Shown here: positions 1 to 64,000 of the stretch, one piece after another
How the letters are laid out: each line of letters starts with the position of its first letter
Position numbering within the stretch: position 1 is the stretch's first letter
NCBI GenBank assembly: GCA_905480235.1
Contig: CAJQPP010000078.1
Location: 1 to 64,000, forward strand
DNA from: an uncultured Pirellulaceae bacterium
GTDB lineage: Bacteria > Planctomycetota > Planctomycetia > Pirellulales > Pirellulaceae
Length of the DNA: 64,000 bases
Direction: 5' to 3'
The notes under the pieces: model-generated
Seen by the model: the letters and a program-made list of their open reading frames with translations, nothing else
Told to the model about the DNA's origin: nothing
The model's database searches: none
Position numbers and translations under genes: made by a program

Positions 1-1
1 G

Positions 2-1597
2 ATCTGCATGATGCCGGTCCCTGCCACAGCTCAAAACCCCAGCGTGGGGATCCGACAAGCTGCCGCAGATGCCCAACCAGAACTGAATCAAGTCATTGAT
101 GCAGGCAAAGCCTTGGAACTACAAGGTCGGTGGGGCGAAGCTTTGGCTCATTACCAAAGCGCTTTGAAGGTGATTCCCGATAACCGGCAAATCAAAACTC
201 GTCGATCGATCGCCCGAATCCACTACGATCTCAATCGCCGTTACGCCGATTCCAAGTACATTAAATCGCTCCCGAACATGTCGGGCACCGCCGCGTTGAA
301 CATGTATTCGGAGATCCTCCTAAAAATACAATCCTACTACGTCAATCAACCGAATTGGGACAACATCCTGAGGCACGGTTTGGCGTGCATGGAAATTGCC
401 TTGTCCGATCCCAAGTTCGTGAAGCTAAACCTTCCCGAGGTCGATCCGGTCAAAATCCAACCCGCCATCGATGAAATGAACTCGGTGTTATCCCGGTATG
501 AGATCCGCTCACGCCAAGATGCCTTTACGGTAGCCAGTACGGTATGTCGCAACATGCAGCGGAATCTGGGCATGCCTTTCCAATCAACGGTTTACGAATT
601 CACTTGCGGAGCGATCATCGCCCTCGACCCCTACTCGGCCTTTATGACCAGTAATCAGTACGGGGAGACGATGTCCCAAATCGAAGGTAACTTTGTCGGC
701 TTGGGTGTTGAGCTCAAAACGTTTGATGATCACCTGCTTATCGTTAACGTGATCGCCACGGGACCTGCCGGTAAGGCCGGGCTTCGTTCGAACGACAAGA
801 TCGTGTCCGTCGACGGAAAGACCGTCGTATCGACAGGTGGTGATCCTGCCGCCGACGCATTGCGAGGTGTGGAAGGTAGCCAACTCAATTTGGGGATCGT
901 TCGCGACGACGGAACTCAGATAAAACTCCGACTGGAGCGGCGGAGGGTCGAAATCCCCAGCGTCGAAAATGTGCGTATCGTAGATACCGCGGATGGTGTC
1001 GGTTATTTGAAACTCTCAAGCTTCCAAAAAACCACCGCGCGAGATTTTGATGCTGCTCTGTGGAAACTTCACCAACAAGGGATGCGTTCGTTAATCGTAG
1101 ACGTGCGTGGCAACCCCGGCGGACTGCTCAACTCCGCCGTCGAATTGTCGGATCGATTCCTTGAAAATGGAGTAATTGTATCGACGAGAGGCCGCAATCC
1201 CCTGGAAGATTATGTCCACCGTGCCAAACGCAATGGCACCTGGAAAGTACCGCTCGTCGTATTGATCGACGGGGACTCGGCCAGCGCCAGTGAGATCTTC
1301 GCCGCCGCTATCGCGGATCACGACCGGGGCTCCATCGTGGGTCAACAGAGCTACGGAAAAGGTAGCGTCCAAGGGATCTTCCCGCTGAATACGGGTGGGG
1401 GTGGTGTCCGACTGACAACCGCCAAGTTTTACTCACCTGATGGCTCACCCATCAACCAAGTCGGTGTCCTGCCTGGCGTTCCCGTACAGGTGGTAGCACG
1501 CAACAGTCCACAAACTGGGCAAAGCCAGGCCAGCGAAGCGGTGGACGACATCATGCGAGTTGGTATCGCAACGGCGAAACGCGAATCAAGCAAATAG
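2..1597 (+). CDS. S41 family C-terminal processing peptidase with N-terminal TPR-like region and PDZ domain (5' end outside window)
   Basis: Frame is open to the window edge; 'PVPATAQ' looks like the end of a signal peptide. PDZ-like 'GLGVELKTFDDHLLIVNVIATGPAGKAGLRSNDKIVSVDG'; S41 core 'VDVRGNPGGLLNSAVELSDRFL' and Ser/Lys region 'DGDSASASEIFAAAIADHDRGSIVGQQSYGKGSVQ'. Confidence 0.9.
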   Translation: MCMMPVPATAQNPSVGIRQAAADAQPELNQVIDAGKALELQGRWGEALAHYQSALKVIPDNRQIKTRRSIARIHYDLNRRYADSKYIKSLPNMSGTAALNMYSEILLKIQSYYVNQPNWDNILRHGLACMEIALSDPKFVKLNLPEVDPVKIQPAIDEMNSVLSRYEIRSRQDAFTVASTVCRNMQRNLGMPFQSTVYEFTCGAIIALDPYSAFMTSNQYGETMSQIEGNFVGLGVELKTFDDHLLIVNVIATGPAGKAGLRSNDKIVSVDGKTVVSTGGDPAADALRGVEGSQLNLGIVRDDGTQIKLRLERRRVEIPSVENVRIVDTADGVGYLKLSSFQKTTARDFDAALWKLHQQGMRSLIVDVRGNPGGLLNSAVELSDRFLENGVIVSTRGRNPLEDYVHRAKRNGTWKVPLVVLIDGDSASASEIFAAAIADHDRGSIVGQQSYGKGSVQGIFPLNTGGGGVRLTTAKFYSPDGSPINQVGVLPGVPVQVVARNSPQTGQSQASEAVDDIMRVGIATAKRESSK

Positions 1598-2030
1598 CGT
1601 CGTGTCATGTCTGATTGCCTGTAGGTTGGGTGGGCCTTACCGCCCGCTTTGCCGTTCAGCACCCCTTGCGGGTATCCACGGACCAAACTGCGTGGCCCTT
1701 AGCCAAAATGGCGTTGCTTTCCAGCCCGCTCGCCGGAATGGCTGCCGCCGACCTCGATAAACGCCGAGCAGTCAAATACGGACTTCCGCGACCCCGGCCG
1801 TCCTCGTTTAGGCGCAGCCTTGCAACGCCAAACGCATGCTGGCACTCTCTTCGCCAGCACTTGTGGTAAACCTTGCTTATTAAGTGAATCATAACTGATT
1901 TACTAATGAGTTTGATGAATCTGGGTCGATGAGTTGTAACACCTGTACCCGTTGTGCAGGCATCATGCGCACGTCGTGTTGTTCCAATATGACGTGCCCG
2001 GAGTTTGCAGTCATCGACCAGGAGTTATCG

Positions 2031-5000
2031 ATGAAAAGTAGTTTGCGTCTCGTATGCATTGCGGTATCCGTGCTTTGCACGCTGTTTGGTCACAGTCACG
2101 TGGCTGGACAAACCATGGGTGACGGTTATTTTGCCAATACCGCACCGGTGCAAGGAATGACTGATATCAACATAGCGTGGCCCGGTAGAGTGTGGGTTCA
2201 AGCGAACCTCGCCGACCAAGGATTAGGCTATAGAGGCACCTACTTTACGGTAGGAACCAAGCAGCACCTGTTTCAGGACAACCTGGACGGTCGATGGTTG
2301 CTTGAAGCCCGAGGCCATATCGGAACCGAATCCGACAATGGTGGCTGGTTTGCCAACATTGGTTTGGAGCGTGTCTTTTCGATTCAAGCGGCGGGCGCTG
2401 AAATCACGACCGGTATCTGGTTTGACTGGGACGAAGACTTGCAGGGTGAGTTTGCTCACTCGATGCAGGCTCTGAGTGCTAACCTTTCGGTTGAGACTGA
2501 CAGTTGGATGGCGTACGGAAATGGCTATTTCCCGATCGGCGACACTGACTATCAACTCGCAGAAGACTGCTTTTTGAATAATTTACTGGTAACCCAACCC
2601 GGAATTGACTCTGCCTTGCAGGGTTTCGATGCCATGTTGCTGGCCAAACCTTCTGGTCTTCGCCAAGTCAACGGAACGATCGGAATTGGTGGTTACAGCT
2701 ACAGCTCATCTCTGGTTGACAGTTTCGCTGGTATTCGTGGTCGCTTTGGCATGCAACTCAATGGCGGAATGATCGTCCAGGGTGAGCTGAACCATGATGA
2801 CCGCTTTGACATTACGGGCGTCCTGCAACTCGGTTGGATGTTCGGTGCCGGAGCCAAGGGTACTGAGTACGGCCTTTTGGGTAATGACCTGGAGCCTACA
2901 CTCAGAAACGATCACGTCGTTCGATTCCAACAGGATCTGGAATTGGCGATCGACCCCGACACAGGTCGCGCTTACAACGTTTATCACGTCGACAACTTGG
3001 CATCCCCAGGTGGAGACGGTTCCTTCGAGCGTCCGTTTGACAATCTAGCAGCTGCCGAGACGGCTTCCATTGCCGACGACATCATCTTCGTTAACGAAGG
3101 CGGTGGCTCGACCCGCAACATGGATCAAGGAATCACGCTGAAAGAAGGCCAATTACTACTGGGGGATGGCGTTGCTCATCTCATCCCACTTGCCGACGGC
3201 ACGAATTTCATTCTTTGCAACGACCTCGACGGTTTACTCCCAAGTATCACCAACTCGTTTGGTGCCGCGGTTGAACTGGCCGGACGCAACACGGTTCGCG
3301 GTTTCAATATCGACGGTAACGCGGGCAACATCATCAATGGTATTCGCGGCGACTCCGGATCCACGATGATCGATGGAATCATCGAAAACAACAATATATT
3401 CGGCACCATTTTGGATGGCGTCTATCTGGAAAATATTGGTGGCGACTGGACTTTTGCCAACAACACAATTCGCGGCAATTCGCCAGCGGATGTTCCCGGT
3501 GGCCGCAACGGTATCAGTATCAACAATGCTGTAGATCCATTGGGTACCTTCTTGTTCCTCGAGAACGACATTTCATGGTGGAACCAAGATGGTGTCAGCA
3601 TGGATAACTTTGACGCCCTAGCCGTCACCTTTATTGACAATGCGACGTCCAACAATGGCGGTCATGGCATCAGCCTGACCAGTCACAACAACACAGCGGG
3701 TGCGGGCGTGATCGTGAATTTCCTCGATACGGAAATCGCCAATCTCGACGCCACCATATCAACATCGACGCCTACCGCGCTCCGAAACACATTGGCCGGG
3801 ATCAACCTGGAGGGTGTCTCGGGAGATATCACTTTCTTGAACATGGAAATCCGGGAGAACCAACAAGCCGGTATCCAAATGACAGATGTGACCACTCCCT
3901 TGTTTGGCCAGGAAGTGTTCATTGGAGCAGAAGGGGCTGGCTTAAGCATCTTTGATTCTAACGCGGTGGGAACTGAATTCGCACAGATCTACAGCGATCT
4001 GGGCGTGCCCACTCCCAACGGTATTCAAAACTTGACGATCACCGATTCCTCCATCTTCAATGGCGGAAACGGCATCTCTGCTCAAGCATCGAACGTGGGT
4101 GCCGTTTTGAACACGTCGATTGTTGATAACTTAACAATCTCTGGCAACGCCGCTGATGGCATCAAGCTTACGGCCTTCGATGGTGGAACGCACCGTGCAT
4201 TGGTTGAAAACACCGGCACTGCTTTAGAAATCGACAGCAATAACGGTAACGGCATTAACATCAACAGTTTTGGAACGAGCTCGCTGTCCTTGGTGGAAGC
4301 GACCATCCATAATGTGAACGTTACCGATTCCGGCTTCAATGGAATCAACGCCGACGTCGTGGAAAATGGTCAAGCCATTGTGGCTGCCTCGGCTAGTAAC
4401 ATTGTCGGCGGCATCGATGGAATTGGAATCAATGTTCAGAACACCGCTTCGACATCGGTCAGTGTCTTTAACTTCGACGATCTAAATATCCAAAGTGTTG
4501 TGGACGACGGTATTGGTCTCAACGTGGGAATCAATTCGTTCGCTGACATGACGGTTCAGAACAGCGTGCTCAGCAATGGCCTGCTGGGAGCTCCTGCCGG
4601 AAACCATGGCATCCAAGTCACCGCGATAGGCTCAACCGCCACCGCAGACGTCGATACCCGAGTCCGCTTGAACATTACGGGGAATTTGATTGAGGCCTTT
4701 AACTCCGGTGACGGGATTGGCATCCTGGCCGGCGGAGATGCTCATGTGCTCGCGGAAATTGAGGCCAATAACATAATCGGTAACGGCTTTAACAACGATG
4801 TCTTACCGTTTGGTGATGGCATTAACATTACTTCCGTCGATGAAGCACAGGTCTTCACACGGGTTGTCAACAACCTGGTAACCGGTAATGCGGAACAGGG
4901 ATTACGCCTCAACACAGCCGGCGAAGGTTCCATCACCGCGGTGGTTGTAGGTAATAACATGGCAGGGAATGACCTCGGCGAAGACGCCGGAAACGACCCC

Positions 5001-5276
5001 ACCATCGACAACAACATCGCCGACATGGCGGCAGTGAACGCCGTGAGTGGGAATATCTGCTTGGCCATGACCAACAACTTCTTCACGCTGGATGTGGTCT
5101 TGAACAATCTCTCGGGACCTGGCAACTTCCTGTTTGAGCGAAATGGATTGACGGTGTCGGAACCTCAGCTGATATTCCTGCCGAACATCGCGGCCTTCAG
5201 CATCGGTACCTTCAGCCTTGTCTGTGACCCGGCGATTGACGCCGAAGCAGCCATATTTGATACGCTGTTCCCTTAA
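2031..5276 (+). CDS. Exported protein: N-terminal beta-barrel-like domain followed by right-handed parallel beta-helix passenger
   Basis: Signal peptide MKSSLRLVCIAVSVLCTLFGHSHVAGQ from ATG 2031. Amphipathic strand-rich N-third, then 'VDNLASPGGDGSFERPFDNLAAAE' (typical beta-helix entry) and many 'NNNIFGTILDGVYLENIGG / NGGHGISL / GNGISAQ' rungs. Confidence 0.8.
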   Translation: MKSSLRLVCIAVSVLCTLFGHSHVAGQTMGDGYFANTAPVQGMTDINIAWPGRVWVQANLADQGLGYRGTYFTVGTKQHLFQDNLDGRWLLEARGHIGTESDNGGWFANIGLERVFSIQAAGAEITTGIWFDWDEDLQGEFAHSMQALSANLSVETDSWMAYGNGYFPIGDTDYQLAEDCFLNNLLVTQPGIDSALQGFDAMLLAKPSGLRQVNGTIGIGGYSYSSSLVDSFAGIRGRFGMQLNGGMIVQGELNHDDRFDITGVLQLGWMFGAGAKGTEYGLLGNDLEPTLRNDHVVRFQQDLELAIDPDTGRAYNVYHVDNLASPGGDGSFERPFDNLAAAETASIADDIIFVNEGGGSTRNMDQGITLKEGQLLLGDGVAHLIPLADGTNFILCNDLDGLLPSITNSFGAAVELAGRNTVRGFNIDGNAGNIINGIRGDSGSTMIDGIIENNNIFGTILDGVYLENIGGDWTFANNTIRGNSPADVPGGRNGISINNAVDPLGTFLFLENDISWWNQDGVSMDNFDALAVTFIDNATSNNGGHGISLTSHNNTAGAGVIVNFLDTEIANLDATISTSTPTALRNTLAGINLEGVSGDITFLNMEIRENQQAGIQMTDVTTPLFGQEVFIGAEGAGLSIFDSNAVGTEFAQIYSDLGVPTPNGIQNLTITDSSIFNGGNGISAQASNVGAVLNTSIVDNLTISGNAADGIKLTAFDGGTHRALVENTGTALEIDSNNGNGININSFGTSSLSLVEATIHNVNVTDSGFNGINADVVENGQAIVAASASNIVGGIDGIGINVQNTASTSVSVFNFDDLNIQSVVDDGIGLNVGINSFADMTVQNSVLSNGLLGAPAGNHGIQVTAIGSTATADVDTRVRLNITGNLIEAFNSGDGIGILAGGDAHVLAEIEANNIIGNGFNNDVLPFGDGINITSVDEAQVFTRVVNNLVTGNAEQGLRLNTAGEGSITAVVVGNNMAGNDLGEDAGNDPTIDNNIADMAAVNAVSGNICLAMTNNFFTLDVVLNNLSGPGNFLFERNGLTVSEPQLIFLPNIAAFSIGTFSLVCDPAIDAEAAIFDTLFP

Positions 5277-5299
5277 ACGGCCGAAGCTAACCAACGATC

Positions 5300-5334
5300 A
5301 AAGCCCTGCCAAAACCGGTGGGGCTTTTTTTTGC
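5300..5334 (+). terminator. Rho-independent terminator
   Basis: AAAGCCCTGCCAAAACCGGTGGGGCTTTTTTTT: imperfect GC stem followed by a T-tract just after stop 5276. Confidence 0.8.
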
Positions 5335-5349
5335 ATTTAAATTTGGTCA

Positions 5350-5856
5350 TTACTCCCCCTCACCCGAGAGCGTAGGCAAAACATTGACCAAATCCTTTAG
5401 TGGTACTTTGGACAAGTAACTTCGCCGCGAGCGTTTCATAAACACCAGCCAGCGATCGCCAGACGATTCCACATGAAAGGCTTCCCAGCGTCCGGCTCCG
5501 GCTTCGTTCAAAGAAGATTCCAATAACGCCAAATCGTTTTTGGCAAAATCCAATGTCTGATACTGCCAGTCCCCCTGCGCCTTCCAGTCGTCCGCCACCC
5601 AATCCTTGAGCGACTTTGCCGTGGTCAATCCCTGATCACTGGCTGCTTGATACATGCCATTTAACCAGTCGCCTGTACTCTGAATGGTCTGCGAACCGGT
5701 ATCCACGGCCGACCCCAGGGGATCAGCGGTCCAACCATTGCTTTCTGCCGCAACTGCCTCGGGCGTTGCGTTTTGCGTGACCGGAATCTGCTCGGTTTCC
5801 TGACAGCCCACCAACATCAAACTGAAAATCGAGAACCAACTTAGTCGATACATCAC
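5350..5856 (-). CDS. Putative lipoprotein
   Basis: MMYRLSWFSIFSLMLVGCQETEQ: signal peptide with lipobox LVGC; no recognised domain. Confidence 0.7.
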   Translation of the reverse strand: MMYRLSWFSIFSLMLVGCQETEQIPVTQNATPEAVAAESNGWTADPLGSAVDTGSQTIQSTGDWLNGMYQAASDQGLTTAKSLKDWVADDWKAQGDWQYQTLDFAKNDLALLESSLNEAGAGRWEAFHVESSGDRWLVFMKRSRRSYLSKVPLKDLVNVLPTLSGEGE

Positions 5857-6056
5857 AAACTCCTTGGTCAGTAAGCGGCAGGAGTCGTAAGAAATCCCAC
5901 CATTTCTCGCCTCAAACGGTCAAAACAGATTATTGAGCGCGGTTGAATTGCCGAATCAAACGGATTCTTGAGGAATCGCTAACCCGACATTGCCCGTTTG
6001 TGCCCATTATCAGTATCCTTGGGGATAAGAAACGAAACAAGATTGCCGGAAGACCC

Positions 6057-6548
6057 ATGACAGAATTTGACGAACAACTAAAACAGGCTATTCAACGAGG
6101 CCTCAAAACCAACGAAGCCAGACAACGAGAAGCGGCCAAGCAGCAACTGAATGCCGAAGACTTGAAACGCCGCCATACCGAATTCCGACTGGGAATCTCT
6201 GAGCGGATTGAGAAGACGCTGCAAACGCTGATCAATCAACTGCCAGGCTTCGAATACGAGAACATTTACGGGGACCGGGGCTGGGGAGGTGCCGTGCTAC
6301 GAGACGAGCTGAGTATCGCGCACGGGAAACGCACCAACGTCTACAGCCGCTTGGAGGTTACGGTAAAACCGTTTACAGAACTGGGCATCGTCAACATGAA
6401 TGCCAAGGGCACGATCAAGAACAAAGAAATGTTCACGCGCCGTCACCACGACCCGGTGCAAGAGGCCGACATGGATCAATTTTTGACGATGGTTGACCGT
6501 TGGGTATTGGAATTCGCCCAACTGTACACCGCCGCCGACGCCGTCTGA
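6057..6548 (+). CDS. Hypothetical protein
   Basis: ATG at 6057 (MTEFDEQLKQAIQRGLKTNEARQ) preferred over the upstream start of the ORF track; coherent charged sequence. Confidence 0.65.
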   Translation: MTEFDEQLKQAIQRGLKTNEARQREAAKQQLNAEDLKRRHTEFRLGISERIEKTLQTLINQLPGFEYENIYGDRGWGGAVLRDELSIAHGKRTNVYSRLEVTVKPFTELGIVNMNAKGTIKNKEMFTRRHHDPVQEADMDQFLTMVDRWVLEFAQLYTAADAV

Positions 6549-6591
6549 AAAGGACGCCAGAATAAAACCCACGAGCAACATCCTGATACCC

Positions 6592-7569
6592 ATGCGCCAC
6601 CGCAGCCTCAAAACCAAATCGACCATGCCGAGACGAGCCTGCCGGGCATTAGGAACGGTAGTTTGGATAATCTTGGGTGGCGTCTTTTTAATCGGCACGG
6701 TCTATGTGATTGCTCAATCGGCCCTGCAGGAAAAATCGGACCCGCACCTCAAAGCGCCTCCAATCACCAAGAGTCAATCAAGCACAGGCGTCGATGGCGA
6801 ATCCGAAGTACGAAACAGCTTTACTGATCGCCTTTTCCAAACAACGGAAAACCCCCCCGACAACCCCTTGGAGCCGGCGCTGGAAATTGCCCGTATGGGA
6901 TTGGAAAAACTTCGCCGAGAGGTTCATGGTTACAAAGCCATGATGGTCAAACGCGAACGGCTTAATGGAAAATTGCTGGGCGAAGAAATCATGTCCGTGA
7001 AGGTACGGCATGCCAATCCTGAAGAGGGCATCAACAAGGCGTTTTACGTTCATCACCTGAAACCGCAATCGATGACAGGCCAAGAAGCCATTTGGGTCGA
7101 AAACGAAAACGACGGAAAACTGGTGGCCCACGGTTCCGGGTTGCAAAAGCTGATCACCGTCAATCTCGACCCGGACAGCTGGTTGGCCAAACGGGGCAAT
7201 CGATACCCGATAACGGAACTCGGGATCGAAACGCTGTTGTTGCGGATGATCGAGAAAGGCGAACGGAGTCTCCAACTCGCTTCCCCCTGCCAGGTTGAAT
7301 ACTCACGGGATATTGAGCTGGATGGAAACCCCATCACATTGATCACGATCACGCACCCCGAGCAGCACGATGATCTGGATTTTCACATTGCGAAAATATA
7401 TATCGACGACACACTGCAACTGCCGGTCGGTTACGAAGGGTACGTTTGGCCCGAGGAAGAAGGGGGTGAACCCGTCTTGATTGAGCGTTATTTTTACAGT
7501 GATCTGGAAATCAATCCTGGTCTAACCGATGCCGACTTCGATCCTGAGAACCCGGATTACGAGTATTAG
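6592..7569 (+). CDS. DUF1571 domain-containing protein
   Basis: N-terminal TM; 'GYKAMMVKRERLNGKLLGEEIMSVKVRH...QEAIWVENENDGKLVAHGSGLQKLITVNLDP' resembles DUF1571. Confidence 0.75.
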   Translation: MRHRSLKTKSTMPRRACRALGTVVWIILGGVFLIGTVYVIAQSALQEKSDPHLKAPPITKSQSSTGVDGESEVRNSFTDRLFQTTENPPDNPLEPALEIARMGLEKLRREVHGYKAMMVKRERLNGKLLGEEIMSVKVRHANPEEGINKAFYVHHLKPQSMTGQEAIWVENENDGKLVAHGSGLQKLITVNLDPDSWLAKRGNRYPITELGIETLLLRMIEKGERSLQLASPCQVEYSRDIELDGNPITLITITHPEQHDDLDFHIAKIYIDDTLQLPVGYEGYVWPEEEGGEPVLIERYFYSDLEINPGLTDADFDPENPDYEY

Positions 7570-7781
7570 CGACCCGCTAATTGCATCATCACCCCGAAAA
7601 TCGGTACTTCTACCGCCCAGCCGGCTTCCCACACCCAGGCAACTGTTGCAGGGGCAGGACCGCCGGTCTATCTTGAAATAAGGGTCGGAGACAGATTACT
7701 GTTGATTCCAACCCCAGCGATATTCAGTCGCTACGCGCATCTTTTGCATCGCGTTGTTCGTTAAAACCAAGGAGTTTGAAA

Positions 7782-9464
7782 ATGAGTCGTTTGCTTATCC
7801 CAGGAATCATGGCCATCGCCTTCCTGCTGCCAGCATTATCGGCAAATGCCCAATCGGGTTCGGAAACCGAAGACCTCTATGGTCAGGGTGTCCACGCCTT
7901 CTTCGCCGGCCAAGTCGAAGAAGCTGCCAACATTTTTGGGCAGGCGATTGAACAAGGCTCGACGGACCCTCGCATCTATTACTTTCGTGGTTTAACGATG
8001 GCAGCCAGCGGTGATATGGAATCAGCCAATAACGATTACATGGCCGGCGCATTAATCGAAGTCTCGCCCCAAAACCGCCACTTCGATGTCGGTGTTGCGC
8101 TGGAAAGAGTTCAGGGTAAAGCTCGCATGCAAATCGAAAGAGCCCGCCGGGAAGCGCGATTCTTGGCCGAACAAATCCGCAAGGGAAATGCCGAATTGAG
8201 CGCCGAAGATAGGGCCAAGACGCCAGTGATTCCCGATGCCGTTCCCAAAACGGCAAAGCCCATCAAATCCAACCTGCCCGACGTCGCTGGTGTTGTGAAT
8301 CCAGGCACGCCGTTCGACGCACCCTTAGCGGCAAGAACTCAAAAAGTTATCGAAAAGGTTGCCCCGCCGACCACGACACCCGTCGCGCCAACCGCCGATG
8401 ACGATCCCTTTGGCGGCGGCAACGCCTCGCAGCCGGAACCGATGGAGGATGATCCCTTCGGTGATAATGACTCGAGTCAACCCAAAACCAAGGCTACTGA
8501 TGACGATCCTTTTGGTGACAGTGAATCCAGCAATTCCAGTTCACTGGCCACAGTTGCTTTTGAAATTCGCATGGCCGAGCTAATGAAAAACCCGCTGGCG
8601 GATATGGCAAAAGGAACGATGGAAAGCCAAGCCGCGGCAGTTCCAGGAGCAGGGGACATTGAAAACATCAAACATATTTGGGGTGCGGTGCAGCTTCCCA
8701 ATAAACTATCCGATCTGCAATCGTTGACGGAGGAGTCCGAATTAGGCGCGCTGCCGATGGAAATGCTAATCCAAGTTGAAATGACCGATGCTGCAGCGAC
8801 CGATGCCATGATTGCCATGCTCGCCGACGACTCCAACGAAGTAACCAAGGATGGAAAAAAATACTACACGCCCAAGGATGGCCCCAGCAATATAATGGCA
8901 CGTAAAACGTCGGATACCACCATGGTAATCGCCACCACTAACTACCTCAACGCAAGTGCTGACGAAGCACTCTTCTCCGCTGGTCTCAAACAAGCTTGGA
9001 ACACGTTCGCCGACGAACCGATCCGCATTGCTGTCGATCTTAAAACCGCCCGTCCTTTCATCGATGAAGGTATGGGAATGGCAAAGGGAATGGCTCCCCC
9101 AATGTTTCAAGGGATGCTCGGTTTGGTCGACAAAATGAATGACCTGAGAATCTCCATGGACTTCAAAAACGGCGGCAATTTAGTCGCACTCGGAATGAGC
9201 AGTGGGGATGACGATTCGGCCGAAGAAATACGTTCTGGAATCGATGGCCTACTCGGCATGGCTAAAATGATGGGTAGCTCACAAGTTGAATCGTTGCGCC
9301 AAATGGATGAAGGCATGGCCGATGTAGCATCAAAAGTGCTGGCATCTTTGCAAGCCAAGCGGAGTGGATCGGATGTACAAATCTTGATCCCAAAACCCGA
9401 GGGCTTTGACAAAGCAATGAATTCCGCCATGAATATGGGCGGCGGTGGTCCTGACGGTTTCTAG
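7782..9464 (+). CDS. Exported TPR protein with DDPFG-repeat linker
   Basis: Signal peptide MSRLLIPGIMAIAFLLPALSANAQ; TPR-like 'LYGQGVHAFFAGQVEEAANIFGQAIEQGSTDPRIYYFRGL'; acidic DDPFG linker; C-terminal domain of unknown function. Confidence 0.75.
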   Translation: MSRLLIPGIMAIAFLLPALSANAQSGSETEDLYGQGVHAFFAGQVEEAANIFGQAIEQGSTDPRIYYFRGLTMAASGDMESANNDYMAGALIEVSPQNRHFDVGVALERVQGKARMQIERARREARFLAEQIRKGNAELSAEDRAKTPVIPDAVPKTAKPIKSNLPDVAGVVNPGTPFDAPLAARTQKVIEKVAPPTTTPVAPTADDDPFGGGNASQPEPMEDDPFGDNDSSQPKTKATDDDPFGDSESSNSSSLATVAFEIRMAELMKNPLADMAKGTMESQAAAVPGAGDIENIKHIWGAVQLPNKLSDLQSLTEESELGALPMEMLIQVEMTDAAATDAMIAMLADDSNEVTKDGKKYYTPKDGPSNIMARKTSDTTMVIATTNYLNASADEALFSAGLKQAWNTFADEPIRIAVDLKTARPFIDEGMGMAKGMAPPMFQGMLGLVDKMNDLRISMDFKNGGNLVALGMSSGDDDSAEEIRSGIDGLLGMAKMMGSSQVESLRQMDEGMADVASKVLASLQAKRSGSDVQILIPKPEGFDKAMNSAMNMGGGGPDGF

Positions 9465-9491
9465 TACCGACCTGTTACCAAAAAACTTCCT

Positions 9492-9523
9492 AACTCCCCG
9501 AATTTACGTTCTGGGAGTTTTTT
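9492..9523 (+). terminator. Rho-independent terminator
   Basis: AACTCCC(N)GGGAGTTTTTTT shortly after stop 9464. Confidence 0.75.
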
Positions 9524-9832
9524 TATTGGGGTCCTTGGGAATCTTCGACCCGCCAACTCGGTCGATCCATTCTCCTCGCACGACTTGGCGACTGCCGGAC
9601 GCCTCGCCATCGTTGTTGGGCTCTTTCGCTTTCATCGGCGAATGCTTCGAGCCGCAAATAATTTGCTAGCAATGCCGCCAACAGAGGCTTTTGGGGGACT
9701 CTCAACTTTTGGCTTGCTGCCCTTTCACAGCGATCCTATACTCCGCCGCCCTAGATGGGGGAACATTTCGTATTCACCGCTGCGCTTGGGCACACTCCCT
9801 AGTACCAATATCCGGAACTTTTTCACAAGGAA

Positions 9833-12800
9833 TTGAATTTGAAGCGTCGAGTTATCCAGATGCAAACCGTCGGTATTAATCGACGCGCTGGAGGACTGCG
9901 CTCATATTGCCTTGTTGGGTTCATGCTGTTGGGGGGATTGCTGGGCTCGACAAGCGAATCATTCGCTCAATTTGATCTCACGTTTCCGCAACCCAGCGCG
10001 GAGCTAACGGTTCACGGTCACGCCGACCAGATACGACGTTGGCGGCAGGGGTCTTGGGATGTCTTTCATTTGGCCGGCAATGCGAGTTTATCGCAAGGCA
10101 ATGTTACGCTAGGCGCTCAAGAAGCGATCGTGTGGGTCGACACCGACCCGGGCGAACGGCCAGTAAGCATCCTGGTTTATCTGGAAAAATCTGCACAGCT
10201 TGAAATCCAGCAAAAGTCAGGCAAGGTCGATCGCTTTGAGGACGAGCAATGGTTTGGCCGTCTCCGCACGCGATCCGGGATGCAGTTCAACAACTTGGTG
10301 CAAGAGATCTCGGCTGATAACGCGCCGACGATTTTCCAACGCGGGAACGAACGCCGACAACAGGAAATCGAAACGATACGACAGGCTCAATACGTCATCT
10401 CTCCGATTACTGGTCAGGTTCAGGAGGTGCTGCCTGAGGCACCGGCCATTCCACAGCCAGCAAACCAATTTCCAAATCAAATGGGTGGGCCCACCTTACC
10501 ACCACCATCCCCTGGAGCAGCGACACTACCGCCGCCTGTTTCGAACAGCAACATGAGTACGCAGGTCAGCATTGTGCCCAAGAACTCATCGCGTGGGGGC
10601 AATCTGAACCGTCGAAAAGGGAATCAGCCAGGCGAGTACATTTACGTCAATACCGGTGGAACCCAAATCACCATCGACAGCTCCGAGCTTGGTCGCCTTG
10701 ACCAGATGGGGCAACCTCGCACCAGCCGCTTGGTTATCCAAGCCGACAATATCGTGGCTTGGGAAAGCCCGATGCTAAAAATGGATGGCAGTGCCACGTC
10801 GCGATGGGAAATTTACATGGAGGGCAACATCGTTTTTGCCCAAGGCAACCGAGTCGTATTTGCCGATCGCATGTACTACGACGTACTTTCGCGTCGGGGC
10901 ACGATCCTCAAGGCCGATGTATTAACGCCGATCCCCAGCTACAAGGGCTTGGTGCGTCTCAAAGCAGATGTCGTGCAACAACTTGACGAGAATAATTTAC
11001 AGGCATTCGGAGCGGCTATCACATCCAGTCGCTTGGGTGTGCCACGGTACTGGTTGCAATCTGAACAATTGAATATTTCGCGCACCCCCAGACAAAGCGT
11101 CGACCCGTTTTCCGGATTACCGGTGGTCAATCCCCAAACGGGAGAACAGATTGGGGACGATTACTTTATCGAAAGTAGAGCCAACAAGGTTTACTTGGGT
11201 GGCGTACCGGTTTTTTATTGGCCGCGTCTGCGGACGGATTTAAAGGATCCCAATTATTTCATTAGTCGTTTCCGAGTCGGCAATGACAATATCTTCGGTT
11301 TCCAATTAGGTGTTGGGCTGGATCTATTTCAGTTACTGGGGATTCGCAATCAGCCCGAGAATGCCCGCTGGGTATCCAACATTGACTACTTAAGCGAACG
11401 AGGCTTGGGGGGCGGTACCGATGCCGATTACCGGGGTCCCAGTCTGTTTGGCGCTGCCGGTCTGACCGACAGTTACTTCCGCTCGTGGTTCATCAACGAC
11501 CAGGGCTTTGACAATCTGGGGCTGGATCGCCGCATGGTTCCTCTTGAACAAGAGTTTCGTGGCCGACTTTTGTGGCGGCATCACAAACAATATTCCCGAG
11601 GCCACAACTTGCGAGCCGAACTTGGCTGGTTAAGTGACCGGAATTTTCTTCAGCAGTACTTTGAGAAGGAATGGGACCAGGACAAAAACTACACCACCGG
11701 CATTTGGCTGGAAAAGAACATCAATAGCCACTCCTTCAATCTGGTAGCAGATTATGGGGTCAACGACTTCTTCACCCACACCGATTGGTTGCCACGTTTT
11801 GACCATTACGTGATTGGCCAACCCGTGATGTTTGACCGAGCGGTATGGCATGGAAAAACAACCATCAGCTACGGGAGCTTTCGCACCGCGGTGCCACCCA
11901 CCAATCCAGTTGACGCTCCGAATTTTGATCCGTTGCCCTGGGAGGGTGTTAACCGGGAAGGCATCGTCACCGGAACGCGGCAGGAAATTGATTTCCCATT
12001 TGACATGGGACCGTCTCGCATCGTCCCTTACGTGTTGGGAGGCGCCAGTTACTACCAACAGGATCTGGCCGGTGACGAATTTGTTCGCTTGCTGGGCCAA
12101 GTTGGCCTGCGCACCAGTCTACCGCTGTGGCGTGTGGACCCCACGGTCCACAACACGTTATTAAACTTGAATGGCCTGGCCCACAAAATCAATTGGACAT
12201 CCGAGTATTTGTACGCGGACTCCTCCGCCAATTTCGATCGCCTGCCGCTGTACAATCAATTGGACGACGACGCTCAGGAGTTTTTCCGTCGGCGGTTTGC
12301 CGTGAACACTTTTGGGATTACACCGGGACTCGGTGAAAACGTCGCCCTCAAATACGACGAACGCTATTTCGCGCTTCGCTCCAACACGCAAGGTAACGTC
12401 ACAACACCAGCGATGGAGATTGCGGACGACTTACTTATGGTTCGAACAGGCTTCCGCAATCGCTGGCAAACCAAGCGAGGCCTGCCCGGGGAAGCCCGCG
12501 TGGTCGACTGGGTGACGCTGGATGTGAATTACAATTTTTATCCTAAAGAAGATCGCGATAATTTCGGCTCTCGCTACGGCATGTTCGATTACGATTTCCG
12601 TTGGCAAATTGGTGACCGATTGAGCTTGGTCTCGGATGGCTTTTTTGATTTTTTCAGCCAGGGCCTGCGGACCGCCAGTTTGGGAACAAAAATGAGCCGG
12701 CCCGGTGTCGGTGATTTATACGTTGGCTTCCGCACCATCGAAGGCCCTATCAGCAGCAATGTATTGCTGATGTCGGGTACCTACCGCATGTCAGACAAGT

Positions 12801-13036
12801 GGATCCTCCGTGGTGCCAGTGCCATCGACTTTGCCGAAACGGGAAATATTGGACAGACCTTAAACGTCACACGGGTCGGTGAATCATTCCTCCTTAGCAT
12901 GGGAGTCCAATCTGACACCAGCCAGGATAACCTAGGGTTTCTCTTCGCTATCGAGCCGAGATTTTTCCCGAGCGGAAAACTGGGATTAGTAGGAGGCCAA
13001 CGGATCTTACCCGCCAGCACCGAGAACCTGGACTAG
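9833..13036 (+). CDS. LptD / OstA-like outer-membrane assembly protein
   Basis: 1067 aa; OstA-like N-part 'AELTVHGHADQIRRWRQGSWDVFHLAGNASLSQGNVTLGAQEAIVWV' and 'ADRMYYDVLSRRGTILKADVLTPIP'; long C-terminal barrel-like region. TTG start with AAGG upstream; start uncertain. Confidence 0.75.
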   Translation: MNLKRRVIQMQTVGINRRAGGLRSYCLVGFMLLGGLLGSTSESFAQFDLTFPQPSAELTVHGHADQIRRWRQGSWDVFHLAGNASLSQGNVTLGAQEAIVWVDTDPGERPVSILVYLEKSAQLEIQQKSGKVDRFEDEQWFGRLRTRSGMQFNNLVQEISADNAPTIFQRGNERRQQEIETIRQAQYVISPITGQVQEVLPEAPAIPQPANQFPNQMGGPTLPPPSPGAATLPPPVSNSNMSTQVSIVPKNSSRGGNLNRRKGNQPGEYIYVNTGGTQITIDSSELGRLDQMGQPRTSRLVIQADNIVAWESPMLKMDGSATSRWEIYMEGNIVFAQGNRVVFADRMYYDVLSRRGTILKADVLTPIPSYKGLVRLKADVVQQLDENNLQAFGAAITSSRLGVPRYWLQSEQLNISRTPRQSVDPFSGLPVVNPQTGEQIGDDYFIESRANKVYLGGVPVFYWPRLRTDLKDPNYFISRFRVGNDNIFGFQLGVGLDLFQLLGIRNQPENARWVSNIDYLSERGLGGGTDADYRGPSLFGAAGLTDSYFRSWFINDQGFDNLGLDRRMVPLEQEFRGRLLWRHHKQYSRGHNLRAELGWLSDRNFLQQYFEKEWDQDKNYTTGIWLEKNINSHSFNLVADYGVNDFFTHTDWLPRFDHYVIGQPVMFDRAVWHGKTTISYGSFRTAVPPTNPVDAPNFDPLPWEGVNREGIVTGTRQEIDFPFDMGPSRIVPYVLGGASYYQQDLAGDEFVRLLGQVGLRTSLPLWRVDPTVHNTLLNLNGLAHKINWTSEYLYADSSANFDRLPLYNQLDDDAQEFFRRRFAVNTFGITPGLGENVALKYDERYFALRSNTQGNVTTPAMEIADDLLMVRTGFRNRWQTKRGLPGEARVVDWVTLDVNYNFYPKEDRDNFGSRYGMFDYDFRWQIGDRLSLVSDGFFDFFSQGLRTASLGTKMSRPGVGDLYVGFRTIEGPISSNVLLMSGTYRMSDKWILRGASAIDFAETGNIGQTLNVTRVGESFLLSMGVQSDTSQDNLGFLFAIEPRFFPSGKLGLVGGQRILPASTENLD

Positions 13037-13081
13037 ACCGCTATTGGTTAAGGCATTTTCAACCCTCACATCGGAACCAAC

Positions 13082-13471
13082 ATGCCCGGTACATCAGCCA
13101 AGGAACCATTCCAACACCGCCCCCGCAGTTGGTGGAAAAAGTTCGCCGACGCTGCTCGGGGGCTGGGACAGGGAACCCAAGGCCAATCCAGTTTCCTCGT
13201 TCATATACCGGCCGGCATCGCGGTGCTTGGCCTTGCCGCCTATCTGGCTCTTCCACTGGCTCAGTGGTGCTTGTTGCTGCTGTGCGTTGGCATGGTCCTG
13301 GCCGCCGAGTTGTTTAATAGCAGCCTAGAGCAATTGGCGCGCAGTATCACGGAACAAGTTGATCCACACATCGAGGCAGCATTAAATATTGCCTCGGCAG
13401 CCGTCCTTGTGCTGGCTATGACAGCCGCCCTCGTGGGCGGTGTGATCCTCCTGAATGCCTTTTTGGCATAG
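13082..13471 (+). CDS. dgkA: Diacylglycerol kinase (prokaryotic DgkA family)
   Basis: 'FADAARGLGQGTQGQSSFLVHIPAG...LLLLCVGMVLAAELFNSSLEQLARSITEQVDPHIEAALNIASAAVLV' matches the DgkA pattern E(L/I)xNTAxE...KDxxA in a planctomycete-like form. Confidence 0.85.
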   Translation: MPGTSAKEPFQHRPRSWWKKFADAARGLGQGTQGQSSFLVHIPAGIAVLGLAAYLALPLAQWCLLLLCVGMVLAAELFNSSLEQLARSITEQVDPHIEAALNIASAAVLVLAMTAALVGGVILLNAFLA

Positions 13472-13593
13472 TTGCGTGATAAAATTCGCTGCAACCACAA
13501 GCTCAGCCAACGTGTCCTGAGCCCGCACCGGCTCCTGTCACCCTCTTTCGCAGCCGGTTGTACGACCCGAACTCGAAAAAATTATATATTTAT

Positions 13594-13628
13594 TGGGGGT
13601 TAAACGACTTCCTTTGCGTGAACCCCCA
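13594..13628 (+). promoter_or_regulatory. 5'-leader hairpin upstream of the TGA-interrupted gene
   Basis: TGGGGGTT-(19 nt)-AACCCCCA: perfect 8-bp stem, with inner ACG/CGT pairs. AT-rich ATTATATATTTA immediately upstream could be a -10 region. Confidence 0.4.
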
Positions 13629-13669
13629 TAGCAACTGGCTCTTTCGAAAACCCAAAAGTGAGACATATC

Positions 13670-14725
13670 ATGCTGACACGGCTTACCGCGCCCTTTGCGT
13701 TTTCACTCATCGTTGGCGTTACTCTCGCCACTTATTCGCCCGGCACGGATTTCGTGGATGAAGGTATGCCGACGGGAATCAACTGGTACGGCGTCCTGCA
13801 GGATGGACTGGCGGAGGCGAAACGCACCGGCAAACCGATCCTGTTAACCTCCGCCGCCCCGCAATGCATCGGCGTGTCCGGGATGTGGTGACCGGGCAAG
13901 CAAAATACGGACAGGAGTTTCCTGACCAACGCACAACTTGTTGAAGCCGCCAAAAATTTTATCTGCATCCGCTTGGCCACCTATGAAGACGCCGGGGAGG
14001 CTAAGTTTCTCGAAAACATCTTCACCGGTCGCTCCGGCCATTTGGAAAACACCGTCTTTGTGATGCTGGCCCCGGACGGCAAAAAGCCCCTTTCACAGGC
14101 TGGGCGTGGACCGCAAATGGCATTTCGCTCTCCACAGTTAATGACTCGGGAAATGAAAAAGCTGGCCAAACGCTACCCGCCACAGGATGTTTCAGGTGCG
14201 CCCCTCCTGCCGCAAATGAAAAACTTTCGTTTAGGGTTAAACGTTGCAGAATGCGATGCCCGACCGCTGGTCGTTTGCCTTGCCACCGACGAGGCTGAAA
14301 TGAAAGCCATGCAGGACAAACTCAGTCCACTTAGCTTTAGCGATGAGTTGTGCGGGCGATTTAATTACGCGTCCGTGAATGATCCGGAAGAACTCAAGAC
14401 GATCACAGGGGACAAGCCTGCAAACGGGTTCTTGGTCATTTCACCCGGTGAATTTGGTACTGCTGGAGCAATCCAATTCACCTTGGCCGCCGCTGCCCCC
14501 GCCGCGGAAATTTCGAAGCAGCTAAACGCATTCGCTGATCAATTTCAACGTCGCGATAAGGAACATCGCAAACACGTTCGCAAGGGTCAACAAAACAACG
14601 TCGATTGGCAAACCGAAATCCCGGTGACGGACCCCATGAGCAACGCCGCCAAAGAACGGGCCTCCGGTCAATCCAAAGGCAAACGAGGCGGCCGTCGTGG
14701 CAAAGGGAAACGCCGAGATCGTTAA
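13670..14725 (+). CDS. Thioredoxin-like exported protein, candidate selenoprotein (in-frame TGA at 13889-13891 read as Sec)
   Basis: ORFs 13658-13891 and 13973-14725 are in the same frame, and the only stop between the coding halves is TGA. Conceptual translation: ...GKPILLTSAAPQCIGVSGMW-U-PGKQNTDRSFLTNAQLVEAAKNFICIRLATYEDAGEAKFLENIFTGRSGHLENTVFVMLAPDGKKPL... SECIS-like hairpin follows. Confidence 0.75.
13909..13927 (+). promoter_or_regulatory. Candidate bacterial SECIS element
   Basis: GGACAGGA-GTT-TCCTGACC: 5 perfect bp (CAGGA/TCCTG), one A.A mismatch, then 2 G-C pairs. Loop GTT starts with G; 25 nt separate the TGA from the loop. Confidence 0.65.
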
Positions 14726-14758
14726 TGTGGCGACTGTGACACCCGCAAGACAGAATAA

Positions 14759-14789
14759 AAAAAGACCCGGCCAATGGCCGGGTCTTTTT
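14759..14789. terminator. Bidirectional Rho-independent terminator
   Basis: AAAAAGACCCGGCC-AAT-GGCCGGGTCTTTTT between convergent genes 13670-14725(+) and 14826-15575(-). Confidence 0.9.
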
Positions 14790-14825
14790 GTTTTAATCGA
14801 CTGTTGCGAATCCGCTTGTCTTCAC

Positions 14826-15575
14826 TTATTTGCGACGACGACGCATGGCGAATCCGACTGCTCCGATACCGACGATCAAAGCTGAAGATGGCTCAGGAAC
14901 GGCTGAGGCAAAGTTCAGGTTGTCGTAATAGACACCGCTGCCGGAGAAGTTGGAAGCTGTGTTCACAAAACCGATTTGCACAGTCTCGCCAACCCAACTG
15001 GCATCATTGATATCGAGGGAAAGTTGGCCATCAACCCATGTTGTGGTTGCACCGGCGGTATCAAAAGTGTCGTTGTAAAGTGTAGCGAAACTACCGTCGG
15101 AAGTTTTCAAAACCTTTACGAAAGCGAATGCATCTTGTTCCGGTCCGGGATCGCCTACAGCAAACTGAAAATCGAAAGTCCAAACGGAATTCAGGTCGCC
15201 GGCTCCAACCAGACCCATCTCACGAAAGATGTTGGCTTCGATTACGTTGTTCGATCCATTACCGTGATCGCCATTGTTGTAATCGTTATAGGTGTTCATG
15301 TAGAACGTGCCTTGGCCAGGACCCGCCGCTCCGCTGGCAACTGCCGAAAATGCCGGTCCGCCGTTGGGAGCAGGAAAGGCAAAGTAGTTGTACAGGAAAC
15401 CGCCCGACGAATCGAAAACGTTGGCACCGACTAACCAACCGTCACCACTCAATGCGGTAGCCCCAGCTGGATCGGGGAAATTCTCAAAATTTTGGGAGTA
15501 ATTCGAAAGATCGGCTTGTGCGGCGAGCGGGAAGAGCATCGCAACGGACAAAGCCAAACAGCTGCGGAGAGACAT
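14826..15575 (-). CDS. PEP-CTERM sorting domain-containing protein
   Basis: Signal peptide MSLRSCLALSVAMLFPLAAQA; C-terminus AVPEPSSALIVGIGAVGFAMRRRRK. Confidence 0.9.
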   Translation of the reverse strand: MSLRSCLALSVAMLFPLAAQADLSNYSQNFENFPDPAGATALSGDGWLVGANVFDSSGGFLYNYFAFPAPNGGPAFSAVASGAAGPGQGTFYMNTYNDYNNGDHGNGSNNVIEANIFREMGLVGAGDLNSVWTFDFQFAVGDPGPEQDAFAFVKVLKTSDGSFATLYNDTFDTAGATTTWVDGQLSLDINDASWVGETVQIGFVNTASNFSGSGVYYDNLNFASAVPEPSSALIVGIGAVGFAMRRRRK

Positions 15576-15657
15576 GTTTGCACCTTGGGTTGATTAAAAC
15601 ATTTACAGAAAATAGATAATCGATCCGGACGAGCAAGTAGGCAGGGTCTGCCTATGC

Positions 15658-15674
15658 TTTTGGGAGCGGTTTCA
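15658..15674 (-). promoter_or_regulatory. LacI-type operator O2 of the PEP-CTERM gene
   Basis: Minus strand TGAAACCGCTCCCAAAA, identical over 17 nt to 16987-17003(+); sits 10 nt after the proposed -10. Confidence 0.6.
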
Positions 15675-15684
15675 AGCAGATGTC

Positions 15685-15713
15685 AGTATCATTGCTAGAA
15701 AAATGAGTGTCAA
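15685..15713 (-). promoter_or_regulatory. Sigma70-like promoter of the PEP-CTERM gene
   Basis: Minus strand TTGACA-17 nt-GATACT. Confidence 0.6.
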
Positions 15714-15733
15714 GGATTTTTCTTGACAAATCG

Positions 15734-15747
15734 TGAAACTGGTTTCA
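15734..15747. promoter_or_regulatory. LacI-type operator O1
   Basis: TGAAACTGGTTTCA, palindromic half-sites TGAAAC/GTTTCA. Confidence 0.65.
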
Positions 15748-15799
15748 GGCACAAACTCATTTGATTTCCCCGCAAAAACGTTCACCAGAAGGACGTTTG

Positions 15800-16804
15800 T
15801 TAGCGACGTCGGGAAACCGACTCCCGGATCACCAAATCTGCCTTCAGGCGTGGGATTTCGACGTCCCCCTCGGAGAGCATGCCCACAAGAGCCTGGGCAG
15901 CCGAAACGCCCATCTCCAAGGCCGGTTGTCGCACCGTGGTTAATGGCGGAGTAATAAATGCCGAGTTGGGCTGGTCATCAAAACCGATGATAGAAATGTC
16001 CTCAGGAACGCGAATACCTTTGCGATAGAGTGCCAACCTGGCTCCATAAGCCATTTCATCGTTGGCTGTGAAGATGGCCGTGAAACTGTGGCCCCGCATC
16101 AGCAGCGACTCCACCCCCATAACACCTGACTGGCCGCTGAAATCTCCCTCGATCACCAACTCGGTTTTGAAATCCAAGTTGGCATCCGTCAGTGCCTGAC
16201 AATAACCCTTGAAACGCCGCGTGGCGTCCTGATGCCGACGAATCCCGGTAAGGTGAGCAATATTTTCATGACCAGCATCAATTAAGAAGCGAGTGGCTTG
16301 GTAAGCAGCATCAAAGTTGTCGATAAATACGCAGCGATCGCTGAGAGCATCGAGTTGGCGAGCGACCACAATGATCGGTTTTTGCTGGGATAAATGAACC
16401 AATTTCTCCTCGCTCAGCGAGCCGCCGACAACAATCAGGCCATCCACGTGCCGACCCAACAGAGTCCCGATAACCTCTTCCTCCACCTTCGATTTCCACT
16501 GCCCATCAACAAAAACGGGTGCATAAACGGAGTCTCTCAGCCCGGAAATGATGCCCTGAGAAACGGAATCGTAGAACGGCGAACCAATGTTTTGCGTAAC
16601 GATCCCGATGGTCATCGATTGCCCACCCGCCAATCCGCGGGCAAAGATGTTGGGCTGAAAATTCAGTTTCTCCATCGCCGCCAGCACGGCCTTGCGCTTT
16701 TTCTCCGCGACGGGAGTACTATTATTAATGACTCTTGAGACGGTACTTTTGGAGACATTAGCCGTTTCAGCAATATCTTGAATCGTTACGTTTTTGAACT
16801 CCAT
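15800..16804 (-). CDS. LacI family transcriptional regulator
   Basis: 'VTIQDIAETANVSKSTVSRVINNSTPVAEKKRKAVLAAMEKLNFQPNIFARGLAGGQSMTIGIV': canonical LacI HTH plus periplasmic-binding-like domain. Confidence 0.95.
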   Translation of the reverse strand: MEFKNVTIQDIAETANVSKSTVSRVINNSTPVAEKKRKAVLAAMEKLNFQPNIFARGLAGGQSMTIGIVTQNIGSPFYDSVSQGIISGLRDSVYAPVFVDGQWKSKVEEEVIGTLLGRHVDGLIVVGGSLSEEKLVHLSQQKPIIVVARQLDALSDRCVFIDNFDAAYQATRFLIDAGHENIAHLTGIRRHQDATRRFKGYCQALTDANLDFKTELVIEGDFSGQSGVMGVESLLMRGHSFTAIFTANDEMAYGARLALYRKGIRVPEDISIIGFDDQPNSAFITPPLTTVRQPALEMGVSAAQALVGMLSEGDVEIPRLKADLVIRESVSRRR

Positions 16805-16914
16805 AGGAGACTCAGTTCTTTTTTGGGGTCAGTTTTTTTTGCACGTTTTCGTGAAACGCGATCAGATTTTGACTCGAAACAATCAAAATACGCTCTCGTT
16901 ACGTAATTATACCC

Positions 16915-16928
16915 TGAAAACGGTTTCA
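16915..16928. promoter_or_regulatory. LacI-type operator O1 (between lacI-like gene and DUF1559 gene)
   Basis: TGAAAACGGTTTCA, near-palindrome with central CG. Confidence 0.7.
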
Positions 16929-16946
16929 AAAAAACGACAAAAACAG

Positions 16947-16974
16947 TTGACACAGATCAAGATTCCTTCAAAAT
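16947..16974 (+). promoter_or_regulatory. Sigma70-like promoter of the DUF1559 gene
   Basis: TTGACA-16 nt-CAAAAT between the two operators. Confidence 0.5.
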
Positions 16975-16986
16975 GGAGAAGCGGCC

Positions 16987-17003
16987 TGAAACCGCTCCCA
17001 AAA
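16987..17003 (+). promoter_or_regulatory. LacI-type operator O2 of the DUF1559 gene
   Basis: TGAAACCGCTCCCAAAA, exact copy of the site at 15658-15674 in the opposite orientation. Confidence 0.6.
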
Positions 17004-17040
17004 TCGTTCATTCTCTGTTCTCTTGTTAAAAGGCGTAAAC

Positions 17041-18141
17041 ATGATTGCTTCGTCGGCTCGTCGTCAAAAGACAGCCTTTACTCTCATCGAGTTATTAGTC
17101 GTTATTGCCATTATTGGCATTCTTGTCAGCTTGCTGCTGCCCGCCGTACAACAAGTACGCGAAGCAGCCCGTCGCACCGAATGCTTGAACAATCTTAAGC
17201 AAATCGGTTTGGCTTCTCAAAATTTCGTCTCGGCTCAAGGCAAATTCCCAACTGCGGGCGGGTCGGACTGGGATTTCTGGGTCATGCAAAACGGCTGGCC
17301 AGATCCTGATTGGATTAACGGCATGTCGGTTAGGAACGGCCGATACGAATCAGCTGGATGGTCATTTCAATTGCTTGAGTTTATCGAGCAGGACAATCTT
17401 GCAAGACAGCGCAAGGATTTCGGTTGGGAGGGCGGAGACTACCCGCTAATCTCGACGAGCATTTCGACCTACAATTGCCCCTCTCGCGGCGAACGATTTG
17501 GTGTCCTCGGTCTTAATGCCGTGGCACTCGGCGATTACGCCGGCATCATGGGCAGCGAAAACGATCTGCCAGATGGCGAATGGGGATTCTCGTTCAACGA
17601 AGGTCAGTCGCCCAACGTAAACGAAGCTAGATTCGTTTGGAGCGGAATCATCTCGCGCGGTGGCCATACTGATTTTGTTTCAAATTCCGGATCTTCAACG
17701 GTCACTAAGTTTCCTCGTGTTACCTTCGCTTCGATTACCGATGGTAGCTCCAACACCGCCATGATCATGGAAAAAGCCGTAGCGGTTGAAAACTGGTCAA
17801 TTCCTGACACGGGCGGTTATGATTTTTGGGAGCTGAAAGGTTACTACAGCGGTGCGGATTGGCAAAATATGCGAGTTGTCACAGATAATGCTGGACCGGG
17901 CACCAACCCCGACGTGGGAATCATTTCGGACTCGGTAACTCGTCCTCAAGCTTGGCACAGCTATCCCACCGGCGACCGTCCCTTTGAAAAAGGATTTGGA
18001 TCGGCTCACCCAGCTACATTCAATTCAGTATTTGGCGACGGTTCTTGCCGACCCATTGCTTACAATGTTGATTTGACATTGATGAATAATTTGGGCAAAC
18101 GAAATGATGGAACCGTATTGGATCTGTCGCAAATTTTCTAG
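17041..18141 (+). CDS. DUF1559 domain-containing, type II pseudopilin-like protein
   Basis: ATG 17041; '[49 protein letters not shown]' prepilin-type N-terminus; C-term '[26 protein letters not shown]'. Confidence 0.95.
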
Positions 18142-18194
18142 TTTATTATCTTGGCGTTTAAGATATTTACGCCCAACCCTTGCAGGTGAATCGC

Positions 18195-18662
18195 ATGCAG
18201 AAAACTTGGATGAAATGGATTGGTTTGACGTTGGCACCGTGCCTGGCAATTTTTATGGTTGCTGGCTGCGGAGGTGGTGATGGGAGCGGTGACAAGTTGT
18301 TGGCTGACGCTAACAAAACAAGTATGGACCGAATCTGCACCCTTTACAGCTCATTCCAATTGGTGAACCAGGGTAACGGGCCTTCTGACGAGGCTACGTT
18401 CCGAAGTTTCATTAGCGAGCGGCCGCCCTTGCAACTGGAGAGAATCGGAGTCGATCCATCTGACCTCGATTCCATATTCATCTCCGATCGAGATAATGAA
18501 CCGTACGAAATCCTTTGGAGCGTCGCCGCGGATCAACGGAGTGAACCTGTCGCAATCATTGCCGAAAAGACGGGTGTAGACGGTATGCGGATGATTGGTT
18601 TTCATCGAAAACCCCATCGGGAAGTCGAAGAAGCCGAGTACAAGCAGCTGTTTGGCAATTAG
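18195..18662 (+). CDS. Small putative lipoprotein downstream of the DUF1559 gene
   Basis: ATG 18195; MQKTWMKWIGLTLAPCLAIFMVAGCGGGDG with lipobox. Confidence 0.75.
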   Translation: MQKTWMKWIGLTLAPCLAIFMVAGCGGGDGSGDKLLADANKTSMDRICTLYSSFQLVNQGNGPSDEATFRSFISERPPLQLERIGVDPSDLDSIFISDRDNEPYEILWSVAADQRSEPVAIIAEKTGVDGMRMIGFHRKPHREVEEAEYKQLFGN

Positions 18663-18702
18663 GCCACGCAGCTGGCTTCGGCCTCTCATTTACTGTGATA
18701 CT

Positions 18703-18722
18703 CCACCGCGTAAAAACGCGGT
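18703..18722. repeat. Short inverted repeat / possible transcription end
   Basis: CACCGCGTAAAAACGCGGTG: 8-bp perfect arms, 4-nt loop, no T-tract. Confidence 0.4.
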
Positions 18723-19079
18723 GAGAGTAACACTTCCGTGATTACAAATACTGTGACCAGCGGTCGGTAGTTTCGCTTATTTTCCTCGACGACGAGCCTC
18801 CGAGGTTCCCTCGTTCAGGGAGTAAGCCGTTGCCAAGTTAGGCGATGTCGCTTCCGACTTTGACGGGTCGCTGGTTGAGAGCGAAAGCTTCCTAACTGAC
18901 TTCGCCAGCGTAGTATTCACGTAAACGGCAGCTATGGGCACGGCGAGTGCCATGCCTCTATTGTTTGTGAAGCTGCGCATTGGCGTTGAATTTTTGGCAG
19001 TATAAAAACTGAGGAATTGCCTGAAGCCGACCTCAAAAAACCTAAACCCAGTTCCCATATCGAATCTTGAGGTAGGTCG

Positions 19080-22000
19080 TTGACCCAATCCAACCAAGAA
19101 ATTGAATCGACTCGCACTGACCAAGGCACCCGCTCGGTCCCCCGCCCGACTTCCCCACCAGGCATCAGCGGACAATACGTGCAGATGGATGGCGATCGAG
19201 CGTACTGTATTTCGAACAGTCACTTGATGCCCGAATTCTTTATGACCTTGGTCAGCTCCAGCGACCACTGGATGTTCGTCTCCAGCAACGGTGCCTTAAC
19301 CGCGGGACGAACCAACGCAAACTCAGCTCTGTTTCCTTATTATTCGGCAGATAAAATTGCCGACATGCGTCATTGTACCGGCACGCTGACAGTCATGCGT
19401 GTCCGAGACAAAAACGGCAGCGAGCGATTGTGGCAACCTTTTGCCACCCAATGGGTCAACGACCCCCAGATCGTGCGTAACCTCTACAAAAATGATTTCG
19501 GAAACAAGCTGTGGTTTGAAGAAATCAACGAATCACTAGGCCTCTGCTTCCGCTATCGCTGGACCTTTGGCGATCGCTTTGGCATCGTGCGGTCCTGCGA
19601 AATCCAGAACAGGAATTCCGAACCGATTCAAATTGAACTGCTGGATGGCTTACAAAACATTTTGCCCTGCGGGATCGATCAGTTTTTCCAACTACGTTTC
19701 AGTAACCTGGCTGATGCCTATAAAAAATCGGAATTAGATCCCTCATCAGGTTTAGGTATTTACTACTTAAGCTCCATCCCCACCGACCGCGCGGAACCCA
19801 GCGAAGGATTACGGGCCACCACCGTGTTCCAAACAGGCCTGCCGGCAGCCGAGATCCTGCTCAGCAGCCGCCAAATCCCGGCCTTTTTGCTTAACGGCCA
19901 GGTCTCTGGAGAAGTCGATGTCAGAGCGCACCGCGGCGCTTATTTGGCGAAGTCCACCGTCAACATCGAAGCCAATCAATCATTCCGCTGGCAAATGGTA
20001 GCCTCGCTCAATCAAGATCAGACCGATGTGATTAACCGTCAACATCTGATTCAAACCCACGAGAACTTGGACGAGGAGATCCAGCAAGATATCGATGAGC
20101 TGCAGAATAATTTACTGCAAATACTTTCTTGTAATGATGGCCGACAACAGGGTGATGATGCTCTGCGAGTCCATCGCCACCAATCCAATGTGTTATTCAA
20201 TGTGATGCGTGGCGGAACGCCTGCCTTTGGTTACCTGGTTAACCGCAGTGACTTTACAAAACACGTCAAGCATTTCAACGCAGCCGTTTACGATCGCAAC
20301 CAAAAATATTTGGCTGATCTGCCGGAACAGCTTCGCATCGACCAATTGCTGCAGAAGCTTTCCGACCGAAATGAACCCGACCTACTGAGGATTGGTTTGG
20401 AATACCTGCCCCTCGGTTTTAGTCGACGGCATGGCGATCCCACTCGCCCTTGGAACCTATTCGAGATTCGCCTCAAGGACGAACAGGGGAATCCTGACCT
20501 CAATTACCAAGGTAACTGGCGGGACATTTTCCAAAACTGGGAAGCCCTCTCCATGTCATGGCCCCGCTTCGCACCCAATATGGTTTTCCGGTTCCTCAAT
20601 GCGTCGACCGCCGACGGTTACAACCCTTACCGGGTGACCAAAAACGGGATCGAATGGGAGGCCCCCGATGCCGAAGATCCCTGGGCCAATATCGGTTACT
20701 GGGGGGATCATCAGGTGGTTTATTTACTGATGCTTTTGGAACGCACCCGAAATTACGACCCACAGCAACTAGACCAGTGGTTGGATGCCGAATACTGCAC
20801 CTATTCCCAGGTGCCCTACCGCATTCGCAGTTACGAGGAGATTCGCCAGAATCCTCGCGAGTCGATCGATTTTGATTTTGATTTAGCGAAACGGATCGAG
20901 AGTCGGGTTTGCGATTTTGGCTCCGACGGAAAATTATTGCAAAATCGCGACGGCGGTGTTTACCGAGCTACGATGGGTGAAAAGCTGCTGGTGCCGGCGT
21001 TGGCCAAGATGACCAATTTCGTACCGGAAGGCGGGATCTGGTTGAATACCCAACGCCCTGAATGGAACGATGCCAATAACGCGCTCGCTGGCTATGGTTT
21101 ATCGATGGTGACGGTTTGTTACCTGCGTCGTTACTTGGCGTTTCTTAACGATTGGTTTGCCTCACTGACTCTGCCACAGTTTTTGGTATCCACCGACATT
21201 GTGGCCCTCATGCAGCAAATCGAAACGGTTTTGAAAGATCACCTGCCTGGTGAGCAGGCAATGAGCGATCAGCAGCGGATGGAAATGGTGGAAGGTCTGT
21301 CTCAGGCTGGTAGCCATTATCGCAAGACTCTTTATGAACGCGGCTTGGGCGGTGAAAAAGTTTATCTGCGGGTAGAAGATTGTCGCGCCTGGTTCGAGAC
21401 CTGCCTGCAACACCTCGATCATACGATCAAAGCTAACCGGCGTGAGGATGGGCTTTTCCATTCCTACAATTTAGTCGGTTTCAACGAGCGGCATGAATGC
21501 CGGGTGGAGCATTTATTTGAGATGCTGGAAGGTCAGGTCGCGGTGCTGAGCTCTGGCCAACTGACCGCCGCCGAATCAGCCGATCTACTGGATGCGTTGC
21601 GTCAGAGCAAGATGTACCGCGAAGACCAAAATAGCTACACACTGTACCCGGACCGAGCACTACCGCGGTTCGACGAGAAAAACGCGCCTGCCGCGGACGT
21701 CCTCGAAAAATCCCAATTGGTCACCGCCCTCATGCAGGCCGGCGATCGTTCCTTGGTCACCAAAGACGTCCATAACCAATGGCACTTTAACGGCGATTTC
21801 AGAAATGCTGAAGACGTCTCGGCTTGCCTGAATAAATTGGCCGAGGATGATCGCTTCCGCGAATTCGTACAGCAGGACCAATCCTTGATCGAAGAGGCTT
21901 TCGAAGAGACCTTCGAACACCGGTATTTCACGGGTCGTTCCGGGACATTTTTCGGGTACGAAGGCCTGGGATCGATTTACTGGCATATGGTTTCAAAATT

Positions 22001-22586
22001 ATCCTTAGCCGCTCAGGAATGCCTCCTCAACGCCATTGGAGAATCGGCCAATCTGGAGACGATCGCCCAGTTACGAAACCAATACATTGAGATCCGTGAA
22101 GGTACCGGCATCAAAAAAAGCCCGCGTCATTACGGAGCCTTTCCAACGGACCCCTACTCGCACACCCCTCAACATGCTGGGGCTCAACAACCAGGCATGA
22201 CGGGACAGGTAAAAGAAGATGTGATAGCCCGCTTGGCGGAGGTTGGATTGCGAATTCGGCATGGTGTCGTCAGTTTTGATCCCGTGCTATTTGAGTCAAA
22301 CGAACTTCTGCAGTCACCCTCTCAATTACGATTCTTTGATGTCTCGATGGAGCAAGTCACCTTATCCTTAGAGGCCGGTACTTTCGCGTTTACGGTCTGT
22401 CAAATCCCCGTTGTTTACCGCGAAAGCCAAGAGACTTTTATTCACGTTCACTTTAAAAGCGGAGAAGTCGTAAAACGTTCCGGCAGTTCATTGACGGCCG
22501 ACGAATCGCGAATTCTTTTTGACCGAAGTGGTGAAATATCCCAAATCAGTTTGGAATTTTCGCCACGTGACTTTCAAACATTTTGA
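19080..22586 (+). CDS. Large (alpha/alpha)6-barrel-like carbohydrate-active enzyme candidate (1168 aa), possibly glucan-phosphorylase-like
   Basis: TTG start with GAGGTAGG upstream. 'LGFSRRHGDPTRPWNLFEIRLKDEQGNPDLNYQGNWRDIFQNWEAL', 'NIGYWGDHQVVYLLMLLE', 'LNTQRPEWNDANNALAGYGLSMVTVCYL'. Neighbours are GH enzymes. Confidence 0.55.
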   Translation: MTQSNQEIESTRTDQGTRSVPRPTSPPGISGQYVQMDGDRAYCISNSHLMPEFFMTLVSSSDHWMFVSSNGALTAGRTNANSALFPYYSADKIADMRHCTGTLTVMRVRDKNGSERLWQPFATQWVNDPQIVRNLYKNDFGNKLWFEEINESLGLCFRYRWTFGDRFGIVRSCEIQNRNSEPIQIELLDGLQNILPCGIDQFFQLRFSNLADAYKKSELDPSSGLGIYYLSSIPTDRAEPSEGLRATTVFQTGLPAAEILLSSRQIPAFLLNGQVSGEVDVRAHRGAYLAKSTVNIEANQSFRWQMVASLNQDQTDVINRQHLIQTHENLDEEIQQDIDELQNNLLQILSCNDGRQQGDDALRVHRHQSNVLFNVMRGGTPAFGYLVNRSDFTKHVKHFNAAVYDRNQKYLADLPEQLRIDQLLQKLSDRNEPDLLRIGLEYLPLGFSRRHGDPTRPWNLFEIRLKDEQGNPDLNYQGNWRDIFQNWEALSMSWPRFAPNMVFRFLNASTADGYNPYRVTKNGIEWEAPDAEDPWANIGYWGDHQVVYLLMLLERTRNYDPQQLDQWLDAEYCTYSQVPYRIRSYEEIRQNPRESIDFDFDLAKRIESRVCDFGSDGKLLQNRDGGVYRATMGEKLLVPALAKMTNFVPEGGIWLNTQRPEWNDANNALAGYGLSMVTVCYLRRYLAFLNDWFASLTLPQFLVSTDIVALMQQIETVLKDHLPGEQAMSDQQRMEMVEGLSQAGSHYRKTLYERGLGGEKVYLRVEDCRAWFETCLQHLDHTIKANRREDGLFHSYNLVGFNERHECRVEHLFEMLEGQVAVLSSGQLTAAESADLLDALRQSKMYREDQNSYTLYPDRALPRFDEKNAPAADVLEKSQLVTALMQAGDRSLVTKDVHNQWHFNGDFRNAEDVSACLNKLAEDDRFREFVQQDQSLIEEAFEETFEHRYFTGRSGTFFGYEGLGSIYWHMVSKLSLAAQECLLNAIGESANLETIAQLRNQYIEIREGTGIKKSPRHYGAFPTDPYSHTPQHAGAQQPGMTGQVKEDVIARLAEVGLRIRHGVVSFDPVLFESNELLQSPSQLRFFDVSMEQVTLSLEAGTFAFTVCQIPVVYRESQETFIHVHFKSGEVVKRSGSSLTADESRILFDRSGEISQISLEFSPRDFQTF

Positions 22587-22600
22587 TTCAGGAAAACCCC

Positions 22601-24427
22601 ATGCAGATTCACACAAGCATGCGAATGCTCTCGTTGATAATCGCATTCGCATTGACGATTGCCGCGACTCCCCTGGCGGCACAACCCACTAATGTGACGC
22701 TAGAAAAAACGGACCAAGGTTGGCAATTGCAACGGGACGGCAAACCCTACTACGTCAATGGAGCGGGGGGGCAAGCCTCCGTGGAATTACTCTCTCAATG
22801 CGGCGGTAACAGCAATCGCACTTGGGGAGTCGACGATATTGATGCAACATTGCGGCACCTGGACGAAGCACACGCGAACGGTATCAGCGTCGCGCTCGGG
22901 ATTTGGATCGAGCATGAACGACATGGGTTTGATTACAACGACAAAGCAGCGTTGCAAAAACAAATCGATCTCACGTTGTCGCACGTGAAACGCCTCAAAG
23001 ATCATCCGGCGATTCTCGTCTGGGGCATCGGTAATGAGATGGAAGGCAGTGGGGCCAACGAAACCATCTGGAAACACCTTGAGGAAATTGCCCAGTTGGT
23101 GAAAAAAGAAGACCCCCATCATCCCGTGATGACCGTTGTTGCCGAACTTGGCGGCGAGGGTGAAAAAGCAAAAGCTTTTCATGAGCACTGTCCAAGTATC
23201 GACATCCTAGGCATCAACACTTACGGCGGTACCGATTCGATTCCCAGTCGTTATCGAAGTGCCGGTGGGACCAAGCCTTACCTCGTTACAGAATTCGGCC
23301 CCAACGGCCCGTGGGAAGTTGGTAAGAATTCGTTTGGTGCCGTCGAAGAGCCCACCAGTACCGAAAAAGAAAAGAAATACCGTCAATCATTGAATGCCCT
23401 CCAGGATGATTCCGAGCTATGCCTTGGGTCCTACGCGTTTCTTTGGGGACACAAACAGGAAGCCACCTCTACCTGGTTCGGGTTATTCCTGCCTGACGGC
23501 CGCAAAACAGCCGCCGTGGATGCATTGACTGAAATGTGGGGTGGCAAGGTCGATGAAAACCATTGCCCCGTGATCAATAGCATGGCCGTTAAAGGCGCGA
23601 GTGAAATCAAACCTGGCCAACAAGTGACCGTCAACCTGGACGCAACGGACCCTGACGGCGATGACGTCAAAGTTGACTGGCTGGTCATGGCTGAGGCCGA
23701 CAAGATGTTGACTGGCGGAGACTTTCAGAAAACGCCGGAGGCATTCACCAAATCGATCGTTAAATCTGATAACGAGCACGCCGTCATCAAAATGCCGGAG
23801 GCCGAAGGCATCTATCGAGTTTACGCGTTAGTGGGCGATGGTAAACGTTCCGCAGCCTCCGCCAATGTTGCTTTGTTGGTCAACCAAGAAGTGACCGACG
23901 GACCGCAAGGAAAAGACAGCGAGCTGCCTTTCATCGTTCTCGATGAACCCGACACCAACAGCGGCTATTACCCCTCCGGCTGGATGGGTAGCACCGGTGC
24001 CGTCACGATGGACGAGAGCTGCACCGACAATCCAAAATTCGGCAAGCACTGCGTGAAATTTGGCTACACCATCGGTGGTAACTGGGCAGGTGTCGTTTGG
24101 CAAAACCCACCCGATGATTGGGGCGACAAAGATGGGGGTTTCAATCTCAGCGGTGCCAAGAAACTGACGTTCTGGGCACGAGGCGAAGCCGGCGGCGAAA
24201 AAATGAAGTTTGGATTTGGTCTGCTGGGGCGAGACAAAAAGTTCTACGACACCGGCAAAAAGGAGACCAAAGAGATCAAGCTAACCAAAGACTGGAAGCA
24301 ATACAGCATCGATCTGGAAGGCCTCAATCTCAACCGTATCAAATCCGGTTTTTACTGGACGCTGGCCGGCCAAGGTAAACCGATTACGTTTTACCTTGAC
24401 CGCATCGCTTTTGAAGATGGGAAGTAA
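22601..24427 (+). CDS. Exported clan GH-A (GH2-type TIM barrel) glycoside hydrolase-like protein with C-terminal carbohydrate-binding-like domain
   Basis: Signal peptide MQIHTSMRMLSLIIAFALTIAATPLAAQ; 'AILVWGIGNEMEG' (acid/base Glu) and 'KPYLVTEFGPNGPW' (nucleophile Glu). Confidence 0.75.
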   Translation: MQIHTSMRMLSLIIAFALTIAATPLAAQPTNVTLEKTDQGWQLQRDGKPYYVNGAGGQASVELLSQCGGNSNRTWGVDDIDATLRHLDEAHANGISVALGIWIEHERHGFDYNDKAALQKQIDLTLSHVKRLKDHPAILVWGIGNEMEGSGANETIWKHLEEIAQLVKKEDPHHPVMTVVAELGGEGEKAKAFHEHCPSIDILGINTYGGTDSIPSRYRSAGGTKPYLVTEFGPNGPWEVGKNSFGAVEEPTSTEKEKKYRQSLNALQDDSELCLGSYAFLWGHKQEATSTWFGLFLPDGRKTAAVDALTEMWGGKVDENHCPVINSMAVKGASEIKPGQQVTVNLDATDPDGDDVKVDWLVMAEADKMLTGGDFQKTPEAFTKSIVKSDNEHAVIKMPEAEGIYRVYALVGDGKRSAASANVALLVNQEVTDGPQGKDSELPFIVLDEPDTNSGYYPSGWMGSTGAVTMDESCTDNPKFGKHCVKFGYTIGGNWAGVVWQNPPDDWGDKDGGFNLSGAKKLTFWARGEAGGEKMKFGFGLLGRDKKFYDTGKKETKEIKLTKDWKQYSIDLEGLNLNRIKSGFYWTLAGQGKPITFYLDRIAFEDGK

Positions 24428-24442
24428 AGGTAAACCAACCCC

Positions 24443-26320
24443 TTAATCGATCATCCAAATGGCTTGATCGATGGCAATCTGCCAGAAAAACGGAGTGGCT
24501 GAAAACTCGGGACTCTGCCAAGTCAACTTGGCAGTGATCTCCCCAGTCGAGTCTTTCACGAACCGCGACAGGTCACCTGTCGCGGTTATCTCCATCAGCC
24601 CGTCCTGATTAACTGCGAATCCGCTTTCCACGACCTCCCATTGTCGGAGGTTGGTATCTAACAGCGAGATTGACTGCAGGACATCACCGGCAGGCCCGCC
24701 CGACATGGAAGCTTCCAAACGAAAACCGAGACTGCTCGGATTGCTGATTTCCGAATTCGCAATCAAGACCATGTCGACTTTTTGTTTCGCCGGATTGCCG
24801 GTCGGTGATGGATCCAATCGGTAGTAAGTATCATCCCCGGTAGCTACGTTCGATAGTTGACCGGAAACGGCGACGCCATCTAATAACTTGCGTCCCAGGG
24901 GTTCGATAACGCCAGGGAGAATTCTGCAACTGATATTGTCCACGTAGACCGAACCGCCGTCGAATTCATTCTGCTTGAAGACGACTGCCAACCTGGCTTC
25001 CACCGCGCCGGCCGGAACGACGGTGGTCACAATCTGGTTGTACCATTGGTCATTAGCGGAACTGCCATTCGCAATCACTTTAAAGAAACTGCCAAGGTAT
25101 TGGGCAGAGCCATAGGCCGCGTGCGCCTTGGAATAGTAATCGAACTTGAAGACAAGCTCATTACCTGTCCCGGCGATGGAGTCGCTGGAGGGAAGGAAGC
25201 GATCAATCGAGGCGGCAATCGTTTGCCCGGGCATGACGGTCAAGCCTTGCTGCACACCCGAGTAATTCACGGTCCCGTCGAATTGCCCAAACAGTTTCAA
25301 TGATTCGAAACCATCCGTGACGTAATTGGCACCTGTAACAATGTTTGGCAGACGGTTCCCAAATAACGACCAATGAGCCATCGAACCACCATTTTGTTCG
25401 AAACTGCCATTTTCAAACGTCAATTGGTAGGCGCCGGCTGTGCGTTCAAATGCGTATACGTAATCCACGAAAAACTGTTGCGGCCAGACCGTCGTTTCAT
25501 CCGGATTGGAAAGAAAACTACCGCCCACTGCGGTGTTTAAAATAACACTCATGGGTGCGGTTTGATTGGAAATAAAGGCCTCGGTATCGGCATCAAAAAC
25601 GGTGTAATGATGCACATCATCAATGTAATATCTCACTTGATCAGCATCCCATTCCGCCGCGTAAACGTGGAAATTGCTGTGGTAATCCGTTAAGCCTGCC
25701 CGATTAATCGTCTGATTTTCACGATACAAAAAATCGTGCCGATAGGGTGGGTTGGTACCCCAATGAAACGCACTGCTAGTCGTGAACGGTTCATCGCCAC
25801 GATTTTCCATGATGTCGATTTCCCCTTGGCTCGGCCATGAGAATTGCTGAGTATCCGGCAACAACCAGATGGCAGGCCACATCCCACGAGAAGTCGGCAA
25901 ATCCGCTCGCACTTCAAATCGTCCGTATTGCTGACGGATCTTACTGGTCACCAAACCACTAAGATAAGGCAAACCACCCGTGGCAATATTTTCCGAAGTA
26001 ATCACCAGATTGCCACCATTGACCGCTACTTGGCTGGGACGGTAGGCATGCAAAGAATTGTTCGTAGGCGAATTACTGAAACTCGCCTCCCACTTCGTCG
26101 TATCCAGCGAACTACCATTAAATTCGTCGAACCAGGTCACATTCCAATTCGGACTAGCGGGCGGTGCATTTCTTTGGGCCGGCGGAGGCGTTCGAGTTTT
26201 TCCGCCCTCCTTGCTACCCCCTACTCCGCGTCGTTGAGCTTCAACGGATTGCGGGAAGGGCAGGGCGGTCAAAAAAAACAACAAGCAAATCCACGCGAAC
26301 GAGGGGACGATACGGCGCAT
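24443..26320 (-). CDS. GH16 family endo-beta-glucanase/laminarinase-like protein
   Basis: 'GMWPAIWLLPDTQQFSWPSQGEIDIMENRGDE' (GH16 catalytic ExDxxE), 'FHVYAAEWDADQVRYYIDD'; signal peptide; C-terminal CBM-like region. Confidence 0.9.
   Translation of the reverse strand: MRRIVPSFAWICLLFFLTALPFPQSVEAQRRGVGGSKEGGKTRTPPPAQRNAPPASPNWNVTWFDEFNGSSLDTTKWEASFSNSPTNNSLHAYRPSQVAVNGGNLVITSENIATGGLPYLSGLVTSKIRQQYGRFEVRADLPTSRGMWPAIWLLPDTQQFSWPSQGEIDIMENRGDEPFTTSSAFHWGTNPPYRHDFLYRENQTINRAGLTDYHSNFHVYAAEWDADQVRYYIDDVHHYTVFDADTEAFISNQTAPMSVILNTAVGGSFLSNPDETTVWPQQFFVDYVYAFERTAGAYQLTFENGSFEQNGGSMAHWSLFGNRLPNIVTGANYVTDGFESLKLFGQFDGTVNYSGVQQGLTVMPGQTIAASIDRFLPSSDSIAGTGNELVFKFDYYSKAHAAYGSAQYLGSFFKVIANGSSANDQWYNQIVTTVVPAGAVEARLAVVFKQNEFDGGSVYVDNISCRILPGVIEPLGRKLLDGVAVSGQLSNVATGDDTYYRLDPSPTGNPAKQKVDMVLIANSEISNPSSLGFRLEASMSGGPAGDVLQSISLLDTNLRQWEVVESGFAVNQDGLMEITATGDLSRFVKDSTGEITAKLTWQSPEFSATPFFWQIAIDQAIWMID
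24561..24587. repeat. 27-nt perfect palindrome inside the GH16 gene
   Basis: AACCGCGACAGGT-C-ACCTGTCGCGGTT: 13-bp arms around one central base. Confidence 0.85.
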
Positions 26321-26420
26321 TAGAAGACTCCCATTCTAGAGCTTGATCATGAGAAGATAAGCGACAAGACCTGACTAACCCAAGATTAGCACAAGCAGGT
26401 CGCGATTTCGAGTAAGATGA

Positions 26421-26434
26421 TCGTTTCTAAACGA
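26421..26434. promoter_or_regulatory. Palindromic site between the divergent GH16 and sulfatase genes
   Basis: TCGTTTCTAAACGA, arms TCGTTT/AAACGA. Confidence 0.35.
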
Positions 26435-26495
26435 ATCGGAAGCTAATTAGTAAACGTTCATTCAAAGTTACGGCCCCAAACCAAGCGCTTTCATC

Positions 26496-27815
26496 ATGAA
26501 AAAATTTAAAGCTCCAGCATTAGCTTTCATGCTAATTGGCTATCTGACAGCTACCGCGACAGCACACTTGCAGGGCCAACTCAGTGACCCACCCAACATC
26601 GTTTTGATTATGGCGGACGATCTCGGTTACGAATGCCTGGGCGTCAATGGTGGATCCTCTTACCAAACCCCCTGTCTCGACCAGTTGGCGGAAAGCGGCA
26701 TGCGATTCGAGCATTGCTACTCACAGCCTTTATGCACCCCCTCGCGTGTCAAAATCATGACCGGCGTTTACAACATTCGAAACTACACACAATTCGGTGT
26801 CTTGCCGCAGTCCGAAACCACGTTTGCCAACCTGCTCAGAGATGCCGGATACGAGACTTGCATCGTCGGCAAATGGCAATTGAAAGGAACTCCCCAACAA
26901 TTTGGTTTTGACGAATCCTGTCTTTGGCAACAGAATCGCGTACCCGAACGTTACCCTAACCCCGGCTTGGAAATAAACGGCAAGCGAGTGAACTTTAGTA
27001 ACGGGGAATACGGCCCCGATCTTGTAAGCGACTTCGCCTGTGACTTTATGCGTCGCAAACGGGACAAGCCCTTTCTCGTTTACTACCCCATGATCCTGAC
27101 GCATTGCCCTTTCGGCCCGACACCCGATTCGCCCGACTGGGATCCTACCAGCAAAGGCTCCAAGACCTACAAAGGCGATCCGAAGTATTTTCCGGACATG
27201 GTCGCCTACATGGATAAGATCGTTGGCAAGTTGGCAACCACACTCGATGAGACAGGACAAAGCCAAAACACCTTGGTGATATTTACGGGAGACAACGGAA
27301 CGGATAAACCCATCGTCTCCATGATGGGCGAGCAACGTGTCGTCGGTGGCAAAAAGAAAATGACCGACGCGGGAACCCGCGCCGCCATGATCGCAAACTG
27401 GCCCGGCACAATCGCGGCAGGTCAGACTTCTCAAGACCTTGTGGATTTCAGTGATTTCCTACCGACTCTTTGCGCCGCTGCCAAAGTGAAAATCCCGGCG
27501 ACGTTATCGATCGATGGCGTCAGCTTTCTGCCTCAACTCCTCGGCGAAGCGGGGACCCCGCGGAAATGGGTGTATTGCTGGTTCTCACGCAACGGCCAAG
27601 GAAAAGGACAGCAATGGGCTCGCAACCAACAGTGGAAACTCTACGGAGATGGTCGCCTGTATGACATTTCCGCGGACCCTCTTGAGCAGTCCCCCATCAC
27701 CCAAACGGTTCTCACGACCGCCCAGGCGTCCAACCGAGACATGTTGCAGACTGTGTTGACTGGCTTGAAAGATGCCAGACCCAAGCAATCGCCACCGCCA
27801 CAAAAACAGAATTGA
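26496..27815 (+). CDS. Sulfatase (formylglycine-type, exported)
   Basis: 'NIVLIMADDLGYECLGVNGGSSYQTPCLDQLAESGMRFEHCYSQPLCTPSRVKIMTG' with the CxPxR motif. Confidence 0.95.
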   Translation: MKKFKAPALAFMLIGYLTATATAHLQGQLSDPPNIVLIMADDLGYECLGVNGGSSYQTPCLDQLAESGMRFEHCYSQPLCTPSRVKIMTGVYNIRNYTQFGVLPQSETTFANLLRDAGYETCIVGKWQLKGTPQQFGFDESCLWQQNRVPERYPNPGLEINGKRVNFSNGEYGPDLVSDFACDFMRRKRDKPFLVYYPMILTHCPFGPTPDSPDWDPTSKGSKTYKGDPKYFPDMVAYMDKIVGKLATTLDETGQSQNTLVIFTGDNGTDKPIVSMMGEQRVVGGKKKMTDAGTRAAMIANWPGTIAAGQTSQDLVDFSDFLPTLCAAAKVKIPATLSIDGVSFLPQLLGEAGTPRKWVYCWFSRNGQGKGQQWARNQQWKLYGDGRLYDISADPLEQSPITQTVLTTAQASNRDMLQTVLTGLKDARPKQSPPPQKQN

Positions 27816-27953
27816 CGAAGCACCCGCTTTGGTGGCTAAATTTGGCCAAAGAAAATATCGTGGCCAATCGTCCGCTGCTTACGAAAAACAGGAATTTAGC
27901 GCGTCGGACGAAAACCAAAAATTTGAGCCGGTAGGCGAAACGGGGGATCGAAA

Positions 27954-29162
27954 TCAAAATCGATATTCAACGCCCGTGTAAAGCAATAAGCCTTTGCGTA
28001 TCCGAGCGGCTTGAGCGATCGGAACATCGTTTTCGCCCATGGCCATCACGATACCGTCAACGCCGGAAGAAAAATGGCGGATGGCTTTGATGTACCCACG
28101 GTAGGTTGTGCGATCGTGGATCCCATCACCGGTGAATAATTGGGGCGTGTAAGCACCATAATTCAAAACCGTCGTCCAACGCTCGCCGCAGTAATTCAGG
28201 TTCAGGTAATAACCAATGCCGCGAAGACGACCCGCGTCCGTAAATTGATCGCGGTTGTAAATACTGCGGCCCCATGTGATATCCAGAGGATCAAAAAATC
28301 GCCGAAAGCCATACTCGTCGTAAGTCACTTCCCCGGATAAACACCACTTGCCTCGCTGGACCATCATGTCAAAACCAAATTGGTTGTCTCGGTGTTTTTG
28401 GCCTTCCGAACCAATTCCGTCCTGCCATTTCACGGATCCACCAAACACAAACCAATCTGCGTTGATACCGATTCTCGCAATACCGGCCTTGGATGAATTG
28501 GTATCCCGATCTTCCGAACCATTCGTGCATGCCAGCGTCAGGTCCAACAAACCTTTGCGATAGTCCAATTGCACACCCGTCTCGCGCCAGTTAATTACTT
28601 CGGTTCGCAAAAACGGCGCGTCATAAAGCTCGTTCGTGTTGAGAGGAAAATAGAAACGCCCAAACGGTGTCCAACGTTTACCAATCGATATCGACCAAGC
28701 CCCACGGTTGGCTTCGATGTACAATTGATTGATCTCCAAAGGATCAATTTCAAAGCTGCCGCGATGAGACACTCTCTCAGGTGTATCAACAAGAATGTTT
28801 CGATCGAAAGGCTGATTAATAAACAGCTCCGTCTCTAATCCAACATTCCAACCCCCGACCTGACGGAGAATGGCACCACCAATGACACCCTCCACTCCAA
28901 AGGTCTCTTCCTGCCCCGTCCACTCGATGCGTTGATCATTTACGAGGTAGGCTCTTGCTAACCCCGAAAGATAGTAGTCCGTGTTGTTGTGCTGGTTTTG
29001 AAAGAAACAATCCCTCGTCGACTCATAGTACGGAGCAGATGCGGATTCATATTCAAACGACTCGACAGGGATCACCGGAGGCTCTTGTGCAAATACACAA
29101 CCCGTAAAGAAAAGGCTGGCAAGAAAGCAAACCACCCACGTTTTTGAAAGACAAGCGTGCAT
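27954..29162 (-). CDS. Putative outer-membrane porin (beta-barrel)
   Basis: ATG 29162; signal peptide MHACLSKTWVVCFLASLFFTGCVFAQ; alternating strands 'WSISIGKRWTPFGRFYFPLNTNELYDAPF' and terminal 'LLLYTGVEYRF'. Confidence 0.7.
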   Translation of the reverse strand: MHACLSKTWVVCFLASLFFTGCVFAQEPPVIPVESFEYESASAPYYESTRDCFFQNQHNNTDYYLSGLARAYLVNDQRIEWTGQEETFGVEGVIGGAILRQVGGWNVGLETELFINQPFDRNILVDTPERVSHRGSFEIDPLEINQLYIEANRGAWSISIGKRWTPFGRFYFPLNTNELYDAPFLRTEVINWRETGVQLDYRKGLLDLTLACTNGSEDRDTNSSKAGIARIGINADWFVFGGSVKWQDGIGSEGQKHRDNQFGFDMMVQRGKWCLSGEVTYDEYGFRRFFDPLDITWGRSIYNRDQFTDAGRLRGIGYYLNLNYCGERWTTVLNYGAYTPQLFTGDGIHDRTTYRGYIKAIRHFSSGVDGIVMAMGENDVPIAQAARIRKGLLLYTGVEYRF

Positions 29163-29763
29163 GACGATATCGCAAACGAATACTTTGACGGAATCTATTA
29201 GATGCAACTTTGCCTCGATCAAAAGAGGATTTCAGATCTTGACGCGTTTGCACTCCTTTCTTCGTCGGTTAACTAAACCACCATTGAAAATTACATCGCC
29301 AGCTCAACCATTACACGCGTTCTGCACACTTAACGCGAACAACCGATTTTACCAAAACAACCGAATCATTGCCGCAAACCCCCAAAATTGGCACAAACCG
29401 CCTGCGATGGAGCGTCATTCCACGCTGTCCCAACCTTGCTGGTAAGACAAATGATAGCAATCTCTTGAGGGCGGATCTTAAGCTCGGCTTCGTTGCCACG
29501 ATGGTTGAAGCCACTCACCGGCGGAGGAAGTCACGAAACTTTCAAACCCGCCAAGAAGCTGAGCTCGCTTGGCTGATGGCTGTCCCATTGCAAGATTACC
29601 GAACCCGCAAAACGCCCCATCAACGGCCGCGAATGTGGCAATTTGCAACCTCCGTCAGATTGTCCTGATTTCAGAAAAGTAACTCTCGCCTGTCCCATCG
29701 GCTTGGTGTAAATTCACTCCTTCGCGAACGCGTTCCCGAAGAGAAAAGCACTGCAAAAGAGAG

Positions 29764-30543
29764 ATGATTGTGAGAAACTTGCTGATCGCCGGAAATTGGA
29801 AAATGAACCTTGCACGTGCTTCCAGCATCGAATTGGCTGAGGCATTGGCTGCGCAGCATCCTGGGGATGCTCAGGGTGTGGAAATAGCAGTTTGCCCGCC
29901 TTCCGTATATTTGGACGCCGTGCGGCAAGCCCTTGGTGATTCTGCAGTCCGTTTAGGGGGACAGGACATGTATCCCGCGTCCAATGGGGCATTTACGGGT
30001 GAAATTAGCTCCGCGATGCTCTTGGATCTGGGCTGCCACTACGTCATTTTGGGGCATAGTGAACGGCGTGCCTTGATGGGAGAAACCGACGAGCAGGTCA
30101 ATCGCAAGACCCGAGCCGCATTGGAAAACGGCCTGACACCGATCGTTTGCCTCGGAGAATCGCTGGACCAGAGAGAATCCGGGAAAACTCGCGAGGTCGT
30201 TTCCGGGCAATTTGAGAATTCACTCGCCGGTTTGGACGAGGCAGGGATATCGCGGATTGTGATCGCATATGAGCCCGTTTGGGCGATCGGCACCGGAAAA
30301 GTAGCCACTCCGGAACAGGCAGAAGCTGTCCATGATGACCTTCGCAAAATGCTGGAAAACCGCTACAATACGGAGGTCGCAGAGCGTGTACAACTGCTGT
30401 ACGGCGGCAGTGTAAAGCCGGGCAATGCCGCGGACCTACTGGCCCAACCCAATGTGGACGGAGCCTTGGTCGGCGGAGCCTCTCTGAAGGCCGATGACTT
30501 CAGCGGTATTATTCAAGCGGCCAGCGAGCTTGCCACGCAATAA
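29764..30543 (+). CDS. tpiA: Triosephosphate isomerase
   Basis: 'LIAGNWKMN', 'VILGHSERR', 'IAYEPVWAIGTGKVAT', 'LLYGGSVKPGNA'. Confidence 0.98.
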   Translation: MIVRNLLIAGNWKMNLARASSIELAEALAAQHPGDAQGVEIAVCPPSVYLDAVRQALGDSAVRLGGQDMYPASNGAFTGEISSAMLLDLGCHYVILGHSERRALMGETDEQVNRKTRAALENGLTPIVCLGESLDQRESGKTREVVSGQFENSLAGLDEAGISRIVIAYEPVWAIGTGKVATPEQAEAVHDDLRKMLENRYNTEVAERVQLLYGGSVKPGNAADLLAQPNVDGALVGGASLKADDFSGIIQAASELATQ

Positions 30544-30639
30544 TAACCGGGCACATTCCCGCTGTGACATACGCAGAACTTAGAGACCATTTTTCGATCG
30601 ATCCCCTTCGATTGGTAACTGTTAAAGAAAAGTAAGAGC

Positions 30640-31257
30640 ATGAACATTGGTTTATTTATTTTGGGCCTGCTGCTGTTTTTTCTCAGCTTGTTCCTCATTC
30701 TGATTGTCCTTGTGCAACGCGGGCGAGGCGGCGGCCTAACCGGAGCCTTGGGTGGAATGGGTGGTCAAAGCGCCTTCGGCGCCAAAGCCGGCGATACGTT
30801 CACGCGGATCACGGTCGTAACGGCCGTGCTGTGGATTTTACTTTCCATGGCCACGATCAAGATTTACAACCCGCCAATGGCCAGCGGTAAATCGGCGAAG
30901 GACGGGATTTCGTCAGGCGAAGCAGTTGATTCGGAAACGACCCCGGATGCCACTCCGAAGCAAGAACCCGTTGCCACGCCTCCGACCACAGACACTAGCG
31001 AAGACGCGACCACTGTCACCGAGGGTGACTCAATCGATGACGTTCTTTTGGGTGACCAAAAAGGTGACTCGACCAAAAAATCAGACACTGATGAAAAAGC
31101 GGACGAGAGCGGGAAACAGGCAACCGACTCGAATGCTGAAGAATCCAGTGGCGAGGGCGAAGGTGCTGATTTGGAAATGAATTCCGACGAGTCCAACGAA
31201 AGCAAACCGGGTACCGGCAAAGAAGACGCAAGCAAAGCGACTAAAAAAGGTAACTAG
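30640..31257 (+). CDS. secG: Preprotein translocase subunit SecG with long acidic C-terminal extension
   Basis: '[54 protein letters not shown]'. Confidence 0.92.
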
Positions 31258-31320
31258 CGGAATCCTTCTGCCCATTCGTCCCTGACCTCTTTTCTCAAAT
31301 TCTTTTTGGAGACCCCGTCC

Positions 31321-32193
31321 ATGCTGACCAGCATGACCGGTCACGGCCAAGCCCATCAAACGGCAGACGGAGTCCAGGTTTGGGCAGAGGTCCGCGCCGT
31401 CAATAATCGATATCTCAAGGTCTCCTTTAGCTACGCCGATCGCATCGCCGAACTAGAGTCGGATGCGAAATCACTCGTGCAAAAATACATTCGCCGCGGT
31501 TCCGTCCATTTAAGCCTCGAAGTTCAGCGCGAGAAAAACACCCCCCATTACCGACTCAATACCGATTTGCTGCAGGTACTGCTGGAGCAATTGCGTTCCA
31601 TCGATAGCTCGGCCCAAGTCGATTCTTTGCTGGGCTTGCCTGGAATTGTCGAAGATGCAGGGCATCGCGATAACCGTGGAGAGAGCAGTGATGAATCCCA
31701 ATTGTTGCTGTCCACGATCGAAGAGGCACTTAAGCGGCTGGTTCAAATGCGGGAAAAAGAGGGTACATCAGCCGCCAACGACTTGCTGGTCAATTGCGGT
31801 GAAATTCAAAAACACTTGCTCGCCATCGAATCTAGGGCCCCGGAAGTTGCGAAAGATTACTCGCGGCGACTGACCGAACGAATCAACAAGATGCTCGCGG
31901 AGCACGAAGTCGCCATTCAACCCGCCGATGTGATCCGCGAAGTCGGCATTTTCGCCGACAAATGCGACATTTCCGAGGAAACGGTTCGCTTGCAAACGCA
32001 TATTGATCAATTCACTGAGATCATTAACTCTGGCCAAGGCGATGGACGCAAACTAGAATTTCTGTCACAGGAAATGTTACGGGAAACGAACACAATCGGC
32101 TCCAAGGCAAATGATTCACAGATTGCCCAAAACGTCGTGGAAATAAAGACGGCCATTGATCGCATCCGGGAGATGACGCAAAACGTCGAGTGA
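31321..32193 (+). CDS. yicC: YicC family protein
   Basis: 'MLTSMTGHGQAH...VWAEVRAVNNRYLKVSF' and C-term 'GRKLEFLSQEMLRETNTIGSKANDSQIAQNVVEIKTAIDRIREMTQNVE'. Confidence 0.95.
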   Translation: MLTSMTGHGQAHQTADGVQVWAEVRAVNNRYLKVSFSYADRIAELESDAKSLVQKYIRRGSVHLSLEVQREKNTPHYRLNTDLLQVLLEQLRSIDSSAQVDSLLGLPGIVEDAGHRDNRGESSDESQLLLSTIEEALKRLVQMREKEGTSAANDLLVNCGEIQKHLLAIESRAPEVAKDYSRRLTERINKMLAEHEVAIQPADVIREVGIFADKCDISEETVRLQTHIDQFTEIINSGQGDGRKLEFLSQEMLRETNTIGSKANDSQIAQNVVEIKTAIDRIREMTQNVE

Positions 32194-32206
32194 TGCGACG
32201 CGAACC

Positions 32207-32806
32207 ATGAACTCACCTTATTCCGGACAATTGATTATCATTTCGGGGCCCTCGGGCGTCGGCAAGTCATCGGTGGTGCGTGAATTGTTAAGTTCTTGTC
32301 AACTCCCTTTGGAATTGAGTGTTTCCGCAACCACGCGGGAACCTCGGATTAATGAGGTTGATGGGGTGCATTACCACTTCATTTCCCTGGAAGAATTCAT
32401 CACCAAGAAACAGAACGATGAGTTCCTTGAGTGTGCCGAGGTTTTTGGAATCGGCCACTGGTACGGCACTCTCGAGAAACCGGTTCGGGAACGTCTCGAG
32501 AAAGGCAAGTTCGTCGTTCTGGAGATTGATGTCGAGGGCGCCATGATGGTTTTGGAGCGATTTCCAAAAGCCACTTCGATTTTCATCCACCCGGGTGATT
32601 TAGTCGAGCTTGAGAAAAGACTCAGAGGACGTGAAACAGAAAAAGAAGAACAGATTCAAAGAAGGATCGCGGTTGCTGCCAAGGAACTGGAAATGGCGCA
32701 TCACTACCAACACATTGTCAGAAACGAAGAAATCCAGGCGACCGCTGCTAACATCTGCGGCCTACTGAATCAAACTGGAGAAGAAAAAACATGTACGACG
32801 AATTGA
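32207..32806 (+). CDS. gmk: Guanylate kinase
   Basis: '[20 protein letters not shown]', '[21 protein letters not shown]'. Confidence 0.97.
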
Positions 32807-33054
32807 AAGAAGAAGAAATTGTAAACTTGGTTGGCGGTCGCTTTAAGCTTTCGACGCTAATCCAAAAGAGACTTGTCCAGTTGAATCAGGGAGCAAACCC
32901 CCTCATCGATACCACTCTGAATGACAAGATGGAGATCGTTTTACAGGAAATTCGAGCTGGAAAGATCCGCTTGGATATGTCTGACAATGTCCAGATCGTA
33001 GATGAGGTACCCGATTTTGGTGCCGCTCCTGAACTCGATCTGGAAAACCTCTAA
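32791..33054 (+). CDS. rpoZ: DNA-directed RNA polymerase omega subunit-like protein
   Basis: '[30 protein letters not shown]', position directly after gmk (16-nt overlap). Confidence 0.88.
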
Positions 33055-33082
33055 GCCGATTGACCACACACCAAAGAACCAT

Positions 33083-33113
33083 TAACCGGAGATTTCCATC
33101 TCCGGTTTTTTTC
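33083..33113 (+). terminator. Rho-independent terminator after rpoZ
   Basis: AACCGGAGA-TTTCCA-TCTCCGGTTTTTTT. Confidence 0.9.
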
Positions 33114-33535
33114 GTTTAAACATGCTGACGATTCCCCGTCTCCGCTGCCCGAGCGGGCCCAACCCCTGATCCATATCAGAGGTGTCACTTCTTTTCCTCG
33201 GGACGCCTTAAGCAGCCAATTGCCGCTGCCTATCTTTCTTGACGAGCAGTGAATTTCCCACCCTGCGGCAACGCGTGAAGGCCACACCGATCTACCGCGA
33301 TGATCGGCAGCCTGGGCATTTCCCGCAGAATGACAACCGCCTCGGATCGGGTTGTATCGATTGCCCCAATCAAAGCGGATACGGCGCCCCGGCAAGCACG
33401 AGGATTCTATCCTGTTAGGAAATTTGTTCCAACGGACGCTGAACCAAGTTGTACCTTTCAACGATCGATCTATTTACCCGAAATCGGCCGGGAAATTTCC
33501 CAGTTACGCTATCCATTGATTCAGGAATCAGGAAC

Positions 33536-35458
33536 ATGAATTCCGCACAGTCTCATCCAGCGCTTACCAAAGCAGCCCATGCCATTGTTACCGACAATCG
33601 CGCTGAAACTCAACTCAACACTGAACTGTTCCTGGCTGAACACTCAGATCATGTCGCCGGTTTATTATTCCGAGCATGGACCGCATCCTCGCTCGATACC
33701 GCTTACTACTGCCTGCAGCGAGCGCTCGAACTAGAGCCCGGTAATTTGGTTGCCAAAGCCGGCATGAACTGGATGCAAGGCGTTTGGACCCTCGCGCATC
33801 AACAAATTGAATTTGACAGACGGGAGCGAGACAAAATCTCGCAAGAGCGACTCCAACAGGAACTGCTAGAGCAGGAGCGTATCGAGCAAGCAGCTCAATT
33901 GGAACAAGAAAGGCAACAAAAAGAGTGGGAGCGAAAGGAACGCGAGCGTTTGGAGCAAGCACAGCTTGAGCAAGAACGGCTTGAGCAGCAACAACGCGAA
34001 AGAGAGCGACTGGAACAACAATTCTTGGAACAGCAACGCCTGGAACAACAACGCCTGGAACAACAACGCCTGGAACAACAACGCCTGGAACAACAACGCC
34101 TAGAACAACAACGCCTAGAACAACAACGCCTAGAACAACAACGCCTAGAACAACAACGCTTGGAGCAAGAACGCTTGGAGCAAGAACGCTTGGAGCAAGA
34201 ACGCCTGGAACAAGCACAACTCGAACAAGCACAACTCGAACAAGAACGCCTCGAACAAGAACGCCTCGAACAAGCACGACTTGAACAAGCACAACTCGAA
34301 CAAGCACAACTCGAACAAGCACAACTCGAACAAGAACGCCTCGAACAAGAACGCCTCGAACAAGAACGCCTCGAACAAGAACGCCTCGAGCAAGAACGCC
34401 TCGAGCAAGAACGCCTCGAGCAAGAACGCCTCGAACAAGAACGCCTCGAACAAGCACGCCTCGAGCAAGCACGCCTTGAGCAATCAAATTTACAGCATCA
34501 ACTCTTTGAACAACAACTGCTCGAGCAATGTCGCCTCCAACAAGAGCAACAAAAATCGGAGGAACAGGTCCAGCCGGACCTAGACCCCGCGCCCTTGATC
34601 CTCGACGTATCCGACTCGAATCCTAAAACCCCGATTTTGGATGCGTCCCAAGAATCAAACGCGGAAGCCGATCTCTCTGGCGAAGCGGGTTCTTTGAGAA
34701 TCTTTTGTTCTGATGAAGAAGACATCGCGGAGGAACAGGAGATAGCAGTCCGGGACTCGATTGAAGATCAACCAGAGGCCCAAGATCAACCAGCAGCTAC
34801 GGATGGCGAGGAAAACCATGACGCCAACCACGCGAAGATCGAAAAATTCTGGGCAAAAATGCCGCAGCTAGACATTCCGGAACTGGCAGGTGAACAAGAG
34901 AGTCTTTCACCAGAGGAACCGTCCGAGCCGGTGGCGGAAAGCCAACTGCAAGATTTTGTTAGATCATTGGCACAAGAGGTACGTGACGAGGTTACTCCCC
35001 TTGCCGCGAAAAACCCTCCGTTCCTCAACGCTGAGGTCAGCCCCAGAAAAACAAACCACTTGGGTGCCAACTCTGACATCCGCAAACCATTAATCTTGGC
35101 GGTTGATGACAGTCCCACGATACGCAAGTTGGTGACGATCACATTGAGCGAAAAGGGCCATGACGTGGTCACCGCTCCGGATGGTGTGGAAGCGCTCAAG
35201 CTCTTGGCAGAGCGTTTGCCTGACTTGATTCTCTTGGACATCAACATGCCCCGTCTCAGCGGCTACAAGCTATGCAACTTCCTGAAAAAACACGAAAGAA
35301 CAGCTCACATCCCCGTCATCATGTTATCTGGAAATGACGGTGTCATCGACAAGATGCGAGGCAAGATCAAGGGCTGCGATGCTTTTATTGGAAAACCGTT
35401 CGCTCCGGAAGATTTGGTGAAAACGGTTAACCAGCATCTGCAATATCAAACTTCCTAA
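33536..35458 (+). CDS. Receiver-domain protein with TPR-like N-terminus and long LEQxx pentapeptide-repeat region
   Basis: ATG 33536; C-terminal REC '[62 protein letters not shown]...PVIMLSG...[10 protein letters not shown]'. Confidence 0.9.
34005..34490 (+). repeat. Coding 15-bp tandem repeat (LEQ[QEA][RQ])n
   Basis: Direct reading: blocks of CAACGCCTGGAACAA, CAACGCCTAGAACAA, GAACGCTTGGAGCAA, GCACAACTCGAACAA, GAACGCCTCGAACAA/GAGCAA. Confidence 0.95.
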
Positions 35459-35496
35459 ACACGCAACACCATCCCGTCTCTAATAGAGTTTCCGTC

Positions 35497-36051
35497 ATGA
35501 ATAAATCAACGACGCCCCGCCTCGCTGAAAATGCCAAAGCCGCAGGATTGTTGCTGGAAAGAACCGATGCTGCGATTACCTGGTCGATTGATAAGGCCAC
35601 GTTGGGTATGTCATGTATCGAGTTAATCGGTCAACTGGAAAATGTGTTTGCTAAGGCGCACGAACAATCTCAAGTCGATTACATCGACGAATCGGGTGGG
35701 ACCGCCAGAAAAATGCTGGCATTACTAAACGATTTTGCCAACAACTACCTCAGTGGAAATGCTGCCCGTCAAGCTGATGAGGAAATCGAAAAAGCTGCGC
35801 TGTGCAGTCATGCTTACGATGAGGTGTTAAAAACTCGCCCCTTCAGTAACGCTCTAATGCGAGCTTTTTGGAAAGCAGAAGAGACGCCAGATATATCCGC
35901 GGCTCATCTAAAACTGGGAGACAATCTGGTACGCGCGACGGCTGCCACTCTCTACCACGCCATCATGATTCTGGGAATCGATTCGGACCTCGGGCATGAG
36001 ATCGATCAAAGCACGGTCATTTTCGTTACTGAACTGAACCAATCGTGGTAA
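35497..36051 (+). CDS. Hypothetical protein within chemosensory cluster
   Basis: 184 aa, helical, no recognised domain; lies between receiver and CheW genes. Confidence 0.75.
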   Translation: MNKSTTPRLAENAKAAGLLLERTDAAITWSIDKATLGMSCIELIGQLENVFAKAHEQSQVDYIDESGGTARKMLALLNDFANNYLSGNAARQADEEIEKAALCSHAYDEVLKTRPFSNALMRAFWKAEETPDISAAHLKLGDNLVRATAATLYHAIMILGIDSDLGHEIDQSTVIFVTELNQSW

Positions 36052-36097
36052 TTCCCTACGCTTGATTCGGTCCACAGATCCGGAAGGAACGAGACCT

Positions 36098-36817
36098 GTG
36101 ATAGAAAACACCCCTGGTTCACAAAACCCCCATGAATCCGACCCTGCCCATCTCGCTCAGGCTATGGCGACGTTCGGTGATGAACTGAGAGAATTGCTGG
36201 AGCATGAAGAGGCGTCGCAGGAGAGCAACTCAATTGCTCACCCCGACCCGACTGCTATCGATCCCTTCGAACAACTCCTGCAACGCTACGGCAATCGTCT
36301 TAACGATGATTCGAGCTTAGCCTATGCAGGTTCCATCGCCTTGGCCTGTCGCGAAGCGGCATCCACAGAGCAATTTAATGATTCACGTCATATCATTTTC
36401 GTGCTTGGCAAGCAACGATTTGCTTTGCCCCTGACGACTATCAAAGAGGTGGCCAATCCACCCAGCATCACGCGTCTCCCAAGAACCAGTGATTGGTTGC
36501 AGGGAATCGTCGTGCTACGTGGGCAAATCGTGTCTGTTACCGACCTCGCCATGTTATTTCAAATCGACACCGACAGAACTTCCTCCGGGAAATTGGTGGT
36601 CGTCCGTAGTCAACAACATGACGCAACCACCGCCCTGATTGTCGACCGAATACACGGCATTCGCACCGTGACACCCGAATCGATATCCCCTCCACCGTCG
36701 GGCCTAGCCGCTTGTACGTTTGTGAGCGGAATCGCCAGTATTGAGGACGTAAACGTAGTGCTATTGGATCCGCACCAATTATTCGCCTCCGCGGAACTCG
36801 CCACCTATATGAACTAG
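36098..36817 (+). CDS. CheW-like domain protein (PilI-like)
   Basis: GTG 36098 with GGAAGGAA upstream; 'IIFVLGKQRFALPLTTIKEVANPPSITRLPRTSDWLQGIVVLRGQIVSVTDLAMLF'. Confidence 0.9.
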   Translation: MIENTPGSQNPHESDPAHLAQAMATFGDELRELLEHEEASQESNSIAHPDPTAIDPFEQLLQRYGNRLNDDSSLAYAGSIALACREAASTEQFNDSRHIIFVLGKQRFALPLTTIKEVANPPSITRLPRTSDWLQGIVVLRGQIVSVTDLAMLFQIDTDRTSSGKLVVVRSQQHDATTALIVDRIHGIRTVTPESISPPPSGLAACTFVSGIASIEDVNVVLLDPHQLFASAELATYMN

Positions 36818-36874
36818 CTTCCACGCTGGTAGCGGCCTCGATCAACCGCCACCCCAGCCCAGTTATTTAAAGCC

Positions 36875-38440
36875 ATGTCAAAATACACAACCAGTCGCTT
36901 TGGAGTTCAAAAAAAACTTTGGTGCGCGCTTTCAATCTCGGCTCTACTGCCTTTTGCCACCGTAATTGCATTAACGGGCTGGGGCTTCCTGACAACCACC
37001 GCTGGGTTTATTGCTCTCGGTACTCTGGTGGCCAGCTTGGTCATTGCTGCCAAGACATGTTCCGGGTTTGTGCGCCAAGCGCGTGCCATCGACCACGCTC
37101 TACAACAAATCACGACCGGAAATTTTGAGTCTCGCGTCGATATCTTTTCGCAAGATGAAATTGGCAACGCGGCAGAACTCTTGAATGTCATGTGCGACAA
37201 CACATTAAACCTGGTGCAATCACACAACGAAAACGCGGATGTCCAACGCTCTATTGAAAATCTATTGCCGCAATTACGCACCATCGCAACCGGTGATTTA
37301 ACCGTTTCGGCAGAGGTCAAATCGGATGGCACGGGTGAAATCGCCAAATCTTTCAATCGCATGTCCGATCAAACTCGCTCTCTGGTCCTCAGACTTCAGT
37401 TAGCAACGGAACAGGTTGACCAATCGGTCACAAGTATTCAGCGATTTTCATCCGCTACGACTCAGGATAGCAAACGCACGGCTAATGAAATCAACGATGC
37501 TTCAAAAAAATTAATGGAAATGACACGAGCTTTCCAGGCAGTCGCCATGCAAGCTGCCGAGAGCGTCAATGTCGCAGTTGAGGCGCGGCAAACGGCCGCC
37601 GACGGCCTGAAAGCAGTCAACGATACGGTGCAAGGTATGCAGCGTATCCGAGCTCAAGTCAAAAACACATCTCAGCGGATCAAGCGGCTTGGCGAATCCT
37701 CACAAGAAATCGGTGAGATTGTCCAATTGATTTCGGACATCACAGATCGCACTTCCATCCTCGCACTGAACGCGTCGATTCAAGCGGCCATGGCCGGTGA
37801 CGCAGGTCATGGATTTGCCGTGGTTGCGGAAGAAGTGGAGCGACTTGCGGAACGCAGCGCATCGGCCACGGGCCAGGTCGCCAGGTTGATTCGCGGTATC
37901 CAACGAGAAACCAAAGAAGTCATGTCTGATATGGAAGAGTCAACTCGTGAGGTTGTTGACGGTTCCCGCTTGGCGACCGAAGCCGGTGAGACTCTGTTCG
38001 AGATCGATAGTGTTTCCAATCAACTGGTGGTCATGATTGAAGATGTATCTAAATCAGCCAATTTGCAGGCCCAAAATGTCAATGGTGTGGCATCAGCCAT
38101 GCAACAAATTTGTTCCGAGACGACCACGTCGGTAGAAAACACACGCTCCGCCTCGCAAGCGGTCAAGCAACTGGAACAGATGGCTGACGAACTCCGTAAT
38201 ACGTTAACGCGGTTCAGTGTTCCGACGCAAAAAAACAAACCGCCCGTCGAAAGAACCGAACCTCTGATGAAACCCCCACTCGCCGTTCAGGGGGAACAGG
38301 ATTTTTTTGCCGAACAACTGCGTGAGTTTTCCAAGATGCTTGAACAGGAAGCACGTGATGAAAAATCCCCCGCTCAACCCGGTATCTCCATCAGTATCCC
38401 CAATGCTTCACCCCAACCCTCTCTGCCCGATCTGAAATAG
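36875..38440 (+). CDS. Methyl-accepting chemotaxis protein, PilJ-like, without apparent periplasmic sensor
   Basis: Two adjacent TM helices, HAMP, signalling tip '[54 protein letters not shown]'. Confidence 0.93.
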
Positions 38441-38492
38441 CGTCTCTCGAAAGACATCCCCCCGACCAACGACTGCCGTTTGGCCCAATTAA

Positions 38493-40922
38493 ATGCAAGT
38501 GGAATCGAGTTCAAAGATGGCCTCTGGTGAATCAAACAATCCCGCGACCGTGCTGCAGCAACTGCATGCCGCCAAGAATATTCCTGTGGAATTGAAACAG
38601 ATTTTTCAGGAGGAAGCTGAAGAGCATCTGCAATATATTTACGACGGTCTGGATTCTCTTAAGCAATTCCCGGAAAACAAAGAGGCCGTCTCTCAAGTGC
38701 GTCGCTCCGCACACACACTAAAAGGTGCCGCTGGCGCGGTCGGCATGGAAGCGGTTACTCGGCTCTCCCATCGCATGGAAGATCTCCTCGACCAAGTCGC
38801 TGAGCAACCCATAGGAATTGACGCCGGCAAACGAAATTTACTCTTGGAAACCGCCGATTTATTGCAAGATCTCACGGCCAACGAAGTCAACGATATTGAG
38901 GCGATTTCCGAGCGTTTACAAAAAACCTATCGCCATTACGAATCGCAACTAGGACCCACCGCTTCTGCTACGGAAAATCCATCGGCAGCTGAATTATGGA
39001 AAGCCAGCGAAACCAACTCTGCCGCAACGAATACGATTCCAGTGGTCGGTGCCTCTCCAAACGAAAGTGGTCGTGATGAACAATTCCTGCGTGTCCCGCT
39101 GAAACGCCTGGATCAACTGGTCGGAACCATCGGTGAGATGATTGTGAACCGCTCGGTTATGAACCAACGTCTGGCGGACGTCCACGCTCGAATCGCCTCG
39201 ACTTTCAGCATATTGGAACGCATGCAGTTAGCTAGTTTTGAACTGCAATCGAATCACAATCTGGAATTCGCGGAAATCCTCAACGATGAACTGGCCGACT
39301 CACTTGGCGGAAGCTCGATAGCCAGAACGGAACTGGGCCACCTGGACCAAGACTCCGATTTTTATATGCTCGCGCAAATGCTCACCGAAGGATGCAATGA
39401 CGTTGAGTTCATTACGCGGGAAATGCGGAAATTAAAAATGGAGCTCGAGAGTCTTTTAAGACGGCAAGACCGCTTCAATCGAGAGGCACAGGCCAGTTTG
39501 CTACGCGTTCGCATGGTTCCGTTATCCAATGTGGTTAGCAAACTCCAGCGCACCGTGCGCGCGGTTTCGGGTAAACTGGACAAACGAATCGAATTGGTGG
39601 TGAAGGGTGACCATACGGAGCTGGATAAAACCGTAATGGATCAAATGATTGCTCCCTTGCAACACCTGATTCGCAATGCCATGGATCATGGTATTGAATC
39701 ACCTGCCGAACGGGAACAACTCGGCAAACCCCAAGCATCTCAATTGCATCTGGAAGCGTTGTATCAGGGCACCCAAGTCACACTCAAACTTAGCGACGAT
39801 GGACGTGGTATCGATTTCGATCGCCTGCGACGAAAGGCCATTGAAAGTGGAAAAATTGGTCCTCACGATGCCACCTCTTACGAAGAAAAATGCCGCTTGC
39901 TCTTTCTACCCGGGATCACGACAGCCGCCAACTTGACGGACGTTTCGGGTCGTGGCGTCGGAATGGATATCGTGCGAGAAGCTGTTGTAAGACTCAACGG
40001 CAATATCCGTGTGCAAAGTGAAATTAACCGAGGAACGACATTTACAATTCAGCTGCCGATTTCCGTTGGGGTCACCCAAGTTCTGATGGTGGAAGCTGCC
40101 AACCGGAAGTTCGCCATTCCTCGGCAAGCTATCGGTAAAATCACCCGCCTCGATTTTTCGGCAGTCAGCCCCTCAGGGCGAAGATCGTTAGTGCAGGTCG
40201 ATCATCAAATGATGGAATTGAGAGATCTCGCAAACCACCTGGATTTACCAACGCGGCGTTATACCAACCCGGACGAAGCCCCCCTGATCCTGATCATTCA
40301 GGCAGGTGCCGACCAGACTGCCGTCATTGTGGAATCGATCGAAGGTTGCGAAGAAGTCGTCGTCAAAAGTCTTGGCACCCACCTTCGAGAGATCCCGGGA
40401 CTCATCGGCGCAACCATCCAAGGCGACGGAACCGTCGTACCCATACTCGATCCGATGGATATCGTCGGACGCGATTCTAGCAACCTCACCGAAACTGTGG
40501 ATGCGACACGCCAAGCTACGCCTCTGCGGGTTTCTACGGCCATGGTCATTGACGATTCAATCAGCATTCGTCGCGCGACAGCGCATCTTCTGCAGACCGC
40601 CGGCTGGGATGTCGTAACCGCTAAAAATGGCGTTGATGCCGTTGAAAAGTTGGACGAGATGGAAACCCCACCAGATATTTTCCTCTGCGACATGGAGATG
40701 CCAAGAATGGATGGCATCGAACTGGTGAAGCGTTTGAGAAAACAGCCAGAGTTCGAGGCTACCCCCTTTGTCATGATCACCAGTCGCTCTGCGGAGTCCC
40801 ATTCGAAGATGGCTTTTGATGCCGGAGTATCGAATTATTTAGTGAAGCCCTATCACGATGAACAACTATTGGAACTGGTAAACGAACTGGTCCAAATCGC
40901 ATGGGAAACGGTGGAGGCATAA
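38493..40922 (+). CDS. Hybrid CheA-type histidine kinase (Hpt-HATPase-CheW-REC), ChpA-like
   Basis: 'RRSAHTLKGAAGAVGMEAV' (Hpt), 'PLQHLIRNAMDHGIESPAER', 'LSDDGRGIDFDRLRRKA', 'GRGVGMDIVREAVVRLNG', C-terminal REC 'AMVIDDSISIRRATAHLLQTAGWDV...FLCDMEMPRMDGIEL'. Confidence 0.95.
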   Translation: MQVESSSKMASGESNNPATVLQQLHAAKNIPVELKQIFQEEAEEHLQYIYDGLDSLKQFPENKEAVSQVRRSAHTLKGAAGAVGMEAVTRLSHRMEDLLDQVAEQPIGIDAGKRNLLLETADLLQDLTANEVNDIEAISERLQKTYRHYESQLGPTASATENPSAAELWKASETNSAATNTIPVVGASPNESGRDEQFLRVPLKRLDQLVGTIGEMIVNRSVMNQRLADVHARIASTFSILERMQLASFELQSNHNLEFAEILNDELADSLGGSSIARTELGHLDQDSDFYMLAQMLTEGCNDVEFITREMRKLKMELESLLRRQDRFNREAQASLLRVRMVPLSNVVSKLQRTVRAVSGKLDKRIELVVKGDHTELDKTVMDQMIAPLQHLIRNAMDHGIESPAEREQLGKPQASQLHLEALYQGTQVTLKLSDDGRGIDFDRLRRKAIESGKIGPHDATSYEEKCRLLFLPGITTAANLTDVSGRGVGMDIVREAVVRLNGNIRVQSEINRGTTFTIQLPISVGVTQVLMVEAANRKFAIPRQAIGKITRLDFSAVSPSGRRSLVQVDHQMMELRDLANHLDLPTRRYTNPDEAPLILIIQAGADQTAVIVESIEGCEEVVVKSLGTHLREIPGLIGATIQGDGTVVPILDPMDIVGRDSSNLTETVDATRQATPLRVSTAMVIDDSISIRRATAHLLQTAGWDVVTAKNGVDAVEKLDEMETPPDIFLCDMEMPRMDGIELVKRLRKQPEFEATPFVMITSRSAESHSKMAFDAGVSNYLVKPYHDEQLLELVNELVQIAWETVEA

Positions 40923-41081
40923 TCTGTATTGCCGCTACTTCCCCAACCGCAAATCCAAGATTTACGCGGGTTAATCGACATCAATTGCGGGTCCTGCTAA
41001 TTAAAAAAGCTAATGTTGATAGTCTTTAAGTCCAAGAAAACTATAACCCTGAGATCTTTCGGTAACCCCCGAAGTGATCGT

Positions 41082-42569
41082 ATGCAAGCAACCACCCCAC
41101 AATCCGCGGATAGCTTCCAATGGTTCTTGGTGCATCATAACGACGGCGACCATGAGTTAAGCACCATCCCCATCCACGGCAAAACTCAGTTGGGCCGCAA
41201 TTCTGACTGTGATGTCGTCATCACCAGCACCAGCGTTTCAGCTTACCATGCCAATATCGTGGAAGAAGGTGGCGTACTTTGGCTGCACGATTTGGACAGC
41301 ACCAATGGGACCTTCGTCAATGGTCAACCAGTTCGTAATCGAATTCGGTTGAGCGGCGGGGATACCATACGCTGCGCCAATGCCATATTTAATGTGAGTC
41401 AAAAAAAGCAGGATGGCAGCGAGACGGTCGCTAAGACACTCCGCTCCATTCAATTTGAACGTCTGTTCAACGGTGGTTTACTGCCTTATTTCCAACCCAT
41501 TTTTCATATCGGCGAAAAACACCTACGCGTTGCCGGATTGGAAATGCTGGGGCGAAGTCGCGTACTGGGTCTACGTACTCCCGAACAAATGTTTGCAACC
41601 GCCACGCAGCTAAACATGGAGATTGAGCTAAGCGGCGCTTTGATGCGACAAGGATTCGAGGCGTCTCACGCTCACTTGCCTGGCGATCTGGAATTATTCC
41701 TTAACACACACCTGATGGAACTGCGAGATAGTCGGCTTCTGACATCTTTGAGGAACATCCGAGAAAGCTTCGAAAGCCGCCCCCTAACTTTAGAAGTTTC
41801 CGCAGCGGCTCTCGACGAACCCAAAGACCTGGTCAATCTCAGTAAAGCGCTCGATCAACTTGATATCAAGCTGGCAATTCACAATTTCGGTGCTGCAGAA
41901 CCTCGCCTATTCGCTTTGCAAGATGTGAGTCCTGATTACATTAAATTTGATGCTCGTTTAATTCGCCAGATCGATCAAGCGCCTGAACGGCACCAAAAAT
42001 TCCTGGTCGGATTATTGCGATTCATGGATTCGCTCGGCGTCATCTCGGTCGCCGAAAGAGTGGAAACCATCGGGGAGCACGAAACGCTACTTGAAATGGG
42101 ATTCACGATAGGGCAGGGCATTCACTATAGCGAACCGTCTTCGTTACCCGATTGTATCGAATGGCTCAGCGACAACGCCCTGACAGAATCCTCGGGGGAA
42201 CCCAACACCGAAGCTGGCCCTCTGATTCGATCCTTTCTAGGACCGCGTGAATCGGAAACAGAAAACCAAACGTCCTATCACGATGCCGAATGGTTACTAG
42301 CTCAGCCAGCCGATCATTACACAGTCCAAGTCTTGAGCGCGATCTCATTGCAACGGGCTGAAAACTACGTGGCTAGTCAACCTGACCCACAAGCTTTTGC
42401 CATCTTCTGCAAGCCTGGGAAAACTCGCATGCTGTACATTGTCGTGTACGGGATGTTCGCAGATCGTGAGGCGGCCCGAAAAGCAGCTGGCGAGCTGCCG
42501 GCTTTGGCCGTTTCGCCATGGATTCGGATGTTGTCAGGCGTCCAGTCAGAAATCCGCGGAAAATCATAA
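41082..42569 (+). CDS. FHA domain + degenerate EAL domain + SPOR-like C-terminal domain protein
   Basis: FHA 'GRNSDCDVVITSTSVSAYHANIVEEGGVLWLHDLDSTNGTFVNGQPV'; EAL-like 'AGLEMLGRSR...LEVSAAAL...LAIHNFGAAEPRL...YIKFDARLI...VAERVET'; SPOR-like 'HYTVQVLSAISLQRAENYVASQPDPQAFAIFCKPGKTRMLYIVVYGMFADREAARKAAGELPA..PWIRMLSGVQ'. Confidence 0.85.
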   Translation: MQATTPQSADSFQWFLVHHNDGDHELSTIPIHGKTQLGRNSDCDVVITSTSVSAYHANIVEEGGVLWLHDLDSTNGTFVNGQPVRNRIRLSGGDTIRCANAIFNVSQKKQDGSETVAKTLRSIQFERLFNGGLLPYFQPIFHIGEKHLRVAGLEMLGRSRVLGLRTPEQMFATATQLNMEIELSGALMRQGFEASHAHLPGDLELFLNTHLMELRDSRLLTSLRNIRESFESRPLTLEVSAAALDEPKDLVNLSKALDQLDIKLAIHNFGAAEPRLFALQDVSPDYIKFDARLIRQIDQAPERHQKFLVGLLRFMDSLGVISVAERVETIGEHETLLEMGFTIGQGIHYSEPSSLPDCIEWLSDNALTESSGEPNTEAGPLIRSFLGPRESETENQTSYHDAEWLLAQPADHYTVQVLSAISLQRAENYVASQPDPQAFAIFCKPGKTRMLYIVVYGMFADREAARKAAGELPALAVSPWIRMLSGVQSEIRGKS

Positions 42570-42670
42570 ACCGCGATGCGGCGTGGTTTCACGGGTTTTC
42601 GGAATCTCTGAGCTGCGAAACTCTGGGGCTTCTTCTATTCCCCTTGCCCTTTGCCTATTAGAATACGAGC

Positions 42671-43222
42671 ATGGCAAAATCGGAAATAATAATCGGTGTG
42701 ACCGGCGGCATTGCGGCCTACAAATCCGCGGCTTTGGTCAGTCATCTGGTGCAGGCTGATTACGGAGTCCGCGTGGTGATGACTCCTTCGGCACATCAAT
42801 TCATCGGTGCGGCGACCATGGCGGCATTAACGGGTCGCCCGGTCTATTCTGAAATTTTTGCCGGGCAAGACGCGCACCCACTCGGACCTCATATTGAAAT
42901 TGCGCGAGACGCCGATTTGCTCTGTGTGGCCCCAGCGACCGCCGACTTTTTAGGAAAGGCCGCCCACGGTCTTGCGGATTCACTGCTAAGCACGCTTTAC
43001 CTTTGCTTTCAGGGGCCCGTCTTAATGGCGCCAGCTATGAATTGTGAAATGTGGGAAAAGTCGGCCGTGCAAAGAAATATGAAGACCTTAACGTTGGACG
43101 GTGTTCACATGATCGGCCCGAATGAGGGCTGGTTGAGCTGTCGGCAAAAAGGGGCAGGACGCATGTCGGAACCTATGGAAATAGCCGCAGCGATCGTCTC
43201 CGTACTCGACCAATCGGACTAA
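42671..43222 (+). CDS. coaC: Phosphopantothenoylcysteine decarboxylase-type flavoprotein
   Basis: 'IIIGVTGGIAAYKSAALVSHLVQADYGVRVVMTPSAHQFI', 'APAMNCEMWEKSAVQRNMKTL'. Confidence 0.92.
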   Translation: MAKSEIIIGVTGGIAAYKSAALVSHLVQADYGVRVVMTPSAHQFIGAATMAALTGRPVYSEIFAGQDAHPLGPHIEIARDADLLCVAPATADFLGKAAHGLADSLLSTLYLCFQGPVLMAPAMNCEMWEKSAVQRNMKTLTLDGVHMIGPNEGWLSCRQKGAGRMSEPMEIAAAIVSVLDQSD

Positions 43223-43291
43223 CCCAGTGCGATTAAATTACGGCGCCGTGGTTTGCCGTGAATTGATCCGCTCAAAAAAAGGACGTCGCCG

Positions 43292-43942
43292 ATGGCGAAG
43301 ATACTGATCACCTCCGGCCCCACTCGGCAGTATATCGACCCCGTGCGCTTTATTTCGAATGGCTCAAGTGGCGAAATGGGACGCTGCATCGCCACAGCAG
43401 CCATCGAAGCCGGACACGAAGTCTGCATTGTCAGTGGCCCGGTGACGATTGAGTATCCGGCGGCTGCCAAGGTGGTCCCCGTTATGACAACTCACCAAAT
43501 GCTGGAAGCTTGCCTGGTCGAGTTTGAATCGAGTGATGGCATGATTGGTGTGGCGGCACCATGCGATTACCAGCCCCGTAGCGTCGCTGATCAAAAAATC
43601 AAAAAGACCGGTGAGCCCCTGATATTGGAATTTGTGCAAACACCGGATATCGTCGCCCATCTCGGTCAAAACAAACGGCCCGATCAGTGGGTCGTTGGCT
43701 TTGCTCTGGAGACCGAGGATGCCCATTTTCAGGCCATCACTAAACTTGAAAAAAAGTCATGTGACTTAGTGATCGTCAATGGCCCCGAGGCCATGAATTC
43801 TGAAACGAACGAGGTTGATATCCTTAACCCCGATGGAAAAATCGTAGCGCAATTTCGTGGCGGCAAACCCACGGTAGGGGCGGCTATTTTTTCAGAAGTC
43901 GAAAAACACCTGATCGGAACAAAGCTTCCCGCTTCTGAGTAA
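43292..43942 (+). CDS. coaB: Phosphopantothenate-cysteine ligase domain protein
   Basis: 'ILITSGPTRQYIDPVRFISNGSSGEMGRCIATAAIEAGHEVCIVSGPV', 'VGFALETED'. Confidence 0.92.
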   Translation: MAKILITSGPTRQYIDPVRFISNGSSGEMGRCIATAAIEAGHEVCIVSGPVTIEYPAAAKVVPVMTTHQMLEACLVEFESSDGMIGVAAPCDYQPRSVADQKIKKTGEPLILEFVQTPDIVAHLGQNKRPDQWVVGFALETEDAHFQAITKLEKKSCDLVIVNGPEAMNSETNEVDILNPDGKIVAQFRGGKPTVGAAIFSEVEKHLIGTKLPASE

Positions 43943-43977
43943 ACAGGCAAGGAAACGATTCTTGAGACAGCACCCCA

Positions 43978-45000
43978 TCAAGTACTGGACAAAATATGCA
44001 GGATGTCACCTTCTTGCAGCACGTAGGCGCGAGGTTCTTTACTCATCAAATTTTGCGCTTTGATTTCGCGTTCGCTGCCTACTCGAAATAAATCCTCGCA
44101 GCTCATGCGTTCCGCTCGCACAAACCCTCTTGCCAGATCCGTATGAATCGACCCGGCGGCATCCTCAGCGGTAGCCCCTTGAGCCACCATCCAAGAGCGG
44201 ACTTCTTTTTCACCTGCCGTGAAGAATAACATCTGATGGGAAGCGTTCATCAATGCCCTTAGCACGGGGCCACGTTCGATGGCAGTGACTCCCATCTCCT
44301 CACAGAATCCGTCTCTCTCAGTCGTTTCCATTTGCCCCAATTCTAACTGCAACGTAATCGGCAGTCGCCAAACTGGAGAGGAGTGACCCGCTACTGGATC
44401 CTCCGAGGCTACCTCATCATCATTCGTGTTAACAATGATCATGCGAGGTTTCCGAGTTAACAACTGAAATGATTTGATGGCCCGTCCCTGCTCTTCGCTC
44501 AATTCCATTTCGTGAATTAGTTCTCCGGATTCCAGCACTGCCAACAACGGTTCTAAAGCCTCCAGTTCAACAATTTCTTTATCGCGATTGGGGCGGGGGC
44601 GTTTGACCGAGTCCCTGAGTTTTTCCACACGGCTGTTCACCAGATCGAGATCGGCAATCAACAAATCCTCTTCAAAAGAGCGAAGATCCTTTTCAACCTC
44701 TGCACCGGAATAGGCCCCCACCACGATGCACAGGCAACCGGCTTCGCGAATCAACGCCAATTTCCCGGCGGAACCTTGGTGGTCGCGACTCAGCCCTGGG
44801 GTATCAACGAGATTAAGCGACGCCCTAGTAATTTTCTTGGGTTGATAAATATCCGAGAGCTGGGCTATTCGGTCATCTGGCACCTCGACCGAGGCCGCTT
44901 GCCCCGTATGAGACACCGACAAATCCGGCTGAACACCCGTTAGCCAATGAAACAAGGAGGATTTCCCGGAACCTTGATAACCAACAATTCCAATTTTCAT
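43978..45000 (-). CDS. YchF/Obg-like GTPase
   Basis: 'MKIGIVGYQGSGKSSLFHWLTG' (P-loop), 'LNLVDTPGLSRDHQGSAGKLALIREAGCLCIVV', C-terminal TGS-like 'KEPRAYVLQEGDILHIL'. Confidence 0.8.
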   Translation of the reverse strand: MKIGIVGYQGSGKSSLFHWLTGVQPDLSVSHTGQAASVEVPDDRIAQLSDIYQPKKITRASLNLVDTPGLSRDHQGSAGKLALIREAGCLCIVVGAYSGAEVEKDLRSFEEDLLIADLDLVNSRVEKLRDSVKRPRPNRDKEIVELEALEPLLAVLESGELIHEMELSEEQGRAIKSFQLLTRKPRMIIVNTNDDEVASEDPVAGHSSPVWRLPITLQLELGQMETTERDGFCEEMGVTAIERGPVLRALMNASHQMLFFTAGEKEVRSWMVAQGATAEDAAGSIHTDLARGFVRAERMSCEDLFRVGSEREIKAQNLMSKEPRAYVLQEGDILHILSST

Positions 45001-47414
45001 GAGTTAGCAGTCTGCTGAAGCAATTCTTGCAAGTCGTGTAATGCAATTTCCACCGTTTTAGTCTGCTGATCGTCCAGCTTTCCATGACCAAAACGTACGA
45101 GATAGTAGGAATCTGTGATGGTTTTCGTCAAGGTTCCGAGGCGATTTAAGGGCTCGTTTTTTGTCAAGCTGTGGGCAACTGACTCCGCGAATTCACGATG
45201 CGTCTGCTGGGGCAGTTTATGAAACCCAGCCTGTTCTAAATACTCCAACATCTGTCGGTAGAAGGGAACCTCATCGGCGCGCCCCCCGAATTCCCGAACC
45301 ACCCAACCCGAGAGCTTGGGAGAGACCAAATTGAGGGCTCTCGCAATGCCTCGTCGAACCCCTCTCAAACTTCCGTACTCTGTCTTTTTCCGACGATTTT
45401 GCCGTACAGCCCGTTCCCTCAAATAGATCACCAATCCCAGAGCCAACATGATAATGATAAAACCTGGAACCGCGTACCGCTTCCAACCGTTGGGTTCTTG
45501 CAGGTCTTCCCGTAAACGACCGAGCGAATTTTGCCACCAATCGAGATCGAGAACCCGCAGCGCCCCCGACAGGTTTAATTGATCAGCGGAAACGATACGC
45601 GTCTGCGTATCTGCCTGCAGTCCGAGAACGTAATCTCGCCACAGACTTTTGGCGAAATCCAGCGCTTCGTCGGCACTAGTTACCTGATCATTGGTATCCG
45701 ACGAGGGTGTGGGATCCAGACGTAACCACGCTCCCGTTTCATTCGCTTGCCCAGTTTGCATTAAATAATTGGAGCAATCCTCGGGCCGAATGTAAGCCTC
45801 CACCCAGGCGTGGGCATGCTGGGCCTCCACATCCAGGTGACCACCAAATCCATTAATATCTCCGCCCCGGTATCCGACCACCAAGCGACTGGGAATGCCT
45901 TGGCTACGCAACATCAGTGCCAGCGCAGAGGCGTAATACTCACAATGGCCTGAGCGATGATTGGCGAAGAAATCCTCCACGCTATCGAGGGCTTCGTCCC
46001 GATCAATGTCTCGATAGTCCAAGGTATAAGAAAACTGACCTGATTTAAAATAGGCCTCCATTTGGCGGGCGATGGAATTATGATTATTGCCCGTGACCCG
46101 ACTGCCGATCTCACCCGCCACCTGAACCAAAGTAGGATAGCGTTCGCGATCGAGGTAGGTGTACCATTTGTAATTGCCAGGATCCTGCTCCTCGGTCAAA
46201 CATACAAGCCCATCTCTAGCGACATACGGATAAGCAGAGAAAAATTCGCCGCTACTGAGAATCGGTATTTTCAAACGGTAACGGAAATGTGAAACGGTGA
46301 TCTTTTCTGCTGACCGCTGACGCGTCAGTGCTCCCAACGGCCAACACCACTCGTAATCCGTCAGGAATTCCCCAACGCTGGTGAAACGAGGTGGCATTGC
46401 GGTGTACAGCAATGGATCATCGGTTGGCTCTAAGACGATCTCCTGAGTCACCCAACGATCGGTCGCTTCCATCTTTAATGGACGAAAATCTGACGGGTAA
46501 ATCTGATAGGGCGGGGCTACCCATTTCGTGCGATTACCATCGATTTCAAGATTGCTAAGTGCCATGCCTCGCAGGTAGGGATCCCGGCTTGGTTGAAATG
46601 TTTTTTGTTCATCGCCCGAATACCAATACCTCACATTCATCTGTAATTTGCTGGAAAGCAAGATCAGATCCGAATGGTTCATGCTTACTTTTTCGTCAAA
46701 CCCCGTGGCCTGCATCGGCATCTCTTTGGGGCCGGCCCAGGAGGTGTTATCTCGGGGTAAGAAATAGAAAAGCAAGACTGAAAAAAACAGCGCACCAGAT
46801 GCAAATATCAAAAAGGCCACCACCATGCGTCGTAAGACGCCCCGCTGGAGTGCTGGCTTGGTACTGATGGTCCAAACCGCATACTCTGGGGCTCTGCGCC
46901 GAGAGTTGGATAGCCTTAAGGAGGCTTCATTTTGAAGCTTGACCAATTGGCGATCCTGGTAAAGATGCAGCACCATCATGGTGACGCCTGCGATCATCAT
47001 GTAGATGATAAACAAGACTCCGCCTTCAAAGCCCAGATTAAAAACCGCCCCCACGACGATTTGCAATAAACTCAGCACCATGACTTGCCAATAAACTCTC
47101 GCACTTTTCTTTTGGAAAGTCAGGATAGTCTGCAAATAGACCAGCAGTTTCCCAACCCCCAGCAGGTGACGCACACTGTCATTCGTAAAATAGAAATTGG
47201 AAACGGTAAGAATTGTGACCAAGACCGCCAACAAGTTGGCAACCCAATTAGGCAAGCGAAACCACTTCAGCCAATCGACCAAAATCATCGACGCACTGAC
47301 GCCCAAGACAGCCACAAAGAAAGGCTCAAAGTCACCTTGTCCCATACCCAGCAATAAACCGCTGAGCGCCACGGTCGCCAAAATCAAAAAAGGCAGCGTG
47401 CGTTCGACACTCAT
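44997..47414 (-). CDS. TgpA-like transglutaminase domain membrane protein
   Basis: Multi-TM N-terminus; 'DSVEDFFANHRSGHCEYYASALALMLRSQGIPSRLVVGYRGGDINGFGGHLDVEAQHAHAWVEAYI' (Cys-His-Asp transglutaminase core). Confidence 0.93.
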   Translation of the reverse strand: MSVERTLPFLILATVALSGLLLGMGQGDFEPFFVAVLGVSASMILVDWLKWFRLPNWVANLLAVLVTILTVSNFYFTNDSVRHLLGVGKLLVYLQTILTFQKKSARVYWQVMVLSLLQIVVGAVFNLGFEGGVLFIIYMMIAGVTMMVLHLYQDRQLVKLQNEASLRLSNSRRRAPEYAVWTISTKPALQRGVLRRMVVAFLIFASGALFFSVLLFYFLPRDNTSWAGPKEMPMQATGFDEKVSMNHSDLILLSSKLQMNVRYWYSGDEQKTFQPSRDPYLRGMALSNLEIDGNRTKWVAPPYQIYPSDFRPLKMEATDRWVTQEIVLEPTDDPLLYTAMPPRFTSVGEFLTDYEWCWPLGALTRQRSAEKITVSHFRYRLKIPILSSGEFFSAYPYVARDGLVCLTEEQDPGNYKWYTYLDRERYPTLVQVAGEIGSRVTGNNHNSIARQMEAYFKSGQFSYTLDYRDIDRDEALDSVEDFFANHRSGHCEYYASALALMLRSQGIPSRLVVGYRGGDINGFGGHLDVEAQHAHAWVEAYIRPEDCSNYLMQTGQANETGAWLRLDPTPSSDTNDQVTSADEALDFAKSLWRDYVLGLQADTQTRIVSADQLNLSGALRVLDLDWWQNSLGRLREDLQEPNGWKRYAVPGFIIIMLALGLVIYLRERAVRQNRRKKTEYGSLRGVRRGIARALNLVSPKLSGWVVREFGGRADEVPFYRQMLEYLEQAGFHKLPQQTHREFAESVAHSLTKNEPLNRLGTLTKTITDSYYLVRFGHGKLDDQQTKTVEIALHDLQELLQQTANS

Positions 47415-48595
47415 GCGTCGTTCTCCAGCTGCTTGGCGATCTGATTCAAAAATTCGCCGGGCTTAATCGAAGGCGGTTGAAAATAGCGCGTCAAATCTTC
47501 CCGTGTTACATCAATCCACTTCCCGCGAAACGTTGGTAAATCCGCCTCGGCGAAAGCCTGTTCTTGACTACGCGTACTGATCACAATCACAGAGCGTGCG
47601 CGAGCGGATGCCGGCACCAAGGATTCCCAGGCGTCATGAAAGCCATTCGATTCGGCTGGCTGAATCGTTGCCAACACCTCCATCAACGCAGCCAATGCGA
47701 TTCCATTTAAGTGTTCGCATACCCATTGCTGATCCCCGCATACGCCCACTGCCGGCTGACCGCGGCCCACCGAGTACTTTTTGAAGATGGTTGCCATCAG
47801 AGAAAGCGTCATTTCGATATCACCCTCTGCTTGGCTGGTTTCTGCCAAATCCAAAATCAACACAAGTCGACGATCTTGCTGCTGCTCGTTTTGCCGAACC
47901 ATTAAATCGCCGTGGCGTGCGGAACTCCGCCAATGCACCTGCCTTGGATTATCCCCCGTCACCCATGGCCGCAACGCATAAAAATCACCGGTTTCGGAAC
48001 GCTGCTGACGTTGTTTTTTTGCTTCCCCGCGACTGAGCGATTGCGTCATTTGGTCCCACGAGCGGTGTAACCGACCAATCGCGGGCGCAACGTAAAAGGT
48101 CTCAACATTCTGCAATTTGATCTTGGAGCGAATCAACCCCACCGGGAAAGCGGAACTGATTTGCGCGGGGCCCAGTTGATAAATTCCTCTTTTCACCAGC
48201 AGGCACTGATAGCCAACATCGGTCTCGGCGGCAGGTGCAATTGGCGGCACCAACACCGTAACCCGGTCCAAATATTTGGCGTCCACTCGACCGATGCGAT
48301 CCACAACACGCAGCCCCCAAGATGGGATTCGCGTGCGGGAATTTTTCAGACGCCAACCCACCGTAAAGGGACTCCCGGCGAAGATCATACGTGGGAGACG
48401 GCGCACACCAATGACCCGCTCCAGCATCTTCATCGAGATGCGCCAGTTAAAGAAAAAGGGAGCGATCATCAGCCCCGAAAGCAACATCAGCAAATTCACT
48501 TGCCGGATAATCGCTCCGAGGATGATAAATGCCAACACCGACATGAAAGACAAGCCTTCGTAGGTAATTCGGGTGTGGCGTCGTGGATATTTCAT
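47411..48595 (-). CDS. DUF58 domain-containing protein
   Basis: 'GDFYALRPWVTGDNPRQVHWRSSARHGDLMVRQNEQQQDRRLVLILDL'. Confidence 0.93.
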   Translation of the reverse strand: MKYPRRHTRITYEGLSFMSVLAFIILGAIIRQVNLLMLLSGLMIAPFFFNWRISMKMLERVIGVRRLPRMIFAGSPFTVGWRLKNSRTRIPSWGLRVVDRIGRVDAKYLDRVTVLVPPIAPAAETDVGYQCLLVKRGIYQLGPAQISSAFPVGLIRSKIKLQNVETFYVAPAIGRLHRSWDQMTQSLSRGEAKKQRQQRSETGDFYALRPWVTGDNPRQVHWRSSARHGDLMVRQNEQQQDRRLVLILDLAETSQAEGDIEMTLSLMATIFKKYSVGRGQPAVGVCGDQQWVCEHLNGIALAALMEVLATIQPAESNGFHDAWESLVPASARARSVIVISTRSQEQAFAEADLPTFRGKWIDVTREDLTRYFQPPSIKPGEFLNQIAKQLENDA

Positions 48596-48623
48596 GGCAA
48601 AAAGCCTCGCCTCCCTTCCAAAA

Positions 48624-49604
48624 TCAAGGGGCAGCGATCTGATTCAATATTTCCCCAATGATGGCTTCCGATGCTTGCCGATCCCCTTCACTGGATTGGC
48701 CTTTCAGCAGAATCCGGTGAGACAGCACGGCCACTGCCAGGCCCTTGGCATCGTCGGGAATGACGTAGTTGCGTCCTTCCACCAATGCAGTCGCTTGTGC
48801 GGCACGGCTCCACAACAACAATCCACGGGTACTGACGCCCACATCCAAAGCCGGCGTTTCCCGAGTAGCGTGCACGACATCCAACATGTATTGGGTGATC
48901 GCGGGTTCCATTTTCACTTCACGCACCGCCGCTTGCAGCTGCCTGACCATCGTCTTGTCAATCACGTGCTGGAGCTGCTCGACGGGCTCGCCGGCGCGGT
49001 GACTTTCCACGATTTGCTGCTCAACTTCGCGATCAGGATAACCCATGGACACCCTCAACAAAAAGCGATCCAACTGGCTTTCCGGAAGGACATAGGTACC
49101 CTCGAATTCAAATGGGTTTTGCGTCGCAATCACCATAAAGGGCTGAGGCAGAGGGTGCGTCTTTCCATCTACGGAAACCTGGCCGTCACTCATGGCTTCC
49201 AATAACGCACTCTGGGTTCGCGGCGGAGCACGATTGATTTCATCGGCCAATACGAAATGGTTAAAAACCGGTCCCGGATGGAAAACGAATTCCTCGTTTT
49301 GTGAATGGTAGATCAGACTACCCGTAATATCGCTGGGCAATAAATCTGGTGTGAACTGCAAGCGACAGAAATCACCGTTGATACTCTTCGCCAAAGCTTT
49401 TCCCATCAGCGTTTTGCCAACACCCGGCACGTCTTCAAGGAGAATATGTTCGCCGGCAAAAAGAGCGACCAAACAAAGCCTGGCAACATTGCGTTTTCCC
49501 AATACAACACTCGCAATGTTGTCTTCGAGTTTGCCAATTTTGGCCTGCAAATCAGGCATTTGATTATTGTCCACGCCGCAGCTTCCATACTCATCAGGTT
49601 CCAC
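48624..49604 (-). CDS. MoxR family AAA ATPase
   Basis: 'EHILLEDVPGVGKTLMGKALAKSINGDFCRLQFTPDLLPSDITGS', 'FNHFVLADEINRAPPRTQSALLEAMSDGQVSVDG'. Start may be 49559. Confidence 0.95.
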   Translation of the reverse strand: MEPDEYGSCGVDNNQMPDLQAKIGKLEDNIASVVLGKRNVARLCLVALFAGEHILLEDVPGVGKTLMGKALAKSINGDFCRLQFTPDLLPSDITGSLIYHSQNEEFVFHPGPVFNHFVLADEINRAPPRTQSALLEAMSDGQVSVDGKTHPLPQPFMVIATQNPFEFEGTYVLPESQLDRFLLRVSMGYPDREVEQQIVESHRAGEPVEQLQHVIDKTMVRQLQAAVREVKMEPAITQYMLDVVHATRETPALDVGVSTRGLLLWSRAAQATALVEGRNYVIPDDAKGLAVAVLSHRILLKGQSSEGDRQASEAIIGEILNQIAAP

Positions 49605-49726
49605 TCACCCGTTCGAGGTCGTCGCCCCGAACTACGCATCCTAATATTACCTGTTTTACGAGATATTGTCTGCTGTACGGGTATTCCTTTGAAATCGTCC
49701 ACGGCTGCTTTTCTAATTCAGCGCAT

Positions 49727-49754
49727 AAAAAAACCCCGCCTCATGGGGCGGGGT
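49727..49754 (-). terminator. Rho-independent terminator for the 50908-49782 minus-strand genes
   Basis: Minus strand ACCCCGCC..GGCGGGGTTTTTTT. Confidence 0.85.
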
Positions 49755-49781
49755 CGCATAATATTTTTTTAGCCGGCCTGC

Positions 49782-50036
49782 CTAAACATAGAAACGATTG
49801 AATATTTCCAATACCGTCCGAGGCTTACCGTCGGACGTTTTCCATGGTTCTTCGGTCAAACCGCCATATTCCTGGATGTTTAAGAACAGCATGATTGTGC
49901 CGATCAACAAACAGGCTAAGGCGATGATCAACATCACTGTGTAAATCGAAAAATCCTGTTTCCGGACCACCGCGGTGGGCGACTGGAAAGTCGTATCGCC
50001 AATTGGCTCAGAGGCTTCAAAATTCGGTTCAGACAT
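49782..50036 (-). CDS. Small single-TM hypothetical protein
   Basis: 84 aa; one TM 'YTVMLIIALACLLIGTIMLFL'; tightly downstream of 50066-50908 and followed by a terminator. Confidence 0.75.
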   Translation of the reverse strand: MSEPNFEASEPIGDTTFQSPTAVVRKQDFSIYTVMLIIALACLLIGTIMLFLNIQEYGGLTEEPWKTSDGKPRTVLEIFNRFYV

Positions 50037-50065
50037 TCTGAATAATTCCTTGTCTTATTTGCTTA

Positions 50066-50908
50066 TCAGCGATTGCTGGCGTCTTGCAGAATCCACTTGG
50101 TTGTGACTTGATCGTTTACCTGAACAGGGACCTTCGTCAGATTAGAGTCGACCCGTGCTGCCGAACGATTGTTCTGTGCTTCAAATACCGTCGCCGTACC
50201 CACGTAAGTGTCTCCGCGGTAGATATCAAAACTGTGACCACGACGAAGTCCATCGTCGAGGCCGAGATTGATGGCGATGTTTTTACCATCGATCGCAGTA
50301 ATTCGGCCTTTCAAATCCCGTGGGATGTGATTGGTCAAATCGTATTTATCCAAACCGTTGGCATTCATCACTTTGGTGCGTTGAGCATTCTCGGCTACTA
50401 AATCTGATCGCATGCTCTCCAATGCGACCTTTTTTGAATTGAGTTCAAAAATCTGGGCCGTCATATCAGTGACTTTACCTCGCTGCTCAGAAACAGACTC
50501 GGTCAGCAAACCCAGTTGCTTTTGCAGATTGTCAATCAGACCATCCTGCTCCGCGATACGACTTTCATTTTCTTTTACGACAATAAAAGACTCTGCTGCT
50601 TTTACTTTTTCATCGTTCCATCCATCGTTGGCGGTCTTGAAATCACGCTCGGCCTGTTGCAACTGTGACTCCAGTTGCTGGATGCGAATCATACGAGCGA
50701 CCTTTTCCTTTTTGATCTGCTCATTCTTGACATTAGCTTCACCGAGGATTCTCTCACGATTTTGAGCCAATTCCTCGATCTTATCCTTGTTCTCAATCGC
50801 CTGTTGTTTCCAGTTTTGATGAGATGCGTTGACCATCACGCCGATTACCATGAAGCAAACGCTCAGCAAGAGAATCAGAATCGTGATGATTTTGCCCACA
50901 AGATTCAT
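50066..50908 (-). CDS. Membrane-anchored coiled-coil hypothetical protein
   Basis: N-terminal TM 'ITILILLLSVCFMVIGVMVNA', long coiled coil, C-terminal beta domain 'INLGLDDGLRRGHSFDIYRGDTYVGTATVFE'. Confidence 0.8.
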   Translation of the reverse strand: MNLVGKIITILILLLSVCFMVIGVMVNASHQNWKQQAIENKDKIEELAQNRERILGEANVKNEQIKKEKVARMIRIQQLESQLQQAERDFKTANDGWNDEKVKAAESFIVVKENESRIAEQDGLIDNLQKQLGLLTESVSEQRGKVTDMTAQIFELNSKKVALESMRSDLVAENAQRTKVMNANGLDKYDLTNHIPRDLKGRITAIDGKNIAINLGLDDGLRRGHSFDIYRGDTYVGTATVFEAQNNRSAARVDSNLTKVPVQVNDQVTTKWILQDASNR

Positions 50909-51388
50909 TGCGAATCCCCAATAAAGTCAGGTCAGTTGGTCGTTCTTACTTATAATACTTCGCGGTGATTATCGATTCAGGAGCTGGGCTGAAGAAAATC
51001 CGAATTCCTTCGAGCACGCAAAGCCCCCATTCCACCAGTCTTACCGCAGCATGCCAGTATAATTGACTTCGGAAAAAAGTGTCAACGAAATCGCGGGGAA
51101 TCCTTTACCCCGTTGTATCCGGCACCGACTCGGTGATCTCTCCAGAATACGATGTTTTTACACGTTTTCACGGCGTTTTTTAAAATTCTGTGGGCAAAGA
51201 GGTCCGGCACTCCAGCAATTGCTGAGAAGCGCTGGCTCATAATCCCCATAATCGGTATATTTCCCGCCCCGGTTTGGCCCATGGGTCCATTGATCCATGG
51301 ACCTCGCCAAGAAAATCGGGTGGGATGAATGCCTCAGATAAAAGAATCCAATTTAACGGCCTGCATCGGCTGGACGCGAGCTCCCTTT

Positions 51389-52294
51389 ATGACTGATAAA
51401 GTTTCCCCCGCCACAAACGCCATAAAAGCGGAAGCGAATGCATCGAATCTTGATGTAAGACTGGCAAAACGTCCGGCGATCACGACCTATGATGCACGTC
51501 TCATCCGCCAACGCCCGCACCTTTTTCCACCCGAGGTCATTGGCGATCGGGATTTTCGCAAGATGGTACTGCGAGACAACTTCCCTTTACCATCGGACGA
51601 TTACCGGGAGGGATACCACGTCGCTTCCGACGCCAGTTATTGGCTTAATGGTCTGGAATGTTACCTGAAAACACTTAACACGATTGAAAGATATGGGCTT
51701 GAGATCCGTCACATGCTGGACTTTGGATGTGCGTCGGGACGTGTGACCCGACACTTTCGTTGCCAAATGGATGATGTACAAGTGTGGGCAGCGGACATTA
51801 ATCCCAAACATATTGACTGGCTGAGCACGCACATGCCGAGAAATCCCAAGGCAATGGCGGTTACCGAAACGCCTGGAATTGCGATTGCCGATAATTCGTT
51901 GGATTTCATTTCCGCGTATTCGGTTTTCACGCACATCGACGAAACGGAAGTCGCTTGGTTGGCTGAAATGCAACGCATTCTTCGTCCCGGTGGGTTAGCC
52001 TATTTCACCGTGCACAATGAAGACACTTGGCAAGCGATGAGCGACTTGGGGCCCGCCAATCGATTAGTCGCATCGATGCTCCGCCGAGAAGGTTTTACTT
52101 TAGAACGCCTTCAGCAGCCGATGGCCGTTGGCAAAACCGCGTATTACTTTGCGGACGAGGGAGCTTACCGGGCTCAAGTGTTCCACTCCAACTGCTATCT
52201 GCGAGATGTTTGGAGCCAATTTTTCAAAATCCATGAAATCATGCCTTGTGAACAGCAACGCCAGTCAGTCGTGGTCTTGACCAAGGAAGGTTGA
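51389..52294 (+). CDS. Class I SAM-dependent methyltransferase
   Basis: 'IRHMLDFGCASGRVTRHF', 'LDFISAYSVFTHIDETEVAWLAEMQRILRPGGLAYFTVH'. Confidence 0.9.
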   Translation: MTDKVSPATNAIKAEANASNLDVRLAKRPAITTYDARLIRQRPHLFPPEVIGDRDFRKMVLRDNFPLPSDDYREGYHVASDASYWLNGLECYLKTLNTIERYGLEIRHMLDFGCASGRVTRHFRCQMDDVQVWAADINPKHIDWLSTHMPRNPKAMAVTETPGIAIADNSLDFISAYSVFTHIDETEVAWLAEMQRILRPGGLAYFTVHNEDTWQAMSDLGPANRLVASMLRREGFTLERLQQPMAVGKTAYYFADEGAYRAQVFHSNCYLRDVWSQFFKIHEIMPCEQQRQSVVVLTKEG

Positions 52295-52382
52295 GTTTTG
52301 GCACGCGGGACCTCTCTGTCGCAGGCGTCCACACGCGCGACAAATTACCCGGGTAAATCAATGGCGTTCATCTAGCTTTCGG

Positions 52383-53597
52383 CTAGATAAACAAATCCAG
52401 TTTTTCAAAAGACCGCCCCAGAATCTCGGAGCTATCGACCCCCAGCCAGTCTTCCAGCACCGCAGCGTAAACGCGGCGGTAATCGACTGTAAATTTCAGA
52501 TCTCCCTGATCGAGGTCTGACATATCCGGATGTTGATTCAGAGGCCCCGCCTTCAAGCGCCCCCCAGCCAAAAACAAAGGCGCCGCGGTTCCATGATCCG
52601 TACCGCGGCTGGCATTCTCACGCACACGACGTCCAAACTCTGAAAAAGTCATCAGCAAGGTTCTTTCCGCATGCCCCTTATTTTTTAAATCCTCGTTAAA
52701 GGCCTGCGTGGCATCCCCCAATTGCTGCAGCAAAGCGGCGTGCGCTGCTGCCTGATTGGCATGGGTATCAAATCCATCATGAGTAACGTAGTAAATACGA
52801 GTCGGTAAACCAGATTCAATCAATTGCGAAACGGCGGCCAGTTTTTTTCCTAGCGAGGTTTCGGGGTACCTTTTCATGGCGTCGCTGGCACTCAGGATAC
52901 TCTCCAGCTTCCCGCTGGTCGTCATAGCCATGGAAGCGTTCTCGTGAATGAACCCTAACAGATCATCGCTGTGACTTCGTTGCTTTGTCAGATTAGTGGC
53001 GATCCCTTGCGACAAGGGTTGATGATCGCCCAGTCGCAACCGGAACTGATCCAAACTCTGGATGGACGCGACCGGCTTGGTTCGCGTTGTGAGCGCCAGC
53101 GGTTGCCTTTCACCGCCGTAGTGAATCGCTGGCAGTTCACCCGAAAGGTGTGCGTCCACACAACGTCCCAGCCACCCTCTGGGAAACTCCTTGGTATTCC
53201 GATGGGCGGTGTGCCAAAGATCCATGGATTCAAAATGGGAGCGATTGGGGTTCGGATATCCCACCCCTTGCACAACCGACAATTGTCCCTCATCCAACAG
53301 CCGGGCAAACCCACTCAAAGCAGGGTGCCAGCCAATTTCATCATCAATTTTTGCAACCTGTGCTTTATCAATTGCCAGCGTAAATCGGTTTCGGTAGTAC
53401 TCGTCATTGGCGTAAGGGATGACCGTATTTAATCCGTCGTTCCCGCCCGACAACTGAATTACCACAAGAATTTTCTCGTCGGATTTCTGGCTCGCTTGGC
53501 GTGAGGCTCCCCATAAAAATGGCGGCGCCGCGGCACCTGCAGTGATTAATGCTGCGCCACCAAAGGTAGCTTGTATCATTTTTCTTCTGGTAACCAT
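52383..53597 (-). CDS. DUF1501 domain-containing protein (Tat-type signal-like)
   Basis: 'VTRRKMIQATFGGAALITAGAAAP', 'VVIQLSGGNDGLNTVIPYANDEYYRNR', 'TLLMTFSEFGRRVRENASRGTDHGTAAPLFLAGG'. Confidence 0.95.
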   Translation of the reverse strand: MVTRRKMIQATFGGAALITAGAAAPPFLWGASRQASQKSDEKILVVIQLSGGNDGLNTVIPYANDEYYRNRFTLAIDKAQVAKIDDEIGWHPALSGFARLLDEGQLSVVQGVGYPNPNRSHFESMDLWHTAHRNTKEFPRGWLGRCVDAHLSGELPAIHYGGERQPLALTTRTKPVASIQSLDQFRLRLGDHQPLSQGIATNLTKQRSHSDDLLGFIHENASMAMTTSGKLESILSASDAMKRYPETSLGKKLAAVSQLIESGLPTRIYYVTHDGFDTHANQAAAHAALLQQLGDATQAFNEDLKNKGHAERTLLMTFSEFGRRVRENASRGTDHGTAAPLFLAGGRLKAGPLNQHPDMSDLDQGDLKFTVDYRRVYAAVLEDWLGVDSSEILGRSFEKLDLFI

Positions 53598-53633
53598 CTT
53601 TGTCTCCTCTGACTAACTCAAGCGAAAGGGAAG

Positions 53634-54995
53634 TCAGTTCAATTGATACTCTGGCGTGGCACCGATCGCACAAACTACGTCTGCCACCCGCTGATTCAAA
53701 TTGCGTCGCTTGGCAGATCCTAACTCAATCAGTTGATGCATCGTATCTCCGGGTAAGGGCACTGCCACATAAGCCTCCACCAATTTTCGAATCCAAATCT
53801 CAGGATCCATTTTTGGTAACGCGTTAACCGCCTTGGAAATTGAGCCGCGTGAAAACTGCGAGTTTTCCTGGTTGGCAATTTTGTAAACCAGATTAGCTCT
53901 ACCCAAAAAAGTGGACGCGTTAATCCACTCGCGACCACCACCCCAGCCCTTTACATTGGGCGGGTAAAGCGGCAGATGACCGAGGGCCAACAACTGATCC
54001 GACAACTGGTTCAAATCTGCCTGAACACCCAAAGCTCGCAACAGTCCGACAGCCATTTCCACTGGACTTTTAACTTTTTGCCCGATGGTATCATCGGCAA
54101 AAAATAATTGACTGGTTAAAATCGTTTTTAACGTGTCGCGAATATCAAAATCATTTTCCCTCAGCTGATCTGCTAAAGGCTGGATGAGTTCATCACTCAA
54201 TTCCCGATCATCCAAAACAAAGAAACGCACTAACTTGCGGGCGATAAACCCGGCGGTAGATGGTTGATCCAATACCACGTGTATGGCCTGCTCACCGGTG
54301 AAATTCCCGCGTTGCCCCAGCAATATCTTCTCCGCATGGTCATGTTGGTGCTGGTTAAAACGAAAATTGCCGCGGCGAATTTCCCAACCCGTAAAACAGC
54401 GAGCTAGTTCTTTGATGTCTTTTTCTGAATAATTCCCGGGTCCCAGACAGAACAACTCCATGAGCTCTCTGGCATAGTTTTCGTTGGGGCGCGTTTTTCG
54501 ATTCTCTTCCGAATCAAGATAAATCAACATCGCTACGTCTTGGGAAATCCCTTGCACCATTGGCTCAAAGTGTCCCAACGCATGCGCTCGCAACCATTCA
54601 ATTTGTCTCAGCATGGCACGCGAATTCAGAACCTTATCGGCACTTGTCGCGAAGTGCCCGTGCCAAAACAGGGTTGTTTTTTCTAACAATTGACAAGGGG
54701 TTTGCACCATCCTCAACAACCACCAAACCGCCAACTGACGAGGATCTTGAGAACTGGATAAGGCCTTTTCCATCGACTGCATTGATTGATCAAAGGCCAC
54801 GCTTGGAGCAACCGAAAACACTCGATCAACCGTCTTTGAGTACCCCGCTTTTACGCAGACTTCTAATTCCCGAATAGGGGTTCCAAATTCCGCACGCCTT
54901 AACAAGTGAGCTGCACGCCGTAAATCCCAAGGCTGACTCGTGCTAGGTTGCCATGGCTTCCAAGCCTGTTTTGGATCGCGGCGTAATTCAGCCAT
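53634..54995 (-). CDS. DUF1800 domain-containing protein
   Basis: 'AAHLLRRAEFGTPIRELE', 'ENYARELMELFCLGPGNYSEKDIKELARCFTGWEI', 'PPNVKGWGGGREWINASTFLGRANLVYKI'. Confidence 0.95.
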   Translation of the reverse strand: MAELRRDPKQAWKPWQPSTSQPWDLRRAAHLLRRAEFGTPIRELEVCVKAGYSKTVDRVFSVAPSVAFDQSMQSMEKALSSSQDPRQLAVWWLLRMVQTPCQLLEKTTLFWHGHFATSADKVLNSRAMLRQIEWLRAHALGHFEPMVQGISQDVAMLIYLDSEENRKTRPNENYARELMELFCLGPGNYSEKDIKELARCFTGWEIRRGNFRFNQHQHDHAEKILLGQRGNFTGEQAIHVVLDQPSTAGFIARKLVRFFVLDDRELSDELIQPLADQLRENDFDIRDTLKTILTSQLFFADDTIGQKVKSPVEMAVGLLRALGVQADLNQLSDQLLALGHLPLYPPNVKGWGGGREWINASTFLGRANLVYKIANQENSQFSRGSISKAVNALPKMDPEIWIRKLVEAYVAVPLPGDTMHQLIELGSAKRRNLNQRVADVVCAIGATPEYQLN

Positions 54996-55034
54996 CGAGA
55001 TCGCTCATTATTTGAGTTATGAAGGGAACTGCCA

Positions 55035-56822
55035 TTAATCGGCGTTTTGCAAATCTACTTGTAACGTGATCCCCATTTCGTTGGGCTCAATTCGATAATC
55101 CAACTTGGCTTGTTCAGCATATTGCATCATTGACAACACCAAATCTAATTCCGCCTCGGCTTCATCTCGACTTTTCGCGTTTCCCATCATCGACTGGGCC
55201 ACCAGCACTTCGCGGTTAAGCTCCAATTGCTTTTTAATGGCCTCCGAATTTAACACCATGACCGTATTGGAATCCGACGATTGGGTCGATTCAATCTTCT
55301 GAGTCGCTTCTGCCAACTCGTGTGCAAAATCTTCGGTACTGGAGATGATCATGTAATCATCTTGGAACGCGATCGAAGGAGAAAAATTGTATTGAATTAA
55401 TCCCTCATCAGCATCATCTTCTCGGAGATAGGTGGCTGAGGTAACCCGATAATCCTTTTGCTTCATCGTCTGCACGTCAAATTGAGTCATGTTGCCGTTC
55501 TCACTTAAGTTCAACAGCGTGATAAAGCTGTTAAAAGAGATTCGGAAACGGGTCTCACGCTGAGGGTTCTGCAAACGACCGATCAAAGCGAACGCAGGCA
55601 GTTTAATATCTGGATTCACGCCGGCAAGGTAATCCTGTTTTTTGGCAACCAGCATCAACCCCGGCTGGAGTGCACCCAAAATTTCCTCGCCAAAATCAGC
55701 ACCGCCAAAAAATGTTGACAATTGGCTTTCCGTAAGTGACAAATCCGCGATCACCTTTTCAGGAAACAGATCTTCTTTGGCTAACCACCATCGCCCCAAG
55801 TCACGGTAGGACGCCACCTGTCCGAGCAGACCCGGCATTTCGATGAAAGGCGGCGCTTGACCCAACGCTTTATTTCCAAAATAGAACTCGCGAGCGTCGC
55901 GAATGGACTGGGTATCAAAGGGTAGACTGGTATCGATCACCAGTTTCTCGTCGTTGAATTCCAAATTACCACTCACGAATCCGGCATCTTCTAACGCTTC
56001 CAAAATCCCCCCGAACAAAAGTTCGACGGCGGGATTGTCAGTGCGACCGGCAAACAACGCGTCCGTATTGGGAGCATTCCGTAAAACTTGCAAATCAACC
56101 CAGGCCCACAAATCACCTGTAGCGGACTTCTTGGACTTGGCCTTTTGGAACGATTCAGAGGAAGCCAAGGTCCCTGAAATTTCTTTCCCACGCTCCACTG
56201 AGTCCCGTAGATTGTCGACCATCTGACGGATGAAACGCTCTTGGTTGGAAACCAAAAACCACTTACCAAAACGCCCGATGACCAGCCCATCCAGCAATGC
56301 TAATTTCCCTTTTCGATAGGTCTTAATTTCATAAGCTTCCGCACCTCCCTGTTGCTTGATGAAACCCAGCACTTCCCCTGCCGTTTTTTTCAGCAAAGCT
56401 TCGTCGTTGGAATAAAAGGCCAGACCGACGGATTCCGTCGACAAGTCTGCTCCGAAAAACAGCCCCCCTTGAGTGAGTTGTTTAACAGCTGGCAGCCATT
56501 TCTCGCCCACCCTGGCTTCGAGAAGAGCCAAACCAATCCGAAATTGCTTCATGGCGGGCGCGCTCAAACCTTGCTTGACCGGCTCCAGCTTGGCGATCTT
56601 TTTCCGTAGAGGATGGTTGACTAATTTCTCTACGACAGTCTGGGGTTGGCCAATTTCAACATAGAGATTCGTGCTTTTGGGGAACAGATTAGCCCCGTTA
56701 ACTTCGGCTGATTGCCACGCAACCAGCGGGGACGTGAACACAGAAATCGCCAGAAAACCAAACAAAACCCGCCCTAAGTGGGCGTACTTTTGCGACAGCG
56801 GTCGTTGTTTTTTCAACTGCAT
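55035..56822 (-). CDS. Exported hypothetical protein (DUF3352-like features)
   Basis: ATG 56822 followed by a signal-like segment; 'LFPKSTNLYVEIGQPQTVVEKLVNHPLRKKIAKLEP...FFGADLSTESVGLAF'. Confidence 0.7.
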   Translation of the reverse strand: MQLKKQRPLSQKYAHLGRVLFGFLAISVFTSPLVAWQSAEVNGANLFPKSTNLYVEIGQPQTVVEKLVNHPLRKKIAKLEPVKQGLSAPAMKQFRIGLALLEARVGEKWLPAVKQLTQGGLFFGADLSTESVGLAFYSNDEALLKKTAGEVLGFIKQQGGAEAYEIKTYRKGKLALLDGLVIGRFGKWFLVSNQERFIRQMVDNLRDSVERGKEISGTLASSESFQKAKSKKSATGDLWAWVDLQVLRNAPNTDALFAGRTDNPAVELLFGGILEALEDAGFVSGNLEFNDEKLVIDTSLPFDTQSIRDAREFYFGNKALGQAPPFIEMPGLLGQVASYRDLGRWWLAKEDLFPEKVIADLSLTESQLSTFFGGADFGEEILGALQPGLMLVAKKQDYLAGVNPDIKLPAFALIGRLQNPQRETRFRISFNSFITLLNLSENGNMTQFDVQTMKQKDYRVTSATYLREDDADEGLIQYNFSPSIAFQDDYMIISSTEDFAHELAEATQKIESTQSSDSNTVMVLNSEAIKKQLELNREVLVAQSMMGNAKSRDEAEAELDLVLSMMQYAEQAKLDYRIEPNEMGITLQVDLQNAD

Positions 56823-57128
56823 CTCGGATCTTCCCGTATTAAAAAATACCCACCGCGTATTTGCCAAACCAACCAAGGCAACGGTTTCGCCGCCCCAGCC
56901 ATCCGCGTCCAACTTCCCTAAGTTACTTGCTGACGTCAGGTCCCGTTTCAGAAATCGTAACCGATCTGACATGTTTGGAAAATAAATTCAAAAATAAAAC
57001 CCTCCGAATTACTGCGAAGGGTTACGAAGAAATCCGTCTCACTTTCAGGACAGATACTCTGCAAGTGAACGGCTGCAATCGGCTATACTGGGGCTTCATC
57101 CAAGATTTTTACGATTGGCAAAAAAACG

Positions 57129-59933
57129 ATGAAGTTTGGTTTCCTTGGTATTGGTTTACTTGTGCTGTTGTGGGCGACAGACCTGCAAGCTCAGTCACTC
57201 ACCGAAAAACTTATGGCAGAAGATCCTGCCCGGTTGGCCGAAGAGGCGAGGGAGCGGGGCGATATTGTGCGTGGTGCTATTCTTTATCACCAAGCCAATA
57301 CCAATTGTGCCAAGTGCCATCGCGCGTCCGCTGAGCAAGATAGATTCGGTCCCAATCTTAGCGAGCTTTCAAAAGACTCGGCCGATCTCTCGATCGTGGA
57401 GTCGATCCTTGCGCCCTCAAAAGTTATCAAGGAAGGTTACGAAACGATTGTCGCCAGTACTTTGGATGGCGCGGTTCATTACGGGATGGTTGTTGAGAAA
57501 GATGCTGACCAAATCGTTCTGCGTGATCAGTCTAATATCGATCTTTTAATTACCATCCGCACGGAGGATCTAGACGAACTTCAGACGGGTCGTAAATCCA
57601 TGATGCCAGAAGGACTGGCAGATCAACTTGCCAACCGACAACAGTTCCTTGATTTAGTCAGGTATGTGATCGATATCAAGGAACGTGGCAGCGCGGCCGA
57701 GGAACAAGTTGTCAAAGGCCCGCGCCTCAGGCGACTCAGTGATCCATTGGAAGCACGAATTCTAATGCATGAGCATCAATGCAACTCTTGCCATAGCAGC
57801 GCCTCCCTAGCCGGCGTAGTCTCAGATCGCCAGCCACCCGATCTCAAGTGGCTGGCCGGTCGCACCCACCCCAGCTACCTCGAATCCTACATCGCAGACC
57901 CGCATGGTGTTAAACCCGGGACCTTGATGCCTCATACATTGGGGCACCTAAGTCAAACCGAGGTCGCCGCGCACGCCGAAGCGATCACGCACTTTCTGGT
58001 TGGGTCAGCCGAAAAAACGGCGGCACCTGTGCTTGCTGATACGACCGCCATCTCACCGGGCTACGAATTATTCCAGTCCGTGGGATGCGTCGCCTGCCAC
58101 GCACCACGCAACCAGGATGGAACCGAACAACCCCTCGAAGACAGTTTGCCGTTAGGTGACTTAAACGCAAAATATCTGCTCGGTGGCTTGGTCGAATTTC
58201 TGGAGGATCCACTCAAATCACGAATCAGCGGTCGCATGCCCAACATGCAATTGACTCACTACGAAGCAGTTGAGCTGGCAAATTTCCTTCTGCAGAAACC
58301 TGTCGAACCCTCCAACTCATGGCAACTTGATCCGGCAAAGGTAGCGCAAGGAAAAGCGATGTTCCTTCAATTGGGTTGCCACCGTTGCCACGACAACATG
58401 ATCGCTTCTCCGCCCCCAACCCTCGCCTCCACTGCAATTCCTATGTTGCGACCAGGAAAAGGATGCTTGCAATCAGCGCAAGCCAAAGAAAGCTCTAGCA
58501 CCGAGGTTCCCGATTACCAATTTACCGATCAGGAACGTGATCTGATCAATGGCTATATCAGCAATCATGCCCGCGAAAACCTGGCTTTGACCACCAACGA
58601 TCGAATCGACGTCAGCCTGCGAACTTTTAACTGCATCGCTTGTCACGATCGGGATCAACTGGGCGGGGTAACTGACATGAGGAACCCTCATTTCCAAACG
58701 GACGATTTGAATCTCGGTGACCAAGGTCGCATCCCTCCGACGCTGACGGGAGTTGGCAGTAAACTGGACGCTCCTTGGATGCGAGACGTGCTAGTGAATG
58801 GTCGCGGGATTCGCCCTTACATGAAAACCCGTATGCCCCAGTACGGCGCGGACAATGTAGAGCCTTTGGTCGAATTATTCCAAGCCACTGATCGACTCGG
58901 TACGAATGTTGAGTTTGCCAAATTTGACGATCAAAAAAAGATGCGAGAACTAGGTCGCACCTTGGTCGGAAACAAAGGACTGAATTGCGTGGCCTGCCAC
59001 ACTTATCAATACAAGATGTCCGATACCATGCCTGCCGTCGATCTCACGGAAATGGCCGAACGCCTTAATAAGGATTGGTTTTACGAGTACATGCTGCGAC
59101 CTCAAAAATACAGTCCGAACACGGTCATGCCCTCATTTTGGCCAGGAGGTCGAGCGATTCGAGAAGATCTCGAAGGCGATGCGGCTTACCAAATCGAAGC
59201 CATTTGGCAGTACCTTCTCGACGGTCGCCAAGCGCCTATGCCAGATGGCGTGGTCAGGAAACCGATGGAGATTGTGGTCACAGATAAAGCCCGGATGTTG
59301 AGACGAAAATATCCGGGAATCGGCAAGCGGGGCATCGGAGTCGGATATCCGGGCGAGGTGAACCTGGCATTTGATGCAGAACATCTCCGCTTGGCCACCC
59401 TTTGGCGAGGTAAATTCCTTGATCCCTCGGGGGTTTGGAGAGGGCAGGGGTCTGGAGAAGCTAGACCGATGGGACGGCCCATTCAATTTGCCAAGGGACC
59501 CGATCTCGACAGCTCGGCTCATCCCTGGGTGGACGATAGTGGCCGCCCGCCGAATCATCGGTTTCGCGGTTACACTTTAGACTCCCAACAGCAACCGACA
59601 TTCCAGTATGAGATCGGTGATCTGGCGGTTCAGGAAACGTATCATCCCATTCAGGAAGGCGATTCTGAGGTGACCCAACTTCAGCGAATCGTTCGCATTG
59701 CTGCCCCCGAAACAAGCGCTGCTTCGCTTCGCTTCCGAGTCGCCAAAGCCGACACCATTTCGCAGTCATCCGACGGCACGTACGAACTACCGAACGGCCT
59801 AAAAATACGTGTCGTCGGGGAACTTCCTGCAAGCGTAATCGATACCGCTGACGGCCAAAAACAATTGCAAGTAACCATTGAACTGAATACCAAAGAAACC
59901 CAGAGATTGGTCTTCGAGTACCTAATACCATGA
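57129..59933 (+). CDS. Exported multi-CxxCH c-type cytochrome (six CxxCH motifs)
   Basis: CAKCH, CNSCH, CVACH, CHRCH, CIACH, CVACH; signal peptide MKFGFLGIGLLVLLWATDLQAQ. Confidence 0.9.
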   Translation: MKFGFLGIGLLVLLWATDLQAQSLTEKLMAEDPARLAEEARERGDIVRGAILYHQANTNCAKCHRASAEQDRFGPNLSELSKDSADLSIVESILAPSKVIKEGYETIVASTLDGAVHYGMVVEKDADQIVLRDQSNIDLLITIRTEDLDELQTGRKSMMPEGLADQLANRQQFLDLVRYVIDIKERGSAAEEQVVKGPRLRRLSDPLEARILMHEHQCNSCHSSASLAGVVSDRQPPDLKWLAGRTHPSYLESYIADPHGVKPGTLMPHTLGHLSQTEVAAHAEAITHFLVGSAEKTAAPVLADTTAISPGYELFQSVGCVACHAPRNQDGTEQPLEDSLPLGDLNAKYLLGGLVEFLEDPLKSRISGRMPNMQLTHYEAVELANFLLQKPVEPSNSWQLDPAKVAQGKAMFLQLGCHRCHDNMIASPPPTLASTAIPMLRPGKGCLQSAQAKESSSTEVPDYQFTDQERDLINGYISNHARENLALTTNDRIDVSLRTFNCIACHDRDQLGGVTDMRNPHFQTDDLNLGDQGRIPPTLTGVGSKLDAPWMRDVLVNGRGIRPYMKTRMPQYGADNVEPLVELFQATDRLGTNVEFAKFDDQKKMRELGRTLVGNKGLNCVACHTYQYKMSDTMPAVDLTEMAERLNKDWFYEYMLRPQKYSPNTVMPSFWPGGRAIREDLEGDAAYQIEAIWQYLLDGRQAPMPDGVVRKPMEIVVTDKARMLRRKYPGIGKRGIGVGYPGEVNLAFDAEHLRLATLWRGKFLDPSGVWRGQGSGEARPMGRPIQFAKGPDLDSSAHPWVDDSGRPPNHRFRGYTLDSQQQPTFQYEIGDLAVQETYHPIQEGDSEVTQLQRIVRIAAPETSAASLRFRVAKADTISQSSDGTYELPNGLKIRVVGELPASVIDTADGQKQLQVTIELNTKETQRLVFEYLIP

Positions 59934-61411
59934 TGAACTTTTTTATCCAGCCAATGCTGCTGCTCTCCATCACCGTCGCTTACCAACAAGAACCGTTGGG
60001 AGAGTATTGGGGTACCGGCGAACGGGAATCTCAATATTACCGCATGGTCGATGTGCCACTTCCCGAGGCCATGGCAATCGAAGCCGGCAGTTTCGAGGTC
60101 ATGCCCAATGGAAAACAACTGGCCATTGCCACACGGCGGGGTGATATCTTATTAGCCGATGGGGTTTTTCAAAAATACCCACAACCGACTTTTGATACGT
60201 TTGCCAGCGGCCTGGATGAAGTATTTGGCATGGCCTATCGGGACGGTTCATTTTGGGTAACGCAACAGACGGAAACCACACGCATTACCGACAGCAACCA
60301 AGATGGCAAGGCTGACCAATTCGAGACTTTGAGCGACGCCTGGGGATTTCGACACTACCATGAATTTTCATTTGGTTCCAAGCCAGATGCTGATGGCAAT
60401 ATCTGGGTAGCGCTCTGCCTCTCCAAGTCCTACCACTCGGACGCACCGTTCCGCGGATGGTGCGTCAAAATAACTCCCGATGGAAAGACCATTCCTGTCT
60501 GCAGTGGCATCCGCAGTCCCTGCGGCATCGGCCCCAACGAACACGACGTTATGTTCTACGCCGAAAGCCAAGGACCTTGGAATGGATCCTGCTCGCTAAA
60601 GGTACTGCAGCCGGGTGGGTTCATGGGGCACCCCGTCAGTTTCAATTGGTATGACTTAGTTCCAGAAATGGAAAAACCAGAAGTAGAACCCAACACGCCC
60701 TCACGTTTGGAAACTGAACGTCAGCGCGTTAAGGAATTAGTACCCTACGCCGTTGTGTTTCCGTACAAACGCATGGGTCGCTCGATCAGTGGATTTGTGG
60801 TTGATCGCACCGGTGGTAAGTTTGGTCCATTTGAAAACCAAATTTTCATCGGTGACTTCAGTTTGGGTGTCGTGATGAGAGCCACTACGGAAAAAATCAA
60901 TGGTGTCTGGCAAGGCGCTTGCTACCCCTTTCGCGAGGGATTCGCGACCGGCTTGTTGGCAGTCCAATTTACTCCGAACGGGAATCTGATTGCCGGCGGT
61001 ACGAACCGCGGTTGGCCCGTTCGTGGACCCAAGGCTTACGCCATCCAGCGACTCGACTGGACAGGCCTTACGCCCTTTGAAATTAAACAGGTTCAGGTGA
61101 CTCCCAAGGGGTTTCGCCTGGAATTTACACTGCCTGTCAATCGTGAACTGGCAGGGCAACCTGAAAACTATCAACTTGGCACGTTTACCCACATCTATCA
61201 GCAGGGCTATGGCAGCCCGGAAGTCGATCAAACCACGCCAACCGCCACCGCTGCAACGGTCTCCGCGGATGGTTTAACGGTGCTGCTGGAGGTTCCCGAT
61301 CGCGTAAAAGGGCACGTGCATGAGTTTTACTTAGGTAAAATCAACTCGTCGACGGGCGAACCCTTGTTGCATCCCGATGCCTATTACACTCTGAATGAAA
61401 TTCCGGAATAG
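59930..61411 (+). CDS. Beta-propeller protein (sorbosone/glucose dehydrogenase-like), translationally coupled to the cytochrome
   Basis: ATGA overlap with the preceding stop; 'LDEVFGMAYRDGSFWVTQQTETTRITDSNQDGKADQFETLSDAWG'. Confidence 0.8.
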   Translation: MMNFFIQPMLLLSITVAYQQEPLGEYWGTGERESQYYRMVDVPLPEAMAIEAGSFEVMPNGKQLAIATRRGDILLADGVFQKYPQPTFDTFASGLDEVFGMAYRDGSFWVTQQTETTRITDSNQDGKADQFETLSDAWGFRHYHEFSFGSKPDADGNIWVALCLSKSYHSDAPFRGWCVKITPDGKTIPVCSGIRSPCGIGPNEHDVMFYAESQGPWNGSCSLKVLQPGGFMGHPVSFNWYDLVPEMEKPEVEPNTPSRLETERQRVKELVPYAVVFPYKRMGRSISGFVVDRTGGKFGPFENQIFIGDFSLGVVMRATTEKINGVWQGACYPFREGFATGLLAVQFTPNGNLIAGGTNRGWPVRGPKAYAIQRLDWTGLTPFEIKQVQVTPKGFRLEFTLPVNRELAGQPENYQLGTFTHIYQQGYGSPEVDQTTPTATAATVSADGLTVLLEVPDRVKGHVHEFYLGKINSSTGEPLLHPDAYYTLNEIPE

Positions 61412-61417
61412 AACCCT

Positions 61418-63730
61418 ATGCTCAACCCGACAAACATCCTTGCAAGCGGATTATGGATATTGCTTATTTGGGTTGGTAGCGGTGCTCAAACGCTCGCTCA
61501 AAACTCCGAAACCGGCGGAAAGGCAAGGCTGGAGGCTTGGAAGCAGCACCAGAGCATGGCTGAGGCATCGCCCTTTAAGGACGGTATCTGGCAAGCCCTT
61601 GGTCCGAAATTCGCGGGTGGTCGCATTGAATCCATTGACGCTCCACGAGGCGATCGCAGCACGATTTATGCTGGAGTTGGTGCCGGAGGGATCTGGAAAA
61701 CCGAGAACGGCGGACTCACCTGGCGTCCCATCTTTGATCAGCAATCTACGTTTGCCATAGGTGACTTAACCATCGCCCCCAGCAACCCCAACATCATTTG
61801 GGTCGGTACGGGAGAGTGCCATCTGTCACGCACCTCCTATCCAGGCAATGGAGTGTTTAAATCCATGGACGCCGGAGAAACTTGGACCCACATGGGCCTG
61901 CCAGATTCTGCTCACATCGGCAAAGTCGTGATTGATCCCAACGATCCCGAGCTCGTTTACGTCGCTGCGATGGGGCGAAATGATCGAGGAGGACAACGCG
62001 GTATTTTTAAGACAACCGATGGCGGCGCCTCCTTCCAACGGGTCCTATTCGATGGCGAACGGGTAGCATTCGTGGACTTGGTGATCGATCCCAATGATGC
62101 GTCGCGTCTGTTTGCGACATCCTGGGATCGCAGCGGTCAAGGTCGCAGCGGCGTCTTTCGCAGTGAAGACCACGGAGCAACGTGGCAGAGACTGGGCGGC
62201 GGGTTATTGGAAAAACAGGTCGACCGGGTTGCTCTGGATGTCGCTGCCTCTCAACCCGGTGTGGTTTATGCCATGATGTGTGATGCATCAACGCCGGAAC
62301 TTGCCAAACGGAAACCGGCTGCCGTCTTATTTCGATCCGATGATCATGGTGATACGTGGCAACGTGCTCACGAAGATTATTTGCCGACTTATGTCGGCTG
62401 GGATTTTTGCGATCTGCGAGTTGCACCCGATGATGCCGACCGTGTTTACGTGGGCGGCTTGCGACTTATTGTCTCCACTGATGGAGGAAAGACCTTTCAA
62501 GGCGAAGGCGGGTTTGCCGTCAATCGCGATCCCAAAGACGTCTTTCGTTTGCACGCTCACCGTGGGATCGGGATGCATCTCGATGTCCATGACATCTGGA
62601 TCGATCCCGAGGATCCCCAGCGTGTCATGCTGGGGAATGACGGAGGTCTTTACGTCTCCTGGAATCGCGGTCAGACCTGGCTCCACTTGAATAATTTACC
62701 GATCGCCGAATTTTACCGAGTCCATCTTGACCAACAAAAGCCTTTTCGAATTTGGGGAGGGACTCAGGATAACGCCTCATTTGTGGCCCCTGCGACAGCA
62801 CGTTTTGTGACCGGTGCGGATGACTCATGGCAACAAGTCTTTTTGGATCCTTGGTCGGGGGGCGACGGCTTTTCCACTTTTCCCGATCCACGCGACCCGC
62901 AAACCACTTACTACACCCAGCAAAACGGTGACTTGAAAAGATCGCGACTGGGACAGTTGCGACCGGAGAAATCCATTCGCCCTCATTCCAGAAATATGTC
63001 ACCCAATCCGCATGCGAAAGATCCCGAGAAATCGGTAAGTAAGCAGCAATCGAGTCGCCTGAATTTTGCTTGGGACACCCCATTCATGGCTTCGTGGCAA
63101 CCCGGAGATACCGTTTTGTATTGTGCTGCTCAATGTGTTCTACGATCCCAGGATCGTGGGGACACTTGGACACGAATCAGCCCTGACTTGGGTTCACGTG
63201 GGCTCTTGGCGTTAACAGAATCCCCGCGCGACGCCTTGCGTCTGGCCGCGGGTGGCGGTCGCGGCAACGTCCACGTCACATCCGATGCTGGGCAAACATG
63301 GAAAGCCATAAAGGGCCTGCCGAAAAAGGTTGTACGCGACATTTTATGCTGTCCTCACAATGCCGACCGTCTGTTTGTCGCACTGTCGGGTAAACCCGAC
63401 CACGATCCCCAAGCTTACCTGTTCATGAGTGAGGATTTTGGAGAGACTTGGCTACCGCGATCAAACGGCTTGCCAGCCGAATCCATCAATGCATTGGCCG
63501 CCGACCCCACGCACCCCGGCCTTTTGTTCGCGGGTACCGATCTAGGTGTTTATGTTTCTCTGGACCACGGTGAAACGTGGCATTCCCTTTGCCAATCTCT
63601 GCCAACGGCTCCCGTCGTCGATTTGGCAGTCCACGGCGCAGACGCAGCGTTGGTCGCTGCCACTCACGGACTGGGCATATTCCTGCTGGATATCGGACCG
63701 ATCCAAGAGGCAGCGAGTCGGCAGAAATGA
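61418..63730 (+). CDS. BNR/Asp-box (Vps10/sortilin-like) beta-propeller exported protein
   Basis: Repeated S/T-x-D-x-G-x-T-W: 'TENGGLTWRPI', 'SMDAGETWTHM', 'SEDHGATWQRL', 'SDDHGDTWQRA', 'SQDRGDTWTRI', 'TSDAGQTWKAI', 'SLDHGETWHSL'. Confidence 0.85.
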   Translation: MLNPTNILASGLWILLIWVGSGAQTLAQNSETGGKARLEAWKQHQSMAEASPFKDGIWQALGPKFAGGRIESIDAPRGDRSTIYAGVGAGGIWKTENGGLTWRPIFDQQSTFAIGDLTIAPSNPNIIWVGTGECHLSRTSYPGNGVFKSMDAGETWTHMGLPDSAHIGKVVIDPNDPELVYVAAMGRNDRGGQRGIFKTTDGGASFQRVLFDGERVAFVDLVIDPNDASRLFATSWDRSGQGRSGVFRSEDHGATWQRLGGGLLEKQVDRVALDVAASQPGVVYAMMCDASTPELAKRKPAAVLFRSDDHGDTWQRAHEDYLPTYVGWDFCDLRVAPDDADRVYVGGLRLIVSTDGGKTFQGEGGFAVNRDPKDVFRLHAHRGIGMHLDVHDIWIDPEDPQRVMLGNDGGLYVSWNRGQTWLHLNNLPIAEFYRVHLDQQKPFRIWGGTQDNASFVAPATARFVTGADDSWQQVFLDPWSGGDGFSTFPDPRDPQTTYYTQQNGDLKRSRLGQLRPEKSIRPHSRNMSPNPHAKDPEKSVSKQQSSRLNFAWDTPFMASWQPGDTVLYCAAQCVLRSQDRGDTWTRISPDLGSRGLLALTESPRDALRLAAGGGRGNVHVTSDAGQTWKAIKGLPKKVVRDILCCPHNADRLFVALSGKPDHDPQAYLFMSEDFGETWLPRSNGLPAESINALAADPTHPGLLFAGTDLGVYVSLDHGETWHSLCQSLPTAPVVDLAVHGADAALVAATHGLGIFLLDIGPIQEAASRQK

Positions 63731-64000
63731 AGTTTTTATTCGTCAAGAATTTCGGTCACTCATGCAGGTTTAAGTTACCGTTTCACCCTCCTGACGCGCC
63801 GAAATTATGGCGACCTTCCTCGTTCACTCTCCCATGTCTTTGCTGAGGGAGTGTTTCATGTTTTCCAAAATTCGAGAAACTGGCTTGGGTTACTCGCTAC
63901 AAATTCTTTTCAATCGCGTTGTACCCTGCCGATTATTTCGTTGTCGTAGATTTCTAATTCTGGAACTACCCGAGCCACCTCAAACAGCCTCACGGCCTTT

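Follow-up and report, generated by a model that had tools for sequence, protein, structure and literature searches.

In the lac operon of Escherichia coli, the main operator lies near +11 and an auxiliary upstream operator, at about −82, is present on the same promoter. In the E. coli gal operon, where the repressor GalR is dimeric, operator OE lies near −60 and OI near +53, a spacing of about 114 bp. To our knowledge, little is known about the sugar regulons of planctomycetes. Ravcheev et al. (2014, PMC4052901) described the operators of LacI-family regulators as CG-centred palindromes, with more than one site at about 20% of the operons, autoregulation in 72% of the cases and site spacings peaking at 13, 22 and 32 bp; Planctomycetes are not mentioned in the text of that paper. 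Planctomycetes have many DUF1559 paralogues of unknown role, with 68 in Planctopirus limnophila (PMC10632474), and pilin-like proteins have been proposed in a review to pull polysaccharides into the planctomycete periplasm (PMC12078418).

Here we describe a LacI-family regulator gene flanked on both sides by promoters that each lie between two operators. The window analysed was a stretch of 64,000 nucleotides from an uncultured Pirellulaceae bacterium (contig CAJQPP010000078.1, positions 1 to 64,000).

Organization of the two promoters

The elements of the two promoters follow in a common order, i.e., O1, 18-20 nt, TTGACA, 16-17 nt, −10, 10-12 nt and O2 (Table 1). When the sequence was re-read, the order given for both promoters in the preliminary description was right to the base. 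The identical 17-base O2 at both promoters (TGAAACCGCTCCCAAAA) and the location of the LacI-family gene between the promoters were likewise as described, and the O1-O2 spacing, given as about 72-73 bp, was measured from centre to centre as 73 bp in the PEP-CTERM promoter and 72 bp in the DUF1559 promoter. Assuming that transcription starts about 7 nt downstream of each −10 box, the centres of O1 and O2 were estimated to be at about −62 and +11 in the PEP-CTERM promoter and at about −60 and +13 in the DUF1559 promoter. In a consensus scan, both TTGACA promoters scored 10/12, the best in the region, and their −10 elements, GATACT and CAAAAT, each had 4/6 consensus matches. A central CG is present in the right O1 and in both copies of O2 (TGAAACCG), with the left O1 having CA/TG instead.

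Table 1. Features of the regulator locus in the window
Feature	Position	Strand	Remarks
PEP-CTERM protein, exported, 249 aa (target gene 1)	14826-15575	−	N-terminal SNYSQNFE motif; PF07589, 26.5 bits
PEP-CTERM promoter O2	15658-15674	−	TGAAACCGCTCCCAAAA; 10 nt after −10; same in L097
PEP-CTERM promoter −10, GATACT	15685-15690	−	17-nt spacer; consensus scan; same in L097
PEP-CTERM promoter −35, TTGACA	15708-15713	−	20 nt after O1; consensus scan; same in L097
PEP-CTERM promoter O1	15734-15747	−	TGAAACCAGTTTCA; kept in same-genus relative
LacI/GalR-family regulator, 334 aa	15800-16804	−	PF00356, 70.1 bits; PF13377, 111.6 bits
Presumed lacI −10, TATAAT (perfect)	16906-16911	−	3 nt beyond right O1
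DUF1559 promoter O1	16915-16928	+	TGAAAACGGTTTCA; kept in same-genus relative
DUF1559 promoter −35, TTGACA	16947-16952	+	18 nt after O1; consensus scan; same in L097
DUF1559 promoter −10, CAAAAT	16969-16974	+	16-nt spacer; consensus scan; same in L097
DUF1559 promoter O2	16987-17003	+	TGAAACCGCTCCCAAAA; 12 nt after −10; kept in same-genus relative
DUF1559 protein, type IV pilin-like N-terminus (target gene 2)	17041-18141	+	PF07596, 118 bits; PF07963, 29.5 bits
Small lipoprotein	18180-18662	+	Collinear with DUF1559, also in many relatives
GH149 1,3-beta-glucan phosphorylase	19080-22586	+	NCBIfam NF058639, 1554.7 bits (cut-off 1150)
GH2-type TIM-barrel glycoside hydrolase	22583-24427	+	PF02836, 34 bits; follows GH149 in many relatives
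GH16 (laminarinase-type) protein	24443-26320	−	PF00722, 72 bits; faces the GH149 run

The 17-base word shared by the two intergenic regions exceeded the longest shared word in any of 1000 mononucleotide shuffles of these regions (maximum 15, mean 8.2). In the same-genus relative (G002, locus L097), whose regulator is 92% identical, 43 of the 43 bases of O1, −35, −10 and O2 are kept at each promoter (86/86 in total); outside the elements, 91/126 bases are identical at the left promoter and 139/173 at the right one (Fisher p for elements versus flanks, 8e-6 and 3e-4, respectively). The left O1-O2 spacing is 72 bp in the relative versus 73 bp in the window, suggesting tolerance for a difference of one base. 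A recent origin of one promoter by duplication of the other was rejected because the two align poorly outside the elements, which leaves convergence or an old duplication as readings.

O2 is asymmetric, with a perfect TGAAACCG in the promoter-facing half and a degenerate gene-facing half (CTCCCA, CTACCA, CTATCA). The asymmetry has the same direction in most lineages, for example in the O2 copies of the window, L190:5764, L158:8527, L054:7780 and L098:8950, and is reversed in L160 and L116. The presumed PEP-CTERM mRNA leader contains a short stem just past O2 (15637-15651, GGCAG ACC CTGCC), the counterpart of which in L097 is GGGCAGGCCCTGCCC.

The regulator and its presumed promoter

The regulator consists of a LacI-type HTH and a periplasmic-binding-protein-like sensor, with both Pfam models matching above cut-off. 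It is the only PF00356 match in the 4.83-Mb assembly, which is 86.7% complete, and the four operator sites therefore have one obvious reader. Its closest relatives in the PDB are CcpA structures. It scored far below every cut-off of the GalR, RbsR, PurR and CytR equivalog models and reached 200 bits with the CcpA equivalog, the cut-off of which is 442. The tetramerization helix of the Lac repressor is C-terminal, at about residues 340-360. No such helix was found in the regulator, which ends near Lac repressor residue ~331; the alignment with the Lac repressor reaches residue 311 and 20 residues remain to the C-terminus.

On the plus strand, the perfect lacI −10 is seen as ATTATA directly left of CCC-TGAAAACGG, and GGGTATAAT, which follows the right O1 on the lacI strand, is unchanged in L097. 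This TATAAT, abutting the right O1, probably drives lacI. The right O1, on the opposite strand, fills the −35/−10 spacer of the presumed lacI promoter, and a second job for it in the autoregulation of lacI is plausible from this arrangement.

Occurrence of the operators in the genome and the order

Exact copies of the O2 core, TGAAACCGCTCCCA, were found only at the two sites of the window in the whole assembly. Among the twin sites returned by a search of the own genome, only the two in the window combine a TTGAC promoter with a complete O2. Thirty-four further near-matches were re-read with their flanks; 31 are within ORFs, and each of the three in intergenic regions either is weak or precedes an unrelated ORF. 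The best other intergenic operator-like site (L207:1076, G000:C35:3775) is TTAAATCGGTTTCA; it scores 16.3 bits and precedes an unrelated ORF (MNLSQVMTELKKKGSAQ...) by 91 bp. The other two score lower. A genome-wide regulon was rejected, since the near-matches examined gave no credible target besides the four sites of the window.

In 397 genomes of the order, the composite pattern O1-TTGAC-O2 had six matches, and a reversed control had none. Five of the six are at loci of the regulator or its orthologues, namely the two promoters of the window and those in G397, G152 and G148, which are upstream of MFS or GH149 genes and adjoin orthologous regulators; the sixth, in G358, is probably a chance match with a non-CG palindrome. 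That palindromes and promoter-like words have met by chance to give the whole pattern has a negligible probability: single near-matches are indeed common in the genome, but the composite pattern, the footprint in the same-genus relative and the conservation among orthologues all argue against such an origin, which we regard as refuted by the shuffle and footprint analyses together with the composite search and its reversed control.

Regulators of 46-64% identity were gathered from the order and the family and their loci were read; in a phylum-wide sample, no relative of the regulator above 34% identity was found outside the order. The operators at these loci are mostly TGAAACCGGTTTCA. A position-weight matrix of the palindrome detected 137 sites of at least 14 bits in 1.23 Mb of orthologue loci versus nine in the reversed sequence, counts that lean towards the matrix because it was trained on sites from these same loci. 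In the tree of aligned orthologues, 53 of 68 regulators have sites at the promoters of their loci and the 15 without a site above threshold are clustered in a few clades; many of the genomes are draft metagenome assemblies. Conservation of the operator pair, proposed earlier as a point to be checked, was seen in the same-genus relative, in which the pair is unchanged at both promoters, and sites of this kind are present at the loci of most orthologues. Nearly all orthologues that have operators share the recognition helix SKSTVSR.

A class of promoters with the order O1, TTGACN, 16-18 nt, −10, 7-12 nt and O2 was found upstream of a PEP gene in L190 (O1-O2 spacing 71 bp), of DUF1559 in L054 (82 bp), L156 (72 bp) and L106 (69 bp), of MFS genes in L101 and L165, and of GH149 in L099, L105 and L160 (63-64 bp). 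Nine of 11 chosen pairs have TTGAC and a −10 between O1 and O2 on the strand of the gene, compared with none on the opposite strand and a shuffle expectation of 0.07 on average (maximum 2). The distance from O2 to the −10 is nearly fixed (mostly 10-12 nt), whereas that from O1 to the −35 is variable. Other promoters of the regulon have no clear TTGAC box, with spacings of 40-42 bp upstream of DUF1559 in some genomes and of 42 and 63-66 bp in lacI-MFS arrays. Three or four operators are arrayed between lacI and MFS in L103, L107, L161 and L163. In L112 (8953-13042), lacI and DUF1559 are tandemly duplicated, with an operator pair at each copy.

Predicted target genes and the controlled unit

In relatives, the regulator adjoins genes for GH149, an MFS_2 sugar symporter, DUF1559, the lipoprotein, GH2-type or GH16 proteins, with lacI beside GH149 in many of them and sites upstream of lacI, MFS, DUF1559 or GH149. 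Genes downstream of sites are those of DUF1559, the MFS_2 symporter, GH149, GH16, GH3 and PEP-CTERM proteins; the site preceding GH3 belongs to one clade (L175 and L176), and L115 has an ORF of similar size in the same place. Since sites and regulator co-occur with GH149, MFS, GH16 and GH3 in relatives and GH149 is present in the window, we take the locus to be a local regulon of the LacI family dedicated to the use of β-1,3-glucan, probably in the form of laminarin oligosaccharides. The link to a laminarin-type β-1,3-glucan was strengthened by the downstream GH149 and its conserved co-localization in relatives.

The same description had placed two genes under a sugar-responsive, two-promoter repression module. 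The predicted action of the adjacent regulator on both promoters is supported, and response to a sugar is probable, but the controlled unit is larger than two genes, as DUF1559 heads a collinear run with the lipoprotein, GH149 and GH2-like genes. The DUF1559 protein more likely starts at the ATG at 17041, preceded by AAAAGGCG, than at the TTG at 17023. In eight of 11 genomes with many paralogues, the DUF1559 gene at the regulator locus is the best match to that of the window. GH149 probably starts at about 19160. No terminator-like site was found on the plus strand between 18662 and 19080, and GH149 is presumed to be transcribed by read-through from the DUF1559 promoter. The MFS_2 symporter of relatives lies between the lipoprotein and GH149, where the window has a gap of ~0.4 kb; no close homologue of it was found elsewhere in this assembly or that of the same-genus relative. 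GH16 neighbours GH149 in several relatives, and no operator was found upstream of the window GH16 in this genome.

Clear homologues of the PEP-CTERM protein (E<1e-20) among the other genomes tested were confined to G472 and G291; both are encoded at LacI loci that carry operators. In G472, the next gene codes for a GH16-like PEP-CTERM protein. In the G291 homologue (L191:2015-3046), a dockerin-like tail replaces the PEP-CTERM signal, and the gene is still behind an operator. AlphaFold modelling from three sequences gave a mean pLDDT of 48.6 and the fold was set aside. A strong bidirectional terminator-like hairpin (14 pairs, 14759-14789) separates the PEP-CTERM gene from the gene that ends at 14725.

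Possible mode of regulation

The conservation of this layout on β-1,3-glucan genes in relatives indicates a real and specific genetic switch, the general kind of which is well known. The most likely mechanism is steric block at O2, strengthened by O1. A dimer bound at O2, just past the transcription start (+11/+13), would block initiation, and a second dimer at O1 (about −60) would reinforce repression of the same promoter, via cooperative contact or a short loop, possibly with a DNA-bending protein. The O1 on the DUF1559 side would also shut the divergent lacI promoter. An oligosaccharide or sugar derived from β-1,3-glucan would release the repressor, turning on the PEP-CTERM protein on one side and the run of DUF1559, lipoprotein, GH149 and GH2-like genes on the other. 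Based on the gene content in the window and in relatives, a β-1,3-glucan, most simply as laminarin oligosaccharides, is the likely cue, the exact inducer being a matter of prediction from this content. Taken as a whole, a local repressor acting on two twin-operator promoters, with block at O2, reinforcement from O1 and β-1,3-glucan-derived induction, is in our judgement a highly probable explanation of the locus.

The module had been called capable of DNA looping, and this we could not uphold: the regulator has no tetramerization helix, the O1-O2 spacing ranges from 40 to 143 bp across lineages and phasing at 10.5 bp is weak. With 20 lineage-by-promoter values, grouped by hand, phasing at 10.5 bp gave R = 0.37 (p~0.06; p~0.03 in the TTGAC subset) and the V-test gave p~0.01 (0.04 in the TTGAC subset); the periodogram of the spacings peaked at 7.9 bp, not 10.5 bp. 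Helical phasing, being weak and unspecific to 10.5 bp, was rejected as proof of looping. An essential Lac-type loop, in which one tetramer, or a pair of dimers assisted by an architectural protein, would bridge O1 and O2 at about seven helical turns, is therefore doubtful: besides the missing helix and the misplaced periodogram maximum, spacings of 65-69, 77 and 143 bp misfit integral turns. It draws its share of credit from the V-test, the 72-73 bp at both promoters in two species, the steps of O1 by roughly helical turns in TTGAC promoters (63-64, 71-73 and 82 bp) and the retention of O1 upstream of a PEP gene where no divergent gene exists.

The two operators might also divide their labour without cooperation, O2 serving the target gene and O1 only the autoregulation of lacI. 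The perfect TATAAT that adjoins O1 on the strand of lacI and is unaltered in the relative, the single site ~85 bp upstream of lacI in some g71 genomes and the 72% of LacI-family factors that are autoregulated (PMC4052901) are in accord with such a division. However, the left O1 faces the 3' end of lacI, where there is no promoter, and in L190 and L158 O1-O2 pairs are located upstream of PEP genes with same-strand neighbours and no divergent gene, making this explanation improbable. Because these copies of O1 are beyond the reach of autoregulation, O1 probably has a role at its own promoter, too.

A centre near −60 is a usual position for an activator site. Dual control, with repression from O2 and activation from O1 as by CcpA at upstream sites, would agree with the centre of O1 at about −60 and with CcpA as the nearest PDB relative, but both sites flank one promoter, good −35 boxes need no activator and the score with the CcpA equivalog is below the cut-off. 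We consider dual control very unlikely.

Comparison with known systems

Through an operator pair that is shared and conserved, one DUF1559 gene and one PEP-CTERM gene are linked at this locus to the phosphorolysis of β-1,3-glucan. The locus is a specific test case for pilin-like proteins in polysaccharide uptake. The practical gain is a substrate that can be tested, an inducible promoter at hand and a binding motif with which the order can be scanned. More tentatively, and with the balance somewhat against it, DUF1559 paralogues may each serve a particular substrate within an apparatus by which planctomycetes capture glycans, under the control of repressors that are specific for individual sugars and act via a conserved operator-promoter-operator cassette; here, a cytoplasmic β-1,3-glucan phosphorylase would be coupled to a dedicated pilin-like DUF1559 protein, a lipoprotein and a PEP-CTERM or dockerin-tailed protein at the cell surface.

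The system fits the known picture of a local LacI-family regulon. As in the local sugar regulons of this family (RegPrecise-type, PMC4052901), the operator is an even, CG-centred palindrome, the regulator is beside its targets, the targets include carbohydrate genes, autoregulation is expected and a promoter has more than one site, as at about 20% of their operons; unlike in those regulons, the spacings are mainly 40-42, 63-69 and 71-73 bp, and the sites bracket the promoter in a fixed order, a layout repeated on both sides of the regulator gene. With E. coli lac O1/O3, the locus shares a main operator near +11 and an upstream auxiliary one, but the auxiliary operator is ~20 bp nearer (about −60 versus −82) and the regulator is without the C-terminal tetramerization helix. 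Similar to gal OE/OI are the dimeric LacI/GalR-type protein and the upstream operator near −60, whereas the internal operator is near +12 instead of +53 and the spacing is 72-73 bp instead of about 114 bp. CcpA/cre of Firmicutes provides the closest solved structures and the same operator type; the window regulator, however, is local, with two promoters in the genome, and is below the cut-off of the CcpA model. What sets the locus apart is that an operator-promoter-operator cassette flanks the regulator on either side and is conserved on different genes, together with the predicted coupling of a pilin-like DUF1559 protein and a PEP-CTERM protein to a cytoplasmic phosphorylase.
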